Shown here piece by piece: positions 1-64,000 of a stretch of 64,000 bases of DNA (within the stretch, counting starts at the first letter, position 1; each line of letters begins with the position of its first letter). The translations under genes and the position numbers were made by a program. The notes under the pieces are model-generated. The model made no database searches. It had not been told where the DNA came from and saw only the letters and a program-made list of their open reading frames with translations. Location of the stretch: NCBI RefSeq assembly GCF_014295415.1, contig NZ_CP052909.1:2046001-2110000 (forward strand). Direction: 5' to 3'. The stretch is from Constantimarinum furrinae. GTDB taxonomy: Bacteria > Bacteroidota > Bacteroidia > Flavobacteriales > Flavobacteriaceae.

Positions 1-81
1 TTGGATAAGATTGGTAAAAGTGGTTACGACAGTCTAACGAAAGGTGAAAAGGACTTTTTATTTAAGGCAGGTAAGGACTAA
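1..81 (+). CDS. C-terminal end of a rhomboid-family intramembrane serine protease (partial)
   Basis: The first 26 codons of the window are open and end in TAA at 79-81. They encode a lysine-rich tail containing LDKIGKSGYDSLTKGEKDF. This kind of tail (related to DUF6576) is known to me from the cytoplasmic C-terminus of flavobacterial rhomboid proteases, which usually lie just upstream of an EEP-family gene, as here. The catalytic membrane part lies outside the window, so the call rests on the tail and the neighbour. The next start codon follows 14 bases later, so the two genes are probably co-transcribed. Confidence 0.6.
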   Translation: MDKIGKSGYDSLTKGEKDFLFKAGKD

Positions 82-95
82 CTAAAGCGAATTTC

Positions 96-1127
96 TTGAA
101 ACAACTTGGGGCATTTAGTAAGATCGTTTTTTGGACGAATGTGTTTTTTGCACTACTTCTACTTATTTCATTTGTATTACCCTATTTACCGCCTTCAACC
201 TTTCCTACCTTAGCAATTTTGAGTCTCGGTGTTTCCCCATTAATATTGATCAATATTATATTTGCCGTATTTTGGGTGTTTAAATTGAAAAAGCAATTTT
301 TGCTTTCCACCATAGTGCTCGTTATAGCATTCTTTCATTTTAATCCCTTTTTGGAGATCTCCTCGGAAGGCGATACATCACAATACAACGAATTGTTATC
401 GGTAATGAGCTATAACGTTAGATTATTTAACGCCTATGAGGCGAAACCCGATCGAAACGCTGAAGAAGTTCTTTCAGAAATACTTACTACAAAGAAACCC
501 GATGTGCTATCTATTCAAGAGTATTACCGTGAAAGCCAACTTGGGTTTCACGATTATCCTTACCAATACATTCATTATAAGGACGGAAATAATAAACTGG
601 GGCATGCCATATTATCCAAATATCCTATTGTAAACCAAGGAGCATTCGACTTTAAGGATTCTTATAATAATGCACTCTATGCAGATATAGTTAAAGGATC
701 CGATACTATTAGGGTTTACAATTTGCATTTACAATCCTTAGGGATACTTCCCAGACTTGATTATTTACAGGATGGAAATAAGGACAGACTTCGCAAGCGA
801 ATGGCCAATGCGTTTAAAAAGCAGGAGTATCAGACTAAAATAATCCTTACCCATAAAGAATCGTCACCCTACCCTGTGATTATAAACGGTGATTTTAATA
901 ACACGCCGTTTTCCTATATCTACCGGCGGTTGCAGGACGGTATGAAAGATGGATTTTTGGAGCGGGGCAGCGGACTGGGAACTACGTTTACCTTCGATAG
1001 CTATCCAATGCGTATCGATTATATTCTTACTGAAAGTGATTTTGATATTGTGAGATTCGAAACTGTGGACAATTCTTTTTCAGATCATTACCCCGTTTAT
1101 GCCATACTGGGATGGAACAAGAAATAA
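96..1127 (+). CDS. Membrane-anchored endonuclease/exonuclease/phosphatase family protein
   Basis: A 343-residue protein with three hydrophobic segments (about 10-30, 38-60 and 68-82) followed by an EEP domain (about 100-340). Catalytic-type motifs are visible: SYNVR at 105-109, a metal-binding Gln-Glu pair at 141-142, NGDFNN at 264-269 and SDH at 329-331. The family hydrolyses phosphodiester or phosphomonoester bonds in nucleic acids, phospholipids or phosphoinositides; the substrate here cannot be told. The start is TTG at 96, because no in-frame ATG exists before the first EEP motif and the N-terminus matches the usual start of flavobacterial homologues. It probably forms an operon with the upstream rhomboid gene and converges on the WbqC gene 13 bases later. 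Confidence 0.85.
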   Translation: MKQLGAFSKIVFWTNVFFALLLLISFVLPYLPPSTFPTLAILSLGVSPLILINIIFAVFWVFKLKKQFLLSTIVLVIAFFHFNPFLEISSEGDTSQYNELLSVMSYNVRLFNAYEAKPDRNAEEVLSEILTTKKPDVLSIQEYYRESQLGFHDYPYQYIHYKDGNNKLGHAILSKYPIVNQGAFDFKDSYNNALYADIVKGSDTIRVYNLHLQSLGILPRLDYLQDGNKDRLRKRMANAFKKQEYQTKIILTHKESSPYPVIINGDFNNTPFSYIYRRLQDGMKDGFLERGSGLGTTFTFDSYPMRIDYILTESDFDIVRFETVDNSFSDHYPVYAILGWNKK

Positions 1128-1140
1128 TGTCATTTAACCC

Positions 1141-1782
1141 TTATTCCTGTAAACTGATAATCTTTTTGATATCCTGTTCTTCGAGATAATGAAGTGTATT
1201 TGGTCCTTCATTAAAAAGTAAGTCGAGTATCGACATATTCGACAAAAAACCATGATCATCTCCAAATACCTGAGTGTAGGGGGTTAGCCCGTAATCGGGT
1301 TCTTTTTTAGCCACAATAAGCGATCGCAGATCACCTGTTGATTTATTTTTTTCAAATCGATCTGTCTTGGCAAATGAATCATCAATGCCTATCATTTCGC
1401 ATATTACCTGATAGATGGCGATGTTGTGATCCAGTAAGTGAGTTACTTTTTGACTGAACAAATGTTCTAGATCATCTTCATAGAACTCAAAGAATGGGGA
1501 AGTGCGATAAGCAGTCTGTAGCGACTTCCAGTGTTGTGATTGCCATGGGAAATCATTCTCCACTAATACATCCTTCATTTTTTGTCGCTTACCCGATTTT
1601 GAATGCTTTATTGGAATATTTAACTGAAGCACTCCCTGCGTATGCGCAATACAACACCTGTTTCTATACGTTTGTTTCTGGTAATTATCCTCAACTTCAA
1701 AAACAACGCTTTCGGCATGTACCACAGCTGCCATTTGTGCTATACATGGAAAATAGGCGGGATGGAGCAAAATTGTATCCAA
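1141..1782 (-). CDS. WbqC family protein
   Basis: A 213-residue soluble protein with the N-terminal pattern HPAYFPCIAQM and the internal W-K-S-L-Q-x-A-Y-x-x-S-P-F-F-E-F-Y region of WbqC-like proteins (PF08889). The family occurs in O-antigen or polysaccharide clusters in some bacteria, but its biochemical role is not established, and nothing nearby is a polysaccharide cluster. In flavobacteria it usually lies beside signal peptidase I, as here. The start is TTG at 1782, since no ATG precedes the conserved N-terminal motif. The gene reads in the same direction as lepB, 142 bases downstream of it. Confidence 0.8.
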   Translation of the reverse strand: MDTILLHPAYFPCIAQMAAVVHAESVVFEVEDNYQKQTYRNRCCIAHTQGVLQLNIPIKHSKSGKRQKMKDVLVENDFPWQSQHWKSLQTAYRTSPFFEFYEDDLEHLFSQKVTHLLDHNIAIYQVICEMIGIDDSFAKTDRFEKNKSTGDLRSLIVAKKEPDYGLTPYTQVFGDDHGFLSNMSILDLLFNEGPNTLHYLEEQDIKKIISLQE

Positions 1783-1924
1783 AAATCTTAAAGGTTTATT
1801 TCTACTGTGTTGATTTGTTTAACTGTTTATTTTCAGAATATTGTAAAGCTCAAAACCCATTAGTGATCCCTTCAAGGGCTGTAATTAGAGTACTGTACGC
1901 TGCAGATTATAAAGAACAGCAAAA

Positions 1925-3505
1925 TTATGCCTTCTTCTTTTTCTTTTTCTTTCTGAAGTAATCGAACACAAACCAGCCAGCCAAAAGAATAAGGAAATAT
2001 TTGAAGTATGACACAGGTTCTCCATCACCTCCAACCGTAGTAAACAGCCGTTCCCATCGAATTTTGTTTGCAAGACCCTTGGCGTTACTATCCCAGCTCA
2101 TCCAGACAAATACAGGTTTTCCAACCACATGATTAAACGGTACATACCCCCAGGTGCGCGCATCTTCACTGTTGTTTCGGTTATCTCCCATCATCCAATA
2201 ATAGTCCATTTTAAAAGTGTATTCGGTAATGGGATTACCGTTCAGCAATACCTGAGTACCCGATTGGGTGATGGTATTATCGATCCCCATCTCGCTGCCT
2301 TCATACACTTCAATGATGCGCTTGTAGAATGGGATGCTTTCAGAATTGATCGCTACCGTTGCCCCCTTTTCAGGGATATAGATAGGTCCGAAAAAGTCGT
2401 TATTCCATGAATACCTCCTGTCATTGGGAAAAATACCCGGATTCCATTGTCCTTCAGTGGCACTTGCTCTAACGATAGTATCCAGATTGGGATAGTTCTT
2501 GAATTTGGCATATTCCTCATCGGTCATATGCGTGTTAAAAAGTCTGTAGGAAGCCGGATTATCGGCCACATACAAGTCCTTTAAATTGTATTGCTGATAA
2601 GCGAATGTGGGATTTAACTGCTGTTTGGTTCTAAAGGAATATCCAAACTGAAGTTTTGCTCTATCGGGTAATTCATTCTGTTTACCGTTAATATAAACGT
2701 AGCCATTCTTCACGCTAAGAGAATCTCCGGGCATTCCGACACAGCGTTTTACGTAATTCGATTTTTTGTCAATGGGCTTGTAATAATATTTTCCGTCACC
2801 GTATTGCTGAAAGGCATTCACTGTATCCACCGGCCAATTAAATACCACGATGTCGTTTCTTTTTATTTTCTGAAATCCTGGCAGTCTGAAATAGGGTATC
2901 TGCGGTTCTGAAGTGTAGGACTTGGTTTTGATAACAGGAATGGTGTCGTGGACCATGGGAAAGGAAACCGGTGTCATTGGTGTTCTCGCTCCGTAATGGA
3001 ACTTGCTAACGAACAGGAAATCACCTACAAGCAAGGTCTTTTCCAACGATGAGGTAGGAATGGTAAAAGGTTGCATAATATAGGTGTGGACTATTGTAGC
3101 TGCCACTACCGCAAATAGAATGGAACTAACCCATTCTCCGGTTCCGGTACGGGGTTTTAGACTGCGATCCTTAATGTAGGTTACCTCCTGAGTATAATTG
3201 ATGTAGTAGATATACAGACCACATGTGAGAATCACCAAAAAGGTATCGAGAGTACTGTTCTTTCCAAAACTTCTAATGGTTTCTACCCAAACCACGGGAA
3301 ACATGATCAAATTCACAATGGGCACGAACAGCAGGATCGTCCACCACCACGGACGGTTAATGATCTTCATTAAAATAATACTGTTATACACGGGTACCGC
3401 CGCTTCCCAGGCTTGTCTACCGGCTTTTATGTAAAGTTTCCAGGTTCCCAGAAAATGGATCACCTGTATGACGAGAATAAACAATAACCATCCTGTCCAG
3501 CTCAT
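1925..3505 (-). CDS. lepB: Signal peptidase I with N-terminal DUF5684-like membrane extension
   Basis: A 526-residue membrane protease that removes signal peptides from exported proteins on the periplasmic side. The N-terminal 110 residues form a multi-helix DUF5684-like domain rich in tryptophan, then a further anchor (about 124-143) precedes the S26 protease domain. The catalytic serine is S153 in the box PTSSLEKTL and the general-base lysine is K253 in YVKRCVGMPGD. The usual SM dipeptide after the catalytic serine reads SL, which I have seen in flavobacterial homologues. The GDNRNNSEDAR motif near the C-terminus is intact. A C-terminal anchor ends in seven consecutive lysines. The large insert between the boxes is typical of Bacteroidota enzymes. 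It reads towards WbqC and lies downstream of dapB. Confidence 0.93.
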   Translation of the reverse strand: MSWTGWLLFILVIQVIHFLGTWKLYIKAGRQAWEAAVPVYNSIILMKIINRPWWWTILLFVPIVNLIMFPVVWVETIRSFGKNSTLDTFLVILTCGLYIYYINYTQEVTYIKDRSLKPRTGTGEWVSSILFAVVAATIVHTYIMQPFTIPTSSLEKTLLVGDFLFVSKFHYGARTPMTPVSFPMVHDTIPVIKTKSYTSEPQIPYFRLPGFQKIKRNDIVVFNWPVDTVNAFQQYGDGKYYYKPIDKKSNYVKRCVGMPGDSLSVKNGYVYINGKQNELPDRAKLQFGYSFRTKQQLNPTFAYQQYNLKDLYVADNPASYRLFNTHMTDEEYAKFKNYPNLDTIVRASATEGQWNPGIFPNDRRYSWNNDFFGPIYIPEKGATVAINSESIPFYKRIIEVYEGSEMGIDNTITQSGTQVLLNGNPITEYTFKMDYYWMMGDNRNNSEDARTWGYVPFNHVVGKPVFVWMSWDSNAKGLANKIRWERLFTTVGGDGEPVSYFKYFLILLAGWFVFDYFRKKKKKKKA

Positions 3506-3585
3506 AATTTTATTTTTTTCTGAAGAAATACATCTTCACCGTTTTTAAAATTTTTTAGCAGCCTTCACCCCGATGCTGCGCTCCA

Positions 3586-3620
3586 ACTCCCAACTTCCGT
3601 CTTCGGTCTTCCGACTCCTT
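3586..3620. repeat. Five degenerate 7-bp tandem repeats (ACTYCCG family)
   Basis: Five consecutive heptamers: ACTCCCA, ACTTCCG, TCTTCGG, TCTTCCG and ACTCCTT. They sit between dapB and lepB and touch the dapB stop codon. The same heptamer family recurs at 8056-8118 and inside the methylmalonyl-CoA mutase gene at 11687-11707. No function is known to me. Confidence 0.7.
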
Positions 3621-4324
3621 CACTTCAACCCCAGCACATCCTTCATTGAGTAAACGCCTTTCTTGTTTACAAGCCATTCTGCAGCGAGTATGGCTCCCAA
3701 TGCAAATCCGTCGCGCGTATGTGCCTCATGTTTTATGGAAATCGTATCGATTGTAGATACATAGTCCACGCGATGCGTTCCTTTTACATCTCCTTCTCGA
3801 ATTGCTTTGATCACAATGGATCGATCATCCTGTTCGTTCAGTTTCCAGTTCTTTAGTTCTTCCGAATGTTTTAAAATTCCTTCAGCGATCGTAATGGCGG
3901 TTCCGCTGGGTGCATCTTTCTTTTGCGTATGATGAATCTCTTCGATCTCGGGGATATATTCCTTCCACGGTGCCATTAATTTCGCCAGATATTCGTTCAG
4001 GTCGAAAAATAAATTTACACCAACACTAAAGTTGGACGCATAAATAAAGGCTGCGTTACGGGCTTTGCATAATTTTATGATATCATCATATCGATCCAAC
4101 CAACCCGTTGTTCCGGAAACCACCGGGATACCTTGTTGAAAACAGAGTTTAATATTGCTTACCGCTGCTTCCGGAGTAGAAAACTCTATAGCTACATCGG
4201 CATCAGTTAGTAGACCTTCCTCACTGCTTCCGGATTTTGTAAACACGATTTCATGCCCTTTTTCGCTCGCCAGCCGTTCTATGGTTTTACCCATTTTTCC
4301 GTAACCCAATAATGCCAGCTTCAT
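3620..4324 (-). CDS. dapB: 4-hydroxy-tetrahydrodipicolinate reductase
   Basis: A 234-residue enzyme that reduces hydroxy-tetrahydrodipicolinate with NAD(P)H in the diaminopimelate/lysine pathway, supplying peptidoglycan and lysine synthesis. The N-terminal Rossmann motif LLGYGKMGKT covers residues 5-14, and the substrate-binding signature HHTQKKDAPSGTA begins at 131, with the catalytic histidine and lysine in place. It is shorter than the E. coli enzyme (about 270), which is usual for Bacteroidota DapB. Its start overlaps the end of the DUF5683 gene by four bases, implying translational coupling within the minus-strand block. Confidence is high because both signature regions are intact. Confidence 0.95.
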   Translation of the reverse strand: MKLALLGYGKMGKTIERLASEKGHEIVFTKSGSSEEGLLTDADVAIEFSTPEAAVSNIKLCFQQGIPVVSGTTGWLDRYDDIIKLCKARNAAFIYASNFSVGVNLFFDLNEYLAKLMAPWKEYIPEIEEIHHTQKKDAPSGTAITIAEGILKHSEELKNWKLNEQDDRSIVIKAIREGDVKGTHRVDYVSTIDTISIKHEAHTRDGFALGAILAAEWLVNKKGVYSMKDVLGLK

Positions 4325-4920
4325 TTAAGTTTCAGTTTTAAGGAGAGGCCGTAATTAGCTTCATTATTTATCGAATTCATTTCAAAATTAGGCTCCAGCG
4401 TGAGGTCGTCGCTCACATTGTATTGTTTTAAATGTGCATCCACGTTGGCATCGATAATATTCACCAGATAAAATGCCAAAGAGACAATGATGCTTACATC
4501 TTTATTTTTTCGGGCACTTTTTTGGGCATCGATCAACCGGTCGTTAGATATGACCGGGGTGTCGCCGTTTCCGAAGAATTCATCATCGGTAAAACCGGCT
4601 AGTCTTCTTTTGTAAGCATTTCTGAATCTATCGTAATCTTTATCGTTCTGAACATAAAAATAAACCCCGGAAGCCATTCCAATATAGATAATGGGGATCT
4701 TCCAATATTTTTTGTTGTAGGCTTGTCCCAGTCCCGGCAATACCGCCGAATAAAATGCAGCTCTTGAAGGTGCCAGTGGATCGTACGGTTCCTGTAGTCT
4801 CAAACTGTCACGCACAACGATCACTTTTTCGTTTTTGGTAACCGTTAGGGTGTCAGAAGTTTGGGCAAACAGCGAACTTGCCAATAATATGAACAGGATG
4901 CCTAGAACACTATTTTTCAC
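4321..4920 (-). CDS. DUF5683 domain exported/membrane protein
   Basis: A 199-residue protein with a signal peptide (about 1-19, ending LLASSLFAQ), then a conserved core containing PSRAAFYSAVLPGLGQAYNK and a hydrophobic segment near 75-90. This is the DUF5683 pattern, a Bacteroidota family of unknown function nearly always beside parB and dapB. A second hydrophobic stretch near 145-160 suggests it stays in the membrane. It overlaps the 3' end of parB by 11 bases and the start of dapB by four, so the three are tightly coupled. No enzymatic motif is visible. Confidence 0.82.
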   Translation of the reverse strand: MKNSVLGILFILLASSLFAQTSDTLTVTKNEKVIVVRDSLRLQEPYDPLAPSRAAFYSAVLPGLGQAYNKKYWKIPIIYIGMASGVYFYVQNDKDYDRFRNAYKRRLAGFTDDEFFGNGDTPVISNDRLIDAQKSARKNKDVSIIVSLAFYLVNIIDANVDAHLKQYNVSDDLTLEPNFEMNSINNEANYGLSLKLKLK

Positions 4921-5809
4921 TTTTAATGAGGTTCAGGATGCGGGTAAGCTCTTCTTTATTTTTGAATGGAACGATCAACTGTCCTTTACCCGATTTAGCA
5001 ACTTTTACTTCTACTTTGGTATCGAGCAGCGAACTAAGTTCGTTCTTTGCCGATTTTGCAAAGGATGGTAATGTCTTTTTTGCCGAAGTCGTTTTGGTTT
5101 CTGAATTTTTTAAGGTACGTACCAAAGCTTCAGTTTCTCTTACCGACAGGGAATCACTCAGGATCTTCTCATAAATATTCAGTTGTTCTGAAGTATCTTC
5201 AATATTTATTAAAGCCCTTCCGTGGCCCATGCTAATAAAATTATCCCGCATTCCGGTTTGAATGATGGGATCCAGTTTGAGCAATCGTAAATAATTTGCA
5301 ATAGTTGAACGGTTCTTGCCCACCCGGTCGCTTAACTCTTCCTGAGTGACATCAATTTCTTCAATAAGTCTCTGGTAGGAAAGTGCAATTTCAATAGGAT
5401 CAAGATCCTGACGCTGAATATTTTCAACCAAGGCCATTTCCAACGATTCCTGGTCGTTAGCAATTCGAATATAAGCCGGGATGGTCTCTAATCCAATTAA
5501 TTTTGAAGCTCGGAAACGACGTTCTCCACTAACCAACTGGTATTTGTTGAAATCGAGCTTGCGAACCGTAATGGGTTGTATGACCCCAAGTTCTTTTATA
5601 GACGATGCGAGTTCCCGAAGGGTTTCTTCATTAAAACTGGTCCTCGGCTGAAATGGATTTACCTCGATGGTATTCAATTCCAGTTCTACGATACTTCCCA
5701 CAAGTTTATCGGCATTTTTATCGTTAGCCGATCTAATGTCGTTAGAAGGATCCTTTAACAGCGCTGAAAGTCCTCGTCCAAGGGCCTGTTTTTTCGTTGC
5801 TTTCGCCAT
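4910..5809 (-). CDS. parB: ParB/Spo0J family chromosome partitioning protein
   Basis: A 299-residue DNA-binding CTPase-type partition protein that loads at parS sites and works with ParA in chromosome segregation. The N-terminal ParB/Srx domain includes NPFQPR (about 52-57), GERRFRA (about 95-101) and ENIQRQDLDPIE (about 129-140). A helix-turn-helix follows, with the TQEELSDRVGKNRSTIANYL pattern (about 154-173). The C-terminal dimerisation segment is lysine-rich. It is six bases downstream of parA, so the two form one operon. GERRFRA is the nucleotide-contacting box of the family. The length is normal for chromosomal ParB. Confidence 0.95.
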   Translation of the reverse strand: MAKATKKQALGRGLSALLKDPSNDIRSANDKNADKLVGSIVELELNTIEVNPFQPRTSFNEETLRELASSIKELGVIQPITVRKLDFNKYQLVSGERRFRASKLIGLETIPAYIRIANDQESLEMALVENIQRQDLDPIEIALSYQRLIEEIDVTQEELSDRVGKNRSTIANYLRLLKLDPIIQTGMRDNFISMGHGRALINIEDTSEQLNIYEKILSDSLSVRETEALVRTLKNSETKTTSAKKTLPSFAKSAKNELSSLLDTKVEVKVAKSGKGQLIVPFKNKEELTRILNLIKSEK

Positions 5810-5815
5810 AAAACC

Positions 5816-6580
5816 TTATGCGTTTTTTTCAATTAATTCCTGCGCCAAACTTAAGTAATTATTGGCACCTTTACTACCGGCATCATAACTAATGATACTC
5901 TCACCGTAACTGGGTGCTTCACTTAAACGAACATTTCTCTGAATGATTGTTTTAAAGACCATCTCGTTAAAGTGCTTTTTGACCTCGTCAACTACCTGAT
6001 TGGATAGCCTTAAACGCGAATCATACATGGTAAGCAGCAACCCTTCTATATCGAGATTTTGGTTATGGATCTTCTGAACACTTTTTATGGTATTCAGGAG
6101 TTTTCCCAGTCCTTCCAGGGCAAAATACTCACACTGTATTGGAATGATCACCGAATCTGCCGCAGTTAATGCATTTAAGGTAAGTAACCCTAACGAGGGA
6201 GCACAATCGATCAAAATATAATCATAATCGTCTTTTAAACCCTCAATAGCCTTTTTTAACATCGATTCCCGGTTCTCCTTGTCAACCAATTCAATTTCAA
6301 TGGCAACCAGATCGATATGTGCGGGAATAACATCCAGATTGGGAGAGTTGGTAGGAATTATGGCAGCTTTAGCCTGTACGGTATGCTCGAGCAATTGGTA
6401 AGTTCCCTGTTCAACTGTCTCTACGTCAATTCCCAAGCCCGAAGTAGCATTTGCCTGAGGGTCGGCATCGATCAATAATATCTTCTTTTCTAATACCCCA
6501 AGAGAAGCAGCAAGATTTACTGAAGTCGTTGTTTTACCCACTCCTCCTTTTTGGTTGGCAATCGCGATAATTTTACCCAT
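5816..6580 (-). CDS. parA: ParA/Soj family chromosome partitioning ATPase
   Basis: A 254-residue Walker-type ATPase acting with ParB in origin segregation. The deviant Walker A box KGGVGKTT lies near 10-17, the Walker A' region is LLIDADPQANAT (about 35-46), and Walker B is YILIDCAPSLG (about 120-130). The short N-terminus without a helix-turn-helix marks it as the chromosomal Soj type. It is the first gene of the minus-strand block, and the 224-base divergent gap upstream probably holds its promoter. A degenerate parS-like site lies at 6797-6812. Confidence 0.95.
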   Translation of the reverse strand: MGKIIAIANQKGGVGKTTTSVNLAASLGVLEKKILLIDADPQANATSGLGIDVETVEQGTYQLLEHTVQAKAAIIPTNSPNLDVIPAHIDLVAIEIELVDKENRESMLKKAIEGLKDDYDYILIDCAPSLGLLTLNALTAADSVIIPIQCEYFALEGLGKLLNTIKSVQKIHNQNLDIEGLLLTMYDSRLRLSNQVVDEVKKHFNEMVFKTIIQRNVRLSEAPSYGESIISYDAGSKGANNYLSLAQELIEKNA

Positions 6581-6796
6581 TAATTTCAGACAAATTTTAG
6601 CTTTAAAAATACAACTAATTATGCGGATAGAAAATGAAATTTGTTAACAGGAAGTGAACATTTTGGCATTCTCGTATTCTGCTGATCCATGGGTATTTCT
6701 GAATGAAATTTCAAGATTAATTTTTAAGTAAATAATGTCGTTCTTCCGAAGTAAATTGAAATAAACTCTTTGTGAATGATTATATTAGCTGAAAAG

Positions 6797-6812
6797 TTTT
6801 TCGCGTGAAACT
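6797..6812. promoter_or_regulatory. Degenerate parS-like site (candidate)
   Basis: The 16-mer TTTTTCGCGTGAAACT matches the known parS consensus TGTTTCACGTGAAACA at 13 of 16 positions, and the central 12 bases at 11 of 12. It lies about 217 bases upstream of parA, the usual neighbourhood of parS, but overlaps the GTG start of the next gene, so coding constraint could explain part of the match. I treat it as a candidate only. Confidence 0.3.
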
Positions 6813-7968
6813 GAAACGATTTTTCCGATTGAACAATATATTGCTTTTCCTCTTGGTTGCAGCTGTAGTGGGAACAGTATGGTATTACAATCTTTCCAAC
6901 CGGCATAAGGCGATCGTCAAGACCGAACTGCTTCATGCTTTTAGGATCATTGACAGTGATTGGGAAATTTCGAGAAGAGAAGACATTCTAAAACTGGAAT
7001 CTCCCGATCTGTTGGTCGATAATATTTATCAGTCCATGGACGGGCCTCAGGCCATCCTGAATTTAAATGTGAATCCGGATGTATCCAACATAAAATGGAT
7101 CACCGGCTTTAAAGCTGAAGTTTTTAAAGAAGGAACGACTACGCACAATAATGATTTTCTCTGTCACACCAACATCGATTTTTTCGACCCCATACATTAT
7201 AAAAACCTGAATATGCCCAGGCGTATCAACAGACAGTATCCGCGTTTGGGAACGCTTTCCAACGGCATAAATGAACTTAAATTTCCCGAAGGCTTCGGAT
7301 TTCCTGCCGCTCAGGACGAAAAATTTATCGTGGCTTCCCGTACCCTGAACCACAATATTGAAGATGCCTTTTTTAAGGTAAAACATCATATTGAATTTTC
7401 AATGGAAGAGGGGACTAAACCGTTAAAGCCTCTGGTGCCAAAGGCCTTGGTATTATTGCAGGATTACGACCGGGACGATCCTTACGACCCCGATCATTCA
7501 AAAGATCCCAATTTATGTACACCCATCGATCTTAAAAATCATTCGTTTACAAGCAAGGATGGTGTGAAACTTGCGGCACATTGGGTCTTACCCGAAGGGC
7601 AGCACCAATACGAATTTGAAGTGACCTACCAGCTAAATTTAAAGGAAGATACACGTATACATGCCATGGCAGCTCACCTGCATCCGCATGCACAATCTTT
7701 TTCCATTTTCGATATGACTACCAACGAACTGGTGTATACCTTCAATTGCGAGAATTATGATGAGAAGATCGGACTCAAGCATGTGCCTTCCTATTCGAGT
7801 ACGGAAGGGCTTCCCTTAATGGCCGATCATCGATATAAATTAATTTTGGTCACAAATAATCCTTCTGATGGATTCCGGGATATGATGGCGGTTTTGTTTG
7901 TGTATGTTTATGACAGGGAGATGGATGAACATCTACAGAAAAACAATATGATAGGGATGAAAAATTGA
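6805..7968 (+). CDS. Membrane-anchored protein resembling copper type II (PHM-like) monooxygenases
   Basis: A 387-residue protein starting at GTG, with one N-terminal membrane segment (about 11-30) and an extracytoplasmic body. Its second half resembles the CuB domain of peptidylglycine alpha-hydroxylating and dopamine beta-monooxygenases. A histidine cluster (H286, H291, H293 and H295, in AAHLHPHAQ) precedes a beta-rich stretch and a Met-containing DMMAVLFVYVY motif (M360, M361), placed as the CuB Met ligand is. The first half has candidate CuA histidines at H114, H121 and H194-H195. The family hydroxylates C-H bonds with ascorbate. This is pattern matching only; substrate and activity are unknown. 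It diverges from parA. Confidence 0.5.
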   Translation: MKLKRFFRLNNILLFLLVAAVVGTVWYYNLSNRHKAIVKTELLHAFRIIDSDWEISRREDILKLESPDLLVDNIYQSMDGPQAILNLNVNPDVSNIKWITGFKAEVFKEGTTTHNNDFLCHTNIDFFDPIHYKNLNMPRRINRQYPRLGTLSNGINELKFPEGFGFPAAQDEKFIVASRTLNHNIEDAFFKVKHHIEFSMEEGTKPLKPLVPKALVLLQDYDRDDPYDPDHSKDPNLCTPIDLKNHSFTSKDGVKLAAHWVLPEGQHQYEFEVTYQLNLKEDTRIHAMAAHLHPHAQSFSIFDMTTNELVYTFNCENYDEKIGLKHVPSYSSTEGLPLMADHRYKLILVTNNPSDGFRDMMAVLFVYVYDREMDEHLQKNNMIGMKN

Positions 7969-7978
7969 AATCAATTAG

Positions 7979-8026
7979 GAAAGTGGCAAAGATGCAAAGT
8001 AGCAAAGCAACAAAGTAGCAAAGATT
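7979..8026. repeat. Imperfect GCAAAG-rich short repeats
   Basis: A stretch built from repeated GCAAAG and CAAAGT units lies just after the PHM-like gene and before the heptamer array at 8056. It is low-complexity intergenic DNA with no coding potential that I can see. The spacing between GCAAAG units is irregular, mostly 8-10 bases. Confidence 0.55.
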
Positions 8027-8055
8027 TAGATCTGGATTTCTTAAGCTTTATTCTA

Positions 8056-8118
8056 ACTCCTAACTCCTAACTCCTGCCACCTGACTCCCGACTCCCGACT
8101 CCTGACTCCTGACTCCTG
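8056..8118. repeat. Nine-unit 7-bp tandem repeat (ACTCCTG/ACTCCCG)
   Basis: Nine consecutive heptamers: two ACTCCTA, one ACTCCTG, one variant CCACCTG, two ACTCCCG and three ACTCCTG. The array lies between the convergent PHM-like and SDR genes. It is the longest and cleanest copy of the heptamer family also seen at 3586-3620 and 11687-11707. Confidence 0.9.
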
Positions 8119-8127
8119 ACTCATTCC

Positions 8128-9009
8128 TTATTTATTCTTTTTAGCTCGGATCATCATTTCGAGCATATCCCACATTTGCTCGGGGATCTCTTCCAGTAAA
8201 TTCATTTGTCCGGCACCCTTTAACCATTCCCCTCCATCGATCACGATCACTTCACCATTGAGGTAAGAAGAGAAATCGGATACCAGATAAGCCGCCAGAT
8301 TCGCAAGTTCCTGATGATCGCCAACACGTTTTAGCGGAACTTTCTTAGCCAGATCGAATTTTTCCTTTAGTTCGCCGGGCAACAATCTGTCCCAGGCTCC
8401 TTTGGTTGGGAATGGACCTGGAGCTATCGCGTTAAAACGCATTCCGTATTTTGCCCATTCGACCGCTAGCGATCGGGTCATAGCCAGAACCCCTGCTTTT
8501 GCCGTGGCACTGGGCACCACATAGGCCGAGCCGGTAAAGGCATAGGTAGTTACGATATTTAAAACAGTCTTATTGATCTCTTTTTTATCGATCCAGTGTT
8601 TTCCGAAGGCAAGGGTACAATTTTTGGTGCCCTTTAAAACGATATCAATGATGGTATCAAAGGCATTGGCAGATAAGCGTTCGGTGGGAGATATAAAGTT
8701 CCCGGCAGCATTGTTTAACAGTACATCCACGCTGCCAAATGCTTCTACCGAAGCTTGCACCATAGCTTCAACTTCCTCATAATTTCTTACATCACATTTC
8801 ACTGGTAATACCTTACCTCCGGTCTGGGCTTCAAGTTCGGTCTTTACGGCTTCCAGCTTCTCCAAATTTCGTGAAGTGATCACCACATTGGCGCCAAGCT
8901 CTAAAAAGTAGGTGGTCATAGATTTTCCGAGACCGCTACCACCTCCGGTTACGACTATGGTTTTTCCCTTTAGCGCATCATCACGCAACATTTTTGCTTT
9001 TAGATCCAT
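8128..9009 (-). CDS. 2,4-dienoyl-CoA reductase-type SDR oxidoreductase
   Basis: A 293-residue short-chain dehydrogenase with the NAD(P)-binding TGGGSGLGKS motif at 21-30 and NNAAGNF at 99-105. The usual YxxxK pair is absent: Y156 lies in TTYAFTGS, while S167 and K171 fall in PSATAK. That arrangement, with the following AVEWAKYGMRFN and GPFPTKGAWDRL stretches, is characteristic of DECR-type 2,4-dienoyl-CoA reductases, which clear double bonds during beta-oxidation of unsaturated fatty acids. The neighbouring methylmalonyl-CoA mutase genes support an acyl-CoA role. The start at ATG 9009 gives a normal N-terminus. It lies 69 bases downstream of the GNAT gene. Confidence 0.85.
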   Translation of the reverse strand: MDLKAKMLRDDALKGKTIVVTGGGSGLGKSMTTYFLELGANVVITSRNLEKLEAVKTELEAQTGGKVLPVKCDVRNYEEVEAMVQASVEAFGSVDVLLNNAAGNFISPTERLSANAFDTIIDIVLKGTKNCTLAFGKHWIDKKEINKTVLNIVTTYAFTGSAYVVPSATAKAGVLAMTRSLAVEWAKYGMRFNAIAPGPFPTKGAWDRLLPGELKEKFDLAKKVPLKRVGDHQELANLAAYLVSDFSSYLNGEVIVIDGGEWLKGAGQMNLLEEIPEQMWDMLEMMIRAKKNK

Positions 9010-9078
9010 TGAATTTTAGTTTGAAAGGTAAAAATAGGGAAATCGGATTAATTTATTATGCGCGCACAGTAAATTATT

Positions 9079-9609
9079 CTATTTTATTTTTTTATAGGCA
9101 AAGCAATAGGGGATACGGGGATCATCTTTGATCTTGGGGTGAACAAAATTCCCCTGAAATTCCATCCCCAGTTTTTTCATTACATTTTCACTTGCGGTAT
9201 TGCCCTTTGCCGCGAAGGCATAAACCTGGTTCAGATTAAACTTATTAAATGCGGCGTTTAGACTTGTTTCTGCCGCTTCCGTAGCAAAACCATGTCCCCA
9301 GGCAGATCTCTTAAGCCTCCAGCCCATATCCACGCAGGGTGTAAACTCACTTTCCCACAGCTGATTCATCAAACCTGTAAAGCCTATAAATTGGGAGTTG
9401 TCTCTTCGTTCTACTGCGAAATACGTATAGCCGTAAGTGTCAAAATGATCTTTAAACCTGTTTATGAGGTCGATTGTCTCTTGGGGCGATGATAGCTTCG
9501 GAAAATACCGCATTACTTCAGGATCGCAACACATATCCACAAAAGGCTGAATATCTGAATCTTTCCAATTCCGAAGAATAAGTCTTTCTGAAGTTAATAC
9601 AGCATCCAT
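9079..9609 (-). CDS. GNAT family N-acetyltransferase (RimJ/RimL type)
   Basis: A 176-residue acetyltransferase with the RimJ/RimL-like opening LTSERLILRNWKDSDI and a Q/RxxGxG/A-type acetyl-CoA segment seen as RSAWGHGFATEA (about 110-121). The later ENVMKKLGMEFQG stretch is the usual GNAT C-terminal motif. It probably acetylates a small molecule or protein N-terminus with acetyl-CoA, but the substrate cannot be deduced. Its ATG shares one base with the stop codon of the methylmalonyl-CoA mutase large subunit gene, so the two are translationally coupled. Confidence 0.88.
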   Translation of the reverse strand: MDAVLTSERLILRNWKDSDIQPFVDMCCDPEVMRYFPKLSSPQETIDLINRFKDHFDTYGYTYFAVERRDNSQFIGFTGLMNQLWESEFTPCVDMGWRLKRSAWGHGFATEAAETSLNAAFNKFNLNQVYAFAAKGNTASENVMKKLGMEFQGNFVHPKIKDDPRIPYCFAYKKIK

Positions 9610-11747
9610 TATTCGGCCACCGAATCAATAAGGATCTGAAGCATTTCGATGGCAGCCTCGCTAATTTTAGTACCCGGTCCGTATACGGCAACTGCTCCGG
9701 CCTCAAATAAAAACTGATAATCCTGAGCCGGAATAACGCCGCCAACGATCACCATAATGTCTTCGCGTCCGTGTTTTTTTAGCTCTTGTATAACTTCAGG
9801 AACCAAGGTCTTGTGTCCGGCAGCCAATGATGAAACACCTAAAATATGAACATCGTTCTCTACTGCCTGCTGGGCTGCTTCCTTTGGGGTTTGAAATAAC
9901 GGACCAATATCTACATCAAAGCCTACATCGGCATATCCGGTAGCAACCACCTTTGCTCCCCGGTCATGCCCGTCCTGCCCCATTTTTGCGATCATGATAC
10001 GGGGTCGTCTTCCTTCCAATTCTGCAAATTCGTCGGCTTTTTTTCTGGCTAATTCAAAGGAAGGATCCTTCTTTATTTCTTTGCTGTACACGCCGCTAAA
10101 GGATTTAATTTGTGCTTTATATCGACCAAATGAGCTCTCGAGGGCATCACTTATTTCACCTAAGGTCGCTCTTTCCCTGGCCGCTTCAATAGCTAAAGCT
10201 AGTAAATTTCCTTCACCCGACTTGGCACTCTCCTTTAATTTTGAAAGGGTCTCATTAACTTTTTCTGAATTGCGTTCTTTTTTTATCCTGTCTAAACGCG
10301 CTATTTGTGAGCTTCGGACTTTCTGATTGTCTACATCCAGGATCTGAAGCGGATCTTCCTGTTCCAATCGATATTTATTTACACCCACTATGATGTCTTG
10401 TCCGCTGTCAATTCTGGCCTGTTTTCTCGCTGCGGCTTCCTCAATTCGAAGTTTGGGGATCCCTGCTTCTATGGCTTTTGTCATCCCACCCAATTCTTCC
10501 ACTTCTTCAATTAACGCCCAGGCTTTATTGGCAATCTCGTTAGTTAGGGATTCGACGTAATAACTTCCCGCCCAGGGATCCACTGTTCGGGTGATCTCGG
10601 TTTCGTGTTGCAGATACAACTGGGTATTCCTCGCAATGCGTGCCGAAAAATCTGTAGGAAGTGCTATGGCCTCATCCAAAGCATTGGTATGCAAAGACTG
10701 TGTACCCCCAAAAGCTGCAGCAGCGGCTTCTATACAAGTCCGGGCCACATTGTTAAACGGATCCTGCTCGGTAAGGCTCCAGCCACTCGTTTGACAGTGC
10801 GTTCGCAGGGCCAGGGATTTTTCATTCTTCGGATTAAATTTACTTACGATCTTCGCCCATAGCATACGAGCAGCACGCAGTTTTGCGATCTCCATAAAGT
10901 GATTCATCCCAATAGCCCAAAAGAAGGACAGCCGTGGCGCAAAGGTGTCGATATCCATGCCCGCAGCAATCCCGGTTCTAATGTATTCGAGTCCGTCGGC
11001 AAGGGTATATGCCAGTTCAATATCGCAGGTAGCACCGGCTTCCTGCATATGATAACCCGAAATAGAAATCGAATTGAATTTCGGCATATTTTGAGCAGTA
11101 AATTCGAAAATATCACTAATGATCTTCATGGATGGAGCGGGAGGGTAGATATACGTATTTCGTACCATAAACTCCTTTAAAATATCATTCTGAATGGTCC
11201 CGGACAGGGCTTCAGTGGCTACTCCCTGTTCTTCAGCAGCGACTATATAAAATGCCATTATCGGCAAAACCGCCCCGTTCATGGTCATAGAAACACTCAT
11301 TTTATCAAGCGGAATGTTATCGAACAAAATCTTCATATCCTCAACACTGTCGATCGCTACACCTGCTTTTCCCACATCGCCCACGACCCGGGCATGGTCA
11401 CTGTCGTATCCTCGATGAGTAGCAAGATCGAAAGCTACCGACAAACCTTTTTGTCCGGCAGCTAAGTTACGTCGATAAAAGGCATTACTTTCTTCTGCTG
11501 TCGAGAATCCGGCGTATTGTCTAATAGTCCAGGGTCTGCGTACGTACATTGTCGAGTAGGGGCCACGCAGATTTGGCGCAATTCCGGCAGCAAACGAAAG
11601 ATGTTCAAGATCTTTACTATCTGAAGCCGAGTAATGCTTCTTAACTTCGATATCTTCGGCAGTGAGTGAAGTGTCCTGAGCTTTCGACTCCCGACTTCCG
11701 ACTTCCGACTTTTCTAAACTGATATGTTGTAAATTTCTTCTATTCAT
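9609..11747 (-). CDS. scpA: Methylmalonyl-CoA mutase, catalytic (large) subunit
   Basis: A 712-residue adenosylcobalamin enzyme interconverting methylmalonyl-CoA and succinyl-CoA in propionate and odd-chain metabolism. The substrate-binding barrel occupies about 50-560, with the signature [18 protein letters not shown] near 70-87. The C-terminal B12-binding domain carries DGHDRG at 592-597, with H594 as cobalt ligand, followed by the GVSSLAAGH and GGVIP motifs. The N-terminus (about 13-24, [11 protein letters not shown]) is unusual: it is encoded by the ACTTCCG heptamer repeat otherwise found between genes. It overlaps the 61-residue membrane protein gene by eight bases and follows the small subunit gene closely. 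Confidence 0.96.
11687..11707. repeat. Three heptamer repeats inside the mutase coding region
   Basis: ACTCCCG, ACTTCCG and ACTTCCG run in tandem, with a further partial unit after them. They match the intergenic heptamer family at 3586 and 8056 but are read here in the mutase frame on the minus strand. They encode the EVGSRES portion of its N-terminal extension, before the conserved catalytic region. Confidence 0.8.
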
Positions 11748-11925
11748 TTAAAAAAATTCCTATATACCCTAAATACACTCCAAAAAAGATCAATATCAGG
11801 GCGGTGACTATAAAAAGGATTCGATAGTAATTCGATCTAGTGAGCTTTTTATATCGCATAAGGAGCCCCATTCCCAAGATGCCAAATACAAAGCCCAATA
11901 TCACTTCTAAAGCCACTGCGCTCAT
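11740..11925 (-). CDS. Small two-helix membrane protein between mutase subunits
   Basis: A 61-residue protein with two hydrophobic segments (about 5-23 and 35-58) separated by a short basic loop containing [12 protein letters not shown]. It overlaps the mutase small subunit by four bases on one side and the large subunit by eight on the other, so it is translationally coupled to both. I do not recognise a named family. The tight overlaps and normal codon use support a real gene. Its place between two subunits of a soluble cytosolic enzyme is unexpected, and no role can be assigned. Confidence 0.75.
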
Positions 11926-13310
11926 GCTTCTTCAGTTTTTAATCGTTGTTGTTCCTGTGTTTCAGCGAGGCGTTTTTCTATGATAGGTTGGATAAGGGTT
12001 TTTCTTGGTTTTGATTTTACGAAGGGATACAGTTCTAATTCTTGCTTCATAAGATCACTCTTATTGATGTGGTAATTGGTTCCCAGTAGTTTGAGTTCTC
12101 CCGAATCGAATTGTTGCTGCTCCCTTGCTGCGCTTTCTTTTATTTTTTTCTGAATAATCCCTTCTTTTAACTGCTGAAGAAATCCGCCACCGGCTTCGAT
12201 GTTCTTGAATAACTGAAGCGCTTTTTCTGAAAGTTCATCGGTTAGACTTTCAATATAGTAAGCTCCGTCTGAAGGATTTGTAACCAGATCGAAATAACTT
12301 TCAGATTTGAGAATGAGCAACTGATTCCGGGCAATACGCTCACCAAATTCATTGCTTTTATGATACACAGCATCATAGGGAAGGCTGCAGATCGAATTGG
12401 CGCCGCCCAAAGCAGCGCTCATAGTTTCTGTGGTTGTACGAAGCATGTTCACATTGTAATCGTACAGAGTTTTATTCCGTTTAGAAGGAATACAAACTAT
12501 ATGACAAACTGTATCGACATTGTATTCTTCAGCGAGTACTGAAAATAATTTTCGCAGGGAACGAATTTTTGCGATCTCGAAAAAATAGTTGGAACCCACG
12601 GCAAGTTTAAAGTGTATCGATACCGGAGGAACTTGACCTGAATCGAGTTCAGTAGTAAAATGATTTAGATATTCATTGGCATGCGCTAAGGCATAGGCCA
12701 ATTGCTGAACCATATTGGCGCCTGCATTTTGATATATGGTAGTATCTACGGACAAAAGATTCTTGGTTGGCATTTTAGCCCACAGCTTACCTAAGATGTC
12801 ATGATCTGTTTTCAAATTGTGAAACCAGTTGCCGGTTCGAGCCAGATGGCCAATGGGATCCAGATTGTAATATACTGTCGCTTTTTTATCGGCGAGAAAG
12901 TCGTTCAATGACAGGATAAAGGCTTCAGAAAGGAAATTCAGCTCAAAATAGATATTGCATTGATCATACGGAAAATCAAGAAATAATTTTTCCGAAGAAA
13001 ACTCCTTTTCCGAAGAAAAAATAATAGCCTCCGCACCTCTATCTACTGCGTCCACAGCAATCTTATTGGCAATAGCCTCATCGTCCACAAAGATCTGCTG
13101 AGTGATATTCCATGAGGCGGGTTGTCCGGGAATGGGTTCAAATTCACCCGAAAACTCATCGGGATGATAAAAGGGTTTGACATGAATGCCCTCCGGACTT
13201 TGCCAGACCAGAGTTTCGTTATAATCGGCACCTTTCAGGTCGTATTGTATCTTTTGTTTCCATTGTTTGGAAGAAACTTCGTCAAATATTTTAAAAAGCG
13301 ACTCACTCAT
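11922..13310 (-). CDS. mutA: Methylmalonyl-CoA mutase, small (beta) subunit
   Basis: A 462-residue non-catalytic partner of the mutase large subunit, with the same barrel fold but no B12-binding domain: the DxHxxG motif is missing and the protein ends after the barrel. Visible family stretches include WNITQQIF near 88-95, the TETMSAALGGANSICSLPYDA region near 295-315, and SDGAYYIESLTDELSEKA near 350-370. This two-gene arrangement is usual in Bacteroidota. It overlaps the downstream 61-residue gene by four bases and the upstream FtsB/DivIC-like gene by eight, so the whole run is probably one transcript. Confidence 0.93.
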   Translation of the reverse strand: MSESLFKIFDEVSSKQWKQKIQYDLKGADYNETLVWQSPEGIHVKPFYHPDEFSGEFEPIPGQPASWNITQQIFVDDEAIANKIAVDAVDRGAEAIIFSSEKEFSSEKLFLDFPYDQCNIYFELNFLSEAFILSLNDFLADKKATVYYNLDPIGHLARTGNWFHNLKTDHDILGKLWAKMPTKNLLSVDTTIYQNAGANMVQQLAYALAHANEYLNHFTTELDSGQVPPVSIHFKLAVGSNYFFEIAKIRSLRKLFSVLAEEYNVDTVCHIVCIPSKRNKTLYDYNVNMLRTTTETMSAALGGANSICSLPYDAVYHKSNEFGERIARNQLLILKSESYFDLVTNPSDGAYYIESLTDELSEKALQLFKNIEAGGGFLQQLKEGIIQKKIKESAAREQQQFDSGELKLLGTNYHINKSDLMKQELELYPFVKSKPRKTLIQPIIEKRLAETQEQQRLKTEEA

Positions 13311-13635
13311 TGTTCTTCTTTTTAAGGCTGTCTTCGTGTTCGATTATAAAGATATCTTCGTTCTCTTTTTTAAGATAATACTTTTCACGTGCAAATTTCT
13401 CAACTTCATCGCTGTCGGACATCTTTTCAATAAAGGCCTTATCCTTTTCAATTTCGTTTTTATAGAACTCCTTATTATTCTCCAGAGATTCGATGTCGTC
13501 GTCCAGTTCTTTATGGATAAGGAATGAATTGGTATCAAAAAAAAGCATCCAGACAATAAATAAGACAAGGATGACGGCATACGTACTACCGAAGATCCTG
13601 AACCATTTATTTTTTTTTAATTCTGAAAACTTCAC
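13303..13635 (-). CDS. FtsB/DivIC-family septum formation initiator protein
   Basis: A 110-residue protein with a short basic N-terminus, one membrane helix (about 16-33), a coiled coil (about 40-75) and the FAREKYYLKKENEDIF end pattern of septum formation initiators (PF04977). In other bacteria such proteins bridge FtsL and FtsQ in the divisome; that role is inferred from the family. It lies six bases downstream of uridine kinase and overlaps the mutase small subunit by eight bases. Coupling with these metabolic genes appears to be a lineage habit rather than a functional link. Confidence 0.88.
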   Translation of the reverse strand: MKFSELKKNKWFRIFGSTYAVILVLFIVWMLFFDTNSFLIHKELDDDIESLENNKEFYKNEIEKDKAFIEKMSDSDEVEKFAREKYYLKKENEDIFIIEHEDSLKKKNNE

Positions 13636-13641
13636 GTTTCT

Positions 13642-14250
13642 TTAAGCTAATTTTTGATGAATGATACTCCTAATAAGGTTTACCGCCACCGTATTATAAC
13701 GATTTGTAGGAATGATAATATCTGCAAATTCCTTGGTTGGCTCTATAAATTGCTGATGCATTGGTTTAAGGGTGGTTTGATATCTGTGCAACACTTCTTC
13801 CAGATCTCGTCCTCTTTCGGCTATATCACGTTTTAAACGGCGTATAAGTCGCTCGTCGCTATCGGCGTGTACAAATAATTTTACATCGAACATTTTGCGA
13901 ATCTCCGGGTGGGTTAGAATTAAAATTCCTTCAACGATAATCACTTTTTTTGGAAAAGTGGTTACGGTTTCTCCGGTGCGATTGTGATCGACAAAAGAGT
14001 ATACCGGTTGTTCAAACGAATTTCCGTTTCGCAATTCTTTAAGATGGCTTACTAAAAGATCGAAATCTATGGCCTGTGGATGGTCGAAATTGATCTTCAC
14101 CCGTTCCTCATAGGGAAGATGAGAAATATCCCGATAGTAGGAATCCTGAGAAATGATACACACTTCATCCTTTGGTAATTCTTCAACGATCTGTTGAACC
14201 ACGGTAGTCTTTCCGCTTCCGGTGCCGCCGGCGATACCAATTATAAGCAT
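13642..14250 (-). CDS. udk: Uridine kinase
   Basis: A 202-residue kinase that phosphorylates uridine and cytidine in pyrimidine salvage. The P-loop GGTGSGKTT lies at 8-16, SQDSYYRD at about 34-41 supplies the substrate-binding Asp and Tyr residues, and HPQAIDFDLL follows near 57-66. The RRLKRDIAERGRD lid region is near 134-146. The length matches bacterial Udk. A TATTTTTG promoter-like element lies just upstream (14267-14274, minus strand), suggesting that this gene starts the operon running into the division and mutase genes. Confidence 0.94.
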   Translation of the reverse strand: MLIIGIAGGTGSGKTTVVQQIVEELPKDEVCIISQDSYYRDISHLPYEERVKINFDHPQAIDFDLLVSHLKELRNGNSFEQPVYSFVDHNRTGETVTTFPKKVIIVEGILILTHPEIRKMFDVKLFVHADSDERLIRRLKRDIAERGRDLEEVLHRYQTTLKPMHQQFIEPTKEFADIIIPTNRYNTVAVNLIRSIIHQKLA

Positions 14251-14266
14251 AGGCTTTCCATTTCTA

Positions 14267-14274
14267 CAAAAATA
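14267..14274 (-). promoter_or_regulatory. Bacteroidota -7 element (TAnnTTTG) for udk
   Basis: On the minus strand this reads TATTTTTG, an exact match to the TAnnTTTG element of the Bacteroidota primary sigma factor, 16 bases before the udk start codon. No clear TTG -33 element is seen at the expected 17-19 base spacing, which lowers confidence. Confidence 0.45.
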
Positions 14275-14319
14275 GGTATTAAGTTATAGAGTTTCCAGTT
14301 TCTAAACTAAAAGCTCGCA

Positions 14320-14769
14320 CTACTTTTCAACAGCATTGACTTCTTCTGGCGTGACCATTTTGTCTTGAGTATTCCCCCAGGAATTCATGATATAATTCAT
14401 AACATCGGCTATTTCTTCGTCACTTAATCCCATAGGAGCCATGACTCCGTCGTAGGTAACCCCATTTACCACGATCTCACCGGATTGTCCGTATTTAACT
14501 GAATGAATGCTTTCGGTTCGTTTTTCTGAAAGCCAGTTTGAACCCGCTAAGGGCGGAAAATTACCCGGAATTCCCTTCCCGTTCGCCATATGACACTGCA
14601 TACAGAAATCGGTATAAACCATTCCGCCGCGTTCCTTACTTTTATCCAGTGGGGTTTGGGATTTAGTTACTTTGGCGCCACTAATTTTAATGGCTTCTTT
14701 CTCTTTTTTATCAGAATTACCACAGCCAAAGATACCAAGGCTTAGAATTACAATAAGTGCTTTTTTCAT
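14320..14769 (-). CDS. c-type cytochrome lipoprotein
   Basis: A 149-residue lipoprotein: its signal ends in LGIFGC, with the lipidated cysteine at 16. A single haem-binding CMQCH motif lies at 56-60, and the probable axial methionine is in GVMAPMGLS (M110 or M113). The fold is a small mono-haem cytochrome c. It lies three bases downstream of the dehydrogenase-like lipoprotein gene, so it is the likely electron acceptor for that enzyme at the outer face of a membrane. The pairing supports the electron-transfer role, though neither substrate nor partner is proven by sequence. Confidence 0.88.
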   Translation of the reverse strand: MKKALIVILSLGIFGCGNSDKKEKEAIKISGAKVTKSQTPLDKSKERGGMVYTDFCMQCHMANGKGIPGNFPPLAGSNWLSEKRTESIHSVKYGQSGEIVVNGVTYDGVMAPMGLSDEEIADVMNYIMNSWGNTQDKMVTPEEVNAVEK

Positions 14770-14772
14770 GTT

Positions 14773-15891
14773 TTAATTTGGAATTATCTTAACAATACCA
14801 CGACCTTCAAGACCAATATAAATATATCCATCGGGTCCCATTTTAACATTGCGTACCCGACCAACATCTTCAGCGATCTTTAGACGGTCGATGACTTTGT
14901 CACCATTGAGTTTCACGAGTTCGACATAATTAAATTTCAGGGAACCCACCAATAGATGTCCCTTCCAATCGGGATATCGGTTACCGGTAACGAAATCCAT
15001 TCCGCAGGGCGCAATGGAGGGCGTCCAGTAATATATGGGCTGTTCCATACCCGGACGGGACGTTTCTTCGGTAAATTTGGTACCACTGTAATTAACCCCG
15101 TACGAAATTACCGGCCAACCGTAATTAGCACCTTTTTTTACGATATTAATTTCATCACCTCCTTTAGGACCATGTTCGTGAATCCATATTTGTCCGGTTT
15201 CAGGATGTTTTACCATACCCTGCGGATTCCGGTTTCCGAAGGTATAAATTGCTTTTTTAGCACCCGGTTCGTTAACAAAGGGATTATCTGCCGGAATACT
15301 TCCGTCATCGTTAAGACGGTATACTTTTCCTCCGTCGCGGGTAATATCCTGAGGATTCACATCACGGTCTCCTCGCTCGCCTATGGTAAAATACAGATAT
15401 CCTTCATTGTCGAATTCTATTCTTGAACCAAAGTGTTGTCCGCGTGTTGTATTAGGTGTTGCTTTGTACAGTTTTTCGATATTCGTAAGTGTGAAATTAT
15501 CGAGTTTACATCTAATAAGTGCGGTATTACCACCGTTCTTATCACCTTCAGAAGAGGCATAGGTAATATAGATCCAACCCTTTTGAGTGTAGTTAGGGTG
15601 AAGTTTTATATCCAAAAGTCCGCCCTGACCTCTATCGTAGACTTCAGGTACATTTTTGACGTCGGTTTTAATGCCGTCTTTAAAATGGATAAGTTCTCCG
15701 CTTTTTTCGGTAATGAGCATACTTCCGTCCGGAAGCCATGTCATACCCCAGGGGTTGGAAAGGTTGTCAACGACAGTTTCGATGGAATACGTACGTGTTT
15801 TGGTATTAATGGCAACATCGTTTTCTTTTTTTTGTTCGGCACATGAGAGCACGAAAAAGACAGACATTGTGAAAAGAAATACATTTTTCAT
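14773..15891 (-). CDS. PQQ-dependent sugar dehydrogenase family lipoprotein
   Basis: A six-bladed beta-propeller protein of the soluble glucose/sorbosone dehydrogenase family (PF07995). I place the start at ATG 15891 rather than the longer frame at 15933, because this gives a proper lipoprotein signal ending in FFVLSC and a mature chain of about 355 residues. Family motifs seen are LSNPWGMTWLPDG near the N-terminus, GQGGLLDIKLHP, and HGPKGGDEINI. Such enzymes oxidise aldoses or related compounds with PQQ, but some members bind no PQQ, and I cannot confirm cofactor binding here. The cytochrome c gene three bases downstream fits an electron-transfer pair. Confidence 0.82.
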   Translation of the reverse strand: MKNVFLFTMSVFFVLSCAEQKKENDVAINTKTRTYSIETVVDNLSNPWGMTWLPDGSMLITEKSGELIHFKDGIKTDVKNVPEVYDRGQGGLLDIKLHPNYTQKGWIYITYASSEGDKNGGNTALIRCKLDNFTLTNIEKLYKATPNTTRGQHFGSRIEFDNEGYLYFTIGERGDRDVNPQDITRDGGKVYRLNDDGSIPADNPFVNEPGAKKAIYTFGNRNPQGMVKHPETGQIWIHEHGPKGGDEINIVKKGANYGWPVISYGVNYSGTKFTEETSRPGMEQPIYYWTPSIAPCGMDFVTGNRYPDWKGHLLVGSLKFNYVELVKLNGDKVIDRLKIAEDVGRVRNVKMGPDGYIYIGLEGRGIVKIIPN

Positions 15892-16088
15892 AGCAAAATA
15901 ATTACTTTGAAAAGATACTAAAATTGACTTCAAAATAAAAAGCTGCGATCTTAAATTTGACCGAGGCTGTTACGGGGATTATTAACCCTTACTTATAAAT
16001 CCTTCTTTTGGGGCAAAAAGGTGTTACCTATAGATAGTTACGAATTTGTAGTAAATTCAGATTTATTTAAATTAAAATAGTATCATGC

Positions 16089-16118
16089 TTGCAGGGCTTT
16101 TTAAATTGACTATTTTTG
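16089..16118 (+). promoter_or_regulatory. Promoter of tRNA-Pro(UGG)
   Basis: TTG at 16089-16091 and TATTTTTG at 16111-16118 are separated by 19 bases. This matches the Bacteroidota TTG-N17-19-TAnnTTTG promoter. The tRNA begins 50 bases further on, leaving room for a processed 5' leader. Confidence 0.7.
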
Positions 16119-16167
16119 CCACTCAAAATCTTAAAGCAACTGTTTTTTGAGATTTTGAAATACACCT

Positions 16168-16242
16168 CGGGGTGTAGCGTAGCCCGGTCATCGCGCCTGC
16201 TTTGGGAGCAGGAGGTCGCAGGTTCGAATCCTGCCACCCCGA
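16168..16242 (+). tRNA. tRNA-Pro (anticodon UGG)
   Basis: A 75-base cloverleaf: acceptor arms CGGGGTG and CACCCCG, anticodon stem CCTGC/GCAGG around the loop TTTGGGA (anticodon TGG), and T-arm GCAGGTTCGAATCCTGC. Discriminator A and the C1-G72 pair are the usual bacterial proline identity elements. CCA is not encoded. A copy of its last 17 bases plus flank recurs at 16331-16347. Confidence 0.95.
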
Positions 16243-16255
16243 CAAATCAAAAGGG

Positions 16256-16289
16256 AGTTTTTGTAGGAAGTTTACTTTCTTAAAAAAAC
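16256..16289 (+). repeat. tRNA-trailing repeat, copy 1
   Basis: A 34-base sequence beginning AGTTTTTGTAGGAAG, 33 of 34 identical to copy 2 at 16515-16548. It contains a near-palindromic AAGTTTACTT core that can fold into a short hairpin. It lies 14 bases after the first tRNA-Pro. Confidence 0.85.
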
Positions 16290-16330
16290 GAAGGCATTGA
16301 TTTGTGATACTCCACAGAGGATCATATAAT

Positions 16331-16347
16331 AATCCTGCCACCCCGAC
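16331..16347 (+). repeat. Duplicated 3' end of tRNA-Pro(UGG)
   Basis: AATCCTGCCACCCCGAC exactly repeats 16227-16243, the end of the upstream tRNA-Pro and its first flanking base, 104 bases away. No other part of a tRNA accompanies it, so this is a direct repeat rather than a tRNA gene. Confidence 0.9.
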
Positions 16348-16349
16348 CT

Positions 16350-16380
16350 AAAAATCCGAACAGAAATGTTCGGATTTTTT
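16350..16380 (+). terminator. Rho-independent terminator after tRNA-Pro(UGG)
   Basis: A hairpin with arms AAAATCCGAACA and TGTTCGGATTTT around a GAAA tetraloop, ending in a run of T. It lies directly after the duplicated tRNA 3' end and before the promoter of the second tRNA. Confidence 0.8.
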
Positions 16381-16382
16381 AT

Positions 16383-16412
16383 TTGCACAAGCTTTTAAAA
16401 TACCTATTTTTG
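16383..16412 (+). promoter_or_regulatory. Promoter of tRNA-Pro(GGG)
   Basis: TTG at 16383-16385 and TATTTTTG at 16405-16412, with a 19-base spacer. The arrangement is the same as the promoter of the first tRNA-Pro. The mature tRNA begins 13 bases after the -7 element. Confidence 0.75.
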
Positions 16413-16424
16413 CATTTCTAATTT

Positions 16425-16499
16425 CGGGATGTGGCGCAGTCCGGTTAGCGTACACGGCTGGGGGCCGTGTGGTCGCAGGTTCAAATCCTGTCATCCCGA
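16425..16499 (+). tRNA. tRNA-Pro (anticodon GGG)
   Basis: A 75-base cloverleaf: acceptor arms CGGGATG and CATCCCG, anticodon stem CACGG/CCGTG around CTGGGGG (anticodon GGG, G37), and T-arm GCAGGTTCAAATCCTGT with a terminal wobble pair. The discriminator is A and CCA is not encoded. Together with the UGG tRNA upstream it covers the proline codons other than those needing CGG. Its own 3' end is repeated at 16610-16628. Confidence 0.95.
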
Positions 16500-16514
16500 C
16501 TAAATAAAAGCTTT

Positions 16515-16548
16515 AGTTTTTGTAGAAAGTTTACTTTCTTAAAAAAAC
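16515..16548 (+). repeat. tRNA-trailing repeat, copy 2
   Basis: A 34-base near-identical copy of 16256-16289, starting 15 bases after the second tRNA-Pro. The core GAAAGTTTACTTTC is a perfect 6-bp stem with a TT loop. A diverged third copy seems to lie around 16645-16675. Confidence 0.85.
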
Positions 16549-16609
16549 TGGGGCTTTTGTTTTAAATAAAGCAAAGCTTTATTTGCAATGAGGGTTTATT
16601 AGGATTATG

Positions 16610-16628
16610 CAAATCCTGTCATCCCAAC
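16610..16628 (+). repeat. Duplicated 3' end of tRNA-Pro(GGG)
   Basis: CAAATCCTGTCATCCC (16610-16625) exactly repeats the 3' end of the second tRNA-Pro (16482-16497), 128 bases downstream. The next three bases read AAC instead of GAC. This mirrors what follows the first tRNA. Confidence 0.88.
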
Positions 16629-16744
16629 AAGCTAAAGCAAAGGGCTTACGTAGAATATTTATTTTCTTGAGTAAGCTTTTTTGCTTTAGATAAAATTAAA
16701 GCCTCGCTTTAATTTGCAACAAATGCGATGTAAAAGGATACTCT

Positions 16745-16940
16745 AAATCCTGTCTTTTGAGGAAATAAATAATAACTGCTGAAGGCGGTCATTATTAATT
16801 TACACCGAGTTTTTTTTTAGGATACTCTAAATCCTATCTTTTGAGGAAATAAATAATGACTGCTGAAGGCGGTCATTTTCCATTTACACTGAGGGGTTTA
16901 TTTGGGGTGATTTACATCCTGTCTTTTGAGGAAATAAAAA
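16745..16940 (+). repeat. Tandem repeat array, about 84-bp period
   Basis: Two full units (16745-16828 and 16829-16913) and a partial third (from 16914). Each starts with a variant of AAATCCTGTC, the tRNA 3'-end word, followed by TTTTGAGGAAATAAA. The full units contain AATRACTGCTGAAGGCGGTC, which folds into a hairpin with the ATT that follows. The third unit diverges after about 25 bases. No reading frame runs through the array. It fills most of the otherwise gene-free 16.5-17.09 kb stretch. Confidence 0.75.
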
Positions 16941-17087
16941 TCGACACTACCGTCTTTGGTCTACTCAGATTTTAGAAAATATCTACGTAACATATCCTTA
17001 TACAAATGGTTAATCTTCTTATAAAGTTTTAAAGCAGATTGAAGAGTTCAGTATCTTAGTAGGAAATCAATCATAATCCCAGTACAG

Positions 17088-17588
17088 ATGGCAACCAAGA
17101 ACTTATACAGCGAGGAAGGAAAGGAAAAGATCCGTGAAATGGCAGAAGACATCGAATTTGCTATGCTTATCACCGGATTGGATAAAAAACCGTTTCATAT
17201 TGTTCCAATGACAACGAAAAAGGTTGATGAAGATGGTAATATTTGGTTTTTAAGTCACAGAGATAGTAAGAACAACCAGAATATTGCAGAAAATGCCGAG
17301 GTACACTTATCCTATTCTCATAAGAACGGCTTGCAATTTTTAACTCTTTTTGGTATGGCAGAAATTGTCCACAATTCTGAAATATTGGAAGAACTGTATA
17401 CCAGTTTGGACGATATCTGGTTCGAAGGAAAGGAGGATCCTCACCTTACAGCGATTAAGGTAATACCAAAATCTGCGCACTACTGGGATTCCAAAAATAA
17501 TAAACTGGTCACCATTTTTGTTCTGGGGATGCCTTTTTCATTTGGAGATAAAAAGGACTCGGTGGATGAAGGCGATATAAAATTGTAA
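17088..17588 (+). CDS. Pyridoxamine 5'-phosphate oxidase family (general stress protein 26-like)
   Basis: A 166-residue protein with the split-barrel flavin-binding fold typical of the general stress protein 26 family. It opens with LYSEEGKEKIREMAEDIEFAML and later has GNIWFLSHRDSKNNQNI, VHLSYSH and a late AHYWDSKNNKLVT stretch. Members bind FMN, FAD or F420-type cofactors; a true pyridoxine-oxidising role is unlikely for this branch. The gene stands alone after the repeat array and converges on the SLC13 gene with 30 bases between stops. Confidence 0.85.
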   Translation: MATKNLYSEEGKEKIREMAEDIEFAMLITGLDKKPFHIVPMTTKKVDEDGNIWFLSHRDSKNNQNIAENAEVHLSYSHKNGLQFLTLFGMAEIVHNSEILEELYTSLDDIWFEGKEDPHLTAIKVIPKSAHYWDSKNNKLVTIFVLGMPFSFGDKKDSVDEGDIKL

Positions 17589-17618
17589 GTTTCGTATATT
17601 TTTTGAGAATTCATTACT

Positions 17619-19415
17619 TTAAAGCAGTGTGGAAAGTATCAGTGTTGCAACTATTAGTAAAACCACAGATAGTAGCCCTCCGATGATCAGAAAATGCTTC
17701 ATTCTGTAATTACCGGTTCCGTAGATCAGGGTATTGGTTTGATAGCCCATAGGCGTAAAAAAGCTAAAGTTGGCTGCAAACATCACGGCCAGTAAAAAGG
17801 GTTTTACGTCCAGATCCAATCCGACGGCCAGGCTAATCGCAATAGGAGATAAAATAACTGCAGTCGCGTTGTTCGATATAAAGCCGCTTAACAACATGGT
17901 AATTCCGAAGAGCGATCCCAATATAAGATAATTAGGCAACCCTTGAAGTAACCCAAGAAGTTGTTCACTTAACCAAACGTCGCTCCCCGTATTGTTCATA
18001 GCAACTCCCAGTGGTATCATCCCGGCAAGAAGAAAGATGATCTGCCAGTTTACCCTGTGGTATATTTTAGAGAGGTTTATACAATTGCCAATGAGCATCA
18101 TGCCTACCCCGGTCAATGCACTGGCCAGTATGGGTAAAACGCCTGTGGATGCTAAAGCAATCACGGTGAGAAGGCTAATGATGGACCATGCTCGTTTTCG
18201 GGGTTCGACAGCGTAATTGGATTCATGCTGTCTTAAAATGATCATATTATCGAGATTGTACAAATTTTCCAACTGCTTGTCTGAAGCCTGAACCATAAGT
18301 TTATCTCCCGGCTTAATATAAAGTGCATTCAATGCCTTTGGCAAATTGTTTCCTGTCAACATTTTTTGCTTTTGTATTCCGAGGGCAGTGGCCGTATGGT
18401 ACATCTCGCGTTTTATTTCCTGAAAGGATTTTCCAATGAAATCAGATCCGGGAAGTATAAGTAATTCGACAAAGACGTTGGAGCGTTCTTCTTCTTCCTC
18501 CGTATCACTACTTTTAAATTTGAATTTTTCTGTACTACCCACAAGTTCAAAATTGTCTTTTGAAATAGTGGCAAAATCATTCAGATCACTCATTATAATT
18601 ATTTGATCCCCTCTGCGAAGTGTCGTGTTTTTTCCAGGATCGGTATGAATTTCATCATTCCTGAGTAGTTTCAGAATCTTAACATTGTTATTATCGTAAA
18701 ACGAAACATCGCTCAGCGGCTTCCCAATATGTACAGATTCTTCGGTAACACTTAAGGTGAACAAATACCGGTTCTCATCGATATTTTCAGGCAAACGGTC
18801 TTTATTTTCCTTTGGAAGCCATTTACTTGCGATGGTCATAAAAACAACACCCACGATAAGAAGTATGAGTCCGTATTTGGTAAATTCGAAGAAACTAAAG
18901 GCTTCCAAGCCATTATCACGGGCTATGGAATTAACCAAAAGATTTGTTGAGGTTCCCATGAGTGTACAGCTCCCACCTAATATTCCTGCAAACGATATAG
19001 GCATTAATAATTTTGAAGTTGAGAAGTTATATTTTTCAGATAATTGCGCAATGATCTTTATAAATATAATGACCACAGCCGTGGTGCTTATAAAAGAAGA
19101 AATAGTTGCCGAAACTACCATAAAGACCGGTATAAGCGCAATTAATGGGAGGATACTCAGTTTTTTAATGGAATTCGACAATAAGGTGATTACGCCGTTG
19201 TCCTCCAGCCCTATGGCCAGGATCATGAGCATTAAAATTGTGATCGTTGCCGAGTTAGAGAAACCACTTACAGCCTCTTCAGGGGTTGTCAATCCCAATA
19301 GGACGAGAGAAACGATAACAAAAAACCCTATTTTATCAATAGGGATAAGTTCGGTTATAAACAGTAGAACCGTGATCCCGATGATTGCAAAAACCAGAAG
19401 TATTTCTATACCCAA
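17619..19415 (-). CDS. SLC13/DASS-family permease with central TrkA-C (RCK_C) domains
   Basis: A 598-residue inner-membrane transporter: about five helices, a cytosolic insert (about 215-400) with two TrkA-C-like regulatory domains, then the second half of the transporter. The family moves di- or tricarboxylates, sulfate or similar anions, usually with sodium. The first-half signature SGFSNSATITI (about 50-60) and the repeated SNNATAVILSP near 510-520 are the paired substrate-loop motifs. Substrate cannot be told from sequence. The start is TTG at 19415; no upstream ATG is in frame. It is transcribed alone. Confidence 0.88.
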   Translation of the reverse strand: MGIEILLVFAIIGITVLLFITELIPIDKIGFFVIVSLVLLGLTTPEEAVSGFSNSATITILMLMILAIGLEDNGVITLLSNSIKKLSILPLIALIPVFMVVSATISSFISTTAVVIIFIKIIAQLSEKYNFSTSKLLMPISFAGILGGSCTLMGTSTNLLVNSIARDNGLEAFSFFEFTKYGLILLIVGVVFMTIASKWLPKENKDRLPENIDENRYLFTLSVTEESVHIGKPLSDVSFYDNNNVKILKLLRNDEIHTDPGKNTTLRRGDQIIIMSDLNDFATISKDNFELVGSTEKFKFKSSDTEEEEERSNVFVELLILPGSDFIGKSFQEIKREMYHTATALGIQKQKMLTGNNLPKALNALYIKPGDKLMVQASDKQLENLYNLDNMIILRQHESNYAVEPRKRAWSIISLLTVIALASTGVLPILASALTGVGMMLIGNCINLSKIYHRVNWQIIFLLAGMIPLGVAMNNTGSDVWLSEQLLGLLQGLPNYLILGSLFGITMLLSGFISNNATAVILSPIAISLAVGLDLDVKPFLLAVMFAANFSFFTPMGYQTNTLIYGTGNYRMKHFLIIGGLLSVVLLIVATLILSTLL

Positions 19416-19543
19416 TTTTTTTAATATAAATGTAGTGAGGATAACACACCCTTGTTCTTAATAAAAATATAAATTCATTCGAACTTCAAACGGCATTAAC
19501 AATAAAGTTCCCACAATAGTTATAAAGAAATGAATAAAACCAC

Positions 19544-19551
19544 TACTTTTG
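19544..19551 (+). promoter_or_regulatory. Bacteroidota -7 element for the membrane methyltransferase
   Basis: TACTTTTG matches TAnnTTTG and lies 31 bases before the TTG start at 19583. A convincing -33 TTG is not seen at the expected spacing. Confidence 0.45.
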
Positions 19552-19582
19552 TAACAACTACGATTAGGAGAACATAACAGCG

Positions 19583-20032
19583 TTGAGAAAGGAACTTCCT
19601 TATATTATTATTCAATTTATTCTGTTTGCGTTGTATTTCATCGATTGGAGTCTGGTGGATTTTGAACTTCCGGTCTGGATAAAATATGTTTCTTTAGTAT
19701 TCACTTTTTTGGGTGCCGCGGTCATCATCTTCGGGGTTTTTCATTTAAATGATACCTTAACGCCATTTCAGACTTCCGCAAAAAATACAAATCTGGTAAC
19801 ACGTGGAATCTACAAATACGTGCGTCATCCTATTTATCTTGGATTGCTTTTAGGAATGTTTGCGTTTTCAATTTATTCAGTATCGCTGCTCAAACTGCTC
19901 ATCACAATAATTCTGGGAGTAGTTTTTTACCGAAAGACGAATCTGGAAGAAAAATTAATGATGCGCTTACACTCACAATACAAGGATTACCGCGATAAAA
20001 CGGGTAGATTTTTTCCGAAGAACAGAAAATAG
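19583..20032 (+). CDS. PEMT/ICMT-family membrane methyltransferase
   Basis: A 149-residue protein with four or five hydrophobic segments and the C-terminal signature of phospholipid/isoprenylcysteine methyltransferases (PF04191): GIYKYVRHPIYLGLLLG near 88-104 and LEEKLMMRLHSQYKDYRDKTGRFFP near 120-145. These use S-adenosylmethionine to methylate lipids or membrane-bound substrates; the actual acceptor is unknown. The start is TTG at 19583, preceded by a purine-rich TAGGAG about 15 bases upstream. It stands between the divergent SLC13 gene and trxB. Confidence 0.85.
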   Translation: MRKELPYIIIQFILFALYFIDWSLVDFELPVWIKYVSLVFTFLGAAVIIFGVFHLNDTLTPFQTSAKNTNLVTRGIYKYVRHPIYLGLLLGMFAFSIYSVSLLKLLITIILGVVFYRKTNLEEKLMMRLHSQYKDYRDKTGRFFPKNRK

Positions 20033-20135
20033 GCACTCTTAATAATATCATAGCTTTTCTTAATAACTTTAGGTGTAAGGTTTATACTAAAGTTCCTACT
20101 TTTACAATCTGAAAACGAAATTGAATACTATTATT

Positions 20136-21098
20136 ATGTCTGAACAAATTGAGAGAATAAAATGCCTTATTATAGGCTCCGGGCCCGCGGGATATACCGC
20201 AGCCATATATGCCGCAAGAGCCGATCTTAAACCTGTAATGTATACGGGCATGGAGCCGGGCGGTCAGTTAACAACTACTACTGAGGTCGATAATTTTCCG
20301 GGTTATCCTGAAGGAATAGACGGCCCCACGATGATGGTACAGTTTCAACAGCAAGCAGAACGGTTTGGTACCGACGTGCGAATTGGAATGGTAACAGCGG
20401 TTGAGTTCAGCGATACAGTTGGAGGTATTCATAAGATCACGGTCGATAATACTACTCAACTTGAGGCCGAAACAGTGATCATTTCAACTGGTGCTACGGC
20501 GAAATATCTAGGTCTTCCCAGTGAACAACGGCTGCGCGGTGGTGGAGTTTCGGCATGTGCTGTATGTGACGGATTCTTTTACAAAGGGCAGGATGTTGCC
20601 ATTGTAGGTGGAGGAGATACGGCTGCGGAAGAAGCGACATACCTTGCCAATATTTGTAACAAAGTGACTATGTTGGTACGAAAAGACCACATGAAAGCTT
20701 CTAAAGCTATGCAACACCGTGTTACGGCTACAAAAAATATTGATCTCAGATATAACACCGAAATAGACGAAGTACTGGGTGATATGGTTGTTGAAGGTCT
20801 GCGAATGAAGAATAATCTCACAGGAGAGAAGGAGGAAATTGCTATTACGGGATTGTTTATTGCCATAGGTCATAAACCGAATACCGAGATATTCAAGGGG
20901 CAACTAAAGATGGATGACACCGGATATCTAATTACCGAAGGCAAATCTACCAAAACCAATAAGCCCGGTGTGTTTGCCAGCGGCGATGTTCAGGATAAGG
21001 AATATCGCCAGGCGGTTACTGCAGCCGGTACCGGTTGTATGGCTGCTCTTGATGCTGAGCGTTATCTTGCAACGATCGAGACAGAGGTCACGGCCTAA
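20136..21098 (+). CDS. trxB: Thioredoxin-disulfide reductase
   Basis: A 320-residue flavoenzyme that reduces thioredoxin with NADPH. The FAD-binding GSGPAGYTAAIYAARA motif is at the N-terminus, the redox-active CAVC is at 141-144, the NADPH-binding GGGDTAAEEA motif is near 158-167, and the late FASGDVQDKEYRQAVTAAGTG motif closes the FAD site. I use ATG 20136 rather than the longer TTG frame at 20121, because it gives the usual MSEQIERIKCLIIGSGPAG start. A strong terminator follows 21 bases after the stop. Confidence 0.97.
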   Translation: MSEQIERIKCLIIGSGPAGYTAAIYAARADLKPVMYTGMEPGGQLTTTTEVDNFPGYPEGIDGPTMMVQFQQQAERFGTDVRIGMVTAVEFSDTVGGIHKITVDNTTQLEAETVIISTGATAKYLGLPSEQRLRGGGVSACAVCDGFFYKGQDVAIVGGGDTAAEEATYLANICNKVTMLVRKDHMKASKAMQHRVTATKNIDLRYNTEIDEVLGDMVVEGLRMKNNLTGEKEEIAITGLFIAIGHKPNTEIFKGQLKMDDTGYLITEGKSTKTNKPGVFASGDVQDKEYRQAVTAAGTGCMAALDAERYLATIETEVTA

Positions 21099-21119
21099 TC
21101 ATCAAATCACAGATATAGG

Positions 21120-21148
21120 CACCCAAGCAATTGCTTGGGTGTTTTTTT
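21120..21148 (+). terminator. Rho-independent terminator after trxB
   Basis: A perfect 11-bp inverted repeat, CACCCAAGCAA facing TTGCTTGGGTG with no unpaired loop drawn, followed by seven T at 21142-21148. The central bases would open to form the loop. Confidence 0.9.
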
Positions 21149-21207
21149 ATATCCGAAATTGAAATAAGTAAGGTGGTTTTTATGGTTTAAAAATTCAATT
21201 TACGTAG

Positions 21208-21215
21208 TATCTTTG
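21208..21215 (+). promoter_or_regulatory. Bacteroidota -7 element for the TPR-AraC regulator
   Basis: TATCTTTG matches TAnnTTTG and lies 20 bases upstream of ATG 21236. The region 17-19 bases upstream is AT-rich without a clean TTG. Confidence 0.5.
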
Positions 21216-21235
21216 TGACTTCATCCCCTTTTTAA

Positions 21236-22804
21236 ATGAAAATTAGGTTGTTCATTATTGTTTGTCTGCTTGCCTTTAATACTTCTGGAATATCACAGAA
21301 TTTAACGGAAATGGACGATCTTTTCTTTGAAAACCTGAATCTCGTTTATAAGGATCCCGAACAAACGTTGCGAGTCGCCGGATTTTTATTGACGAATGCT
21401 GAAACAGATCTTCAGAAGGCTCAGGGGAATTATTTAAGGTATAAGGCCGAATCCTTAAAAGGAAATCATGTGGCGAGTATCGAGGCCATTTTTAAGGTGC
21501 GTTCGGTTTTAAATCCACAACAACCGGATTATCTACAGGGTCTCGCTGCAATTGCCATTTCGGAATTATCCCGAAATGCCGGAATGAATGATGTTTCAGT
21601 TCAGTATCTGGACGAGGCAAAAGAGATTATCGCTGCCTTAAGACCTTCAGAAAAAACAAACCTTACGCTGGTCAATTTTAATTTTGAGAATGCGGCCGCC
21701 GCACTATATGTATCTAACGATCCGGAGGATGCACTAAAGCTTCTGTTAAAGAATAAGATTCCCGTTGCGGAAAGCCGGGAACTCGTTCCTGCCTATTCGA
21801 TTGAAAACAATATAAGGGTCGCATCTATCTATTTGATAGAGAATGATGTTGAAAATGCCAGATTGTATTTTAACAAAGCCCTTTCGGAATTAAAAACACT
21901 GGATCTTATGGCTTCTTCTCTTGAAGCAACAGTTTTGGCGGGTCTGGGAAAACTGTCCATCAAAGAAGGAGATTTTACGGAAGCAAGTACACTGCTTTTA
22001 CAGGCGAAAAATATTTCTGTGGTTCCTCCTCACCAGTACGTTGAGGTTTTAGGGGATCTATCTGAAGTATATCTCAAAATAGACAGTTTGGATGCTTCGC
22101 GAAGTTACAACCGGGAGCGAAGTTTACTAAACGAGGCTGTAATTAATTCCGAAAGAAATTCAAGAAATACGATAATCTCATTTATAAAAAAGGACAGAGA
22201 GCAAATGATAAGCTCCGATCTTTCTATCTATTATCGGGTGGGATTTATATTGCTGAGTGTGGTGATCCTTGGGATCGTGATCTATTATTTTTATAATAGA
22301 AAACTCGACCGGGAATATAAAAAATTTGAAAAAGTGATAGCCAGAATAGAGAAGAAGGAAAAGCTCGAAACACTGGATGTAGCGCAAGAATCCGTCCCTA
22401 AGGAGTCGAAGGGAGTTGTTATTCCGGAAGAAACAGAAAATGCTATCCTCGAGCGATTAAACGAATTTGAAAACAGTGATAAATTTACCAAAGCCGGGAT
22501 TTCTTTACAGTCGGTAGCCAAAGAATTGAATACCAATACCAAGTATATTTCTGAAATAATTCACACACATAGAGGGAAGAATTTTAATACGTACATCAAT
22601 GAGCTGCGGGTAAATTATATTATTAACAGAATGAAAGACGATAAAAAATACCTTAGCTATAAAGTGAGTTATTTGGCCGAAGAAAGTGGCTTTTCTTCCC
22701 ATAGTGCATTTACTGTCGTATTTAAGTCGATCACGGGAATTACACCAAATCAGTTTATTACCTTTTTGAAAAAGGACACCAAAATTCCATCCCAATCTTT
22801 TTAG
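21236..22804 (+). CDS. Membrane-bound TPR sensor with cytoplasmic AraC-type DNA-binding domain
   Basis: A 522-residue one-component regulator. It has a signal peptide (1-20), a periplasmic helical TPR-like region (about 25-300), a membrane helix near 330-350 and a C-terminal AraC HTH domain (about 425-515) with the SVAKELNTNTKYISEIIH and GFSSHSAFTVVFKSITGITP patterns. Such hybrids would carry signals from periplasm to DNA without phosphotransfer. The adjacent downstream gene encodes a similar sensor half without the DNA-binding domain, and then a very large T9SS-secreted protein follows. Targets are unknown. The ATG start gives a clean signal peptide. Confidence 0.82.
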   Translation: MKIRLFIIVCLLAFNTSGISQNLTEMDDLFFENLNLVYKDPEQTLRVAGFLLTNAETDLQKAQGNYLRYKAESLKGNHVASIEAIFKVRSVLNPQQPDYLQGLAAIAISELSRNAGMNDVSVQYLDEAKEIIAALRPSEKTNLTLVNFNFENAAAALYVSNDPEDALKLLLKNKIPVAESRELVPAYSIENNIRVASIYLIENDVENARLYFNKALSELKTLDLMASSLEATVLAGLGKLSIKEGDFTEASTLLLQAKNISVVPPHQYVEVLGDLSEVYLKIDSLDASRSYNRERSLLNEAVINSERNSRNTIISFIKKDREQMISSDLSIYYRVGFILLSVVILGIVIYYFYNRKLDREYKKFEKVIARIEKKEKLETLDVAQESVPKESKGVVIPEETENAILERLNEFENSDKFTKAGISLQSVAKELNTNTKYISEIIHTHRGKNFNTYINELRVNYIINRMKDDKKYLSYKVSYLAEESGFSSHSAFTVVFKSITGITPNQFITFLKKDTKIPSQSF

Positions 22805-22825
22805 TATCTTTATTAGAAAAAATAA

Positions 22826-23983
22826 TTGACTCCTAAGACTACCATTTTCTTCATTCTCCTTAGTCTTTTTGCCGGATTGATCTGTACCTGTAAAGCACAG
22901 AGGTCAGCTGTATTAGACAGTCTTCGTACTGAAATAAATGTTCAGGTTTATAGCGACCCGGAACAGGCTATCACGAATGGCTTAACGCTCTATTCACTAT
23001 CTAAGGGCAAACCTTCTTACCAAATAGGAGCACTCCTTACCATTGCGAATGCGTATGCTGTAATTAAAGATCATGAAATGGTTTTAAAATATGCGTTAAA
23101 GGCCGATTCTATCGCATCTGCCAGTAACAGCAACATAGACCGCATTCGTGCTCTAGGTTTTTTGGGAGGTCAGTTTCAACGACTCAAATTGGGAAACCGG
23201 GCTTTGGAGTACTTAGACCAGGCTAATGAAATAGCTGAAGCACATCCATTGCCGGACACCTTGAAATACCTTCAGGGTAATATATTATTCGTAAAAGGTC
23301 TAATTCAACGAGATAACCTCGGGTGTGCCTATGCGCTCGAGTATTTTAAAGAAGCAACAGCAATTTTTAAGATCGACAAGAACAATAAAACCATGAATGC
23401 CAGTCTTGCAATTGGTCATAACAATATTGCAGATTGTTTGTTCGAATTGGGTTCTGTACAAGAAGCTAGGGAGAATTTTAATGATGCTATTACATATGCC
23501 TCAAATATAAGCGCTACCAAGAATGTGGCCTATTCAAAAATAGGGCTGGCAAAAATATTGTCTTCGGAAGGAAAACACAGGGAAGCTATTAAAATATTAA
23601 ACGAGGCAAATGCATCGCTGGAAAAGATTGATGATGCCGGAATTAAATCTCAGCTTTATAAATCCCTTGCCGAAAGTTATGCCGAAATTGGTGATAGTGA
23701 AAACTCGAATCGGTTTATGAATCTTTATGCTGAAGAAGACCAAAAACTTGTGGACCGAGAAAAAGAATCGCTGGACAAAGTGAGTAAAGATATCTCTCTC
23801 GAACTTCAGAAAGAACGTGAAGAACAAAAGGATAAGTACATGGTTTATTTTAGTATTGCCGGACTTATTTTAATGGTTGTTTTAATCGCGATCATCCGCA
23901 ATATAATTCAGAAAAGAAAGAAAATTGCCAATCATAAACGTCAGATACAGAATTCTTCAGAAAAAAAGGAAAACCAGATTTAA
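22826..23983 (+). CDS. TPR-containing membrane protein, partner-like half of the upstream regulator
   Basis: A 385-residue protein with an N-terminal signal segment (about 1-24), TPR-like helical repeats (about 30-310), a charged coiled-coil stretch rich in KEREEQKDK (about 320-335), one membrane helix (about 340-360) and a short basic tail. Layout and position mirror the upstream TPR-AraC protein, but no DNA-binding domain follows the helix. The start is TTG at 22826, 21 bases after the previous stop, because the next in-frame ATG would remove the signal segment. It could modulate the regulator by pairing; that is inference. Confidence 0.7.
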   Translation: MTPKTTIFFILLSLFAGLICTCKAQRSAVLDSLRTEINVQVYSDPEQAITNGLTLYSLSKGKPSYQIGALLTIANAYAVIKDHEMVLKYALKADSIASASNSNIDRIRALGFLGGQFQRLKLGNRALEYLDQANEIAEAHPLPDTLKYLQGNILFVKGLIQRDNLGCAYALEYFKEATAIFKIDKNNKTMNASLAIGHNNIADCLFELGSVQEARENFNDAITYASNISATKNVAYSKIGLAKILSSEGKHREAIKILNEANASLEKIDDAGIKSQLYKSLAESYAEIGDSENSNRFMNLYAEEDQKLVDREKESLDKVSKDISLELQKEREEQKDKYMVYFSIAGLILMVVLIAIIRNIIQKRKKIANHKRQIQNSSEKKENQI

Positions 23984-24086
23984 ATAGCTTAAACGCAATG
24001 CTTTAATGACGAATTAAAGCTTTTAAATTTCGTGAAAATTCCCTTAAAACGAAAATACTTTACTTTCAGGAGGCCATATATAATAG

Positions 24087-24094
24087 TAGGTTTG
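24087..24094 (+). promoter_or_regulatory. Bacteroidota -7 element for the T9SS protein gene
   Basis: TAGGTTTG fits TAnnTTTG and lies 35 bases before ATG 24130. A TTT rather than TTG is present about 20 bases further upstream, so the -33 element is weak. Confidence 0.45.
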
Positions 24095-24129
24095 TTTTCG
24101 AATTAAATCACTATTAAAAAATTACAATA

Positions 24130-27100
24130 ATGAAAACATCACTACAACTTTTACTGGTATGTATGCTGAGTATCGGGCAATTATTAAATGCCCAATGTGA
24201 AATAGCAGAGAATTTCGATACCTATGCGAACGGTACAGTTCCAACAAACTGGACCATGATAAATAATACCGATGGAACAAGTCTTGTGTACGGACAGGTT
24301 ACCTCAAATCCTTCAGCTCCCTCACCGGGGAAATATTTCAGAATGTACAGTGGCAATGCCACAACAGGAGACCTCATTTTCATTTCTCCCCTGAATGCAA
24401 CAACTTCCGACGGTAATCACCGTGTAAAATTTTATTTACAGGGATTTGGAGGTTCAAGCTTGATCCTGGGAACCATAAACGCTAATGACGGTTCGGGAAC
24501 TCTTACTCCTATAACTACGTTAGTACCATCTTCAAACTGGACGTATTACGAAATTGCTATTCCTGCCGGAACCGATCAATATATGGCATTTCAACACGAT
24601 CTTGCTACGACCAATTCACAGGTGAATCTGGACAGTATTTGTGTGGAAGTGATCCCAACCTGTCTGGAAGTTTCAAATATTGTGATGTCTAATCCAACGG
24701 AAACAACCGTAGATTTAAGTTGGAATGAGAGTAACTCCAATGAAGATGCCTGGGAATATGTGGTTCAGGAAGTAGGCACAGGAGTTCCAACGACCAATGG
24801 AACAGCTTATACTTCTACCAGTACAACTCCATCCCTTACAGTCGACAATCTTGAAATGGATACCGAATATGAAGCCTATGTACGCGCAAATTGCGGAGGT
24901 GGTGATTATGGAGCATGGATCATGGCTGCAGCTACACTAAGAACCGATTGTGGGATCATTACTGCGAACTATTGTGAAGATTTTGTGGGAATACCGGATA
25001 ATACTGTTCCTTTTTGTTGGAGTGTTGAGGATGACCCGGGATCCGGCGGTCATGCGTATGTGGATTACGAATTTTCATATAGCAAGAATATGTTCGAATT
25101 GCATGTGGTTAGTTCAACTGTTGGAAATATTATGGCGATCTCACCGGATGTTACATTTGCAACAGACGGGACGCACCGACTCAAATTCACTGCCGGAGCA
25201 TCCGATGCCTCTCCCGATCTTCTTGAAGTAGGTACCATTGACGGTAGTGGTAGTTTTGTACAGATCACTACGCTAACTTTAAACTCCGACAGAAACACCC
25301 AATACATCGTTGACCTACCCAATAACGGTCATGCAAATTATGCATTTAAACATGGAGGTACTATTAATAAGTATGTATGGATCAACGAAGTTTGTATAGA
25401 GGACATACCTTCCTGTCTGGAAGTGAGTGATGTTGAAGCAAATAATGTACAGTACAACTCGGCAGAAATTAGCTGGACAGGGAGTGGTTCGAGTGAAATA
25501 GCCTGGGAATATTTAATTCTGGAAGCATCAGCTCCGTCACCCGGTCCATCTGATTCGGGTACCGAAGTATCTACCAATGCCGCAACGGTTCCTTTATCTC
25601 AGAATACCGACTATATCGCTTACGTTAGAGCAAAATGTTCGACAACCGATTTTGGAGCCTGGATTGCTTCAGAAGTATTTACTTCAGCGTGTAGCAGTTT
25701 TACAGCCGAATACTACGACAGTTTTGAAGGACCCAATGTTAGTTCCGAAGAGATTAAGCCGTGCTGGTCTGTTTACGACACTACGATTGGCGATTTTAAA
25801 ACCTATGGAAATAGCTTCGGAATAAACCCTTTTGAAGGAAATTTACAACTTCGTATTTATTTTCCGTCCAGTGCCGATCCTGAAGGTCTTGTGTTGATTT
25901 CTCCTGAGTTTGCCGATCTTAATGTGGATAAGCAGATTCGTTTCCGAATGAATAAAAGAACCGGGAACGAAGCCGATATGAATATCCTTATTGGTACAGT
26001 TGCCAGCCCAACCGATATGGCTTCTTTTCAGGTGATCGACAATACATCACTTAATCAATCCACAGTAGTAGCCGATACCTGGACCGAATTTACTATCGAT
26101 TTTTCTACTTACGATACTAACCTTAACCATAAGTATATCGCGATTAAGCCACAGCATTCGGGTACCGGAGCGACCCAATATGTGTTTATGGATGACTTTA
26201 ATTATGAGTTTAACCCGGTACAGGGTTTTAACGATGAGCCTTATACGTCTAATGTGTTGACAGCTTCTACAGATTACACTTGTAATAACGCGATTATCGG
26301 TGATTTTGCAGGTGCAACACAATCTGCTGACTTTCCATGTACAGGGCCTACCTATAGCAATTTTAACGATTTGTGGTATCGATTTATACCTACCGAATCT
26401 GGCGAATATGCATTTGCCACCGAAAATGTCACAGGAGAGGATGTAAGTATGTTTGTTTTTGAAGGGTATACCGGTAACTTTACGGCGCTTTCCGGAGGTT
26501 GTTCTACGCGATATACTATTCAGAATTTAAATGCGGGACAGACTTATTTCGTATCGGTAGCCAGTGATGTGGAAACTGCACAGTTTTCACTGTGCGTTTA
26601 TAAAATGCCGGAAGTACCGGCAAATGATGAGCCTATAGGAGCCTTTAGCATTACCGAATCGAATAACAACAGTTGCAACAATGCGGTAAGCGGATATACT
26701 GCTTCCAGTACTCATTCTGCGGACTCTGAATGCGGTGCGACTACCAATGACGTTTGGTACACTTTTGTGCCAAACAGTACGGCAAACTATACGTTCCGAA
26801 GAGATATCATAAACGGAGGAGGAGTCACTTCCCTATCGGTTTACGAAGGTACTCCCGGAAATTTAACACAAGTGACTGAGAATTGTACCTCGTATCTACA
26901 GACTGTGGATCTTGTTGCGGGCGAAACCTACTACGTGGCGGTTTCTAGCTCGGCTACTTCTATCCCGGTATTCTTCGAGTTATGTGTGTATCCATCGCCA
27001 CCGGCGCCATCTAATGATGAGTGTTCTGCGGCGATTCCGTTAACAGCAGGCCTAGACTTTAACAGTAGTTTTGTGATTGGCGATAATACTTCGGCTACTC

Positions 27101-27972
27101 GTAACCCAAATGATCCTATCCCATCGTGCGATAATCTTGAGTTTGACATTAAGGGGAAAGATGTATGGTATTCTGTGGAAATTCCGCAATCGGGACGATT
27201 GGTGTTGGAGACCAAAACGAATAATGACCCGTATCTATGGGATCCCGGTATGCAGGCCTACCTTGGTCCGTGCGACGATCTTAATTCTCTGGTTTGTAGT
27301 TCAGACGAGGGAGAAGGATTCTTCAACTACATTGAGCTTACCGATATGCAACCCGGTACCGAAATTCTGGTAAGAGTATGGGGACGCGTAGGAACCTTTG
27401 GTACGTACAAGATCGCAGCATACGATGATTCGCCAGTATGTAGCTTTCCAACAGATGTAGAAGTGACCGATATAACTCCTGAAACAGCACTGCTAAGTTG
27501 GACGGCTCCGTCTCCTGCACCGGTAGGGGGTTATGAGTACATTGTTTTACCTGGAGGTTCGGTGTATCCGGGTGCTTCTTCAGGAATCCAGACGAATGAT
27601 ACCGAAGTTTTACTGGAAGGACTTAATCCTGAAACCACTTACGACGTATACGTGAAATCGCTTTGCGGTACAAACGGAAGTGCATGGGAAGGTCCCATAA
27701 CATTTACAACTACGATGATCCTTGGGAATTCAGATTTTGATACACAGAAGATCGTGTTCTATCCGAACCCCGTAACTGATATTTTACAGGTTTCTTTTCC
27801 GGAAACGATTAAGACTATTACAGTCTACAATCTAACAGGACAGATACTTCAACAAACAAAAATAGAGGCTACAGACGGACAGATCAATATGTCACAATTA
27901 TCCACAGGAATGTATTTACTGGAAGCAGAGACCGAGAATGGAAGGATCCCATTCAAGGTATTTGTAAAATAG
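24130..27972 (+). CDS. Large T9SS-secreted multidomain protein with fibronectin type III domains
   Basis: A 1280-residue exported protein. A signal peptide (1-21) is followed by alternating beta-sandwich modules with the FDTYANGTVPTNW-type opening and fibronectin type III domains (about 180-270 and 430-520), recognisable by CLEVSNI and CLEVSDV starts. Next come three similar modules of about 120 residues (about 700-1060) with WYRFIPTESGEY-type cores and repeated LCVY ends, then another fibronectin domain and a T9SS type A sorting tail (about 1205-1280, YPNPVTDILQVSFP, STGMYLLE). It is probably released or attached to the cell surface by the type IX system. No catalytic domain is visible, suggesting an adhesive or structural role. 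Confidence 0.88.
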   Translation: MKTSLQLLLVCMLSIGQLLNAQCEIAENFDTYANGTVPTNWTMINNTDGTSLVYGQVTSNPSAPSPGKYFRMYSGNATTGDLIFISPLNATTSDGNHRVKFYLQGFGGSSLILGTINANDGSGTLTPITTLVPSSNWTYYEIAIPAGTDQYMAFQHDLATTNSQVNLDSICVEVIPTCLEVSNIVMSNPTETTVDLSWNESNSNEDAWEYVVQEVGTGVPTTNGTAYTSTSTTPSLTVDNLEMDTEYEAYVRANCGGGDYGAWIMAAATLRTDCGIITANYCEDFVGIPDNTVPFCWSVEDDPGSGGHAYVDYEFSYSKNMFELHVVSSTVGNIMAISPDVTFATDGTHRLKFTAGASDASPDLLEVGTIDGSGSFVQITTLTLNSDRNTQYIVDLPNNGHANYAFKHGGTINKYVWINEVCIEDIPSCLEVSDVEANNVQYNSAEISWTGSGSSEIAWEYLILEASAPSPGPSDSGTEVSTNAATVPLSQNTDYIAYVRAKCSTTDFGAWIASEVFTSACSSFTAEYYDSFEGPNVSSEEIKPCWSVYDTTIGDFKTYGNSFGINPFEGNLQLRIYFPSSADPEGLVLISPEFADLNVDKQIRFRMNKRTGNEADMNILIGTVASPTDMASFQVIDNTSLNQSTVVADTWTEFTIDFSTYDTNLNHKYIAIKPQHSGTGATQYVFMDDFNYEFNPVQGFNDEPYTSNVLTASTDYTCNNAIIGDFAGATQSADFPCTGPTYSNFNDLWYRFIPTESGEYAFATENVTGEDVSMFVFEGYTGNFTALSGGCSTRYTIQNLNAGQTYFVSVASDVETAQFSLCVYKMPEVPANDEPIGAFSITESNNNSCNNAVSGYTASSTHSADSECGATTNDVWYTFVPNSTANYTFRRDIINGGGVTSLSVYEGTPGNLTQVTENCTSYLQTVDLVAGETYYVAVSSSATSIPVFFELCVYPSPPAPSNDECSAAIPLTAGLDFNSSFVIGDNTSATRNPNDPIPSCDNLEFDIKGKDVWYSVEIPQSGRLVLETKTNNDPYLWDPGMQAYLGPCDDLNSLVCSSDEGEGFFNYIELTDMQPGTEILVRVWGRVGTFGTYKIAAYDDSPVCSFPTDVEVTDITPETALLSWTAPSPAPVGGYEYIVLPGGSVYPGASSGIQTNDTEVLLEGLNPETTYDVYVKSLCGTNGSAWEGPITFTTTMILGNSDFDTQKIVFYPNPVTDILQVSFPETIKTITVYNLTGQILQQTKIEATDGQINMSQLSTGMYLLEAETENGRIPFKVFVK

Positions 27973-27995
27973 TGATGTAGGTTTTCCTATTTTTC

Positions 27996-28036
27996 AAACC
28001 GTCTCAAAACATGCTGAATGTTTTGGGGCGGTTTTT
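27996..28036. terminator. Bidirectional terminator between convergent genes
   Basis: AACCGTCTCAAAACAT pairs with ATGTTTTGGGGCGGTT around a short loop, with T runs on both strands. It serves the T9SS protein gene on the plus strand and the small lipoprotein gene on the minus strand. Confidence 0.8.
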
Positions 28037-28449
28037 TATTGTTTACTGAAGGTGAGGAAATCTATATTTCCGTTAAGTTCATCTTCTAACACAAGTTCTA
28101 CCTTGGTAGGGGCTGCTGTCATCACTTTCCATTCCCCGAAAAGCAAGCCCAACGGATAGGTTTCCGTAAAAACAATGGAGATTTCCTCTTCTTCATTCAT
28201 CTTAGAATAATTCCAAGTTCCATCGTCCGAATACAGGTTGTTTTGAGCAGAAAGTACTTGGTTATTTTTAAAATCAAATTCGAAACTCACCAGGTTATTG
28301 GTTTCGTCCATATTGTCCACAAACAGGTAGCTAACCACCCAGGAGCCATCCTTTAAGTTCACTTCAGTGCTTGCGTTGCTATTTTTATCATCGTCACTGT
28401 TACAGCTTACTAAAAAAAAGAGGCAAAGGGCAAAAAAAAGGTATTTCAT
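28036..28449 (-). CDS. Small lipoprotein, unknown function
   Basis: A 137-residue protein with a lipoprotein signal ending in FFLVSC (cysteine at 16), followed by an acidic linker SDDDKNS and a predicted beta-rich domain containing LKDGSWVVSYLFVD and GTWNYSK. That layout resembles small Bacteroidota lipocalin-like lipoproteins, but I do not recognise a named family. Probably anchored in a membrane facing the periplasm or outside. It is the last gene of a minus-strand run. Confidence 0.65.
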   Translation of the reverse strand: MKYLFFALCLFFLVSCNSDDDKNSNASTEVNLKDGSWVVSYLFVDNMDETNNLVSFEFDFKNNQVLSAQNNLYSDDGTWNYSKMNEEEEISIVFTETYPLGLLFGEWKVMTAAPTKVELVLEDELNGNIDFLTFSKQ

Positions 28450-28532
28450 GAATTTTTATTTGTTTTGATCGATGATGATTAGCAGAGATGTTCTTGGTGA
28501 ACGAATTTTTTTACGATCTAGTATACGACGTA

Positions 28533-29021
28533 TTATTTTTCTGAAGGTAGATGATGATAGCTGAAAATTCGCTTTGCTTTCCAATTCTTATTTTCAAGGA
28601 TCCATAATCCCGAAAAGAGGGCAGAAGAGGTTTTGTACAAGGCTTTATCCGGCTCTTTTATATAGAATTCATGCGTCCCTTCTACGATCGCTCCGTACAA
28701 TATTCCGTTGTCATACATTGGATAAACCTTCATAGAGCCATCGACAAGTTTCCGGATTGGTTTCTGGGACGGGGATGAACAAATATTATCCTTCATCGCT
28801 TTTAGAAATGCTGCTTTATCCTGAAATCCTCCCTGATCGTGATAAAATTCCAGATCATCTGTAAGTTGATCGGCAAGTAGGTCTAATTCACAATTGTTAA
28901 ACCCTGCGTCGAACAAAATGCTGTCTTTTTGCTGAAAAGTTTTATACAATTCTGAATTTGGATCTACCTGTGCCGTCATACCGGCAGCTATAAAAAGTGA
29001 ACATAACATTAAGATTCTCAT
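28533..29021 (-). CDS. Exported NTF2-like (DUF4440-type) protein
   Basis: A 162-residue protein with a signal peptide (about 1-17, ending MTAQ) and a SnoaL/NTF2-like cone fold suggested by the FNNCELDLLADQLTDDLEFYHDQGGFQDKA pattern cut across residues 40-70, then KDNICSS and late WKAKRIFSYHH. Some members bind small ligands or act as isomerases, but no active-site pattern can be confirmed. It lies between a lipoprotein and the GIN-domain gene. The conserved DLEFYHDQGG core is typical of DUF4440 proteins in Bacteroidota. Confidence 0.75.
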   Translation of the reverse strand: MRILMLCSLFIAAGMTAQVDPNSELYKTFQQKDSILFDAGFNNCELDLLADQLTDDLEFYHDQGGFQDKAAFLKAMKDNICSSPSQKPIRKLVDGSMKVYPMYDNGILYGAIVEGTHEFYIKEPDKALYKTSSALFSGLWILENKNWKAKRIFSYHHLPSEK

Positions 29022-29102
29022 GATCTGATTTTTAATAAAAAAGATCCGTCCGCAACAGTCAAGTGGGACGGATCTCCTTCAAGTTGATTAGTTGATGGTA
29101 TT

Positions 29103-29825
29103 TTACATTTTGTGTACTCCGCCGCTGCGGCTACCTTTATTATTCACTGCAGCAGGATTGCCAAAATAGTGTACATCTCCGCCACTTGTAGCTTCAGCAT
29201 CTAAGCGATCCTTGACGTTTACAGTGATATCGGCACCACTTGATGCATCTGCATTACAGCTTACTACAAGTAGTTCTTTGGCATTGATGTCACTTCCGCT
29301 GGAAGCCTTTGCAGAAAGCGATGATGCTTTTCCCGATATTTTCATATCGGCACCACTACTTGTTTCTGCATAAACCGTGTTTGCGATGATCTCTAATTCG
29401 AGATCGGCACCACTACTGGCATCCAGATTAAGTGATTCGCTTTTAATAACCGAATTTGACATTACATCTGAGCCGCTACTCGCCATAATTCCATCCAAAT
29501 TTGTGAACGTAACATGTACTTTCTTTGATTTAGATCGCCCAATATTTTCTGAAGTCCGAATGGTAAGTTTACCATCCATTACTACAGTTTCGATTATGTC
29601 CTGTAAATTTTCGTCAGCTTCTACAACGATCTTATTTTCTGAACCTTCTGTAAGGTATACGTCAATACCGCTGCTACCTTTTACTATGTGAAAGTCGCCA
29701 TCCACCTGTCGGTCCTGAGTGGTTACATTTCCATTTCCGTCGATCTGTCCAAGATTGATATCAAAATGGCAGCTGCTTAAGGCAAAAACTGCGACAAAGG
29801 CTATGAATAGATTTCTAGTTTTCAT
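29103..29825 (-). CDS. GIN (DUF2807) domain lipoprotein
   Basis: A 240-residue lipoprotein: the lipobox is LSSC at 16-19. The mature chain is an auto-transporter-like right-handed beta-helix built of repeats such as ASSGADLELE, TSSGADMKIS, KASSGSDINA and DASSGADITV, typical of DUF2807. These proteins are widespread in Bacteroidota envelopes and often lie beside PspC-domain and PadR genes, as here. No function is established. It lies 11 bases downstream of the PspC gene, so they are co-transcribed. Confidence 0.9.
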   Translation of the reverse strand: MKTRNLFIAFVAVFALSSCHFDINLGQIDGNGNVTTQDRQVDGDFHIVKGSSGIDVYLTEGSENKIVVEADENLQDIIETVVMDGKLTIRTSENIGRSKSKKVHVTFTNLDGIMASSGSDVMSNSVIKSESLNLDASSGADLELEIIANTVYAETSSGADMKISGKASSLSAKASSGSDINAKELLVVSCNADASSGADITVNVKDRLDAEATSGGDVHYFGNPAAVNNKGSRSGGVHKM

Positions 29826-29836
29826 GTTTCTCGGTT

Positions 29837-31579
29837 TTAGTTGTTATTATTTATAGTGGTTGAATCGATTGCGGGTGTTGTATTTTCTGATCCTTCGGAA
29901 GGATCGGTAGCTTCTGCTGGAGTTTCCAATTCAAGATCTTTATACAGCTGACTCTCCCAGTCTGAAGTGGGTGTATCAACCTTTAAAGGATCCTTAGCTT
30001 CAGAACTTGCACAATCCAGACATTGTGTTTTATTTTGAAGGATTAAAAGATAATGCTGCTCATCTCCGTTATCGAGGATGTCCCCCGAACTGGAATAGTT
30101 ACGGTGAAACGAATAGGTCTCGCTTTCAGCATACAGAATAGAACCCAAAGGTAAGTACACCACGATCTCTACCTCCTGATCACGGTACTTATTGGCGAGA
30201 TCGGTGGTAAAGAAACCGTCAAGTGTTAAGGTTCCATTTTCCAGGTTATACTTGTAATCGATCGCTTCTGCCCATTGTTTGGCTTCCAGAAAACTCGCTC
30301 CCTGTGCTTTTTTCTCAAGGATAATTTTTCCTATCGAATCATTCGTAGATCGTACGGCGAAGCGTACATCGTTTGAATAGATTTGCTTGTTATCGTTTTC
30401 GTCGTACTTGATTCGCAGGCCGTCATTTCTGTGAACACTATAAGTATAGTCATTGAGAGACCCCATAGCGATTCGCAGGGTGTCCCCTGTGCGTACCGGT
30501 AGTGTTTCTTCGGTAATAAATTCCCCGTCATAAGCTCTGGTTGTTGCTTGTTGTAATCCAATAATTCCCAGTCCTATTAAAGAAGCCACCCAAAGGATGA
30601 GTAAAATGATCTTCGCTGCCGTTCCTATGGATTTTAAATTGTCGATAAGCAATTTGAGTCCGAGTATAAACAGCACAAAGAATGGAATACCTACTGCAAA
30701 CAGTGTCATTAGTGATATAAGCCATAACGGACTGTTGGTAGTGTCTATCATAGAGAAATAGTCCATGAATTCACCGCTTCCCCAGATATCTACAGACCCG
30801 AAGGTAAACAAGCCAATAATAAGCCCTATTAGCGTAGAAAGTGATACGATGATGAGAATGATTCCAATAAATTTGACAAATATTTTTAAAATAGTAAGAA
30901 GGATATTACCGAGAGCTTCGAAAAAACCGGTAGCTCCGCTTTTCACTTTTTTCCCGTATTTGTCATAGTCTGCGTTTTTTACACTATCCGCAACTTTTTC
31001 ATATCCTTCTTTAAACTTTTTTTCAATATTCGATATATTGACAGCTTCACCTGTCATTTTCAATTTATCTGAAGTTGATTCGGCTGCAGGAACAAGGATC
31101 CAGAATAGTATATAGAATACAATAAAGATCCCACTGGAAAATACAGTTAGTAAGATCCAGATAAGCCGAACCCAAATGGCGTCAATACCCAGATAATGAC
31201 CTAATCCCGAGGAAACACCGGCAATGAATTTATTGTCAATATCTCTGAATAATTGCTTATATGAGGCGTGCGATCTCGAGCGGGAGGTAGGGGGAGTGTC
31301 TTCAAAGATCTCTTCGTCAACCATATAGTCTTCAGGCTGCCCCATAACCGCGATAACCGCATCTAATTCCTTGATAGAGATCACTTGTGAGCTGTTCTCT
31401 ATTTTTTCAGAAAAAAGTTCAGCAATCCGGGCTTCAATATCTCTTAAGATCTCATCGCTGCCCTGTGGATCTGAAAGCGATCTTTTAATCGCATCCAAAT
31501 AGCGTTGTAGTTTGGCAAAAGCGTCTTCGTCTATGTGGAAGAACGTGCCTGCTAAATTTATATTTACTGTCTTTTTCAT
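29837..31579 (-). CDS. PspC domain membrane protein
   Basis: A 580-residue membrane protein. An N-terminal cytosolic segment (about 1-90) has the VNINLAGTFFHIDEDAF pattern found in these proteins, the PspC domain (about 110-172) has KFIAGVSSGLGHYLGID and a hydrophobic helix, several membrane helices cover about 220-350, and a long periplasmic beta-rich C-terminus ends in a low-complexity acidic/Ser-Thr tail. PspC domains take part in envelope stress sensing in other bacteria; here that is inference. It overlaps the PadR gene by four bases and leads into the GIN lipoprotein. Confidence 0.88.
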   Translation of the reverse strand: MKKTVNINLAGTFFHIDEDAFAKLQRYLDAIKRSLSDPQGSDEILRDIEARIAELFSEKIENSSQVISIKELDAVIAVMGQPEDYMVDEEIFEDTPPTSRSRSHASYKQLFRDIDNKFIAGVSSGLGHYLGIDAIWVRLIWILLTVFSSGIFIVFYILFWILVPAAESTSDKLKMTGEAVNISNIEKKFKEGYEKVADSVKNADYDKYGKKVKSGATGFFEALGNILLTILKIFVKFIGIILIIVSLSTLIGLIIGLFTFGSVDIWGSGEFMDYFSMIDTTNSPLWLISLMTLFAVGIPFFVLFILGLKLLIDNLKSIGTAAKIILLILWVASLIGLGIIGLQQATTRAYDGEFITEETLPVRTGDTLRIAMGSLNDYTYSVHRNDGLRIKYDENDNKQIYSNDVRFAVRSTNDSIGKIILEKKAQGASFLEAKQWAEAIDYKYNLENGTLTLDGFFTTDLANKYRDQEVEIVVYLPLGSILYAESETYSFHRNYSSSGDILDNGDEQHYLLILQNKTQCLDCASSEAKDPLKVDTPTSDWESQLYKDLELETPAEATDPSEGSENTTPAIDSTTINNNN

Positions 31580-31914
31580 TTTTTAATGTTTTCGCTGGTT
31601 ACTCTGTTTACCGCCTGTTGCAATTCACTCCAGGTGGTATTTAATTCATTTAAAAATAATCTACCGGTTTCGGTAAGTTCGTAATACTTACGTGGCGGAC
31701 CACTGCTGGATTCTTCCCAACGGTAGGCTAACAGACCCGAATTTTTAAGGCGGGTGAGCAGGGGATAGATCGTTCCCTCCACGACAAGCATTTTGGCGTC
31801 TTTCAATGTTTCAAGAATGTCTGAAGTATATGCCTCTCCATCTTTGAGAATAGAAAGGATGCAGTACTCCAAGACTCCCTTACGCATTTGTGCTTTTGTG
31901 TTTTCGATTTTCAT
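31576..31914 (-). CDS. PadR family transcriptional regulator
   Basis: A 112-residue winged-helix protein with the PadR opening MRKGVLEYCILSIL and the wing region EGTIYPLLTRLKNSGLLAYRWEESSSGPPRKYYELT. PadR proteins usually repress neighbouring genes and respond to small ligands. The overlap with the PspC gene and co-direction with the GIN gene suggest that it regulates this envelope module. Its C-terminal part is short, as in the PadR-s1 subfamily. The start is at ATG 31914. Confidence 0.93.
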   Translation of the reverse strand: MKIENTKAQMRKGVLEYCILSILKDGEAYTSDILETLKDAKMLVVEGTIYPLLTRLKNSGLLAYRWEESSSGPPRKYYELTETGRLFLNELNTTWSELQQAVNRVTSENIKK

Positions 31915-31929
31915 CTTCTTGGTTTAATT

Positions 31930-32097
31930 TTAAAATAACTGTTCGTCTTGATTGATTAGACAAGCATTTCTGGTATGTACTTGGTATTTACAGCAATTGA
32001 TTTCGGTGATGGAAGCTTGATTAATTTCTTCCGAATAGGTCTGAACTGAGATCATATTTAGTATTGCTGCTAATAATAGACTAACTAGTGTGCTCAT
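31930..32097 (-). CDS. Small secreted cysteine-containing peptide (candidate gene)
   Basis: A 55-residue frame from ATG 32097 to TAA 31930-31932. It has a convincing signal segment (MSTLVSLLLAAILNMISVQTY) followed by a short mature part with cysteines at 35, 36 and 46. Its start lies 17 bases inside the end of the DUF4870 gene and it stops 15 bases before the PadR start, so it fills the gap in the operon exactly. Position and signal peptide support a gene; its small size is the main doubt. No family is recognised. Confidence 0.45.
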   Translation of the reverse strand: MSTLVSLLLAAILNMISVQTYSEEINQASITEINCCKYQVHTRNACLINQDEQLF

Positions 32098-32596
32098 TTT
32101 CTTGTTGATTTGTTCCTGCTAAAACAGGGTTAGTGGTTTTTATAAAAGGTATACTCAACGGATATTTATAGGATTCTCCCTTCGAAGCTTTTACAGCTGC
32201 AGAAATCACAGCATATAACTCCAGGACAAATAATCCAAACAATAAGAGCGCTGCAATACCAAATAATGTTACAATGCCCGTAAGGTTGCTCACTTCATTA
32301 AAGGTGACATGGTGAGTAGTATGCTCAATAGTCTCGATTAATGACACAAAATCTGTTACAAACATTAGAAAGAAAGGAATACATAACAAACCGATTAATA
32401 AGGTATATACCAATAAACTTAACTGAAAGTTGATGGCTTCCTTTCCATGGTGGTCAACAAAAGGTTTTTCCTTATTTAATGTCCATAATAGAAGCGGAGC
32501 AAAGAAATTTGCAAACGGGAAAAAATACTTCGAGAAGGTTGATATATGTATCAGAGCTCCAAGGTTTTTTTGATTTTCTGAAAGTGTTGGTTCCAT
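32081..32596 (-). CDS. DUF4870 family membrane protein
   Basis: A 171-residue membrane protein with three or four hydrophobic segments and the DUF4870 pattern: an N-terminal LSENQKNLGALIHISTF, then LLLWTLNKEKPFVDHHGKEAINFQLS (cut here for length around residues 37-62), and a late ISAAVKASKGESYKYPLSIPFI. The function is unknown; the family is often found near GIN, PspC and PadR genes. It is probably the first gene of the minus-strand module reaching to 28036, including the small peptide that overlaps its end. Confidence 0.85.
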   Translation of the reverse strand: MEPTLSENQKNLGALIHISTFSKYFFPFANFFAPLLLWTLNKEKPFVDHHGKEAINFQLSLLVYTLLIGLLCIPFFLMFVTDFVSLIETIEHTTHHVTFNEVSNLTGIVTLFGIAALLLFGLFVLELYAVISAAVKASKGESYKYPLSIPFIKTTNPVLAGTNQQENEHTS

Positions 32597-32727
32597 AATT
32601 CATTATAATCTTATACAAATATATGTCTAAAAGAAGGTATTATGTTACGCATAGTACTAAAAATTAACAAAACATTAACAAAATTATATCTGGATTTAAT
32701 TGAATATCTTCGCAGAAAATCACACGT

Positions 32728-33189
32728 ATGCAGCTATCACCGGCTAAGATCAACGCATTTCTTTTTTTTAAACTGCCCTCGGCTTTTTTGTGTGGTGTAC
32801 GTCTGAAATCGATAAACGATACGTCCTGTACTACCTCTGTGAAATTACGATGGATCAACCAGAATCCCTTTAAATCAATGTTCTGGGCGGTACAGGGAAT
32901 GGCTGCCGAACTAAGTACGGGTGCGCTGGTCATGGGTTATATTAACGAATCAAAAAAACCGGTATCGATGCTGGTGGCCAACAATAACGCGTCTTTTAGT
33001 AAAAAGGCCAAGGGGCGAATCTCATTCTATTGTACTGACGGATTGCTCATAAAAGATGCGATTGCAAGGACTATCGCTACAGGAGAAGGACAAACCTGCT
33101 GGATGAAAGCAGAAGGAAGAGACCAGGAAGGTAACACGGTTTCAAATTTTTCATTTGAATGGACTGTTAAATTAAAGACTAAGAAGTAA
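32728..33189 (+). CDS. DUF4442 (hotdog-fold thioesterase-like) protein
   Basis: A 153-residue protein with the DUF4442 hallmarks: LPSAFLCGVRLKSIND near 17-32, an RWINQNPFKSMFWAVQGMAAELS run near 41-63, and VANNNASFSKKAKG near 83-96. The family belongs to the hotdog superfamily and is often annotated as acyl-CoA thioesterase-like, although activity is not shown for most members. The gene diverges from DUF4870 and stands alone. Translation begins at ATG 32728. Confidence 0.8.
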   Translation: MQLSPAKINAFLFFKLPSAFLCGVRLKSINDTSCTTSVKLRWINQNPFKSMFWAVQGMAAELSTGALVMGYINESKKPVSMLVANNNASFSKKAKGRISFYCTDGLLIKDAIARTIATGEGQTCWMKAEGRDQEGNTVSNFSFEWTVKLKTKK

Positions 33190-33383
33190 GAGCTGTTTGT
33201 ATTCTAAGTTTAATGTTTAAAGGGGGTTAAGACAATGAATTTAAATATTTAGAAAACTTTAACAGACAGATTTACAGTAACAAAGGAATTTTCTATGCTT
33301 TTTTTAGTTATATTTAAAACGCTTAATAAAAAAATACTGCCTATACATACAACTACTTAACCTAACAAAAATCCAATTTTACT

Positions 33384-33581
33384 ATGGCTAGAGCAATGTT
33401 TGATTACACTAAAGCCGTACTTGCAAAAGTAAGTTTTGATGTAAATTTGTTCTGTAAAGAGTTAAAAAAGGCAATGTCCAGATTACTCCCCTACGAAATA
33501 GAGGAATTAAAGATCTGGATTGACGCTCTTATAAAGCAGAACCCCCAATTGAATCAGTGTCTAATTTATTTAAACCCATAA
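33384..33581 (+). CDS. Conserved small flavobacterial protein (65 residues)
   Basis: A 65-residue soluble protein opening MARAMFDYTKAVLAKVSFD, with LFCKELKKAMSRLLPYEIEEL in the middle and a short end. The pattern is one I associate with a small conserved hypothetical protein of flavobacteria; I cannot name a function. Composition suggests a compact helical fold. A 194-base gap precedes it and an almost perfect terminator overlaps its stop codon, so it seems to be transcribed as a monocistronic unit, often a sign of high expression. Confidence 0.75.
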   Translation: MARAMFDYTKAVLAKVSFDVNLFCKELKKAMSRLLPYEIEELKIWIDALIKQNPQLNQCLIYLNP

Positions 33582-33615
33582 AAAAACCCTTCCTGTTCAA
33601 CAGGAAGGGTTTTTT
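33581..33615. terminator. Bidirectional terminator, 17-bp perfect stem
   Basis: Arms 33581-33597 and 33599-33615 are perfect 17-base complements (AAAAAACCCTTCCTGTT) around a single central base. T runs occur on both strands. The stem begins in the stop codon of the 65-residue gene and also serves oxyR from the other side. Confidence 0.93.
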
Positions 33616-33632
33616 CTTTATTTCTATTGGGT

Positions 33633-34568
33633 TTATTTTATCGGACTGATGATCTTTACATCCTGAAAGGCGATGGCACCTCGTACCACTCCCGAAATGA
33701 GGTCGTATAATGCATTGATGATCTGCAGTTTCAGTTCACTTTTATTGTAGATTAATCCCACTTCACGTGCAGGTGGTGGATCGTTGAAATATCTTAGGTT
33801 TCTCTTTTGATGTTCTGAAACGTCCATCGTGTGCAAAAATGGAAGTAGTGTCATTCCTAGCCCTTCATCCGAAAGTTTAATTAGGGTTTCAAAACTGCCG
33901 CTTTCCAGCTGAAAGGGTTCACCGTGCTGTAGTTTGGATGCCTTACAGAGATTGATAACTCCGTCCCTAAAGCAATGCCCGTCCTCCAATAACAATATAT
34001 CATCAATCTCCAGATCTTTACTGTCTATGGTCTTATTTACGGCCAAACGATGACTTTCAGGAATATAACCCACAAAGGGTTCGTAGTACAATACGCGTTC
34101 CTTTATCTTATCTATATGTAAAGGGGTAGCAGCTATTGCCGCATCTAAATGACCATCATTAATCTTTGTTATGATCTCATCGGTGGTGAGTTCTTCAATC
34201 TTGAGTTGAACCTTGGGGAATTTTCGCGTAAAATTTTTCAGAAACATCGGCAATAGCGTAGGCATAACTGTTGGAATGATCCCTAATTTAAATGCTCCAC
34301 CAATAAATCCCTTCTCCTGGTCTACCACATCCTGCATACGGTCGGCTTCATTCACAATGCTTCGGGCCTGACTAACGATCTTTTTCCCTACCGAAGTAAG
34401 TTCGATTGGTTTTTTGCTTCGATCAAATATGAGTATGTCCAATTCCTCTTCCAGTTTTTGGATTTGCATACTCAAGGTAGGCTGTGTTACGAAGGTTTTT
34501 TGAGCAGCCTTTGTAAAATTCTGATTTTCAGCAACTGCCAATACATATTTTAATTGAGTGATCGTCAT
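33633..34568 (-). CDS. oxyR: OxyR-type LysR family peroxide-responsive regulator
   Basis: A 311-residue LysR-type regulator. The N-terminal helix-turn-helix covers about 3-60 (TKAAQKTFVTQPTLSMQIQ), followed by a periplasmic-binding-like effector domain. Two cysteines, C199 and C208 in EDGHCFRDGVINLC, keep the same spacing and numbering as the peroxide-sensing pair of E. coli OxyR, so peroxide sensing by a disulfide is well supported. I place the start at ATG 34568, not 34589, because a TATATTTG -7 element at 34589-34596 overlaps the longer start. It probably activates catalase, peroxidase or iron-storage genes elsewhere. Confidence 0.92.
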   Translation of the reverse strand: MTITQLKYVLAVAENQNFTKAAQKTFVTQPTLSMQIQKLEEELDILIFDRSKKPIELTSVGKKIVSQARSIVNEADRMQDVVDQEKGFIGGAFKLGIIPTVMPTLLPMFLKNFTRKFPKVQLKIEELTTDEIITKINDGHLDAAIAATPLHIDKIKERVLYYEPFVGYIPESHRLAVNKTIDSKDLEIDDILLLEDGHCFRDGVINLCKASKLQHGEPFQLESGSFETLIKLSDEGLGMTLLPFLHTMDVSEHQKRNLRYFNDPPPAREVGLIYNKSELKLQIINALYDLISGVVRGAIAFQDVKIISPIK

Positions 34569-34588
34569 AGCCATAAAGTTTTGAAACA

Positions 34589-34596
34589 CAAATATA
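34589..34596 (-). promoter_or_regulatory. -7 element of the oxyR promoter
   Basis: On the minus strand the sequence is TATATTTG, an exact TAnnTTTG match, with the start codon 20 bases downstream. No TTG is seen 17-19 bases upstream. It is used here to reject the longer start. Confidence 0.55.
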
Positions 34597-34642
34597 CGAT
34601 ATCTATCAATAAAATCTATAGCGATGGACTATTCAAAAGTTA

Positions 34643-34789
34643 TCATTTATTAAAATTAAGCTTGTCAATGTTAAGATCATAATCTCGATTCCTTGATGCC
34701 ACTGAATAAGGAAGGTATTTCATATCAGCGTACCACCGGTGATCATCGGGGTTCCTTTCATATTCTGAGATACTAAAACCAAGATGATA
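34643..34789 (-). pseudogene. Decayed coding remnant (minus strand)
   Basis: A 48-codon frame without a start codon, ending in TGA at 34643-34645 and beginning directly after a stop codon. It reads GFSISEYERNPDDHRWYADM and KYLPYSVASRNRDYDLNID, which look like real protein rather than random translation. It lies between oxyR and the DUF58 gene in a 459-base stretch with no intact gene. I do not recognise the protein; a broken or exotic gene is possible. Confidence 0.3.
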
Positions 34790-34926
34790 TTAAGATTCAT
34801 TGGCATTATGAACAGGGAAGTGGTTCTTGTAAATCGGGGGCTAATCAACAACAAGTAAAAAATTATACTTTTGGCATTGTACCAAGACCCGATAGCATAA
34901 AAGTAAGCCCCAAAGTAATTTTCTAA
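34777..34926 (+). pseudogene. Decayed coding remnant (plus strand)
   Basis: A 49-codon frame, again without a usable start, beginning after a stop and ending in TAA at 34924-34926. It includes DDIKIHWHYEQGSGSCKSGA and VKNYTFGIVPRPDSIKVSPK, which looks protein-like. It overlaps the minus-strand remnant by 13 bases only. Together they suggest that an old gene or two were lost here. No family is recognised, and chance open frames cannot be excluded. Confidence 0.3.
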
Positions 34927-35027
34927 ATTCAGAACACAAAACCATCATACCATTTTTATCAATAGTGATCAATTGAATTAATTAGACCACAAATTTACAG
35001 ACACGACATCCTATGCCTCCCTAATTT

Positions 35028-36359
35028 TTAAAGCAATCCCTTGGCTTTGATCTCCAGATATTTATTGATCGTATTCACGGTGAGATCTTCGGGTGCAGTA
35101 AGTAAGGTTTGAATTCCCCGCTGTTGTAATTCCCTAACGATTATTTTTTTATCAAATTGAAACTGTTGCGCAATGGTTTGGTCGAAAATATCCGGAATTG
35201 ACGTGGATTCCTGTTCAGACAATCGCTTCAGCTCGGTGTTTTCGAAAAAGATTACAACCAATACATGTTTTTTTGCAATAGCCAATAAATAGGGCAACTG
35301 TCGGTGTAAGGCCGAAATGTGCTCAAAATTCGTATACAACAACAGCAAACTTCGGTGTGTGATCTGTCTTTTCACCAGGGACTGAAGCTGCCCAAAATCG
35401 GAATCCAAAAACTTGGTATCTATATTGTAAAGTGTATCGAGAATAGTATTCAGATACGTCTTTTTAGCCTGGGCAGGGAGGAAGTTCCCTATTTTGTTTG
35501 AAAAATCAACCAATCCCACCTTGTCATTCTTTTTTAATGCAATATTTGAAAATGCCAAGGCACTGTTTATGGCATAATCCACTAATTTGAGTCCATTAAA
35601 TGGCATCTTCATCACCCGGCTGGTATCGATGACCGAATAAATGGGTTGCATTTTTTCATCCTGAAACTGATTCACCATCAGTTGAGCGTGTTTGGCAGTT
35701 GCCTTCCAGTTTACAGTACGTACATCATCGCCAACTACATATTCCTTGATCTGCTCGAATTCCATCGTATGACCAATACGTCTGATCTTCTTTAAGCCAA
35801 TATGGGATAATCGATTGTCGATAGCCAAAAAGTCATATTTCTTCATCTGTATAAATGATGGATATACTTTTACTAATTGCTCATGGTTAAATGTATAGCG
35901 TTTTCTGGCGAGACCTATAATGGACGTGGCATAACAATTAAGGTTTCCGAAAACATATTCCCCACGATCTACAGGCCGTACCAAGTAGGGTAATGTAGTT
36001 TTATCCTTAGCCGGTATTTCTTTTTTTCTGAAAAAATCGCGTTTCTGAAACTGCACGGGTAATTCATCAATTATCACTACGCTGATCTTAAAGGGATAAC
36101 TGTTTTTTAGCTGAATATATACTTCATTATCATCGCTATTACTGAATTTCTCCGGAAGGATTCGTTCCCCTTTAAGGCCTTTGCCGCTATATAACATACT
36201 TATTTCGATGAGTAGTAAAACACCTAATCCCAACACCAGTAGCCAAACTATTCCATACAAATTGGGCATCCAATGTGAAATCAAAAAAAGCAGCGCAAGC
36301 AGCGTTAGTGTATAAAAAAAACGCGGACTTAAATACAGATATTTTAGAAAGTTGATCAC
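35028..36359 (-). CDS. DUF58 domain protein
   Basis: A 443-residue protein with two membrane helices near the N-terminus (about 15-55), then a beta-rich part and the DUF58 core, with the GDDVRTVNWKATAKHAQLMVNQF pattern near 209-231 and a von Willebrand A-like region after it (VIDTSRVMKMP, then LLLYTNFEHI). DUF58 proteins are almost always paired with MoxR ATPases, which are thought to act as chaperones for them. It shares one base with the MoxR gene stop-start junction. It is the last gene of the six-gene minus-strand cluster. Confidence 0.88.
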   Translation of the reverse strand: MINFLKYLYLSPRFFYTLTLLALLFLISHWMPNLYGIVWLLVLGLGVLLLIEISMLYSGKGLKGERILPEKFSNSDDNEVYIQLKNSYPFKISVVIIDELPVQFQKRDFFRKKEIPAKDKTTLPYLVRPVDRGEYVFGNLNCYATSIIGLARKRYTFNHEQLVKVYPSFIQMKKYDFLAIDNRLSHIGLKKIRRIGHTMEFEQIKEYVVGDDVRTVNWKATAKHAQLMVNQFQDEKMQPIYSVIDTSRVMKMPFNGLKLVDYAINSALAFSNIALKKNDKVGLVDFSNKIGNFLPAQAKKTYLNTILDTLYNIDTKFLDSDFGQLQSLVKRQITHRSLLLLYTNFEHISALHRQLPYLLAIAKKHVLVVIFFENTELKRLSEQESTSIPDIFDQTIAQQFQFDKKIIVRELQQRGIQTLLTAPEDLTVNTINKYLEIKAKGLL

Positions 36360-37357
36360 TAACGGGGAATTTCTACTGATTGGGCGATCATATCGATAAC
36401 TGCTTCGGGAGACATGCCTTCCATTTCTCGTTCGGGAGAAAGAATGATTCGGTGCCTTAATACAGGTGCGAGCGCCCGTTTTACATCATCGGGAGTTACG
36501 AAATCCCGATTGTTGATGGCCGCAAATGCCTTGGAGGCATTCATAATTGCGAGCGAAGCACGCGGGGATCCTCCCAGATATAAATGGGGATGATTACGGG
36601 TTTTATCTACTACCTGTGCGATATAATTAAAGATCTTTTCTTCTATTAAAATGTGCTGTACCTGTTCCCGGAAACTTCGCAGCGCTTCAGGGGTAAGCAC
36701 ACCTTCAATCGCGTCCTGAGGAACAGCCAATTTGCGGTTGTGATGTGTTTTAAGAATGTTTATTTCGTCATCAAGAGTAGGATAACCCACTTTTATTTTA
36801 AACAAAAATCTATCGAGTTGAGCCTCCGGAAGCGCATATGTTCCTTCCTGTTCTACAGGATTTTGTGTTGCTAAAACCATAAAGGGATATTCCATAATAT
36901 ATTTTTCTCCATCCATAGTTATCTGTCGCTCTTCCATAACCTCAAAAAGCGCAGCCTGGGTCTTGGCAGGCGCTCTATTGATCTCGTCTATTAGCACAAT
37001 ATTCGAAAAGATAGGGCCTTTTTTAAATTCAAACTCAGATGATTTCATGTTGAGGACAGAAGTTCCCAAAACATCACTCGGCATGAGGTCGGGAGTAAAC
37101 TGTATCCTGCTGAAATCGGTTTTCAAAGTTTTTGCAAAGAGCTTTGCCGTAATGGTTTTGGCAATACCCGGAACACCTTCAATAAGTACATGACCATTTG
37201 CAAGTAAACTTACAATGAGCAACTCGATAAAGTCCTGCTGACCGATTATTATTTTTCCAAGCTGTGTTTTTATCTGATCTACGGCATCACGCAATTCTTG
37301 GAGTGGGATGCGGCTGTTAAACTGTAATTCTTCGTTTTGTGATTCAGGATTTTCCAT
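36359..37357 (-). CDS. MoxR family AAA+ ATPase
   Basis: A 332-residue AAA+ ATPase with Walker A in GVPGIAKT (about 60-67), Walker B LIDEINRAPAKTQAALFEVMEE (about 120-141), sensor 1 ATQNPVEQEGTYALPEAQLDRF (about 162-183), and a C-terminal lid domain containing GGSPRAS. The second glycine of the classical Walker A is alanine, which is usual for MoxR. MoxR proteins act as chaperones in maturing VWA-domain proteins and complexes. It abuts DUF58 and overlaps DUF4350 by 14 bases. Confidence 0.94.
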   Translation of the reverse strand: MENPESQNEELQFNSRIPLQELRDAVDQIKTQLGKIIIGQQDFIELLIVSLLANGHVLIEGVPGIAKTITAKLFAKTLKTDFSRIQFTPDLMPSDVLGTSVLNMKSSEFEFKKGPIFSNIVLIDEINRAPAKTQAALFEVMEERQITMDGEKYIMEYPFMVLATQNPVEQEGTYALPEAQLDRFLFKIKVGYPTLDDEINILKTHHNRKLAVPQDAIEGVLTPEALRSFREQVQHILIEEKIFNYIAQVVDKTRNHPHLYLGGSPRASLAIMNASKAFAAINNRDFVTPDDVKRALAPVLRHRIILSPEREMEGMSPEAVIDMIAQSVEIPR

Positions 37358-38561
37358 CGACCTTATTTTTATATTGATTGATCTCTTTATTGAGTTTTAA
37401 TAATTCTTCTTTGGTGGTAGTATGCTGGTGTTGTACTTTTTCTATAAAGGTAAACAGTGATTTAGTATCTTCAACAGTATTTCCGCTTCGCGCAGCGATA
37501 GTTTCAAAGAACCGATCATTTATCCTCTCTGTGGGGACACGAAGGCGCGTACGAATAAATTCAAAAAATAATACGATCTGTTTCTGTGCAATTTCGTGAT
37601 ATTGTCTCTTATCGAGGTACATCCCCGAAATGGTCTGTGTATACTCGTAGGTTTTATTTGTAAGAGGTTTTACAATTGGAATATTGCGCTGCTTTCGTTT
37701 TCCTTCAAACAACACATATAATAGCACACCTATGAGTACAAAATAGTAGGCCCATTTTAGGTATTTGCTATTCAGAATGATACGCAGAGGGGAAACATTT
37801 ACTTTTTTTCCACTTTTGTAGTAATCATCCCAATAGATCATTGAGTCGTCATTTATATAACTTAAAACATGTTGTGTATGTGTTGCATAGTCGTCTTTCA
37901 GCAAAAAATAATTGGAAAAGATCTCAGGCTGATTGTGGATCAAAAATCTACCATTGCCTATAGGAGCCTCTATAAAATTCGCTGTCGGATGTAAAAGAGC
38001 AATAGTGTCTTTATACGCTTCTACCATTCCAAGTACAGTATGCGATAGGGTGTCGATCTCTTCAAAATAAGGGACAATAAAATCTCTGTCGAGATGATAT
38101 ACCTTTTCACTTTTCAATTTTGGATTTACCAATTGAAGCATGGGCTCGGTTGCGAGACTATTTTTTAACCAAGCATTATTTACCTTTAGGGACAAAGTGT
38201 CTAAAAGCATGCGACTATGATGATTGGCCGAAACAAACACGGTATTTCCTTCTTCCACCCAATTGTACAATTTGTTGAATTCGGCTTTATCGAAAGCAAC
38301 ACGGTTATTGATGAACAAATAGGTTCCCTGCAGTGTAGAATCCTGAAGGACTTCAAAAGGAGGTCTGCTAAACGCTTTTATTTTGTCATTATAGGAAGTT
38401 TCCAGAAGATCGCTTAATACATAGGTTCCCATTGGAATCTTATCCAAAGTAGAATAACTGGGAAACCAACTGATAGGCACAGGTTTTGTTGCTTCAACAT
38501 ACACCAAGCCCGCAACCATTATAAACAGACCAAAGAATGCTATTTTCTGAAACCTACTCAT
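37344..38561 (-). CDS. DUF4350 domain membrane protein
   Basis: A 405-residue protein with membrane helices near the N-terminus and near 275-295. The middle holds a DUF4350-type, GATase-like domain (DKIPMGTYVLSDLLETS, then FVSANHHSRMLL) and the tail is helical. The start is ATG 38561 rather than 38636, since the longer frame would run far into the previous gene; with this start the overlap is eight bases. It is a conserved member of DUF58-MoxR clusters in Bacteroidota, with unknown function. The final part, rich in lysine, is probably cytosolic. Confidence 0.82.
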   Translation of the reverse strand: MSRFQKIAFFGLFIMVAGLVYVEATKPVPISWFPSYSTLDKIPMGTYVLSDLLETSYNDKIKAFSRPPFEVLQDSTLQGTYLFINNRVAFDKAEFNKLYNWVEEGNTVFVSANHHSRMLLDTLSLKVNNAWLKNSLATEPMLQLVNPKLKSEKVYHLDRDFIVPYFEEIDTLSHTVLGMVEAYKDTIALLHPTANFIEAPIGNGRFLIHNQPEIFSNYFLLKDDYATHTQHVLSYINDDSMIYWDDYYKSGKKVNVSPLRIILNSKYLKWAYYFVLIGVLLYVLFEGKRKQRNIPIVKPLTNKTYEYTQTISGMYLDKRQYHEIAQKQIVLFFEFIRTRLRVPTERINDRFFETIAARSGNTVEDTKSLFTFIEKVQHQHTTTKEELLKLNKEINQYKNKVDGKS

Positions 38562-39312
38562 TATTGTCGGGGATTTGATGTTCAAGTTTTTTAAAGGCGC
38601 CCTGTGCAATAAGATAATCGGTTTCGGTGACGGCAAAGCTTCCGTACCAGATATAATCGTATAATAACGTTACTTTTTTATACTGATTTTTCAGCATTTC
38701 TGAAGTGATCTCCTCAATATAATCAGTATTGGTTTTGTCGAATTCGTAATCGATAATTTCTGCATTGGTGAGTTTTTTCAGAATTAAAAGATAATGATAG
38801 CGAACCGCCAAGCGGTAATCCTTATGTTGTAATGCCCTGTCAATGAGTTTTTGAATGTCCCTGGTCTTTATGATCTCTTCCTCTTCGGTAAAGAACACTT
38901 CGGGTCCTTTCTTTCTTCCTAAAAGTTTTGCTCCGGGATTCAGTTTATAGAAAAGCCATATAATAAAAAACAGTATTCCACCAATAATGAGATACGGAAG
39001 TATGGCAATAAAGTTTGACCAGAACCAGGTATTTTGATTGTCCCCAAGCAGCCATTCCCAAAAGCGGCTCCAAAGCTCACTTAACCATATTTTAAACCGA
39101 TCCCAGAAATTGGGTTCTTTTATAAGTTCGGTATAATTGAAATCCTCATCATTCTTATAATCTGTAATCTTTTCAGAATTGAACTCAACCGGTATCAAAT
39201 GGGTGCGCCTGTCGTATTGTACGACGTTTTCCTCATTCACACTCAGGCTGTCTTGCGCCTGTGCTTCAGAAAAAAACATAAGAAATACACCTAAAATGAA
39301 AACGATCCGCAT
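38554..39312 (-). CDS. DUF4129 domain membrane protein
   Basis: A 252-residue protein with a signal peptide (about 1-19), a linker rich in aromatic residues (FWDRFKIWLSELWSRFWEWL near 68-87), a membrane helix near 97-121 and a cytosolic C-terminal DUF4129 domain (about 150-245) with DYRLAVRYHYLLILKKL and YEFDKTNTDYIEEI. The family is frequent in MoxR-DUF58 clusters and in some actinobacterial loci, with no assigned function. It overlaps DUF4350 by eight bases and follows the membrane protein gene by four. Confidence 0.85.
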   Translation of the reverse strand: MRIVFILGVFLMFFSEAQAQDSLSVNEENVVQYDRRTHLIPVEFNSEKITDYKNDEDFNYTELIKEPNFWDRFKIWLSELWSRFWEWLLGDNQNTWFWSNFIAILPYLIIGGILFFIIWLFYKLNPGAKLLGRKKGPEVFFTEEEEIIKTRDIQKLIDRALQHKDYRLAVRYHYLLILKKLTNAEIIDYEFDKTNTDYIEEITSEMLKNQYKKVTLLYDYIWYGSFAVTETDYLIAQGAFKKLEHQIPDNNE

Positions 39313-39316
39313 AGTA

Positions 39317-40195
39317 TTAATCTTCCCTGTTGCCTATGGATTCTATGGTTTCCATAGTACCTGTAAAGTGTTTCTTTTCATTCAAGTTATAGTAGATCAA
39401 GGCCGTGGCGATAACTATAATTGCTTGCAGCAGATACTGAGCTATTACTCCTATGGAGCTCAGTACCATATAGACCCAATCAAACATATCTGACGGATCT
39501 GCCGAAACTGTTTCCGCAAAGGCGATTCCCTTTACGAAAAAGTAGATATACTGAGGAACCTGAAATATCATTAGGAGTATGTAATAAATGATAATTAAAA
39601 CCAAGTATGTGGCAAATGTGATCCACCACTCGCCTTTAATAAGCGAAAAACTGTAACTAATACTATCGGTAACATCTCGTTTTTCGAATACATGGATAGC
39701 ATAGGTAAGTGACAGTACAACGGCCAGAAAAATCCCCGGCGCCAAACAAAATAGTGCGCCAAAAAAGACCATTATCCCTACCAGTATGCTCATTCCCAAC
39801 AAGCTCCAGAAATTGGCTCTTACCCCTGCGGTTACTTCTTCTTTAACGATCATACCATTGTTTTCTACATAAGACTTAATGGAATGAAGCACAGTCCCGT
39901 ACAACAGCGCGTAATACACCATAGCAGAAACAAGTAAGAGCACCAATGCAATAAGAAAACCAACACCCTCTCCAAATCCTGTGCTCGAACTAGTCATCCA
40001 TCCACTACCACCCATTCCGCCAAAAACAGTTTGCATATAATAGACATACGACAATACAACCACTAATAGGGCCGGTCCGGCGATCCTGAAAATGAGTCCG
40101 AATAATTGTACCCCGTTCAATCTTAAAAATTTAAAGAGGTCGGTTAGGATGGTCCCTAACTCTCGTTGTTTTCTAAACTGAATTTTCTCCTTCAT
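39317..40195 (-). CDS. Multi-pass membrane protein of the MoxR cluster
   Basis: A 292-residue protein with about six hydrophobic segments, alternating with a cytosolic loop containing HSIKSYVENNGMIVKEEVTAG. I place the start at ATG 40195 rather than 40330, because the longer form would lie almost entirely over the SpoIIM gene end; with this start the overlap is 23 bases. It resembles the glycerophosphoryl diester phosphodiesterase-associated membrane domain type only loosely, so I leave the family open. It is probably a structural partner in the cluster. Confidence 0.72.
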   Translation of the reverse strand: MKEKIQFRKQRELGTILTDLFKFLRLNGVQLFGLIFRIAGPALLVVVLSYVYYMQTVFGGMGGSGWMTSSSTGFGEGVGFLIALVLLLVSAMVYYALLYGTVLHSIKSYVENNGMIVKEEVTAGVRANFWSLLGMSILVGIMVFFGALFCLAPGIFLAVVLSLTYAIHVFEKRDVTDSISYSFSLIKGEWWITFATYLVLIIIYYILLMIFQVPQYIYFFVKGIAFAETVSADPSDMFDWVYMVLSSIGVIAQYLLQAIIVIATALIYYNLNEKKHFTGTMETIESIGNRED

Positions 40196-41144
40196 TTCTT
40201 CTTTTAAGTTTAATGGGGTAAATGATGTAATAGTAAACGATGAGATAAAACGTTCCTCCAATGATGAGTAGTGCCAGCCAATCGGGCATTTCGGTATGGC
40301 GAGTAACAAACCCTTCAAGAAATCCTGCAATAATGAAAAAGGGGATGGTACTCAGTAAAATTTTAAGGCCGTCCTTGGCACCTCTCACAAAGGATTGAAG
40401 CCTGGTATAAGTTCCCGGAAATAAAATACTGTTACCAAGAACAAGTCCCGCACAACCTGCAATTATAATCACCGAGATCTCGATGGTTCCATGGATCCAT
40501 ATAGTGCGTGCCGATTCCCATAAAAGACCCTGTTCATAGAAAAAGTACTGGAAAGACCCCAGCATAATAGCGTTTCGCATTAGAATAAATAGGGTGCCCA
40601 ATCCTAAAAACATACCAAATGCAAAGGCCAGCAAAGCAACTCTAATATTGTTTACGGTAATTCCTAGAAACATATTCATTTCTCCCATGTCCTTATACAC
40701 AGCCATTGGGTCACCTTTATCAATATTATCCAACGTCATATTAACATAACCGTCCCCAAGAATAAGTCGAACAAAATCACCATCGGTAGCGGCCGAGTAT
40801 GCGCCTATGATACCAAAAAGTAAAAATGTTACAAATGCTATTAGTAATTGCTTATGATATTGTGAAAAAAACAACGGGAACTCCCGAGTATAAAATGTTA
40901 TAAAGCGAGTACGAGACTCTCTTTTGGTCTTATAAATCTTTTGGTGCGCCAAAACAGATAAGCTGTTTAGGTATTGCAATGTATTACTTTGCGGATAAAA
41001 GGTCTGCGCATAACTCAGGTGGTCGGTAACCTCCAAATATAGCGCACTCAGTTCATCGGGATGCATTTGAATATTATTCCGAAGAACATTTTCAAATCTT
41101 AACCATTTATCCTTATTTTGTCTGGCAAATGCAGCTTCGCGCAT
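40173..41144 (-). CDS. Stage II sporulation protein M (SpoIIM)-family membrane protein
   Basis: A 323-residue membrane protein of the SpoIIM/DUF95 family, with MREAAFARQNKDKWLRFE at the N-terminus, a cytosolic part with the LYLEVTDHLSYAQTFYPQS region, and six or so membrane segments, including NNIRVALLAFAFGMFLGLGT and the HGTIEISVIIIAGCAGL motif. The start is ATG 41144 rather than 41168, giving the usual N-terminus. In Firmicutes SpoIIM works in engulfment; here there is no sporulation and the role is unknown. It is the first gene of the minus-strand cluster, divergent from the RDD gene. Confidence 0.88.
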   Translation of the reverse strand: MREAAFARQNKDKWLRFENVLRNNIQMHPDELSALYLEVTDHLSYAQTFYPQSNTLQYLNSLSVLAHQKIYKTKRESRTRFITFYTREFPLFFSQYHKQLLIAFVTFLLFGIIGAYSAATDGDFVRLILGDGYVNMTLDNIDKGDPMAVYKDMGEMNMFLGITVNNIRVALLAFAFGMFLGLGTLFILMRNAIMLGSFQYFFYEQGLLWESARTIWIHGTIEISVIIIAGCAGLVLGNSILFPGTYTRLQSFVRGAKDGLKILLSTIPFFIIAGFLEGFVTRHTEMPDWLALLIIGGTFYLIVYYYIIYPIKLKRRNEGENSV

Positions 41145-41181
41145 TGTAGCGTGGTTGTTTTGCCTCAAAGAAACAGTATTA

Positions 41182-41898
41182 ATGGATAATTTTCAAATAG
41201 AAACTGCTCAAAATGTCAACATTGTTCAAAATGTTGCGGGGGTAGGAGATCGAATTTTAGCATACCTCATCGACCTTCTTATTCTCATCATTTATGTGGT
41301 GATTGTTTCTGTAATTCTTGCTTGGACAGAACTGAGTCCCGACCTCAGTTTTTTAGTGATCATGACCATCGGATTGCCTATTTTACTGTATCATTTGCTA
41401 TGGGAAATGTTTTGGAACGGACAGAGTCCGGGAAAGGCAGTACTAAAGATCCGGGTAGTAAAACTGGACGGGTCAAAACCGGCATTTTCGAATTATCTAC
41501 TTCGTTGGCTGTTAAGGATCATCGATGTTAGTATTACAAGCGGAGCCTTAGCTTTGGTCACCATCTTAATGAACGGAAGGGGTCAGCGTTTAGGCGATAT
41601 GGCGGCAACAACTACAGTGATCTCTGAAAAGAAGACCATTAGTTTTTCGCAAACGATATTAGCCGATATTCCCGAAGACTACCAACCCCTATATCCTCAG
41701 GTCACCATTTTTACGGATCTCGAAATACAAACGATTAAAAATGTCTTTACCGATGCCAAGTACAATGGCAACCACAATGTTATCCTGAAGCTTTCCGAAA
41801 GACTCTCCAATGTAATGGAGGTTACTTATGAAGGCACACCCATTCAATTTGTTGACAGAGTGATAAAAGACTATAACTATTATACCCAAAACATGTGA
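41182..41898 (+). CDS. RDD family membrane protein
   Basis: A 238-residue protein with an RDD domain (about 15-145). The Arg and Asp residues of the family occur in GDRILAYLIDLLI near 23-35, the WNGQSPGKAVLKIRVV motif follows at about 79-94, and a late GQRLGDMAATTTV closes it. The C-terminal 80 residues are soluble. The ATG at 41182 gives the usual N-terminus; a longer frame starts at 41155. It is separated by 37 bases from the divergent SpoIIM gene, so the two transcripts share a regulatory region. RDD proteins are thought to be transporter-like, without firm evidence. Confidence 0.87.
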   Translation: MDNFQIETAQNVNIVQNVAGVGDRILAYLIDLLILIIYVVIVSVILAWTELSPDLSFLVIMTIGLPILLYHLLWEMFWNGQSPGKAVLKIRVVKLDGSKPAFSNYLLRWLLRIIDVSITSGALALVTILMNGRGQRLGDMAATTTVISEKKTISFSQTILADIPEDYQPLYPQVTIFTDLEIQTIKNVFTDAKYNGNHNVILKLSERLSNVMEVTYEGTPIQFVDRVIKDYNYYTQNM

Positions 41899-42527
41899 GC
41901 CTTTTTCTAATCATCGATATCTTGGGAACTATTTCCTTTTCTATTTCAGGTGTGTTAACCGCACTTAAAAAGCGAATGGATCCCTTCGGAATTCTAATTA
42001 TTGCTTTTGTAACCGCAGTAGGCGGTGGTACGCTTCGCGATGTACTCATTGATTTTCCTATTACCTGGATGCGCAACCTAACTTTCGTTTACGTCATTGT
42101 TGGAGCCTCAGTTTTTGCAGTAATATTTAGAAAGAAACTGGGATATATTAGACGTTCTTTGTTTTTGTTCGATACGATCGGTATCGCGCTTTATACCATC
42201 GTTGGAGTAGAGAAGGGGATCTCTGCCGATTTTCCGCCTATCATTTGTATTGCTCTGGGTACCATGTCGGCGGTATTTGGAGGGGTAATACGTGATATAC
42301 TTTGTAATGAGATACCCATTATTTTCAGGAAGGAAATTTACGCCACCGCATGCATCTTGGGAGGAGTGACCTATTTCTTACTACTGAAAACTTCGCTTTC
42401 GGAGAATTTTGTGGTTATAATTTCAGGATCGGTAGTAATTACTGTAAGACTTTTAGCCGTTTACTTTAAATTGTCATTACCTACCATTTACAATAAGCGG
42501 GAACTTACTGAAGGACCTCAGCCTTGA
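41895..42527 (+). CDS. TRIC-type (UPF0126) membrane channel family protein
   Basis: A 210-residue membrane protein with seven hydrophobic segments and two internal copies of the TRIC signature: FVTAVGGGTLRDVL near 37-50 and AVFGGVIRDIL near 125-135. Bacterial homologues form trimeric cation channels. The start is GTG at 41895, overlapping the end of the RDD gene in the sequence ATGTGA by four bases, a typical translational-coupling junction. It converges on the cyclophilin gene with overlapping ends. Confidence 0.88.
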   Translation: MSLFLIIDILGTISFSISGVLTALKKRMDPFGILIIAFVTAVGGGTLRDVLIDFPITWMRNLTFVYVIVGASVFAVIFRKKLGYIRRSLFLFDTIGIALYTIVGVEKGISADFPPIICIALGTMSAVFGGVIRDILCNEIPIIFRKEIYATACILGGVTYFLLLKTSLSENFVVIISGSVVITVRLLAVYFKLSLPTIYNKRELTEGPQP

Positions 42528-43233
42528 TATATACATTTTGAAGGGGCCAGTCACCCTCGTCGGCCGGAAGATTCGCTATTTTTTCAACCACATCCATTCC
42601 CTTGGTCACTTTCCCGAAGATGGTATAATTTCCATTAAGATGTCCGGTAGATGATTGAGGACCTAGAAATATAAAGAATTCGAAAGGAGCCGTACGATTA
42701 TCGGGATTTTCACGGTATTCCTTGGCCCCGCTCACGGTCCCGTAGCTATGTTTTCTGCCGTTCTCGAGTTCCGCAGGCAGCAAATAAGCATTGCCAATTG
42801 CAGCTCTTTTTTTAGTTGTTTTTACATTGTCGCTGTTACCTCCCTGAATGATAAAATTGGGAACTACTCGGTGAAAGAAACTGCCATCGAAATACTTTTG
42901 CTTTACTAAATATATAAAGTTTGCCCGATGCAAGGGAGTATCTCTGTAGAGTTCTATTTCTATGTCGCCGTGTTGAGTAGATACAAGGACTTCGGTTTCA
43001 GGATTTTCGGCTCCGTATTTGGTGAGGAATTCCACCATATTTTGATTGGTGATCTCCGGGTAGGTTCTCTTCTGCTTTGCACTAGCTTTTTCTTCAGAAA
43101 TATCGTTCTTTTCCTCTGAATTTTTTTCCGCTTCCGAAGTGACTTCAGAAGGTACTGCTGAAGTGTTTTTCTTATCTTCACAGCTTGTAAAAAAGAATAT
43201 AAGGCCTACAGACAGATATAGCAGATACTTCAT
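42505..43233 (-). CDS. Cyclophilin-type peptidyl-prolyl isomerase lipoprotein
   Basis: A 242-residue lipoprotein. The start is ATG 43233, which gives a lipoprotein signal with cysteine at 18 in FFFTSC; the longer frame to 43374 would add 47 residues running into the opposite Nudix gene. A glutamate/lysine-rich linker of about 70 residues precedes the cyclophilin domain (about 85-240), with FHRVVPNFIIQGG and PFEFFIFLGPQSSTGHLNGNYTIFG (cut across residues) as core motifs. It probably assists protein folding in the periplasm. Its final 23 bases overlap the TRIC gene end on the other strand. Confidence 0.9.
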   Translation of the reverse strand: MKYLLYLSVGLIFFFTSCEDKKNTSAVPSEVTSEAEKNSEEKNDISEEKASAKQKRTYPEITNQNMVEFLTKYGAENPETEVLVSTQHGDIEIELYRDTPLHRANFIYLVKQKYFDGSFFHRVVPNFIIQGGNSDNVKTTKKRAAIGNAYLLPAELENGRKHSYGTVSGAKEYRENPDNRTAPFEFFIFLGPQSSTGHLNGNYTIFGKVTKGMDVVEKIANLPADEGDWPLQNVYIKAEVLQ

Positions 43234-43235
43234 AA

Positions 43236-43877
43236 ATGAATTTTCAGGAATTTGTAAAACGGATTGTAAAAGTAACAAAAATGGAACTTCCAGGGGAGGC
43301 CGTTCAATTAAAAATGGCCCCGGTGGAACGCCTGCTAGAACTAAAAAGACTTGCCAAAAAGCAGAAGACCGCACGGCACGCCGGCGTCATGGTGTTGTTT
43401 TATCCTTCAACACATAATGAAACACATCTCATCCTTATACTGCGTAAAACCTATAAAGGTGTACATTCGGCTCAGGTAGGGTTTCCGGGCGGGAAACTGG
43501 AAGATACAGACGAATCGCTAGAAGATGCCGCTTTAAGGGAAACAGAAGAGGAGGTGGCAGTATCCCGCGAGAGAATTTCAGTGTTAAAAAAGCTAACGGA
43601 GATCTATATCCCACCCAGCAATTTCTTTGTTCAACCATATCTGGGAATCACCAATGAAACACCTCATTTCGTACCTCAGGAAGATGAGGTAGAAGCATTG
43701 ATAGAAGTTCCGCTTTCTCACTTTATGGACGACTCTATTTTAATTACCGAAACGCTTTCCACTTCTTATGCAACAGAGATCGAGGTTCCTGCATATTTAC
43801 TCAATGATCATGTGGTGTGGGGGGCTACTGCTATGATGCTTAGTGAAGTACGAGCCCTTTTAAACGATGTGTTGTAA
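43236..43877 (+). CDS. Nudix hydrolase, CoA pyrophosphatase type
   Basis: A 213-residue protein with the CoA pyrophosphatase-type opening (FQEFVKRIVKVTKMELPGE), then the NUDIX core (about 45-190) with SAQVGFPGGKLEDTDES and the ALRETEEEVAV box near 95-105. The family usually hydrolyses coenzyme A or related nucleotides to housekeeping levels. Its ATG is two bases from the divergent start codon of the cyclophilin gene, so the promoters must lie in each other's coding region. A promoter for the next gene begins just inside its 3' end. Confidence 0.88.
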   Translation: MNFQEFVKRIVKVTKMELPGEAVQLKMAPVERLLELKRLAKKQKTARHAGVMVLFYPSTHNETHLILILRKTYKGVHSAQVGFPGGKLEDTDESLEDAALRETEEEVAVSRERISVLKKLTEIYIPPSNFFVQPYLGITNETPHFVPQEDEVEALIEVPLSHFMDDSILITETLSTSYATEIEVPAYLLNDHVVWGATAMMLSEVRALLNDVL

Positions 43878-43899
43878 CGACCTAATTTTAGTATCTTTG
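43872..43899 (+). promoter_or_regulatory. Promoter of the acyltransferase gene
   Basis: TTG at 43872-43874 and TATCTTTG at 43892-43899, with a 17-base spacer, form a close match to the Bacteroidota promoter. The -33 element lies at the stop codon of the Nudix gene. The 55-base leader before ATG 43954 contains a purine-rich TAGGAG 8 bases before the start. Confidence 0.78.
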
Positions 43900-43953
43900 C
43901 AGTTCGGTTATTTTTTATAGCCGCTCATTTTTTTTAAAAATAGGAGAACATCT

Positions 43954-44757
43954 ATGGGGCTTTTTAAAAGAAATCCTTTTGGTCATATACTTTTTTTGAA
44001 ACGCTGGTTGATTAGAATCTTGGGCGCTCTAACGCATCGAAGATTTAAAGGATTTAACCGTTTGGAGATCGAAGGGAGTGAGATCATTAAAAGCCTACCC
44101 GATACGAACGTGCTATTTGTTTCGAATCACCAGACCTATTTTGCCGATGTCGTGGCCATGTTTCATGTATTTAACGCCAGTTTAAGCGGGAGAGATGATA
44201 ATATTAAAAACATCGGGTATTTGTGGAAACCCAAGCTCAATTTATATTTTGTCGCCGCCAGAGAAACTATGCAAAGCGGACTTCTTCCCAAGATTCTTGC
44301 CTATGCGGGATCTGTGAGTATCGATCGTACTTGGCGTGCAGAAGGTAAAGAAGTAAACCGGCAGGTAAAAATGAGCGATGTGAGCAATATCACCAAAGCA
44401 CTTAACGATGGTTGGGTAATAACTTTTCCGCAGGGGACTACCAAGCCCTGGAAGCCCATTCGTCGTGGTACGGCTCATATCATTAAGCACAATAAGCCCA
44501 TTGTCGTTCCTATAGTGATTGACGGTTTCCGTCGCTCGTTCGATAAAAAAGGAATCAGGATCAAAAAAAGAGGGATCTTACAGTCCATGGAGATCAAAAA
44601 ACCATTGGACATCGATTATGAAAATGATTCGGTAAAGGATATCGTTGAAAAACTTGAATATGCTATCGAGCAGCATCCCTCATTTTTAAAAGTCATTCCG
44701 CAGGAAGAGATTCAGAAAGAGGAAGAACTCAACAAAGAACGTCAGTGGCGCTATTAA
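43954..44757 (+). CDS. plsC: 1-acyl-sn-glycerol-3-phosphate acyltransferase-like protein
   Basis: A 267-residue membrane-associated acyltransferase that probably makes phosphatidate from lysophosphatidate. The catalytic histidine is H59 in SNHQTYFADVV; the usual H-X4-D spacing is H-X5-D here. The second motif FPQGTT near 148-153 replaces FPEGTR, and PIVIDGFRRSF (about 186-196) is the third. Flavobacterial homologues as I know them share these variants. It lies alone between convergent genes, with its own promoter at 43872-43899. The lipid substrate class is inferred. Confidence 0.82.
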   Translation: MGLFKRNPFGHILFLKRWLIRILGALTHRRFKGFNRLEIEGSEIIKSLPDTNVLFVSNHQTYFADVVAMFHVFNASLSGRDDNIKNIGYLWKPKLNLYFVAARETMQSGLLPKILAYAGSVSIDRTWRAEGKEVNRQVKMSDVSNITKALNDGWVITFPQGTTKPWKPIRRGTAHIIKHNKPIVVPIVIDGFRRSFDKKGIRIKKRGILQSMEIKKPLDIDYENDSVKDIVEKLEYAIEQHPSFLKVIPQEEIQKEEELNKERQWRY

Positions 44758-44798
44758 TGTAAAAGAGTTGATAGAATTAGTTTAAATACTACGGTATC

Positions 44799-45446
44799 CT
44801 ACACCTCTATTTTTTTGAGTTCCTTATAGTTTTTCTTTAAACGTTTCAGTAATATTCCGTATACAAGTCTGTAGAAAATTAGTAATATTCCAACCATTAT
44901 TACGCCGCCAATTAATTGTCCCATAAAGAATACCGACGTAAAAGTTTCAGGTGGAATGGTGGCATAAGCCGAATAGGCTTCGGTCATTATGGAATACAAT
45001 TGATCTTGTTTGGTATAATAATAAAGGTTAACTGCGATCAATAAAATAATTGCGGTACCTACGTTGTAGATCACGAAATATTTTACTGTTTTTCGTGTGC
45101 GCAATATATTTTCCAGCAAGGTTTTTATGGAGTCGGTCACCTGAATTTTTTTATAGTTCTTATAGAACAGTACGATAAAGATCCCGAAAATCACATAGTT
45201 GATGATATTCAAAATAAGAAAGGTGGTCTTTAATCCAATTTCTTCGTTAATTACCTTACTTGATTCGGGTACAAGAAAAGCGAGGCCTGTCCAAAGGATC
45301 AATTCTCCAATACTTATTAGGAAGATCCATTTCACGATGGATGACGACTTCTTAAGTAACATCTTATAAATATCCTTATAGGTAAGTTTAGGATATTCAT
45401 GCTCTCCTGCCTGCCAATTTTTCTTTAATATATCTAATTCATCCAT
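44799..45446 (-). CDS. Membrane protein paired with an ECF-type sigma factor
   Basis: A 215-residue protein with a soluble N-terminus (MDELDILKKNWQAGEHEYP, about 1-36), then four hydrophobic segments and a basic C-terminus. It begins four bases after the sigma factor stop, so the two are co-transcribed. This arrangement fits a membrane anti-sigma factor, but I cannot identify an anti-sigma signature; the helical N-terminus is the likely sigma-binding part. I leave the role as an inference. Confidence 0.65.
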   Translation of the reverse strand: MDELDILKKNWQAGEHEYPKLTYKDIYKMLLKKSSSIVKWIFLISIGELILWTGLAFLVPESSKVINEEIGLKTTFLILNIINYVIFGIFIVLFYKNYKKIQVTDSIKTLLENILRTRKTVKYFVIYNVGTAIILLIAVNLYYYTKQDQLYSIMTEAYSAYATIPPETFTSVFFMGQLIGGVIMVGILLIFYRLVYGILLKRLKKNYKELKKIEV

Positions 45447-45450
45447 AGTA

Positions 45451-45945
45451 TTACGGATTTAATATTGTTCTTAATTTTTCTTTTATCCGGTTCATTTTCA
45501 CTCTAGCGTTAACTTCCGAAATCCCAAGTGTTTCTGAAATTTCTCTGTAGTTTTTATCTTCCAGATACAGAAACACCAAAGCTTTATCGATATCGTTCAA
45601 TGTCTTAACGGCATTGTACATCAACTTTAATTGTTCTTCTATAGTATCGTCATAAGCTTCAGCCGAGATCTTAAAACTCACCGATTCAAAATCCTGAGTG
45701 TCGATACTCCGTTTAGACTTTCGGTATAGGGTAATGGCAGTATTAAGCGCCACACGATACATCCATGTGCTAAACTTGGAATCTCCTCTAAACTTCGGAA
45801 ACGCCTTCCATAACTGGATGGTAATCTCCTGAAACAGATCATTGTGCGCGTCACTGTTATTAGTGTATAATCTACAGATCTTATGTACAATGTTCTGGTT
45901 TGCCTCGAGTTGCGTTACAAAACTATGTTCGAGCTCTTTTTTCAA
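45451..45945 (-). CDS. ECF RNA polymerase sigma factor
   Basis: A 164-residue sigma-70 family factor. Region 2 (about 22-88) has DLFQEITIQLWKAFPKFRGDSKFSTWMYRVALN with the core-binding and -10 recognition helices, and region 4 (about 110-160) has LVFLYLEDKNYREISETLGISEVNARVKMNRIKEKL as the -35 reader. The coordinates in both strings are approximate. The membrane protein next to it may hold it in check. An extracytoplasmic signal is likely, but the regulon is unknown. Confidence 0.93.
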   Translation of the reverse strand: MKKELEHSFVTQLEANQNIVHKICRLYTNNSDAHNDLFQEITIQLWKAFPKFRGDSKFSTWMYRVALNTAITLYRKSKRSIDTQDFESVSFKISAEAYDDTIEEQLKLMYNAVKTLNDIDKALVFLYLEDKNYREISETLGISEVNARVKMNRIKEKLRTILNP

Positions 45946-46068
45946 TGATTGATCGTTAGTTAATGCATTAGTACCGCTTGTGATTATATTGTTACAAAAA
46001 TGATAAATATTAGTGGAAACACTGAAATTTATAACCTAAATCGTACCTTTATGGTACAATATATCCTT

Positions 46069-47343
46069 ATGAATATTCCCGATTCCCAATCACCTCGCTT
46101 TGTTATTATCGGCGGGGGTTTTGGAGGTATTTCGCTTGTTAAGAAACTCTATAAACTCGATGTTCAAATCGTATTAATCGACAGGCACAATTATCATACT
46201 TTTCAACCGCTGTTATATCAGGTATCCACTGCAGGTCTCGAACCCGATTCCATTGCCTATCCACTTCGGAAGATCTTTAGGAAGCAGACAAATTTTTACT
46301 TCAGAATGGCATCCGTAGACCGCATCGATCCAAACAATAAGAAACTACATACCTCAATTGGTTCGCTTACATACGATTATCTGGTAATTGCCACCGGTAC
46401 GAAGACTAATTTCTTCGGAAACGACTCCATAAGAGCAAACAGTATGCCTATGAAAACCGTTCCGCAGGCTTTAAACATGCGAAGTCTCATTCTTCAGAAT
46501 ATTGAAAAGGCAGAACTCGCTACAACCGATGAAGATCGCAAACGATTACTTAATTTCGTGATCGCCGGAGCGGGTCCAACGGGTGTTGAACTTGCAGGAG
46601 CTTTAGCCGAATTCAGAAAAGGGATCCTGGAAAACGATTATCACGAACTCGAAGAAGAAGAAATGCACGTTCATCTACTCGAAGGAGCAGACAGAGTATT
46701 GCTCCCTATGAGTCCGGTTTCTTCTGCCAAAGCCGAAAAACACTTACGTCAGTTAGGTGTGGAAGTTCACCTAAACACCATGGTGCACAACTATGATGGC
46801 ACTACGGTCACTACTCAAGATGGAAAAACCTTTAAGACGGAGACGTTTATATGGGCAGCCGGCGTTACGGGAAATCCGGTTCCGGGAATCGATGGCAAGG
46901 CCTTGGTGGTTAAAGTAAACCGTTATAAAGTGGATGCATACAATCGAGTAGAAGGTTTTGACAATATATTCGCATTGGGGGATGTTGCATTGATGGAAAC
47001 CGAAGATTTCCCAAATGGGCATCCACAGGTGGCACAGCCTGCCATTCAGCAAGGGAAACATTTGGCAAAAAATATCAAATTGATATTAAAGGGAAAACCG
47101 ATGAAGAAGTTTTCCTATTTCGATAAGGGAACACTAGCTACTGTTGGACGAAACAAGGCGGTAGCCGATATTTGGAAAATGCATTTCGGTGGTGCGATCG
47201 CCTGGTTTATATGGATGTTCGTCCACCTATGGTTTTTGGTAGGATTCAGAAACCGAATCATTACCTTTTTCAACTGGACCTACAATTATATCAATTACGA
47301 CCGGGCAGCCCGGTTAATCATTAGACCTTTTAAGCGTAAATAA
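46069..47343 (+). CDS. ndh: Type II NADH dehydrogenase-like FAD-dependent oxidoreductase
   Basis: A 424-residue flavoenzyme transferring electrons from NADH to quinone without proton pumping. FAD binding is shown by VIIGGGFGGI near the N-terminus, NADH binding by FVIAGAGPTGVELAGAL near 165-181, and the second FAD motif by IFALGDVALME near 300-310. A C-terminal hydrophobic patch (HFGGAIAWFIWMFVHLWFL) anchors it to the membrane. I start at ATG 46069, because a promoter-like TACCTTTA lies at 46043-46050 and the longer frame would begin before it. It diverges from the sigma factor gene. Confidence 0.92.
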   Translation: MNIPDSQSPRFVIIGGGFGGISLVKKLYKLDVQIVLIDRHNYHTFQPLLYQVSTAGLEPDSIAYPLRKIFRKQTNFYFRMASVDRIDPNNKKLHTSIGSLTYDYLVIATGTKTNFFGNDSIRANSMPMKTVPQALNMRSLILQNIEKAELATTDEDRKRLLNFVIAGAGPTGVELAGALAEFRKGILENDYHELEEEEMHVHLLEGADRVLLPMSPVSSAKAEKHLRQLGVEVHLNTMVHNYDGTTVTTQDGKTFKTETFIWAAGVTGNPVPGIDGKALVVKVNRYKVDAYNRVEGFDNIFALGDVALMETEDFPNGHPQVAQPAIQQGKHLAKNIKLILKGKPMKKFSYFDKGTLATVGRNKAVADIWKMHFGGAIAWFIWMFVHLWFLVGFRNRIITFFNWTYNYINYDRAARLIIRPFKRK

Positions 47344-47344
47344 T

Positions 47345-47713
47345 CTAGTCAATCTTTACCTTTATGGGGCCTCCGTGACTTACCCAATTGCCACCTACTT
47401 CATCAATATTCACATCGAGCTCGTCTGTAGTTTCTATACGTTTTAGGTTAACTTTTAATTCGTCGTAGGTATCGACCCCTTTCAGGTTTACATTTAGTTC
47501 GTCGTAGGTATTGATATCTACAATACGAACATCCATCGTAGAGGTTTCTGCATTTACCGGAACCAGCATATATTCTGAAGAAATTCCAGGAGGGGCACTG
47601 ATTTTTTCTGAAGCATAAGCCGACGGAACGAGGTTCAGGTCCTTAGCGACATTAAATGTTAGGCAAAACGCAATAATGGTAAGAAGGGTCTTGGTATAGT
47701 GATCTGTTTTCAT
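47345..47713 (-). CDS. Exported protein with DELxVNL repeats, unknown function
   Basis: A 122-residue protein with a hydrophobic N-terminal segment (about 9-34, ending in AYA) and three degenerate repeats: TYDELNVNLKGVD, TYDELKVNLKRIE and TTDELDVNIDEVGG. A short C-terminus ends in KVKID. I associate this pattern with a conserved Bacteroidota hypothetical protein with the same signal and repeats, often one or two copies per genome, but no function is known. It lies downstream of the cyclase gene, 46 bases away, and both read the same way. Confidence 0.65.
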   Translation of the reverse strand: MKTDHYTKTLLTIIAFCLTFNVAKDLNLVPSAYASEKISAPPGISSEYMLVPVNAETSTMDVRIVDINTYDELNVNLKGVDTYDELKVNLKRIETTDELDVNIDEVGGNWVSHGGPIKVKID

Positions 47714-47759
47714 ATTAAAACTATTTTGAAAGTTAATTTGAGATCTTTTCTCTGCTACC

Positions 47760-48875
47760 TCAATTTTTGTTCCGAAATGTAACCAGACCTATTTCTTCTT
47801 TCTTGCCCTTTAAAAGTTCGTCGCCCATATCGTGTCTGGTAACGCCCTTGGGTAGCTTATAGGCGATGTCTGCAAATTTTTGTGAAGCGAGTATTTCCAC
47901 ATTCAGCTCATTGCACATGGCCTGAATTCTTGAGGTGGTATTTAAAACATCTCCCGAAAATGCGATATCTCTTTTTATCTGACCGATCTCACCTACCATC
48001 ACAGAACCGAAATGAAATCCAACCTTAAACTCCGGGTAGGTATCATATTTACGGATATACCGTCTCTTTTTATATTTGATGATCTTTTTCATGCTGTAAT
48101 AACATTGCACTGCGTTCCCGTTCTTTAAACCGTGTTTCATTTTCCATGACACCACAATTTCATCTCCTACATACTGATAGACTTCTCCACGGGTTTGAAC
48201 TATTGCCGGAGCGATGTCCCTGAAAAAATCCTTCAGAAAATTAAAATATTTTTCTTCACCAAGTGTTTCTGCAATACCGGTAGCGTTCTTTATGTCGGCA
48301 AACATAAAGATTCTGCGCTCGTGCTTCGGCATAAAATAACGCCCCATAAGATAGTCGGGAAATACCCCGGGGCCGTATTTATCGTTCACCATAAAAATGA
48401 TTAGGGTAACCACTACTACAAAAAGCCAGACAATAAAATTTTTCAGAAATAGCCAGGTTCCGAAGAACTGATAGACATCGAATAAAACGGGATCTGAATA
48501 AAAAGGCATTCCCAGTTTTTCGCTGTAATAATAAAGCGCACCTATGGTACTAACCATTAAGGCAGCGGCGATATAGGTGATCGTAATAAAAAGTAATGCT
48601 CTGCCAAATGGGTACACACGTAGCCACTTTTCCATAAGATTAACCGTAATAAGCCCTCCTATAAGTCCCGCAGAGACCCCCACGATGAGATTAGCGGTAA
48701 ATGCCTGTTTAAAGTCGAATGTTGAACTTAGTACTCCATTGCTAACTAATGTAAAATACTCGTAAAAGAACAATGCATTAGCGATAAGGACATAGGAGAA
48801 TAGTACCCAAAATGCTCTTCGGGCATAAAACCATAATTGCCGGTTTGTATACCGTCTAAATCTGGGTTTTTTCAA
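47760..48875 (-). CDS. Membrane adenylate/guanylate cyclase
   Basis: A 371-residue class III nucleotide cyclase. The N-terminal half has four membrane helices (about 22-40, 55-75, 90-112 and 145-165). The cytosolic catalytic domain (about 190-360) carries metal-binding aspartates in FADIKN and YVGDEIVVSW, and a GFHFGSVMVGEIG stretch. Substrate (ATP or GTP) cannot be settled: the substrate-specifying positions need an alignment. It has a small exported protein downstream and a YdeI-type gene upstream, three bases away. Confidence 0.88.
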   Translation of the reverse strand: MKKPRFRRYTNRQLWFYARRAFWVLFSYVLIANALFFYEYFTLVSNGVLSSTFDFKQAFTANLIVGVSAGLIGGLITVNLMEKWLRVYPFGRALLFITITYIAAALMVSTIGALYYYSEKLGMPFYSDPVLFDVYQFFGTWLFLKNFIVWLFVVVVTLIIFMVNDKYGPGVFPDYLMGRYFMPKHERRIFMFADIKNATGIAETLGEEKYFNFLKDFFRDIAPAIVQTRGEVYQYVGDEIVVSWKMKHGLKNGNAVQCYYSMKKIIKYKKRRYIRKYDTYPEFKVGFHFGSVMVGEIGQIKRDIAFSGDVLNTTSRIQAMCNELNVEILASQKFADIAYKLPKGVTRHDMGDELLKGKKEEIGLVTFRNKN

Positions 48876-48878
48876 AGC

Positions 48879-49475
48879 CTAGCAATTTTTATATTTATCG
48901 TGAAGTCCTTTGCCTTCCTGTACCATGGGAATGATTTTTTCTAATCTGCTTTGTTTGGTAGCTTCTCTTTTTGCCTCGGCTATATATCCTGCATATTCTC
49001 GTTGTTTTCCGGGAGTTAATTTTTTAAATGCTTCCGAAAACCCCGTATTCCGCTTTAACGCATCATTTAAAAAGGTTGGGATCGTCACATCTTGTTTACG
49101 TTCCGGTTTTATTTCTTTTCCCGCGATACAATTTGAAATGGCCTCTTGGATATAATCATAAACCAACTCTTTATCTATTTTGTCCCCATCTTCAAATCGC
49201 CATTGACGCAAAGCTTTTGTAGTTCCTTCCTGTGCATTCACCAATTTGTTCTGTGTGTCTTTTAAGAACACACCCTGATGAAACCAAAGGGCGTAGTGAT
49301 TCTTAAAGGCTGCCATTCCGGCAACCAATTTTCCATTCAGCGTATAGGTAGGACTACCCCATTTGATTTCTTCCAGGAGTTCGGTCTTTAAAAAAATACT
49401 GCGAAATACAGCCAGTTGCGAGCTCCATTTGCTGTGCTTTTTAATGTAGGCACTTACTTTTTCAGAATCCTTCAT
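48879..49475 (-). CDS. YdeI/OmpD-associated family protein
   Basis: A 198-residue soluble protein with a DUF1801-like N-terminal domain (about 18-110: LLEEIKWGSPTYTLNG, HYALWFHQGVFLKD) and a C-terminal YdeI domain with the KLTPGKQREYAGYIAEAKREATKQSRLEK pattern, split here across about 155-185. I start at ATG 49475; a TTG at 49514 would add 13 residues and cannot be ruled out. Members are linked with stress responses in some bacteria, with little biochemical evidence. It leads directly into the cyclase gene. Confidence 0.82.
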   Translation of the reverse strand: MKDSEKVSAYIKKHSKWSSQLAVFRSIFLKTELLEEIKWGSPTYTLNGKLVAGMAAFKNHYALWFHQGVFLKDTQNKLVNAQEGTTKALRQWRFEDGDKIDKELVYDYIQEAISNCIAGKEIKPERKQDVTIPTFLNDALKRNTGFSEAFKKLTPGKQREYAGYIAEAKREATKQSRLEKIIPMVQEGKGLHDKYKNC

Positions 49476-49560
49476 GATCACATAACTTTTGAATTCAAGA
49501 TACTCCTTTTTCAAAAATTACCCTCCATACGTGACAAGTATTACCACTAATTTAACACCT

Positions 49561-50568
49561 TTATCTTTTTACGAATTTGAGAGTGGTAATTCCTTCTGAA
49601 GTCTTGACTTTTATAAAATAAATTCCGTTGGATAATGAGGCCACCGGAATTTTAAATCTGGTCTCGGCCTTATCCATTTTTGAAAGATTCAGCAAAATTT
49701 TTCCGTTGGCGTCCAAAATTTCAATGTTTTTTATGATCAATCCATCATTGACCGACAGGGTGAGTAGGTCGCTTACCGGATTGGGAAACAGCTTTATTTT
49801 GCCAGAAATTTTATGTTCAGGAACCGTAAGAAAATTATCATACAATTGTTGCAAAATAGTGATGGGTTCTGTACCGGGAGGTTGCTGCCCCACATTCAAC
49901 CGCAAGTAAGGGTCATTAGGGTCGTCATCGGCTTTAAAAACCAGCAGATAAGCAGTAGTTGATGAAGTTCCGGCCGACAAACAACGCTGATCGGCGCCCG
50001 GAAAATTCGCTCCCTGCATGGCCGCCATTAATTTATCGGCCAGTGTTCCGGAAGTGTTATTAAAGTTATTCTCCATATTGTCGATCACGGTTTGATCTAG
50101 CAATATATTTCCTTGAATGCTATAGGTGGGGCCTTGCCGGTCCTCCTTATAATCATCGGCCATACTACCTGTAAATCCTGCTGTTCTTGGATTTCCGGAC
50201 ATATCGAAATCGGCCACACCGTATTGTCTGAATTCAGGATTAAATCCTTGTGAGCTGCAGGCATCGTTATTAATGAGCCAGTCGATGACTTCGGAAGGAG
50301 AATCTCCCATATCCATTCTAGCGATCGCATTTTGCAGATTGATATTTGGCACACACACATAGGCCTGGGAATTTACACCGCCCCGTCCCGGAATGATATC
50401 GGTAATAATGTCAATGATGCCGGCAGCACCTACGCCGTTCACACATGAAGCTCCCGCCGAGCCTACTTCACCGGTCATAGGATCAACCGCAATGATCGAA
50501 AAGGTATCCTGTGCCGCGCCTGAAAAAGTAAATACACAAGTTAAAACGAATGAATAAAATAGTTTCAT
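49561..50568 (-). CDS. DUF1028 (Ntn-hydrolase-like) protein with T9SS sorting tail
   Basis: A 335-residue secreted protein. A signal peptide (1-19) is followed directly by the DUF1028 core TFSIIAVDPMTGEVGSAGAS and CVNGVGAAGI, and GGVNSQAYVCVPN. DUF1028 resembles N-terminal nucleophile hydrolases, so the residue right after signal removal could matter. The C-terminal T9SS type A domain (about 258-335, LFPNPVSDLLTLSVN, LSNGIYFIKV) predicts export through the type IX system. Its substrate is unknown. The gene is transcribed alone and diverges from the TonB receptor. Confidence 0.85.
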   Translation of the reverse strand: MKLFYSFVLTCVFTFSGAAQDTFSIIAVDPMTGEVGSAGASCVNGVGAAGIIDIITDIIPGRGGVNSQAYVCVPNINLQNAIARMDMGDSPSEVIDWLINNDACSSQGFNPEFRQYGVADFDMSGNPRTAGFTGSMADDYKEDRQGPTYSIQGNILLDQTVIDNMENNFNNTSGTLADKLMAAMQGANFPGADQRCLSAGTSSTTAYLLVFKADDDPNDPYLRLNVGQQPPGTEPITILQQLYDNFLTVPEHKISGKIKLFPNPVSDLLTLSVNDGLIIKNIEILDANGKILLNLSKMDKAETRFKIPVASLSNGIYFIKVKTSEGITTLKFVKR

Positions 50569-50717
50569 AGAAAGATCTTTACAGCTAAAGATACTATTTT
50601 TCAGTATAAGGATGCACTACATTTGAAGCACTAAATTCAACAGTTCGGTTAAACATTTTATGACGCACCACCGGTTTATCTCAATTTAGCTCTGAATACA
50701 TAACCAAACCTGAAATT

Positions 50718-52889
50718 ATGAACACAACTACACGAATTAATTTTATTGCTATTATTTTATTATTACTGCTGAATACGTCTTTCGGCCGGGCACAGACCAT
50801 AGTTTCAGGAGTAATAACGCAGAATAACGGATCGCCAATTGAAGGTGCCAATGTTTATCTGGATGGTACCTATGATGGAGCCTCTACTAGTCCCGATGGA
50901 AGCTTTTCCTTCGAAACTACTGAAACGGGAGTGCAAACGCTTACGGTTTCTTTTGTGTCCTTCGAAACTTTCGTGTTGGCTGCCAATGTTACTGATATGA
51001 AAAATCTGAAGATCGCACTACGTGAAGATGTGAATTCATTGGAAACTGTGGTGATTTCTGCCGGTACTTTTGAAGCAGGAGATAACAGTAAGGTGACAGT
51101 TTTAAAGCCACTGGATGTCGTGACTACGGCCAGTGCTCTGGGAGATTTCGTAGGAGCTCTGCAAACACTTCCGGGGACGACCACGGTGGCAGAAGATGGA
51201 AGACTGTTTGTTAGAGGGGGAGACGCCGGAGAGACTCAGATCTTTATTGATGGGATACGGGTTTTCACTCCGTATTCGCCTACAACGAATAATATTCCTA
51301 CCCGAGGAAGATACAGTCCGTTCCTATTCGATGGCATCACTTTTTCAACCGGGGGTTATTCTGCCGAATACGGTCAGGCATTGTCTTCAGTGTTACTATT
51401 GAATACTATCGATGAGCCGGATCAAGAGAAGACAGAGGTGGCACTTATGACGGTGGGTGGCGGATTGGGAAATACACAAAAATGGAAGAACAGCTCCTTG
51501 AGCGTGAACGCCAGCTATATAAATCTCGCTCCTTACATCGCCCTGTTTCCCGATAGAAATGATTGGGAAAAACCTTTTGAGAATTTTGCGGGAGAAACCG
51601 TATTTCGTCAAAAGTTGGGCAACGGACTTCTAAAATTTTATGCAGCTTTCGATGCGACCAACTTTGAGCTAACTCAGGAGGATATTGATGTTCCCGAAGG
51701 GGTTCACTTTAGCCTTAAAAATAAGAATTTTTACGCTAACGCGAGTTATAGCGGAGATCTAACCGATAGCTGGAAGGTATTCGGAGGCGGAAGTTTCACA
51801 AATTCAAAGAATAATTTTGCAATTATTGACAATAATATAACAGACATCGAAAATTCTGCCCATCTGAAACTAAAAGTTCGCAAACGCTTCAGCAATCGGG
51901 TAAAACTAAATGTAGGTATTGAACAATTTCTAACCGATTTTTCGGAAGATTTCAGCAATTCTGAAATCAATGCACATTTTGGTTACAATAATAACATTAG
52001 CGCAGTTTTTTCGGAAGCAGATATTATCTTTTCCAGAAAATTTGCCATTAAGGGTGGTCTTCGTGGGGAGCATAGTGAGTTGTTTGATGAAACTACTATT
52101 GCACCGCGTGCTTCTTTGGCTTATAAGACCGGCAAGAACAGTCAGTTGTCGATTGCCTATGGCGATTTTTATCAACAACCAAACAATGACGTGCTTAAAT
52201 TTGAAACCCAGTTAACGGCCAGGAAAACGCAACATTATATTGTTAATTATCAATACACTGCAAATAATCGAATTTTTAGAGCAGAAGCCTATCGAAAGGA
52301 TTATACCAACCTGATCACTTTCGATACAGAATTCGAATCATTCGACAGTGCCTTTACGAACGATGGTGATGGATTTGCACAGGGTCTGGATCTGTTCTGG
52401 AGAGATAACGAAAGCATAAAAAACGTCGATTATTGGTTGAGTTATTCGTTGCTGGATACTGAACGAAAATTTAGAAACTATCCCATAAAAGCAACACCAT
52501 CTTTCGCAAATACACACAATTTTTCTGCCGTTGCCAAATACTGGATCGAGGACTGGAAGAGTCAGGTGGGTTTTAGTTATTCGTATAGTAGCGGCCGATC
52601 CTTCACCGACAAGAATATGCCGGGCTTTCTCCAGGCAAAGACCAAGGATTACAACAGCCTTAGTTTAAATTGGGCCTATTTGATCTCCCAGCAGCAGATA
52701 CTCTATTTTTCGGTGAACAATGTCCTTGGATTCAAAAATGTGAACGGTTACCAGTATGCAGCGAGCCCGGATATGAATGGAAACTTTAACCGACGTGCGC
52801 TTCAGCCGGCAGCAGACCAATTTTTCTTCGTTGGTTTTTTCTGGAGTATTAGTGATGATGGCACCGACAATCAGTTGGATAATTTGTAG
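50718..52889 (+). CDS. TonB-dependent outer-membrane receptor
   Basis: A 723-residue receptor: signal peptide (1-25), carboxypeptidase regulatory-like beta domain (about 28-112: VSGVITQNNGSPIEGANVYL), plug (about 115-235, LFVRGGDAGETQIFIDGI) and a 22-strand-type barrel to the C-terminus. It is a little shorter than SusC-type receptors and has no SusD partner gene, so it belongs to the general TonB type and may import a metal chelate, vitamin or other solute. A run of same-strand genes follows and may be co-regulated with it. Confidence 0.92.
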   Translation: MNTTTRINFIAIILLLLLNTSFGRAQTIVSGVITQNNGSPIEGANVYLDGTYDGASTSPDGSFSFETTETGVQTLTVSFVSFETFVLAANVTDMKNLKIALREDVNSLETVVISAGTFEAGDNSKVTVLKPLDVVTTASALGDFVGALQTLPGTTTVAEDGRLFVRGGDAGETQIFIDGIRVFTPYSPTTNNIPTRGRYSPFLFDGITFSTGGYSAEYGQALSSVLLLNTIDEPDQEKTEVALMTVGGGLGNTQKWKNSSLSVNASYINLAPYIALFPDRNDWEKPFENFAGETVFRQKLGNGLLKFYAAFDATNFELTQEDIDVPEGVHFSLKNKNFYANASYSGDLTDSWKVFGGGSFTNSKNNFAIIDNNITDIENSAHLKLKVRKRFSNRVKLNVGIEQFLTDFSEDFSNSEINAHFGYNNNISAVFSEADIIFSRKFAIKGGLRGEHSELFDETTIAPRASLAYKTGKNSQLSIAYGDFYQQPNNDVLKFETQLTARKTQHYIVNYQYTANNRIFRAEAYRKDYTNLITFDTEFESFDSAFTNDGDGFAQGLDLFWRDNESIKNVDYWLSYSLLDTERKFRNYPIKATPSFANTHNFSAVAKYWIEDWKSQVGFSYSYSSGRSFTDKNMPGFLQAKTKDYNSLSLNWAYLISQQQILYFSVNNVLGFKNVNGYQYAASPDMNGNFNRRALQPAADQFFFVGFFWSISDDGTDNQLDNL

Positions 52890-53011
52890 TGAAAGGGATG
52901 TTTTGGATTTCAATTACATTTCATCGGTATTATTCAACAGTTGGGTAGGAAGGTTTTTATTCCGAAGAATGAATAAAAGATATTTGAGCTGTAACTTAAA
53001 AATACTTGATC

Positions 53012-53425
53012 ATGCAAACTGTTCTATTTTATCTCAGCCTTTTATTTGCCACAATAACGCTTAGCGCACAAAACACCATTGTTGTTGATATGCAAAATTT
53101 TGAATCCAATAACGGTACCGTTAGAGTTGGATTATATGATGAAGAAGCAAATTTTCTTGAAAAGGAGATCAAATCCCTCTCTTCAGCGATTTCCGGGAAA
53201 AAAGCAACTGTGACCTTTTCCGGTATTCCCGACGGGGTGTATGCCATATCCTGTTATCACGATGAAGATAACAACGGAGAATTAAAAATGTTCTTCGGAA
53301 TGTTTCCGCTGGAAGATTATGGTACTTCAAACAATGCTCCTGCTCGTTTTGGGCCTCCAAAATGGTCGGATGCCAAATTTGAAGTAAAGGGAGGGGAGAC
53401 CAAAAAATTTACTATTTATTTATAA
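53012..53425 (+). CDS. DUF2141 domain exported protein
   Basis: A 137-residue protein with a signal peptide (1-19, ending LSAQ) and a beta-sandwich DUF2141 domain: GTVRVGLYDEEANFL, IPDGVYAISCYHDEDNNGELKMFFG near 70-95 and PPKWSDAKFEVKGGETKKF. The start is ATG 53012, not the TTG at 53006. The role is not known; in Bacteroidota the gene often lies beside TonB-dependent receptors, as here. Its stop codon overlaps the start of a 42-residue gene by one base. Confidence 0.87.
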   Translation: MQTVLFYLSLLFATITLSAQNTIVVDMQNFESNNGTVRVGLYDEEANFLEKEIKSLSSAISGKKATVTFSGIPDGVYAISCYHDEDNNGELKMFFGMFPLEDYGTSNNAPARFGPPKWSDAKFEVKGGETKKFTIYL

Positions 53426-53553
53426 TGACTAAAATCATGTTAGGAATTCTTTTACATAAACAAAAGAAATACAAAACTTTAAAAATCCTGTTAGCGGTAT
53501 CAACATTTTTGTTATTATCGGGAGGTATCCTTTTTATAATCTTTAACGCGTAG
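53425..53553 (+). CDS. Small membrane peptide, 42 residues (candidate gene)
   Basis: A short frame from ATG 53425 to TAG 53551-53553. The stop codon of DUF2141 and this start are joined as TAATG, a typical coupling signal. The peptide has a basic N-terminal half (KQKKYKTLK) and a single hydrophobic helix (about 22-41), ending FIIFNA. It fits a small membrane regulator or partner. Coupling and composition support it; its length makes it uncertain. It ends four bases before the next start. Confidence 0.5.
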   Translation: MTKIMLGILLHKQKKYKTLKILLAVSTFLLLSGGILFIIFNA

Positions 53554-53557
53554 CATC

Positions 53558-54187
53558 ATGAAAAATTCAATACTTATTTTATGCTTTTTACTGTTTTCTG
53601 CCTCAGGGATGGGTCAGTCGAAATATCAAACCGGAATGCAACAAGCTTTTGAGCTTTGGGGAGCCGATAAGCCCTGGGAAGCGGCAAATTTATTTGAACG
53701 CATTGCCCAAGCCGAACCGGACAATTGGTTGCCTTCTTTTTACGTAGCACAGATCAATGTTTTGTATAGTTTCTCTGAAAAGAATAAGGAAAAACTAACA
53801 GCACAGCTCAATAAGGCGAGGGATTTTATCAATGATGCCAAGGCGCTCTCACCAAACAACCCTGAAATTCTTGTGCTCGATGCGCAGTGGTACACGGCCT
53901 GGATCGTTTTTGACGGTCAACAGTATGGTATGAAGTATTCTCAGAAAACAACACAGTTATATCAGGAAGCAAAAAAGATCGCTCCGGATAACCCTAGAGT
54001 GGTTTTAGGAAACGCCGAATGGGCAATTGGATCTGCCCGTTTTTTCGGTCAGCCGGTAGATCAGTTCTGCGGAGAGCTGGAGCGGGCCGTCGAACTTTTT
54101 GCTACCTTTAAGCCTGAAGGAGAATTTTATCCCAGAGGTGGGGGAGATCATGCCCGGGAAGTTTTGGAAGCCAATTGTAAAAAATAA
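53558..54187 (+). CDS. Exported TPR-like protein
   Basis: A 209-residue protein with a signal peptide (1-19) and helical repeats resembling TPRs: QQAFELWGADKPWEAANLFER near 27-48 and later PNNPEILVLDAQWYTAWI, PDNPRVVLGNAEWAIGSA. The C-terminus contains EGEFYPRGGGDHAREVLEANC. The family appears in Bacteroidota but no function is known to me. It lies between the 42-residue gene and the histidine kinase gene, two bases before the latter, and probably belongs to the same operon. Confidence 0.75.
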   Translation: MKNSILILCFLLFSASGMGQSKYQTGMQQAFELWGADKPWEAANLFERIAQAEPDNWLPSFYVAQINVLYSFSEKNKEKLTAQLNKARDFINDAKALSPNNPEILVLDAQWYTAWIVFDGQQYGMKYSQKTTQLYQEAKKIAPDNPRVVLGNAEWAIGSARFFGQPVDQFCGELERAVELFATFKPEGEFYPRGGGDHAREVLEANCKK

Positions 54188-54189
54188 TA

Positions 54190-55518
54190 ATGAAGCATTT
54201 AATCAAGGAATTTGGGAAAGCTGTTTTTATAGGGCTCTGTATCTTTCTGGTATTGGGGATCATTCAATACTTGAATGGCTATCGTTTTGATGATCCTACA
54301 GAAGTGCTTATTTCCTTTGCATTCAATCAGGCATACACTATAGTATTGTATCTGGGAAATTCCTATTTCTTTGAGTATTTGTTAAAAAGACACCCCAAAG
54401 ACCTGTTTAAGACAGAGCACATAATTAAGGGATTTACGGGTGGGATATTGATCTCACTTACAGGAATGATCTTAGTTCGATTTGTTTCTGTGGTATTAAT
54501 TCAGAGAATTTCGTTTTCTGAATTCGTAGAAGAGGAGCGCGCTGCTTATTACTATGTTGGTCTTATTATTTCGGTAGTAGTACTCATAGTGTTTTATGCG
54601 TTCTATTACTACAAGCACACCCAACAGAATAAATTAAAAGAGCAAAAGATCATTGCCGGTGCTGCCTCAGCCAAATTTGATGCACTTAAAAATCAGTTAG
54701 ATCCTCACTTTCTGTTTAACAGCCTGAATGTACTTACCAGTCTTATTGAAGAGAATCCAGAAGCTGCTACGCAGTTTACTACAGCCTTAAGCAAGGTGTA
54801 CCGCTATGTGCTGGAGCAAAAGAATAAACAACTGGTTACTGTGACAGAGGAACTGAAATTCGCACAATTGTATATGTCACTTATCAATATGCGTTTTGAA
54901 GACAGTATAATTTTTACGGTCCCCAAACAATTAAGCAATCCTGAAGCTCGGGTGGTTCCGTTATCGCTTCAGTTAATACTGGAAAATGCTGTGAAGCACA
55001 ATACGGTAACTCCGTTAAGAAAACTTCATATTACAATAAGTGAAAAGGACGGTAATTTAGTAGTCGCCAATAATATTCAGCCAAAACAGGTAGTAAAAGA
55101 AAGCAGTGGTGTCGGACTTCAGAATATAAAACAGCGCTACTTTTTACTCACCGATCGTCCGGTGAGAATAGATAAGAACGAAAAAGAATTCAGCATAGCA
55201 ATCCCTATGTTAACCAAAGAAACTATGACAATGAAAACACAAGAATCATATATTTCAGAAAAGAAATACGAACGCGCCAAAAAGCAGGTGGAAGAACTAA
55301 AGGGCTTTTATGCTCACCTTACGATCTACTTAATTATGGTGCCTATCTTTATTTATCTCAACTACCGCAGTGGCGGATTTCCATGGGCAATTTTTCCGAT
55401 CGTTGGCTGGGGTATGGGAGTAGGCGGACATGCCATGGAGGTATACGGTTATAACCCCTTTCTGGGCAAAGACTGGGAGGAACGGAAGATAAGGGAATTT
55501 ATGGATAAGGAAGAATAA
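54190..55518 (+). CDS. LytS-type sensor histidine kinase with C-terminal 2TM domain
   Basis: A 442-residue membrane kinase. Four hydrophobic segments (about 10-150) precede a His_kinase domain, with the phosphoacceptor histidine in QLDPHFLFNSLN near 172-183, and a HATPase domain (LILENAVKHNTV, GVGLQNIKQRY). Unusually, a 2TM domain follows (about 350-440: KKYERAKKQVEELKGFYAHL, then GWGMGVGGHAMEV and GKDWEERKIREFM), the same domain as the two next genes. The LytTR regulator downstream is the obvious partner. The fusion suggests that the 2TM modules work with this kinase. Confidence 0.87.
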   Translation: MKHLIKEFGKAVFIGLCIFLVLGIIQYLNGYRFDDPTEVLISFAFNQAYTIVLYLGNSYFFEYLLKRHPKDLFKTEHIIKGFTGGILISLTGMILVRFVSVVLIQRISFSEFVEEERAAYYYVGLIISVVVLIVFYAFYYYKHTQQNKLKEQKIIAGAASAKFDALKNQLDPHFLFNSLNVLTSLIEENPEAATQFTTALSKVYRYVLEQKNKQLVTVTEELKFAQLYMSLINMRFEDSIIFTVPKQLSNPEARVVPLSLQLILENAVKHNTVTPLRKLHITISEKDGNLVVANNIQPKQVVKESSGVGLQNIKQRYFLLTDRPVRIDKNEKEFSIAIPMLTKETMTMKTQESYISEKKYERAKKQVEELKGFYAHLTIYLIMVPIFIYLNYRSGGFPWAIFPIVGWGMGVGGHAMEVYGYNPFLGKDWEERKIREFMDKEE

Positions 55519-55610
55519 ATTACAATTGAGAAAGAAAATTTGACAGTTGAGTACGTTAGGTTTTAAATTAAAAAATTCTGAAAGTACTTTTATGGTATAA
55601 TTAAGCAAAT

Positions 55611-55919
55611 ATGGAATCACACGAGAAAGAAAACAAATATATACGTGCCAAAGAGCGTGTAAGGGAGATCAGAAAATTTTATACCAATTTAATGTTCTAT
55701 ATAGTGTTTATTACTGCACTCGCGGGATTAAACTACTATACCAATGAGCTGCGTTATCCTTGGTTTTTATGGGCCGCACTGGGATGGGGGATAGGATTGA
55801 TATTTCAAGCCTTTAAAGCCTTCCATTGGTTGCCTTTTATGGGTAAGGATTGGGAGGATAAGAAGATAAAGGAGCTTATGGAGAAAGAAAAGGAAACCAA
55901 CGAAACACGATGGAATTAA
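55611..55919 (+). CDS. 2TM domain protein, copy 1
   Basis: A 102-residue protein made of one 2TM domain: a charged helix ENKYIRAKERVREIRKFYTNL, two membrane helices with a short loop, a GWGIGLIFQAFKAF turn and the end pattern GKDWEDKKIKELMEKEK. Function of the domain is unknown. It lies 92 bases after the kinase, perhaps with its own promoter, and its end overlaps or abuts the next gene. It resembles the tail of the kinase closely. Confidence 0.85.
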   Translation: MESHEKENKYIRAKERVREIRKFYTNLMFYIVFITALAGLNYYTNELRYPWFLWAALGWGIGLIFQAFKAFHWLPFMGKDWEDKKIKELMEKEKETNETRWN

Positions 55920-55930
55920 TACAGCATCTT

Positions 55931-56272
55931 ATGAAAACTGAAGAAGAATCAAAATATCAGCGTGCCAAGAAAAAAGTAAAGGAAATTAAAGGGTTCTATT
56001 CCCACCTAACTGTTTATGTTGTCATAAATGTATTGTTGATCTGTATGCATCTGGGTGTATTTCACAAGGGGATACTGGAGTTGAACATTCCAAGTTGGTC
56101 TATGTTTACCACACCCTTCTTTTGGGGTATCGGCCTAACCGCTCACGGCCTTCATGTATTTCAGGACAGGTTTCGGTTTTTACGCCAGTGGGAGGAACGT
56201 AAAATTCAGCAAATTCTCAAAAAGGAAGAAGATGAAATGAAAAGAACCACCCGGGACGATGTTGAATTTTAA
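55931..56272 (+). CDS. 2TM domain protein, copy 2
   Basis: A 113-residue 2TM protein: EESKYQRAKKKVKEIKGFYSHL, two membrane helices, GIGLTAHGLHVF and QWEERKIQQILKKEEDE. I start at ATG 55931; an ATG at 55910 would overlap the stop of copy 1 and add seven residues, and either is possible. It is the third copy of this domain in a row, after the kinase tail and copy 1. A response-regulator gene begins 48 bases further on. Confidence 0.83.
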   Translation: MKTEEESKYQRAKKKVKEIKGFYSHLTVYVVINVLLICMHLGVFHKGILELNIPSWSMFTTPFFWGIGLTAHGLHVFQDRFRFLRQWEERKIQQILKKEEDEMKRTTRDDVEF

Positions 56273-56320
56273 CCGCATATACTGAAAAGTTTACGAATAC
56301 CGAAAAATACTAAAACAACC

Positions 56321-57076
56321 ATGAAGGTATTGATCATTGAAGACGAAAAACCCTCTGCCAGACGTTTGCAGCGCATGCTTAATAAATTGGATGTCCAGGT
56401 AGACCAAATGTTGCATAGCGTTGAAGAATCTAAGGAATGGTTCTCGAAAAATATACACCCCGACCTTATCTTTCTGGATATTCAGTTAAGTGACGGCCTC
56501 TCCTTCGAGATCTTCGATTCGGTAGAGGTAAAGAGTGCGATCATTTTTACGACGGCCTTCGATGAATATGCGCTTCAGGCGTTTAAATTAAACAGTATCG
56601 ATTATCTGTTGAAACCTATTGATGAGGAGGAGTTAAGCACGGCGGTTACTAAATACAGATCATTGAAACCAAAGGAGCAGGCTATACAGCTTAATTTTGA
56701 TGATATTAAAAAATTGTTGGTTAATCCTGTAGAACGGGAATATAAAAAAAGGTTTACCACTAAGATCGGACAGCACATTAAAATGATCCCGGTCGACGAG
56801 ATAGAATGTGTGTATTCTGAAAACAAGGGAACCTATGCCCATACGGTAGAGGGAAGAGATTATCTGCTGGACACCACGCTGGAGCAGTTGGAGGAAGAAC
56901 TGGAGCCCGAATTATTCTTTCGCATTAATCGAAAATTCTTTGTGAATATTAATGCTATTCGCGATATCATTTCCTATACAAATTCTCGGCTACAATTAAA
57001 ACTAAACAGTTATAAAGAGCAAGAGGTCATAGTGGCGCGTGAGAAGGTTCGGGACTTTAAACTATGGTTGGAATAG
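56321..57076 (+). CDS. LytTR-family response regulator
   Basis: A 251-residue regulator with a receiver domain (about 1-120; phosphoacceptor Asp in LIFLDIQL near 55, the DEKPSA acidic pocket at 9-14, and the KPID lysine near 104) and a C-terminal LytTR DNA-binding domain (about 145-250; IKMIPVDEIECVYSENKGTY, LEEELEPELFFRINRKFFVN). The LytS-type kinase just upstream is the probable partner. Targets may include the TonB receptor run; that is inference. The last gene of the plus-strand run. Confidence 0.93.
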   Translation: MKVLIIEDEKPSARRLQRMLNKLDVQVDQMLHSVEESKEWFSKNIHPDLIFLDIQLSDGLSFEIFDSVEVKSAIIFTTAFDEYALQAFKLNSIDYLLKPIDEEELSTAVTKYRSLKPKEQAIQLNFDDIKKLLVNPVEREYKKRFTTKIGQHIKMIPVDEIECVYSENKGTYAHTVEGRDYLLDTTLEQLEEELEPELFFRINRKFFVNINAIRDIISYTNSRLQLKLNSYKEQEVIVAREKVRDFKLWLE

Positions 57077-57077
57077 G

Positions 57078-57887
57078 CTACTTTGTCGCGATCACTTCTA
57101 TCATCATAGGGCAGGACAAGGTAGTCGCCGGATCTTTTTCGAGTAGGGAAAGATCATGTAATGCGGCCTTCACTTCTTCTTGGGTCAAATAGCCCACTTC
57201 CTGAAGCCTTGGAAAATAACTGTGATAAAAGGTCTTTGGCCATTGCCAGTTCAATTCTTTGGGTGTAGCCAGTTTTTGCATTAGGCGCAAGGAACTAATT
57301 TCCATCCCCATTTCGGTAAGCATTTTAGGCAGGTATCGTCCTATATCGATTTCACCCTCTGAATCCTTAAAGCTTTGCAGGGACGCATTGATAGCTGTTG
57401 CGAGTCCGGGTAGTTGTGGCTCGATCTGGTGGGTAGACCAATCGTAATATTCGTGGATCACCATTTTTCCACCGGGTTTTAAAGCGGTATATACCTTATC
57501 GAGTATCTCACCGGGATTGGATAACCAGGCGAGGGCCCAACGACAGTACATTCCGTCCAGACTGTGATCTTCAAGCTTCATTTGGTTAAAATCTGCACTT
57601 ACGCCTTCAATATTTAAGTTGTAGAGTCTGGAAACTTCATTGAGATAACGAATAAAGTGGTCGGATTTGTCAATTCCAATAACTTTTCCGTCATTGCCTA
57701 CCATATATGCCAATTCCTTGGTGCAAAATCCGGGACCGCATCCCAGGTCAAGCAATGTTTGACCACCATTAAAACCGGCGAGTTCCCAGCCTTTTTGGGC
57801 TTCACTGGCCCATACCTGATGTTGTACCCCAAGACGGTGTAATTCGACTACATCGGTACCTAAAATATATTCGTTTTGTTCTTTCAT
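57078..57887 (-). CDS. Class I SAM-dependent methyltransferase
   Basis: A 269-residue enzyme with SAM-binding motif I LLDLGCGPGFCTKELA (about 45-60), motif II VIGIDKSDHFIRYL near 74-87, and a Rossmann-type core to about 170. The C-terminal half is helical and holds the substrate site, so the substrate is unknown. It overlaps the LETM1-like gene start region by four bases, so the two are co-transcribed. It converges on the LytTR gene with one base between stops. Confidence 0.85.
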   Translation of the reverse strand: MKEQNEYILGTDVVELHRLGVQHQVWASEAQKGWELAGFNGGQTLLDLGCGPGFCTKELAYMVGNDGKVIGIDKSDHFIRYLNEVSRLYNLNIEGVSADFNQMKLEDHSLDGMYCRWALAWLSNPGEILDKVYTALKPGGKMVIHEYYDWSTHQIEPQLPGLATAINASLQSFKDSEGEIDIGRYLPKMLTEMGMEISSLRLMQKLATPKELNWQWPKTFYHSYFPRLQEVGYLTQEEVKAALHDLSLLEKDPATTLSCPMMIEVIATK

Positions 57888-59095
57888 GGTTTTTTGTTGT
57901 CAATGCGATTTTCATTAAAAGCAGAAGGTAAAAGTTTCGGAATAAATTTTACCAAAAGCGGGAGTAGCACAGCGCCGCCGGGTAATAGAAAAATAGTAAG
58001 CGACGGAATGGTCTTGCAAATATCGAGAAGTTGCTCCTTAACCTTGTTCTTTTCTTCAGGACTAAGGTCTCTCACGGTTGAATGAGTAAGTAAAACCAGT
58101 AGTTCACCACTTTCTTCCAGTTCTAAAATTAGGCGATTTTTATTCCGAAGAATAAGCAATTTTACGGTAGAAGCATTCTGTTTGTAAAATTGTTTTACCG
58201 GATTGGAATATTCAAATAAGGTTATGTGCTGGGTATGTTTTTCGGAAAAATCCTTTAAGGCCTGAAGGCTTTCAGAGAGAACTTCAAGTTGTAAGCCCAT
58301 GGTATTGACCAATTGCTGAAGAAAATCAAATTCATCTTCATCCATTTCCCGATCATCCCAAACGGCTATAGCACAGATATCGATTAGATATTTCTTTTCC
58401 AGATAGGTCAATGCTGAAAGTGTTCCCATTGCCTTTACAGACGGAAGTTTGGAGGAAGATGCTTCGCTGAGATATTCAGAAGAAGACTCGAACAATTCTA
58501 TTAGCAGGTTATCATATTTCTTTTTCTTCTTTTTTGACTTCAACGCCAGAATGCAGCATGAGATTACCGTATTTTCAAAATCCTGGGCGAATTGCTTAAC
58601 CGATGATGGTGTCTTAAGCCAGTTCTTAAATGCAAATACATCGATATAAAGCAGCGCATAGGTTAATAAGGTCGTTGAGTTTTTTTTTAAGGACGAATTA
58701 GTTTCCTGAAGTCTGGCAGAAAGTATGCGTTCCAGATTTGCTGTAGGACTGTTAGTGAGTGACAACTTTTTAAAGAAACCGGACTTTCCTTTTTCAAGCT
58801 TCTTGTAAAAAGAAACCATGGCCGGGATCGCCATACTAATATCTTCTTCCTCATGTAATGAGGTATAGGTGAATAATAAGGTATGGAATAGGTTGACCTT
58901 AGTAAATTCCTCTTTTGTAAGTTGAAGGCTACTTACCTTTTCTTTTACATTTGCTGCGGCTGATACCCCGTAAACGAAACCGGTGGTACGCATAGCGCAG
59001 TAAAACTCATTTTCGGAATTATAAGGTGTTATTAGTTTCTCTTTACCAAAGTGGTTAAGGAATTTCGGTATCCAATCTGATGCAGATGGGTTCAT
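57884..59095 (-). CDS. LETM1-related protein (biofilm-associated type)
   Basis: A 403-residue largely helical protein. The C-terminal stretch PSLTIFLLPGGAVLLPLLVK followed by FIPKLLPSAF resembles the hydrophobic segment of LETM1 proteins, and the whole fits the flavobacterial 'LETM1-related biofilm-associated' family as I know it. A lysine run KSKKKKKKY appears near 200. Ion transport as in mitochondrial LETM1 is not supported by other features, and the biofilm link comes from the family name only. It overlaps the methyltransferase gene by four bases. Confidence 0.75.
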   Translation of the reverse strand: MNPSASDWIPKFLNHFGKEKLITPYNSENEFYCAMRTTGFVYGVSAAANVKEKVSSLQLTKEEFTKVNLFHTLLFTYTSLHEEEDISMAIPAMVSFYKKLEKGKSGFFKKLSLTNSPTANLERILSARLQETNSSLKKNSTTLLTYALLYIDVFAFKNWLKTPSSVKQFAQDFENTVISCCILALKSKKKKKKYDNLLIELFESSSEYLSEASSSKLPSVKAMGTLSALTYLEKKYLIDICAIAVWDDREMDEDEFDFLQQLVNTMGLQLEVLSESLQALKDFSEKHTQHITLFEYSNPVKQFYKQNASTVKLLILRNKNRLILELEESGELLVLLTHSTVRDLSPEEKNKVKEQLLDICKTIPSLTIFLLPGGAVLLPLLVKFIPKLLPSAFNENRIDNKKP

Positions 59096-59202
59096 TATGA
59101 AAATTGATTGTTTTTTCAGAACTTCGGCAGTTAGTAAACGTCGCCACTTATCGCGAAGTTAGACGTTAACAAAAGATTAACGGCATTGATAAAACCGTAT
59201 CT

Positions 59203-59210
59203 TACTTTTG
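59203..59210 (+). promoter_or_regulatory. -7 element upstream of the DUF4331 gene
   Basis: TACTTTTG fits TAnnTTTG, 51 bases before ATG 59262. The nearest TTG upstream is 14 bases away, shorter than the normal spacer, so either the -33 is poor or the promoter needs an activator or alternative sigma factor. Confidence 0.42.
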
Positions 59211-59261
59211 AACGTATATAAAACCGAACAAGTAAAAATAATTAATTAAAAAACTTCCATT

Positions 59262-59972
59262 ATGAAAAAAACAAAATTTTTTGTTGCAATTGCGGGAATA
59301 GGATTAGCTGTGCTGTCTGTATTCTTTATTGCAGCAGATCACATTGATTCGCCTGCAGTTGCCGGTACTACTACCGACATAGCAGACTTATACGCGTTTC
59401 AAGGTGATAATCCGAATAATACGGTTTTTATAGCAACCCTTCAGGGGCCTTTAACACCCGGAAATGTTACTACGAATGCAGAATTTGATGAGGATGTGGT
59501 TGTCGAATTCAATATCGACAACACGGGTGACTTTGTGGAAGATCTTGTTATACAGGTTATAAAACGAGGAGACTCTATGTACTTTTTCGGTCCGGCTGCT
59601 CCTGCAGAAACGGGATTAAACAGTACCATACTTACCAGCGCTACAAGAAATAGTGTAAAGATATCGACCAATAGTGATGTACAGACCAGCAGTAATAATG
59701 GAATGAGCTTTTTTGCAGGACCAAGACGAGATGCCTTTTATTTCGACTTTAACCGGTTTAACGAAGTAATTTCCGGAGCCGTGGCTCCCGAAGGATTTTT
59801 ACCACCGGGGCAGGCAGAAGATTTCTTTCTCGATCTAAACGTATTAGCTATTGCTGTAGAAGTCCCTAACGGAATGTTGGGAACGGCACCTGCACACGTT
59901 GGAGGACTCGTTGGGATTAACGGTTTGCCGCCATCGTATAACGTTTGGGTATCGGCAAAGAGAAAGCAATAA
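59262..59972 (+). CDS. DUF4331 family exported protein
   Basis: A 236-residue protein with an N-terminal signal or anchor segment (about 5-24) and the DUF4331 opening AADHIDSPAVAGTTTDIADLY. Later stretches include FFAGPRRDAFYFDFNRF and FFLDLNVLAIAVEVP, both typical. It is shorter than most DUF4331 proteins: the family's usual second half is missing here and appears in the next gene. The family has no assigned function. It heads a three-gene run with the two proteins downstream. Confidence 0.88.
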   Translation: MKKTKFFVAIAGIGLAVLSVFFIAADHIDSPAVAGTTTDIADLYAFQGDNPNNTVFIATLQGPLTPGNVTTNAEFDEDVVVEFNIDNTGDFVEDLVIQVIKRGDSMYFFGPAAPAETGLNSTILTSATRNSVKISTNSDVQTSSNNGMSFFAGPRRDAFYFDFNRFNEVISGAVAPEGFLPPGQAEDFFLDLNVLAIAVEVPNGMLGTAPAHVGGLVGINGLPPSYNVWVSAKRKQ

Positions 59973-59996
59973 AATATAACTAAAAAAACATTAAAA

Positions 59997-60686
59997 ATGA
60001 AAACATATAAATTCAAAATATTATTTATTGCTATTTGCGCCTCACTATTGTTCGTACAATGTGACGACGACGATAATGGCAATGTGATCGTGCAGGAAAC
60101 CTGTGATGACGGAATACAAAACGGTGACGAAGAAGGAGTGGATTGCGGGGGAACAGCCTGTGAGCCTTGTCTTCAGGAATTAGACTTCAGCGGGACTTAC
60201 AGACAGGAAGACATCATGGGTAGACCCGGTATTAATACCGTTTTTAGTGGAACCGATCAGTTAAAGAATAACTTTAATACTACTATCGTTTCCGATCGTG
60301 CCGATTTTCAAGACGACTTCCAGGCCCGACTGGAGTTGTATCACGATGTGTACGGAAATGCATTGGGAGTGATGATCGACTATGAGACAAACATTCTTGG
60401 TTTGGACGCCGCTACCTTTACTACGGTATTGGCTCAGTTTGACGCCTTACAGGTATCACCAACAGGAGAAACAACGTATTTTAATCCCAACACAGGTGTA
60501 GCCTTAACGGGAAGAACTTTAAGTGACGATGTCATCGACGTATCCCTAACACTAATGTTTGGCGGAATGAGCGGAACACGTTTTGACGGGAACAATGGAA
60601 CTCCTCAGTTAACCAGTGATGGAGTTGATGCGGGAGACCGTGATTTTTCATTGTCTTTTCCTTATATGGAATCACCTAATGAATAA
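59997..60686 (+). CDS. Lipoprotein with a DUF4331 C-terminal-like part
   Basis: A 229-residue lipoprotein: the signal ends in LLFVQC, followed by DDDDNG. A cysteine-rich motif with ETCDDGIQNGDEEGVDCGG and CEPC (about 38-60) precedes the conserved part, whose EDIMGRPGINTVFSG pattern resembles the second half of DUF4331 proteins. Together with the previous gene it appears to make up one split DUF4331. The Cys motif is common in flavobacterial surface lipoproteins. It starts 24 bases after the first gene stops. Confidence 0.78.
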   Translation: MKTYKFKILFIAICASLLFVQCDDDDNGNVIVQETCDDGIQNGDEEGVDCGGTACEPCLQELDFSGTYRQEDIMGRPGINTVFSGTDQLKNNFNTTIVSDRADFQDDFQARLELYHDVYGNALGVMIDYETNILGLDAATFTTVLAQFDALQVSPTGETTYFNPNTGVALTGRTLSDDVIDVSLTLMFGGMSGTRFDGNNGTPQLTSDGVDAGDRDFSLSFPYMESPNE

Positions 60687-60754
60687 TGGATTGGTTAGTT
60701 AATTAATAGTGGAAAGGAGCAAGAAATTGCTCTTTTCTTATTTAAATTCGTTTT

Positions 60755-62041
60755 ATGAAATCGACATATATATTTATTTTCCTTTTGTGTTTACTAACAG
60801 CTTGTAATACCGAACACCCAATAACTCCGGTTTTGAATAGTGCAGACTATAACGGCTATTTGGATACCGGGATGCAACAGACATATGAGGATGCAATGGC
60901 CGAAAAAGAGTTCTGGTCTAAGCGACTTAGACCCGACAGTAGTGGTGTAGGCGATCTGGGACCTTTAGCAGGCAGCTATACAGCGCTGTTCCAGACTACA
61001 GGTAATGCAGAATACCTTGAAAATGCTGTAACCCTCTACAAGAAGGCGATGAATATCTCTGCGAACAATAAAGATGTCTATGCCAGGGCATTGGCGCATA
61101 CCTATATTTCTCAGCATCGATTTAAAGAGGCCAAAGAGGTGCTTGAAGAAACCTACGCAGGAATATCAAACAAGCGACCAACCGAACATGCATTATTTGA
61201 TGTGTATATGGAACTGGGTGAGTACGAGAAGGCTGAAATGATGCTTAATAAGCTTAAAAACATGTCGGATTACAACTATTTAATTCGCTTGGCGAAATGG
61301 AACGATCATAAAGGAGACCTGGATACAGCGATCGAACTGATGGAAAAAGCCAGGGATATTGCGGATTCCCGAAAAAGTAAAACCCTTCAGATCTGGACCT
61401 ATAGCAATATAGCCGATTTTTACGGGCATGCCGGAAGGATCGATGATTCGTATGCTTATTATCTGAAAACCCTTCAGTTGCAACCTGATAATGCCTACGC
61501 AAAGAAAGGTTTAGCCTGGATCGCTTATTCGTATGAAAGAGATACTGAAGAAGCCCATCGTATTCTCGATAGTGTGAAAAAGACCCATCGTATACCCGAT
61601 TATTATCTTTTAAAATCTGAAATCGCAGAATATTCCGGGAATTCACAAGAAGCTGAATCGAACAGTGCTAAATTTCTGAATGCTGTCCAACAAGGTAATT
61701 ATGGAGGGATGTATACTTCCTATTTAATTGAAATGTACGCTGAAGATGATCCTCAAAAGGCACTTATCCTGGCACATGAGGAAGTAGCGAATCGCGCAAC
61801 TCCCGAAACCTATTATCTTTTGGCTTATGCCGAGCTTAAAAATGGTAATAGAGAAAAGGCCCTGCAACTTATTGAGGACAAGGTTGAAGGAAAGACTTTT
61901 GAACCTATGGCGTTGTATTACAGTGCGTTGGTTTACAAGGCCAACGGACTAGATAAAAAAGTCACTCCTATAAAGGACGAGTTAAAAGAATCGGGCTATG
62001 AAATTGGTCCGATATTAAGTGAAAAAGTTGATGATCTTTAA
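60755..62041 (+). CDS. TPR-repeat lipoprotein
   Basis: A 428-residue lipoprotein with the cysteine at about 17 in LLTAC, then a long array of tetratricopeptide-like helices (about 60-415), such as AEYLENAVTLYKKAMNISANN, AKEVLEETYAGISNKRPTEH and ESYAYYLKTLQLQPDNAYAKK-like segments. It presumably acts as a scaffold at the membrane. It follows the two DUF4331-related genes, 68 bases after the second, and converges on the anti-sigma gene across three stem-loops. Confidence 0.82.
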   Translation: MKSTYIFIFLLCLLTACNTEHPITPVLNSADYNGYLDTGMQQTYEDAMAEKEFWSKRLRPDSSGVGDLGPLAGSYTALFQTTGNAEYLENAVTLYKKAMNISANNKDVYARALAHTYISQHRFKEAKEVLEETYAGISNKRPTEHALFDVYMELGEYEKAEMMLNKLKNMSDYNYLIRLAKWNDHKGDLDTAIELMEKARDIADSRKSKTLQIWTYSNIADFYGHAGRIDDSYAYYLKTLQLQPDNAYAKKGLAWIAYSYERDTEEAHRILDSVKKTHRIPDYYLLKSEIAEYSGNSQEAESNSAKFLNAVQQGNYGGMYTSYLIEMYAEDDPQKALILAHEEVANRATPETYYLLAYAELKNGNREKALQLIEDKVEGKTFEPMALYYSALVYKANGLDKKVTPIKDELKESGYEIGPILSEKVDDL

Positions 62042-62110
62042 AACCATGAGTCACTCAGTTACGTATATGTAATAGAACGTTGATCTTTATCATTTAGATA
62101 AGGCTCAATG

Positions 62111-62130
62111 ACCGGCTAAGCCGGTTTTTT
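62111..62130 (+). terminator. Terminator after the TPR lipoprotein gene
   Basis: A short GC-rich hairpin, ACCGGCT facing AGCCGGT with two bases in the loop, followed by T residues. It is the first of three stem-loops in this convergent gap. Confidence 0.75.
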
Positions 62131-62149
62131 CAGAGTTTTTTTGTTAGTT

Positions 62150-62177
62150 GAAAGCGTCCCTCTCCGGGGGCGCTTTC
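62150..62177. repeat. Stem-loop, 7-bp arms
   Basis: GAAAGCG and CGCTTTC frame a GC-rich core TCCCTCTCCGGGGG. There is no clear T run on the plus strand; a T run on the minus strand lies slightly further on. Its role is uncertain. Confidence 0.5.
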
Positions 62178-62204
62178 TTAATTTGACCCAATTTAAAAAG
62201 ACTG

Positions 62205-62240
62205 TTGCGAGTTCCGGAAATGCTTTTCCGGAACTCGCAA
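62205..62240 (-). terminator. Perfect 16-bp stem terminator for the anti-sigma gene
   Basis: Arms TTGCGAGTTCCGGAAA and its exact complement enclose a TGCT loop. On the minus strand a run of five T begins six bases after the stem. It lies 29 bases after the stop codon of the anti-sigma gene. Confidence 0.75.
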
Positions 62241-62269
62241 CTGTAATTAAAATATCTTATGGAATGTTT

Positions 62270-63061
62270 TTAGGGTGAAACTGCCCCCAGGGTATACAAC
62301 TGGGTAAGGGTTGGAGTTTCACTACCCCCGGCAGGCTCAAGCGTAATTCCGAAGGCCTCCGGATCGGGGATGTTCTCGAATTTATAAATACCATTCTCTA
62401 CTTTGGTCACATCGTCCAGCAATCCCATGCTCCTGGGGGTAAGCGGATCTAAGATGAGTGACCATACCTGATATACTTTACCTTCAGGCACTTCCGGCAG
62501 TCCGCTGGCATCTATATAGGCAAGATTTTCTTTCTTATTAAAATACACCTTGGCATAAGCTTCAGGCGCCACGGGGATATTCCCAGGGAGGTTTATAGTA
62601 TTGTAATCCTTGGAACGAATAATTTCGAGAATATTATTTGCTTCGGCCAGTTCGGTTTCTGTATCGAGAAGATTTTCTTTCAAAGTATCATTTTCCGACG
62701 TAGTAACCTGTATCTGATCTTCCAGCGCGCTATTCTTGTTTACCATCCAGAATATACCGGCAATAGCCAATACGGCAGCTGCCCATCCTGTGATGGCACT
62801 CCAGTTTGAATGTTTTTTATCATCAGATAAATATCTTACGTTTTTCACAGATTCGAGAATATATGTCCATACAATGGCAGATAAAGGTGGTGCTACGGCT
62901 TCAGCTAGAGTTATGAGAGAAGCTTCTATCTTTTCAACCTCGGCTTTAACTTCCGGATACTTTAGAATAGCCTTCTCCACCTCAATTACGTCGTCAGCAG
63001 GAAGCGACCCGCTAATATATAATTCCAGTGCCCCGGATCCTATGATTTCATCTTTGTTCAT
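62270..63061 (-). CDS. RskA-like anti-sigma factor
   Basis: A 263-residue membrane protein. The N-terminal cytosolic part (about 1-90: SGALELYISGSLPADDVIEVEK) is a zinc-free anti-sigma domain, one membrane helix covers about 92-108, a coiled coil follows, and a C-terminal extracytoplasmic RskA-type domain has KVYQVWSLILDPLTPRSMG and PEAFGITLEPAGGSETPT. It holds the ECF sigma factor one base upstream until an outside signal releases it. The two are one transcription unit. Confidence 0.88.
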   Translation of the reverse strand: MNKDEIIGSGALELYISGSLPADDVIEVEKAILKYPEVKAEVEKIEASLITLAEAVAPPLSAIVWTYILESVKNVRYLSDDKKHSNWSAITGWAAAVLAIAGIFWMVNKNSALEDQIQVTTSENDTLKENLLDTETELAEANNILEIIRSKDYNTINLPGNIPVAPEAYAKVYFNKKENLAYIDASGLPEVPEGKVYQVWSLILDPLTPRSMGLLDDVTKVENGIYKFENIPDPEAFGITLEPAGGSETPTLTQLYTLGAVSP

Positions 63062-63062
63062 A

Positions 63063-63596
63063 TTAACCTAATACAATTGTTCTCAAGTCATTAATGCAAT
63101 TTCGGTTTCTCGTTTTTAATGTACCTAATGGAATTTCAAGATTTTTTGCTGCATCGGCTTGAGTATATCCTTTGAAATACAGCAGATCTATGATCTTTAT
63201 ACAAGCAGGTTTTAGTGCATCGACAAATTTTTTGATCCCAATGGCATTTGTTTTATTATTGAGGTTGTCACTCGACGCCAATATATCTACGAAATTAGTT
63301 GTAGATAGGTTTTTCTTCGAGTTTTTAAATGATTTTGAACGGGTTTTGTCGATGGCGGTATTTCTTGCAATATTTAAGATCCAGGTGAAGAACCTTCCCT
63401 TATTTATATCATAGGAAGAAGAATTGTTCCATATTTTAATAAATGCATCCTGAAGGACTTCTTCGGCAATGTCCTCATCAAGTACAATACTGTACACAAT
63501 TCCGTATAATGCATCCGAATAAAGCGCATAAATCCTTGAAAAAGCCTTTTCATTACCCGACTGCATTTCAAGTATGAGGGCATTGGGTTGTTCCAT
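63063..63596 (-). CDS. ECF RNA polymerase sigma factor
   Basis: A 177-residue sigma-70 family factor. Region 2 is YALYSDALYGIVYSIVLDEDIAEEVLQDAFIKIWNN, cut here over about 23-58, with the FFTWILNIARNTAIDKTR segment after it; region 4 is KIIDLLYFKGYTQADAAKNLEIPLGTLKTR (about 133-162). The partner anti-sigma gene follows after one base. The neighbouring run facing it, with two DUF4331-related genes, may be part of its regulon; that is inference only. Confidence 0.93.
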   Translation of the reverse strand: MEQPNALILEMQSGNEKAFSRIYALYSDALYGIVYSIVLDEDIAEEVLQDAFIKIWNNSSSYDINKGRFFTWILNIARNTAIDKTRSKSFKNSKKNLSTTNFVDILASSDNLNNKTNAIGIKKFVDALKPACIKIIDLLYFKGYTQADAAKNLEIPLGTLKTRNRNCINDLRTIVLG

Positions 63597-63704
63597 AAAG
63601 TTGATCGTTATGCTGCTAAAATAATTAAATTAAACTCATTGTAAATCTATTTAACAGTTTTACTAAGTTTTGCCTTTTTTTATTTCGAGGTATACATTTT
63701 TATA

Positions 63705-63845
63705 CGTTTATGCAACTCGATCCACAAAAAAAGAAATAGATCTTTTCGTAATTTCGGCCAATCTGTTTAGAATATAAAAAGACTTGGTCGGTTGTATTTT
63801 TAGCCTGCAAATTTACCAGAAGAAATAAAAATGTTTGCATAAACG
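63705..63845. repeat. 11-bp inverted repeat in the divergent gap
   Basis: CGTTTATGCAA at 63705-63715 is the exact complement of TTGCATAAACG at 63835-63845, 119 bases apart. Both lie in the 315-base gap between the sigma gene and the next gene, which holds no other feature I can identify. Possibly paired operator sites or chance. Confidence 0.5.
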
Positions 63846-63911
63846 CAATATTTTGATAGTTTTACATAAATTTTCAACCTCCACTTTTACTAATCTTAAC
63901 TTATCTTTTAA

Positions 63912-64000
63912 ATGAAAAAAGCTACCCTACTATTTCTCATTGTAGTGTTGTGTGCGTTTTTTAATGAACACTATGCACAAAACAGTGTGAAAGACATCCA
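63912..64000 (+). CDS. Exported protein, start only (partial)
   Basis: An ATG at 63912 begins a frame that runs off the window. It encodes a clear signal peptide, MKKATLLFLIVVLCAFFN, ending near HYAQ, then the start of a mature protein, NSVKDI. Only 29 full codons are visible, so the protein cannot be identified. It diverges from the sigma factor gene and could be under its control. Confidence 0.7.
   Translation, partial: MKKATLLFLIVVLCAFFNEHYAQNSVKDI

Follow-up and report, generated by a model that had tools for sequence, protein, structure and literature searches.

The 3' ends of tRNA genes are the best known docking sites of large mobile elements, and the tyrosine integrases that use such ends typically place the boundary of the copied stretch in the T-loop. 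In Escherichia coli K-12, copies of the tRNA-Tyr end are found 156, 334 and 512 nt 3' of tyrV (period 178) and once behind tyrT, with the identity starting at A58, the same T-loop base as at the locus described below; the four units match RtT (Rfam RF00391, rttR) with 133–138 bits. The role of these RtT repeats is, to our knowledge, not understood. Two further systems share traits with the units described here, namely the GTAG-tagged palindromes of the REP/RAYT system and the gene cassettes of integrons.

The locus lies in a window of 64,000 nucleotides (the whole stretch of DNA that was analysed) from Constantimarinum furrinae, whose genome is a single contig of 2.99 Mb. Two neighbouring tRNA-Pro genes had been predicted to be built alike, each followed by a 34-base repeat and then by a copy of its own 3' end. 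The coordinates and the survey scores given below confirm this arrangement, with the following features:

16168–16243, + strand: tRNA-Pro(TGG), host gene of unit 1 (ARAGORN, Rfam RF00005).
16244–16330, + strand: unit 1 (Pro_tgg type), hairpin H1 and a short hairpin with pairing potential for the beginning of the copy (related units at L002, L088 and other loci).
16256–16289, + strand: the 34-mer, apex of H1, with the core GTAGGAAGTTTACTTTCTTAA (sequence reading, repeat family D4, core scans).
16331–16347, + strand: copy of the tRNA-Pro(TGG) 3' end, T-loop to C74, 17/17 (repeat family D3, genome tRNA survey).
16350–16379, + strand: terminator-like inverted repeat I3, 3' of the first copy (alignment with Altibacter, L080).
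16425–16500, + strand: tRNA-Pro(GGG), host gene of units 2 and 3 (ARAGORN, Rfam RF00005).
16501–16609, + strand: unit 2 (type a), with H1 at about 16502–16562, H2 at about 16563–16585 and H3 at about 16600–16618 (fold z −6.8; homologous units elsewhere).
16610–16628, + strand: copy of the tRNA-Pro(GGG) 3' end, 18/19 (repeat family D3, genome tRNA survey).
16629–16735, + strand: unit 3 (type b, more decayed), H1 core near 16650–16670 (groups with type-b units of other genomes).
16735–16938, + strand: 84-bp tandem array, 2.4 copies (tandem-repeat scan, repeat family D2).

By reading, the two 34-mers (16256–16289 and 16515–16548, inside family D4) are identical at 33 of 34 positions. The distances from original to copy are 104 nt (TGG) and 128 nt (GGG), and repeat families D4 and D3 reproduce both the repeat and these offsets. 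The first copy, AATCCTGCCACCCCGAC (16331–16347), matches its tRNA at 17/17 as predicted; the second, described earlier as 16 identical bases and then a mismatch, is better given as 18/19 over 16610–16628, with its single mismatch near its end. The 34-mer is indeed shared, but it is not the element itself: it forms the apex of the long hairpin H1, whose outer stem differs between loci, inside a unit of 85–130 nt. We use cassette for such a unit together with one copy of the last approximately 17 nt of the host tRNA (T-loop to C74), placed exactly at the tRNA 3' end. Unit 1 with its copy has an RNA fold z of −3.0. The original prediction did not extend to the third, different unit at 16629–16735 (fold z −4.6 over 16624–16735) or to the 84-bp array at 16735–16938, each copy of which contains, by reading, a decayed T-loop/T-stem word in an AGGAT...AAATCCTGTC-like stretch.

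In a survey of the host genome's tRNA genes (37 rows, of which two are the same gene; 300 nt downstream; 50 shuffles per row), the window copies score 17/19 and 18/19 while the best shuffle never exceeds 14, which excludes chance for both. A second tRNA-Pro(TGG) with a unit is found 427 kb away (L002); its copy is decayed (13/19) and falls inside the shuffle range. Behind tRNA-Val(TAC) at L008, an exact 12-nt copy of that tRNA's 3' end (14/19) occurs at +111, and no H1 core was seen there.

Are these copies specific to the gene that they follow? With up to 4 mismatches allowed in the core, we collected 63 distinct stable-RNA genes that bear a unit (Pro 52, Tyr 4, Ser 3, tmRNA 2, Ala 1, Phe 1). 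A copy of at least 14/17 is present at 36 of them and is lacking at the other 27; the Tyr, Ala and Phe units have none at this threshold. When the 36 copies are compared with gene ends, the own gene is the best match for 34, is tied for 2 and is worse for none, and the own-end match includes Ser and tmRNA. The earlier claim that the copied word tracks the adjacent tRNA therefore extends well outside the window, and duplicates that fit another tRNA species better than their neighbour did not turn up, though 27 of the 63 genes have no copy to compare. Counted back from the end of the copy, the identity runs for 17 nt in 22 cases, 18 in 12 and 19 in 2, and the starts correspond to T-loop positions 58, 57 and 56. 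The copies begin 87–166 nt behind the tRNA, 33 of the 36 within 87–123 nt.

The likeness to RtT is close in anatomy. In both cases units lie behind a tRNA and end in a copy of its 3' end from the T-loop (in flavobacteria at the 36 of 63 genes just mentioned), tandem arrays occur, and, as judged by reading, base pairing is possible between the copy and an upstream strand of the unit to which it belongs. Unlike the flavobacterial copies, those of E. coli include the encoded CCA; and unlike RtT, the flavobacterial units are found at several tRNA species and tmRNA and have both filled and empty sites. The RtT model RF00391 has no match in the window at the Rfam cut-off, none in 16160–16960 at E <= 5 and none in seven flavobacterial loci at E <= 1. 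The flavobacterial units thus have an RtT-like anatomy and are no members of the RtT RNA family.

The core, GTAGAAAGYTYRCTTTC, carries GTAG as a tag where a short palindrome begins at its foot, and in passages of PMC3733652 and PMC6006769 the GTAG-tagged REP palindromes are likewise non-coding, clustered and have GTAG before a short palindrome. The phyla named with GTAG in a passage of PMC3733652 are Proteobacteria, Cyanobacteria, Chloroflexi and PVC, and Bacteroidetes are unnamed there. Unlike REP/RAYT, the flavobacterial units are tied to tRNA ends and carry the end copy. A search of the host genome (G000) for the Y1 transposase (PF01797) gave 0 matches at E <= 1, while the control was found in 10 of 14 genomes, and we rejected a REP/RAYT system on this ground. 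With integron gene cassettes the analogy is one of behaviour only (discrete units, a repeated attachment stretch, varying stacking order); unlike them, the flavobacterial units have no ORF. We also rejected the RNA family BTnc005 (RF04178): it matches the Ser unit L190 (1528–1692) weakly, with 28 bits against a cut-off of 174.8, and among 295 genomes scanned 32 have weak matches and none reaches the cut-off. The 20 matching loci that we viewed look driven by a terminator often found behind tRNAs. The consensus of this Bacteroides sRNA seems to contain a tRNA-Ser end. No description of such units in Flavobacteria was recognised among the titles and abstracts covered by our search, a scope that excluded most subscription journals and all preprints.

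The 34-base repeat had been expected to be linked to tRNA genes in other flavobacteria, and this is what we find. A scan of a collection of species genomes for the exact 21-nt core gives 41 sites in 39 stretches, nearly all of them labelled Flavobacteriia or Flavobacteriales. Behind a tRNA or tmRNA lie 34 of the 41 (31 of them 19–36 nt 3' of an ARAGORN tRNA, one in a second stacked unit at L083, one behind tmRNA at L089 and one behind tRNA-Asn at L098), and the remaining 7 follow a loose tRNA-Pro end; a repeat lying mostly away from tRNA genes, which would have counted against the original prediction, did not appear. Across the family (397 genomes), a scan that tolerated one mismatch in the core gives 43 sites in 32 genomes (own genome included), and a reversed control pattern has 0 matches. 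We fetched 30 of these loci: 25 are linked to tRNA or tmRNA, 2 are orphans already seen, at one more (L209) the core lies behind a tmRNA-like end missed by ARAGORN, and no tRNA was found at L184 and L212. A looser scan (<=3 mismatches, 149 genomes) gives 29 matches in 20 genomes, and because its reversed control gives 16, it mixes chance and real matches, and we rely on the stricter scans. The core is also present, with 3 mismatches, behind a tRNA-Ala(TGC) that adjoins tRNA-Ile at two loci of the host genome (L073, L009, L010). The exact core has 0 matches in viral contigs. In a contig labelled as a Planctomycetota metagenome-assembled genome (L098), the core lies on the opposite strand behind tRNA-Asn (3334–3406, +), in the order terminator, opposite-strand core hairpin, copy; the copy of the tRNA-Asn end at +181 matches at 20/22 (upstream control 13/22), and the likeness runs a few bases beyond the tRNA end. 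This is perhaps the same anatomy in another phylum, or perhaps a mislabelled contig.

Since the exact-core loci are preselected by the core, an unselected survey is the fair measure of frequency. In the first relatives, 3 of 77 tRNA-Pro genes have a copy of at least 15/19, two of these being the window's own (tRNAs with less than 250 nt downstream were dropped and neighbouring tRNAs masked). The distribution of the units is patchy.

Our preferred reading, to which we give a moderate measure of confidence, is that these are small non-coding hairpin cassettes at tRNA ends, and that recombination through the tRNA-end repeat accounts for their gain, stacking and loss. One line of evidence comes from filled and empty sites. 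Altibacter (L080) has the same tRNA-Pro(TGG)/tRNA-Pro(GGG) pair with no unit behind tRNA-Pro(TGG), which is followed at once by the terminator. In the window, 104 nt (unit plus copy) intervene, after which the sequence again aligns with the Altibacter flank, with 68 identities in 77 nt; the counterpart of the terminator-like repeat at 16350–16379, which is absent from the listing of the terminator scanner, directly adjoins the Altibacter tRNA. We then aligned the 70 nt after the copy at 34 filled sites with the flanks of 97 other tRNA-Pro genes, and four other filled sites resume the flank of an empty site within one base. The clearest are L087 and L211 against empty L150 (same offset, and the same tRNA-Arg behind in a tRNA-Pro/tRNA-Arg pair) and L189 against empty L180 (offsets 1 and 0, one base off). 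The match of L101 to empty L138 is exact (0/0), but it involves a terminator type common behind tRNAs of different genera. Weaker pairs with a terminator-type flank, some across tRNA species, are L196 and L079 with L176, L206 with L138, and L100 with L126. Many of the 34 filled sites have no convincing empty partner, or match a unit because a second unit follows. These comparisons show an exactly placed insert with the tRNA 3' end directly repeated on either side, and they lend support to the idea of a miniature element at tRNA ends; exact deletion between the repeats yields an identical empty site, so no single pair tells gain from loss.

Stacking and similarity within the genome point in the same direction. 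Six loci have two H1 units within 700 nt. By reading, the two are of different types in four of them (window, a-b; L201, b-a; L083; L090), types a and b thus being stacked in either order, and they are near copies at L055 and L093. A tree of 56 Pro units is poorly resolved and most of its forks are weak; it places the first unit of the window's stacked pair in the type-a group (SH-aLRT 94) and the second in the type-b group (91). The tRNA label changes 7 times on this tree compared with 19 when shuffled (starred branches force only 1), which indicates that units mostly stay with their tRNA type and that movement between types is rare. Window positions 16151–16347 and positions 1406–1604 of L002 agree in 185 of 199 columns (94/104 for unit and copy alone). 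Their similarity does not extend past the final base of the copy, which is where an exchange that ended in the tRNA-end repeat would leave the boundary.

Under the cassette reading, the tRNA-end repeat would be the site of exchange. A gene without a unit could acquire one from a unit-bearing tRNA if the two recombined in the tRNA body and in the 17-nt repeat. Crossing over between the two repeats would excise the unit exactly, and uneven exchange would stack units. Host homologous recombination is one candidate agent, and a tyrosine integrase acting in trans on the T-loop is another. The occurrence of related units with matching copies at different stable-RNA genes suggests a target duplication at first insertion, which would explain it best. 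Where a unit precedes the terminator, it probably belongs to the tRNA precursor and is transcribed as its trailer. Several points weigh against exchange of this kind. Seventeen bases are short for homologous recombination, although the tRNA body adds homology on the left side; the rarity of movement between tRNA types is a second, and the high identity of type-a units could reflect selection on the RNA. The genes without a copy (27/63) and the filled sites without an empty partner count against it as well.

The alternative that survives best, which we nonetheless consider unlikely, is a structured trailer RNA of the E. coli RtT kind. It would arise by local duplication of the tRNA end together with a hairpin and be shaped by RNA selection, gene conversion and frequent loss, with no mobility. 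Part of its support is the hairpin structure. Among aligned units the core GTAGAAAGTTTACTTTCTTAA is near-invariant, with Y/R loop changes elsewhere. RNAalifold on 19 units predicts two structures, H1 and another hairpin in which the opening bases of the copy are paired; 7 of 17 pairs have at least one double change, and, by reading, this third hairpin follows the T-stem sequence. A swap test of the H1 outer stem with the core left out is cleaner because it needs no alignment: the own partner gives −10.8 kcal/mol against −4.9 for swapped partners, and of 46 non-redundant units, 28 place their own partner within the top 5% and 18 do not. Such covariation counts in favour of a trailer RNA, and the kept pairing speaks for the cassette reading too. 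The tandem units of E. coli tyrT–tyrV, with the same T-loop boundary, set a precedent.

Sequence likeness between genomes can be read in two ways. Type-a units are 91–94% identical between the host genome and four others (G159, G089, G301, G318), whereas in G323 the first Pro_ggg unit belongs to a different kind (69% identity). In a uridine-kinase-family gene (PF00485) of the same four genomes, third codon positions are near saturation, agreeing at only 37–48%. The 100-nt upstream flank is conserved with respect to Altibacter (86%); at L081, L085 and L060 its identity lies close to that of shuffled sequence (0.61 against 0.56, 0.63 against 0.59 and 0.65 against 0.58), with higher values for the nearest 40 nt (0.62, 0.75 and 0.78). 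Selection on the RNA and horizontal spread both fit the likeness of the type-a units, and the patchiness (3 of 77 tRNA-Pro genes with a copy) favours spread. Three further observations argue against an immobile trailer RNA: one and the same tRNA can be followed by different unit types, with both stacking orders seen; the unit is missing from the empty flank and hence is no duplicate of that flank; and only a minority of relatives keep the unit.

It is improbable, in our judgment, that the units are scars of islands, i.e., remnants between attL and attR after deletion of an island integrated in the tRNA. Tyrosine-integrase islands at a tRNA attB do use the same target stretch, leave the tRNA intact and make a direct repeat of its end, and a T-loop boundary of the copy is typical of their integrases. 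tRNA-Pro is also a real island target. At one of the seven orphans, the core sites that follow a loose tRNA-Pro end with no tRNA, a tyrosine integrase (PF00589, E 7e-16; arm-binding domain) lies beside the displaced tRNA end (L111), the layout that integration of an island between tRNA and unit would produce. At L126, a 415-aa integrase (PF00589, E 7e-18) starts approximately 210 nt behind a unit-less tRNA-Pro. The other six orphans have no integrase among the upstream ORFs listed (L084 and L106 have little upstream sequence), and no island with these two ends was seen. The four Phage_integrase genes of the host genome are not linked to a unit, and the unit has no integrase gene of its own; 85–130 nt leave no room for a gene. 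Unlike such islands, the flavobacterial unit is thus small and gene-free, occurs at several stable-RNA genes and has no integrase tied to it. Random deletions would not give a multi-hairpin architecture conserved in many species, nor the narrow spacing of the copies.

Another candidate for spreading unit-bearing tRNA alleles is a GIY-YIG homing nuclease beside the tRNA, acting by co-conversion, and we consider it very unlikely. GIY-YIG genes do lie directly upstream of several tRNA-Pro genes (L002 1104–1432, L080 4178–5600, L126 540–1454, L081, L086, L110, L112, L202, L223). Some are tandem, with four in Altibacter (period 349) and three at L126 (period 304). A near-complete copy of the first 30 nt of the tRNA (28–30/30) precedes the GIY-YIG gene at 4 of 9 loci tested; by reading, Altibacter has an interrupted one. 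These 5'-half copies are the mirror image of the 3'-end copies. The phage protein SegB is a GIY-YIG enzyme. A passage of PMC13096335 describes amplification of tRNA segments by SegB, which offers a precedent. Yet GIY-YIG genes show no significant association with the unit: they accompany 6 of 49 tRNA-Pro genes with a unit and 3 of 44 without one (Fisher p 0.30). It is also improbable that the 34-mer is a relic of a GIY-YIG coding start, for which the gene beside the second tRNA-Pro(TGG) had been the candidate: the locus-specific pairing of the outer stem is unlike coding sequence.

Retroviral primer sites carry an 18-nt tRNA copy, which the length and T-loop boundary of the present copies recall, but the RNA-mediated process offered in the original prediction (reverse transcription of the tRNA 3' end) finds no support and is scarcely credible to us, since the copies end at the encoded C74 and a CA completing CCA follows only 1 of 36 (L104), about the chance level, so that a mature tRNA is an unlikely template.

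It is tempting to extend the cassette reading, though we do so tentatively and think the wider version doubtful. The units may form a class of gene-free cassettes that dock at tRNA and tmRNA 3' ends, with the stretch from T-loop to C74 as both attachment site and left-behind repeat. Such cassettes would vary in stacking order, travel from locus to locus and from one species to another, and be transcribed in the trailers of tRNAs. The tRNA-Asn case of L098 and E. coli RtT would then be distant or independent cases, and copying of tRNA 3' ends would be general in bacteria. If so, a gene-free unit of approximately 100 nt that is found at several stable-RNA genes would rank with the smallest cassettes of this kind and may alter the trailer of the tRNA precursor. 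It would also give the E. coli RtT repeats a comparative setting, in which filled and empty sites across the family would make gain, loss and the enzyme testable.

Two other features recur behind tRNA genes. A terminator of the AAACACTGTTAATcgTATGATTaTCAGTGTTTT type is found behind tRNA-Pro of different genera (L126 1530–1600, L138, L134, L156, L176 and others), sometimes close to GGTTACC-type repeats or to an integrase gene, and is perhaps the left end of an island family. The second is tandem arrays. Arrays with a period of at least 25 start no more than 300 nt downstream of 17 of 36 tRNA rows of the host genome (some rows share one array; the 37th row had 48 nt downstream), compared with 2 of 36 within 300 nt upstream. 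We rejected the idea that arrays carry the word of their own tRNA: in 15 non-Pro array rows the own word scores 8.4/14 and those of other tRNAs 8.0, only Met standing out (11; 0 of 31 others as high). With the own word barely above the others, the arrays are no evidence for the cassette reading. The only array of period above 25 in the 64-kb window is the one behind the tRNA at 16735–16938, and hairpin arrays with periods of 39–207 are seen behind tRNAs at L005, L006, L007, L008, L013, L022, L026, L032, L034, L068, L070, L002 and in the window.
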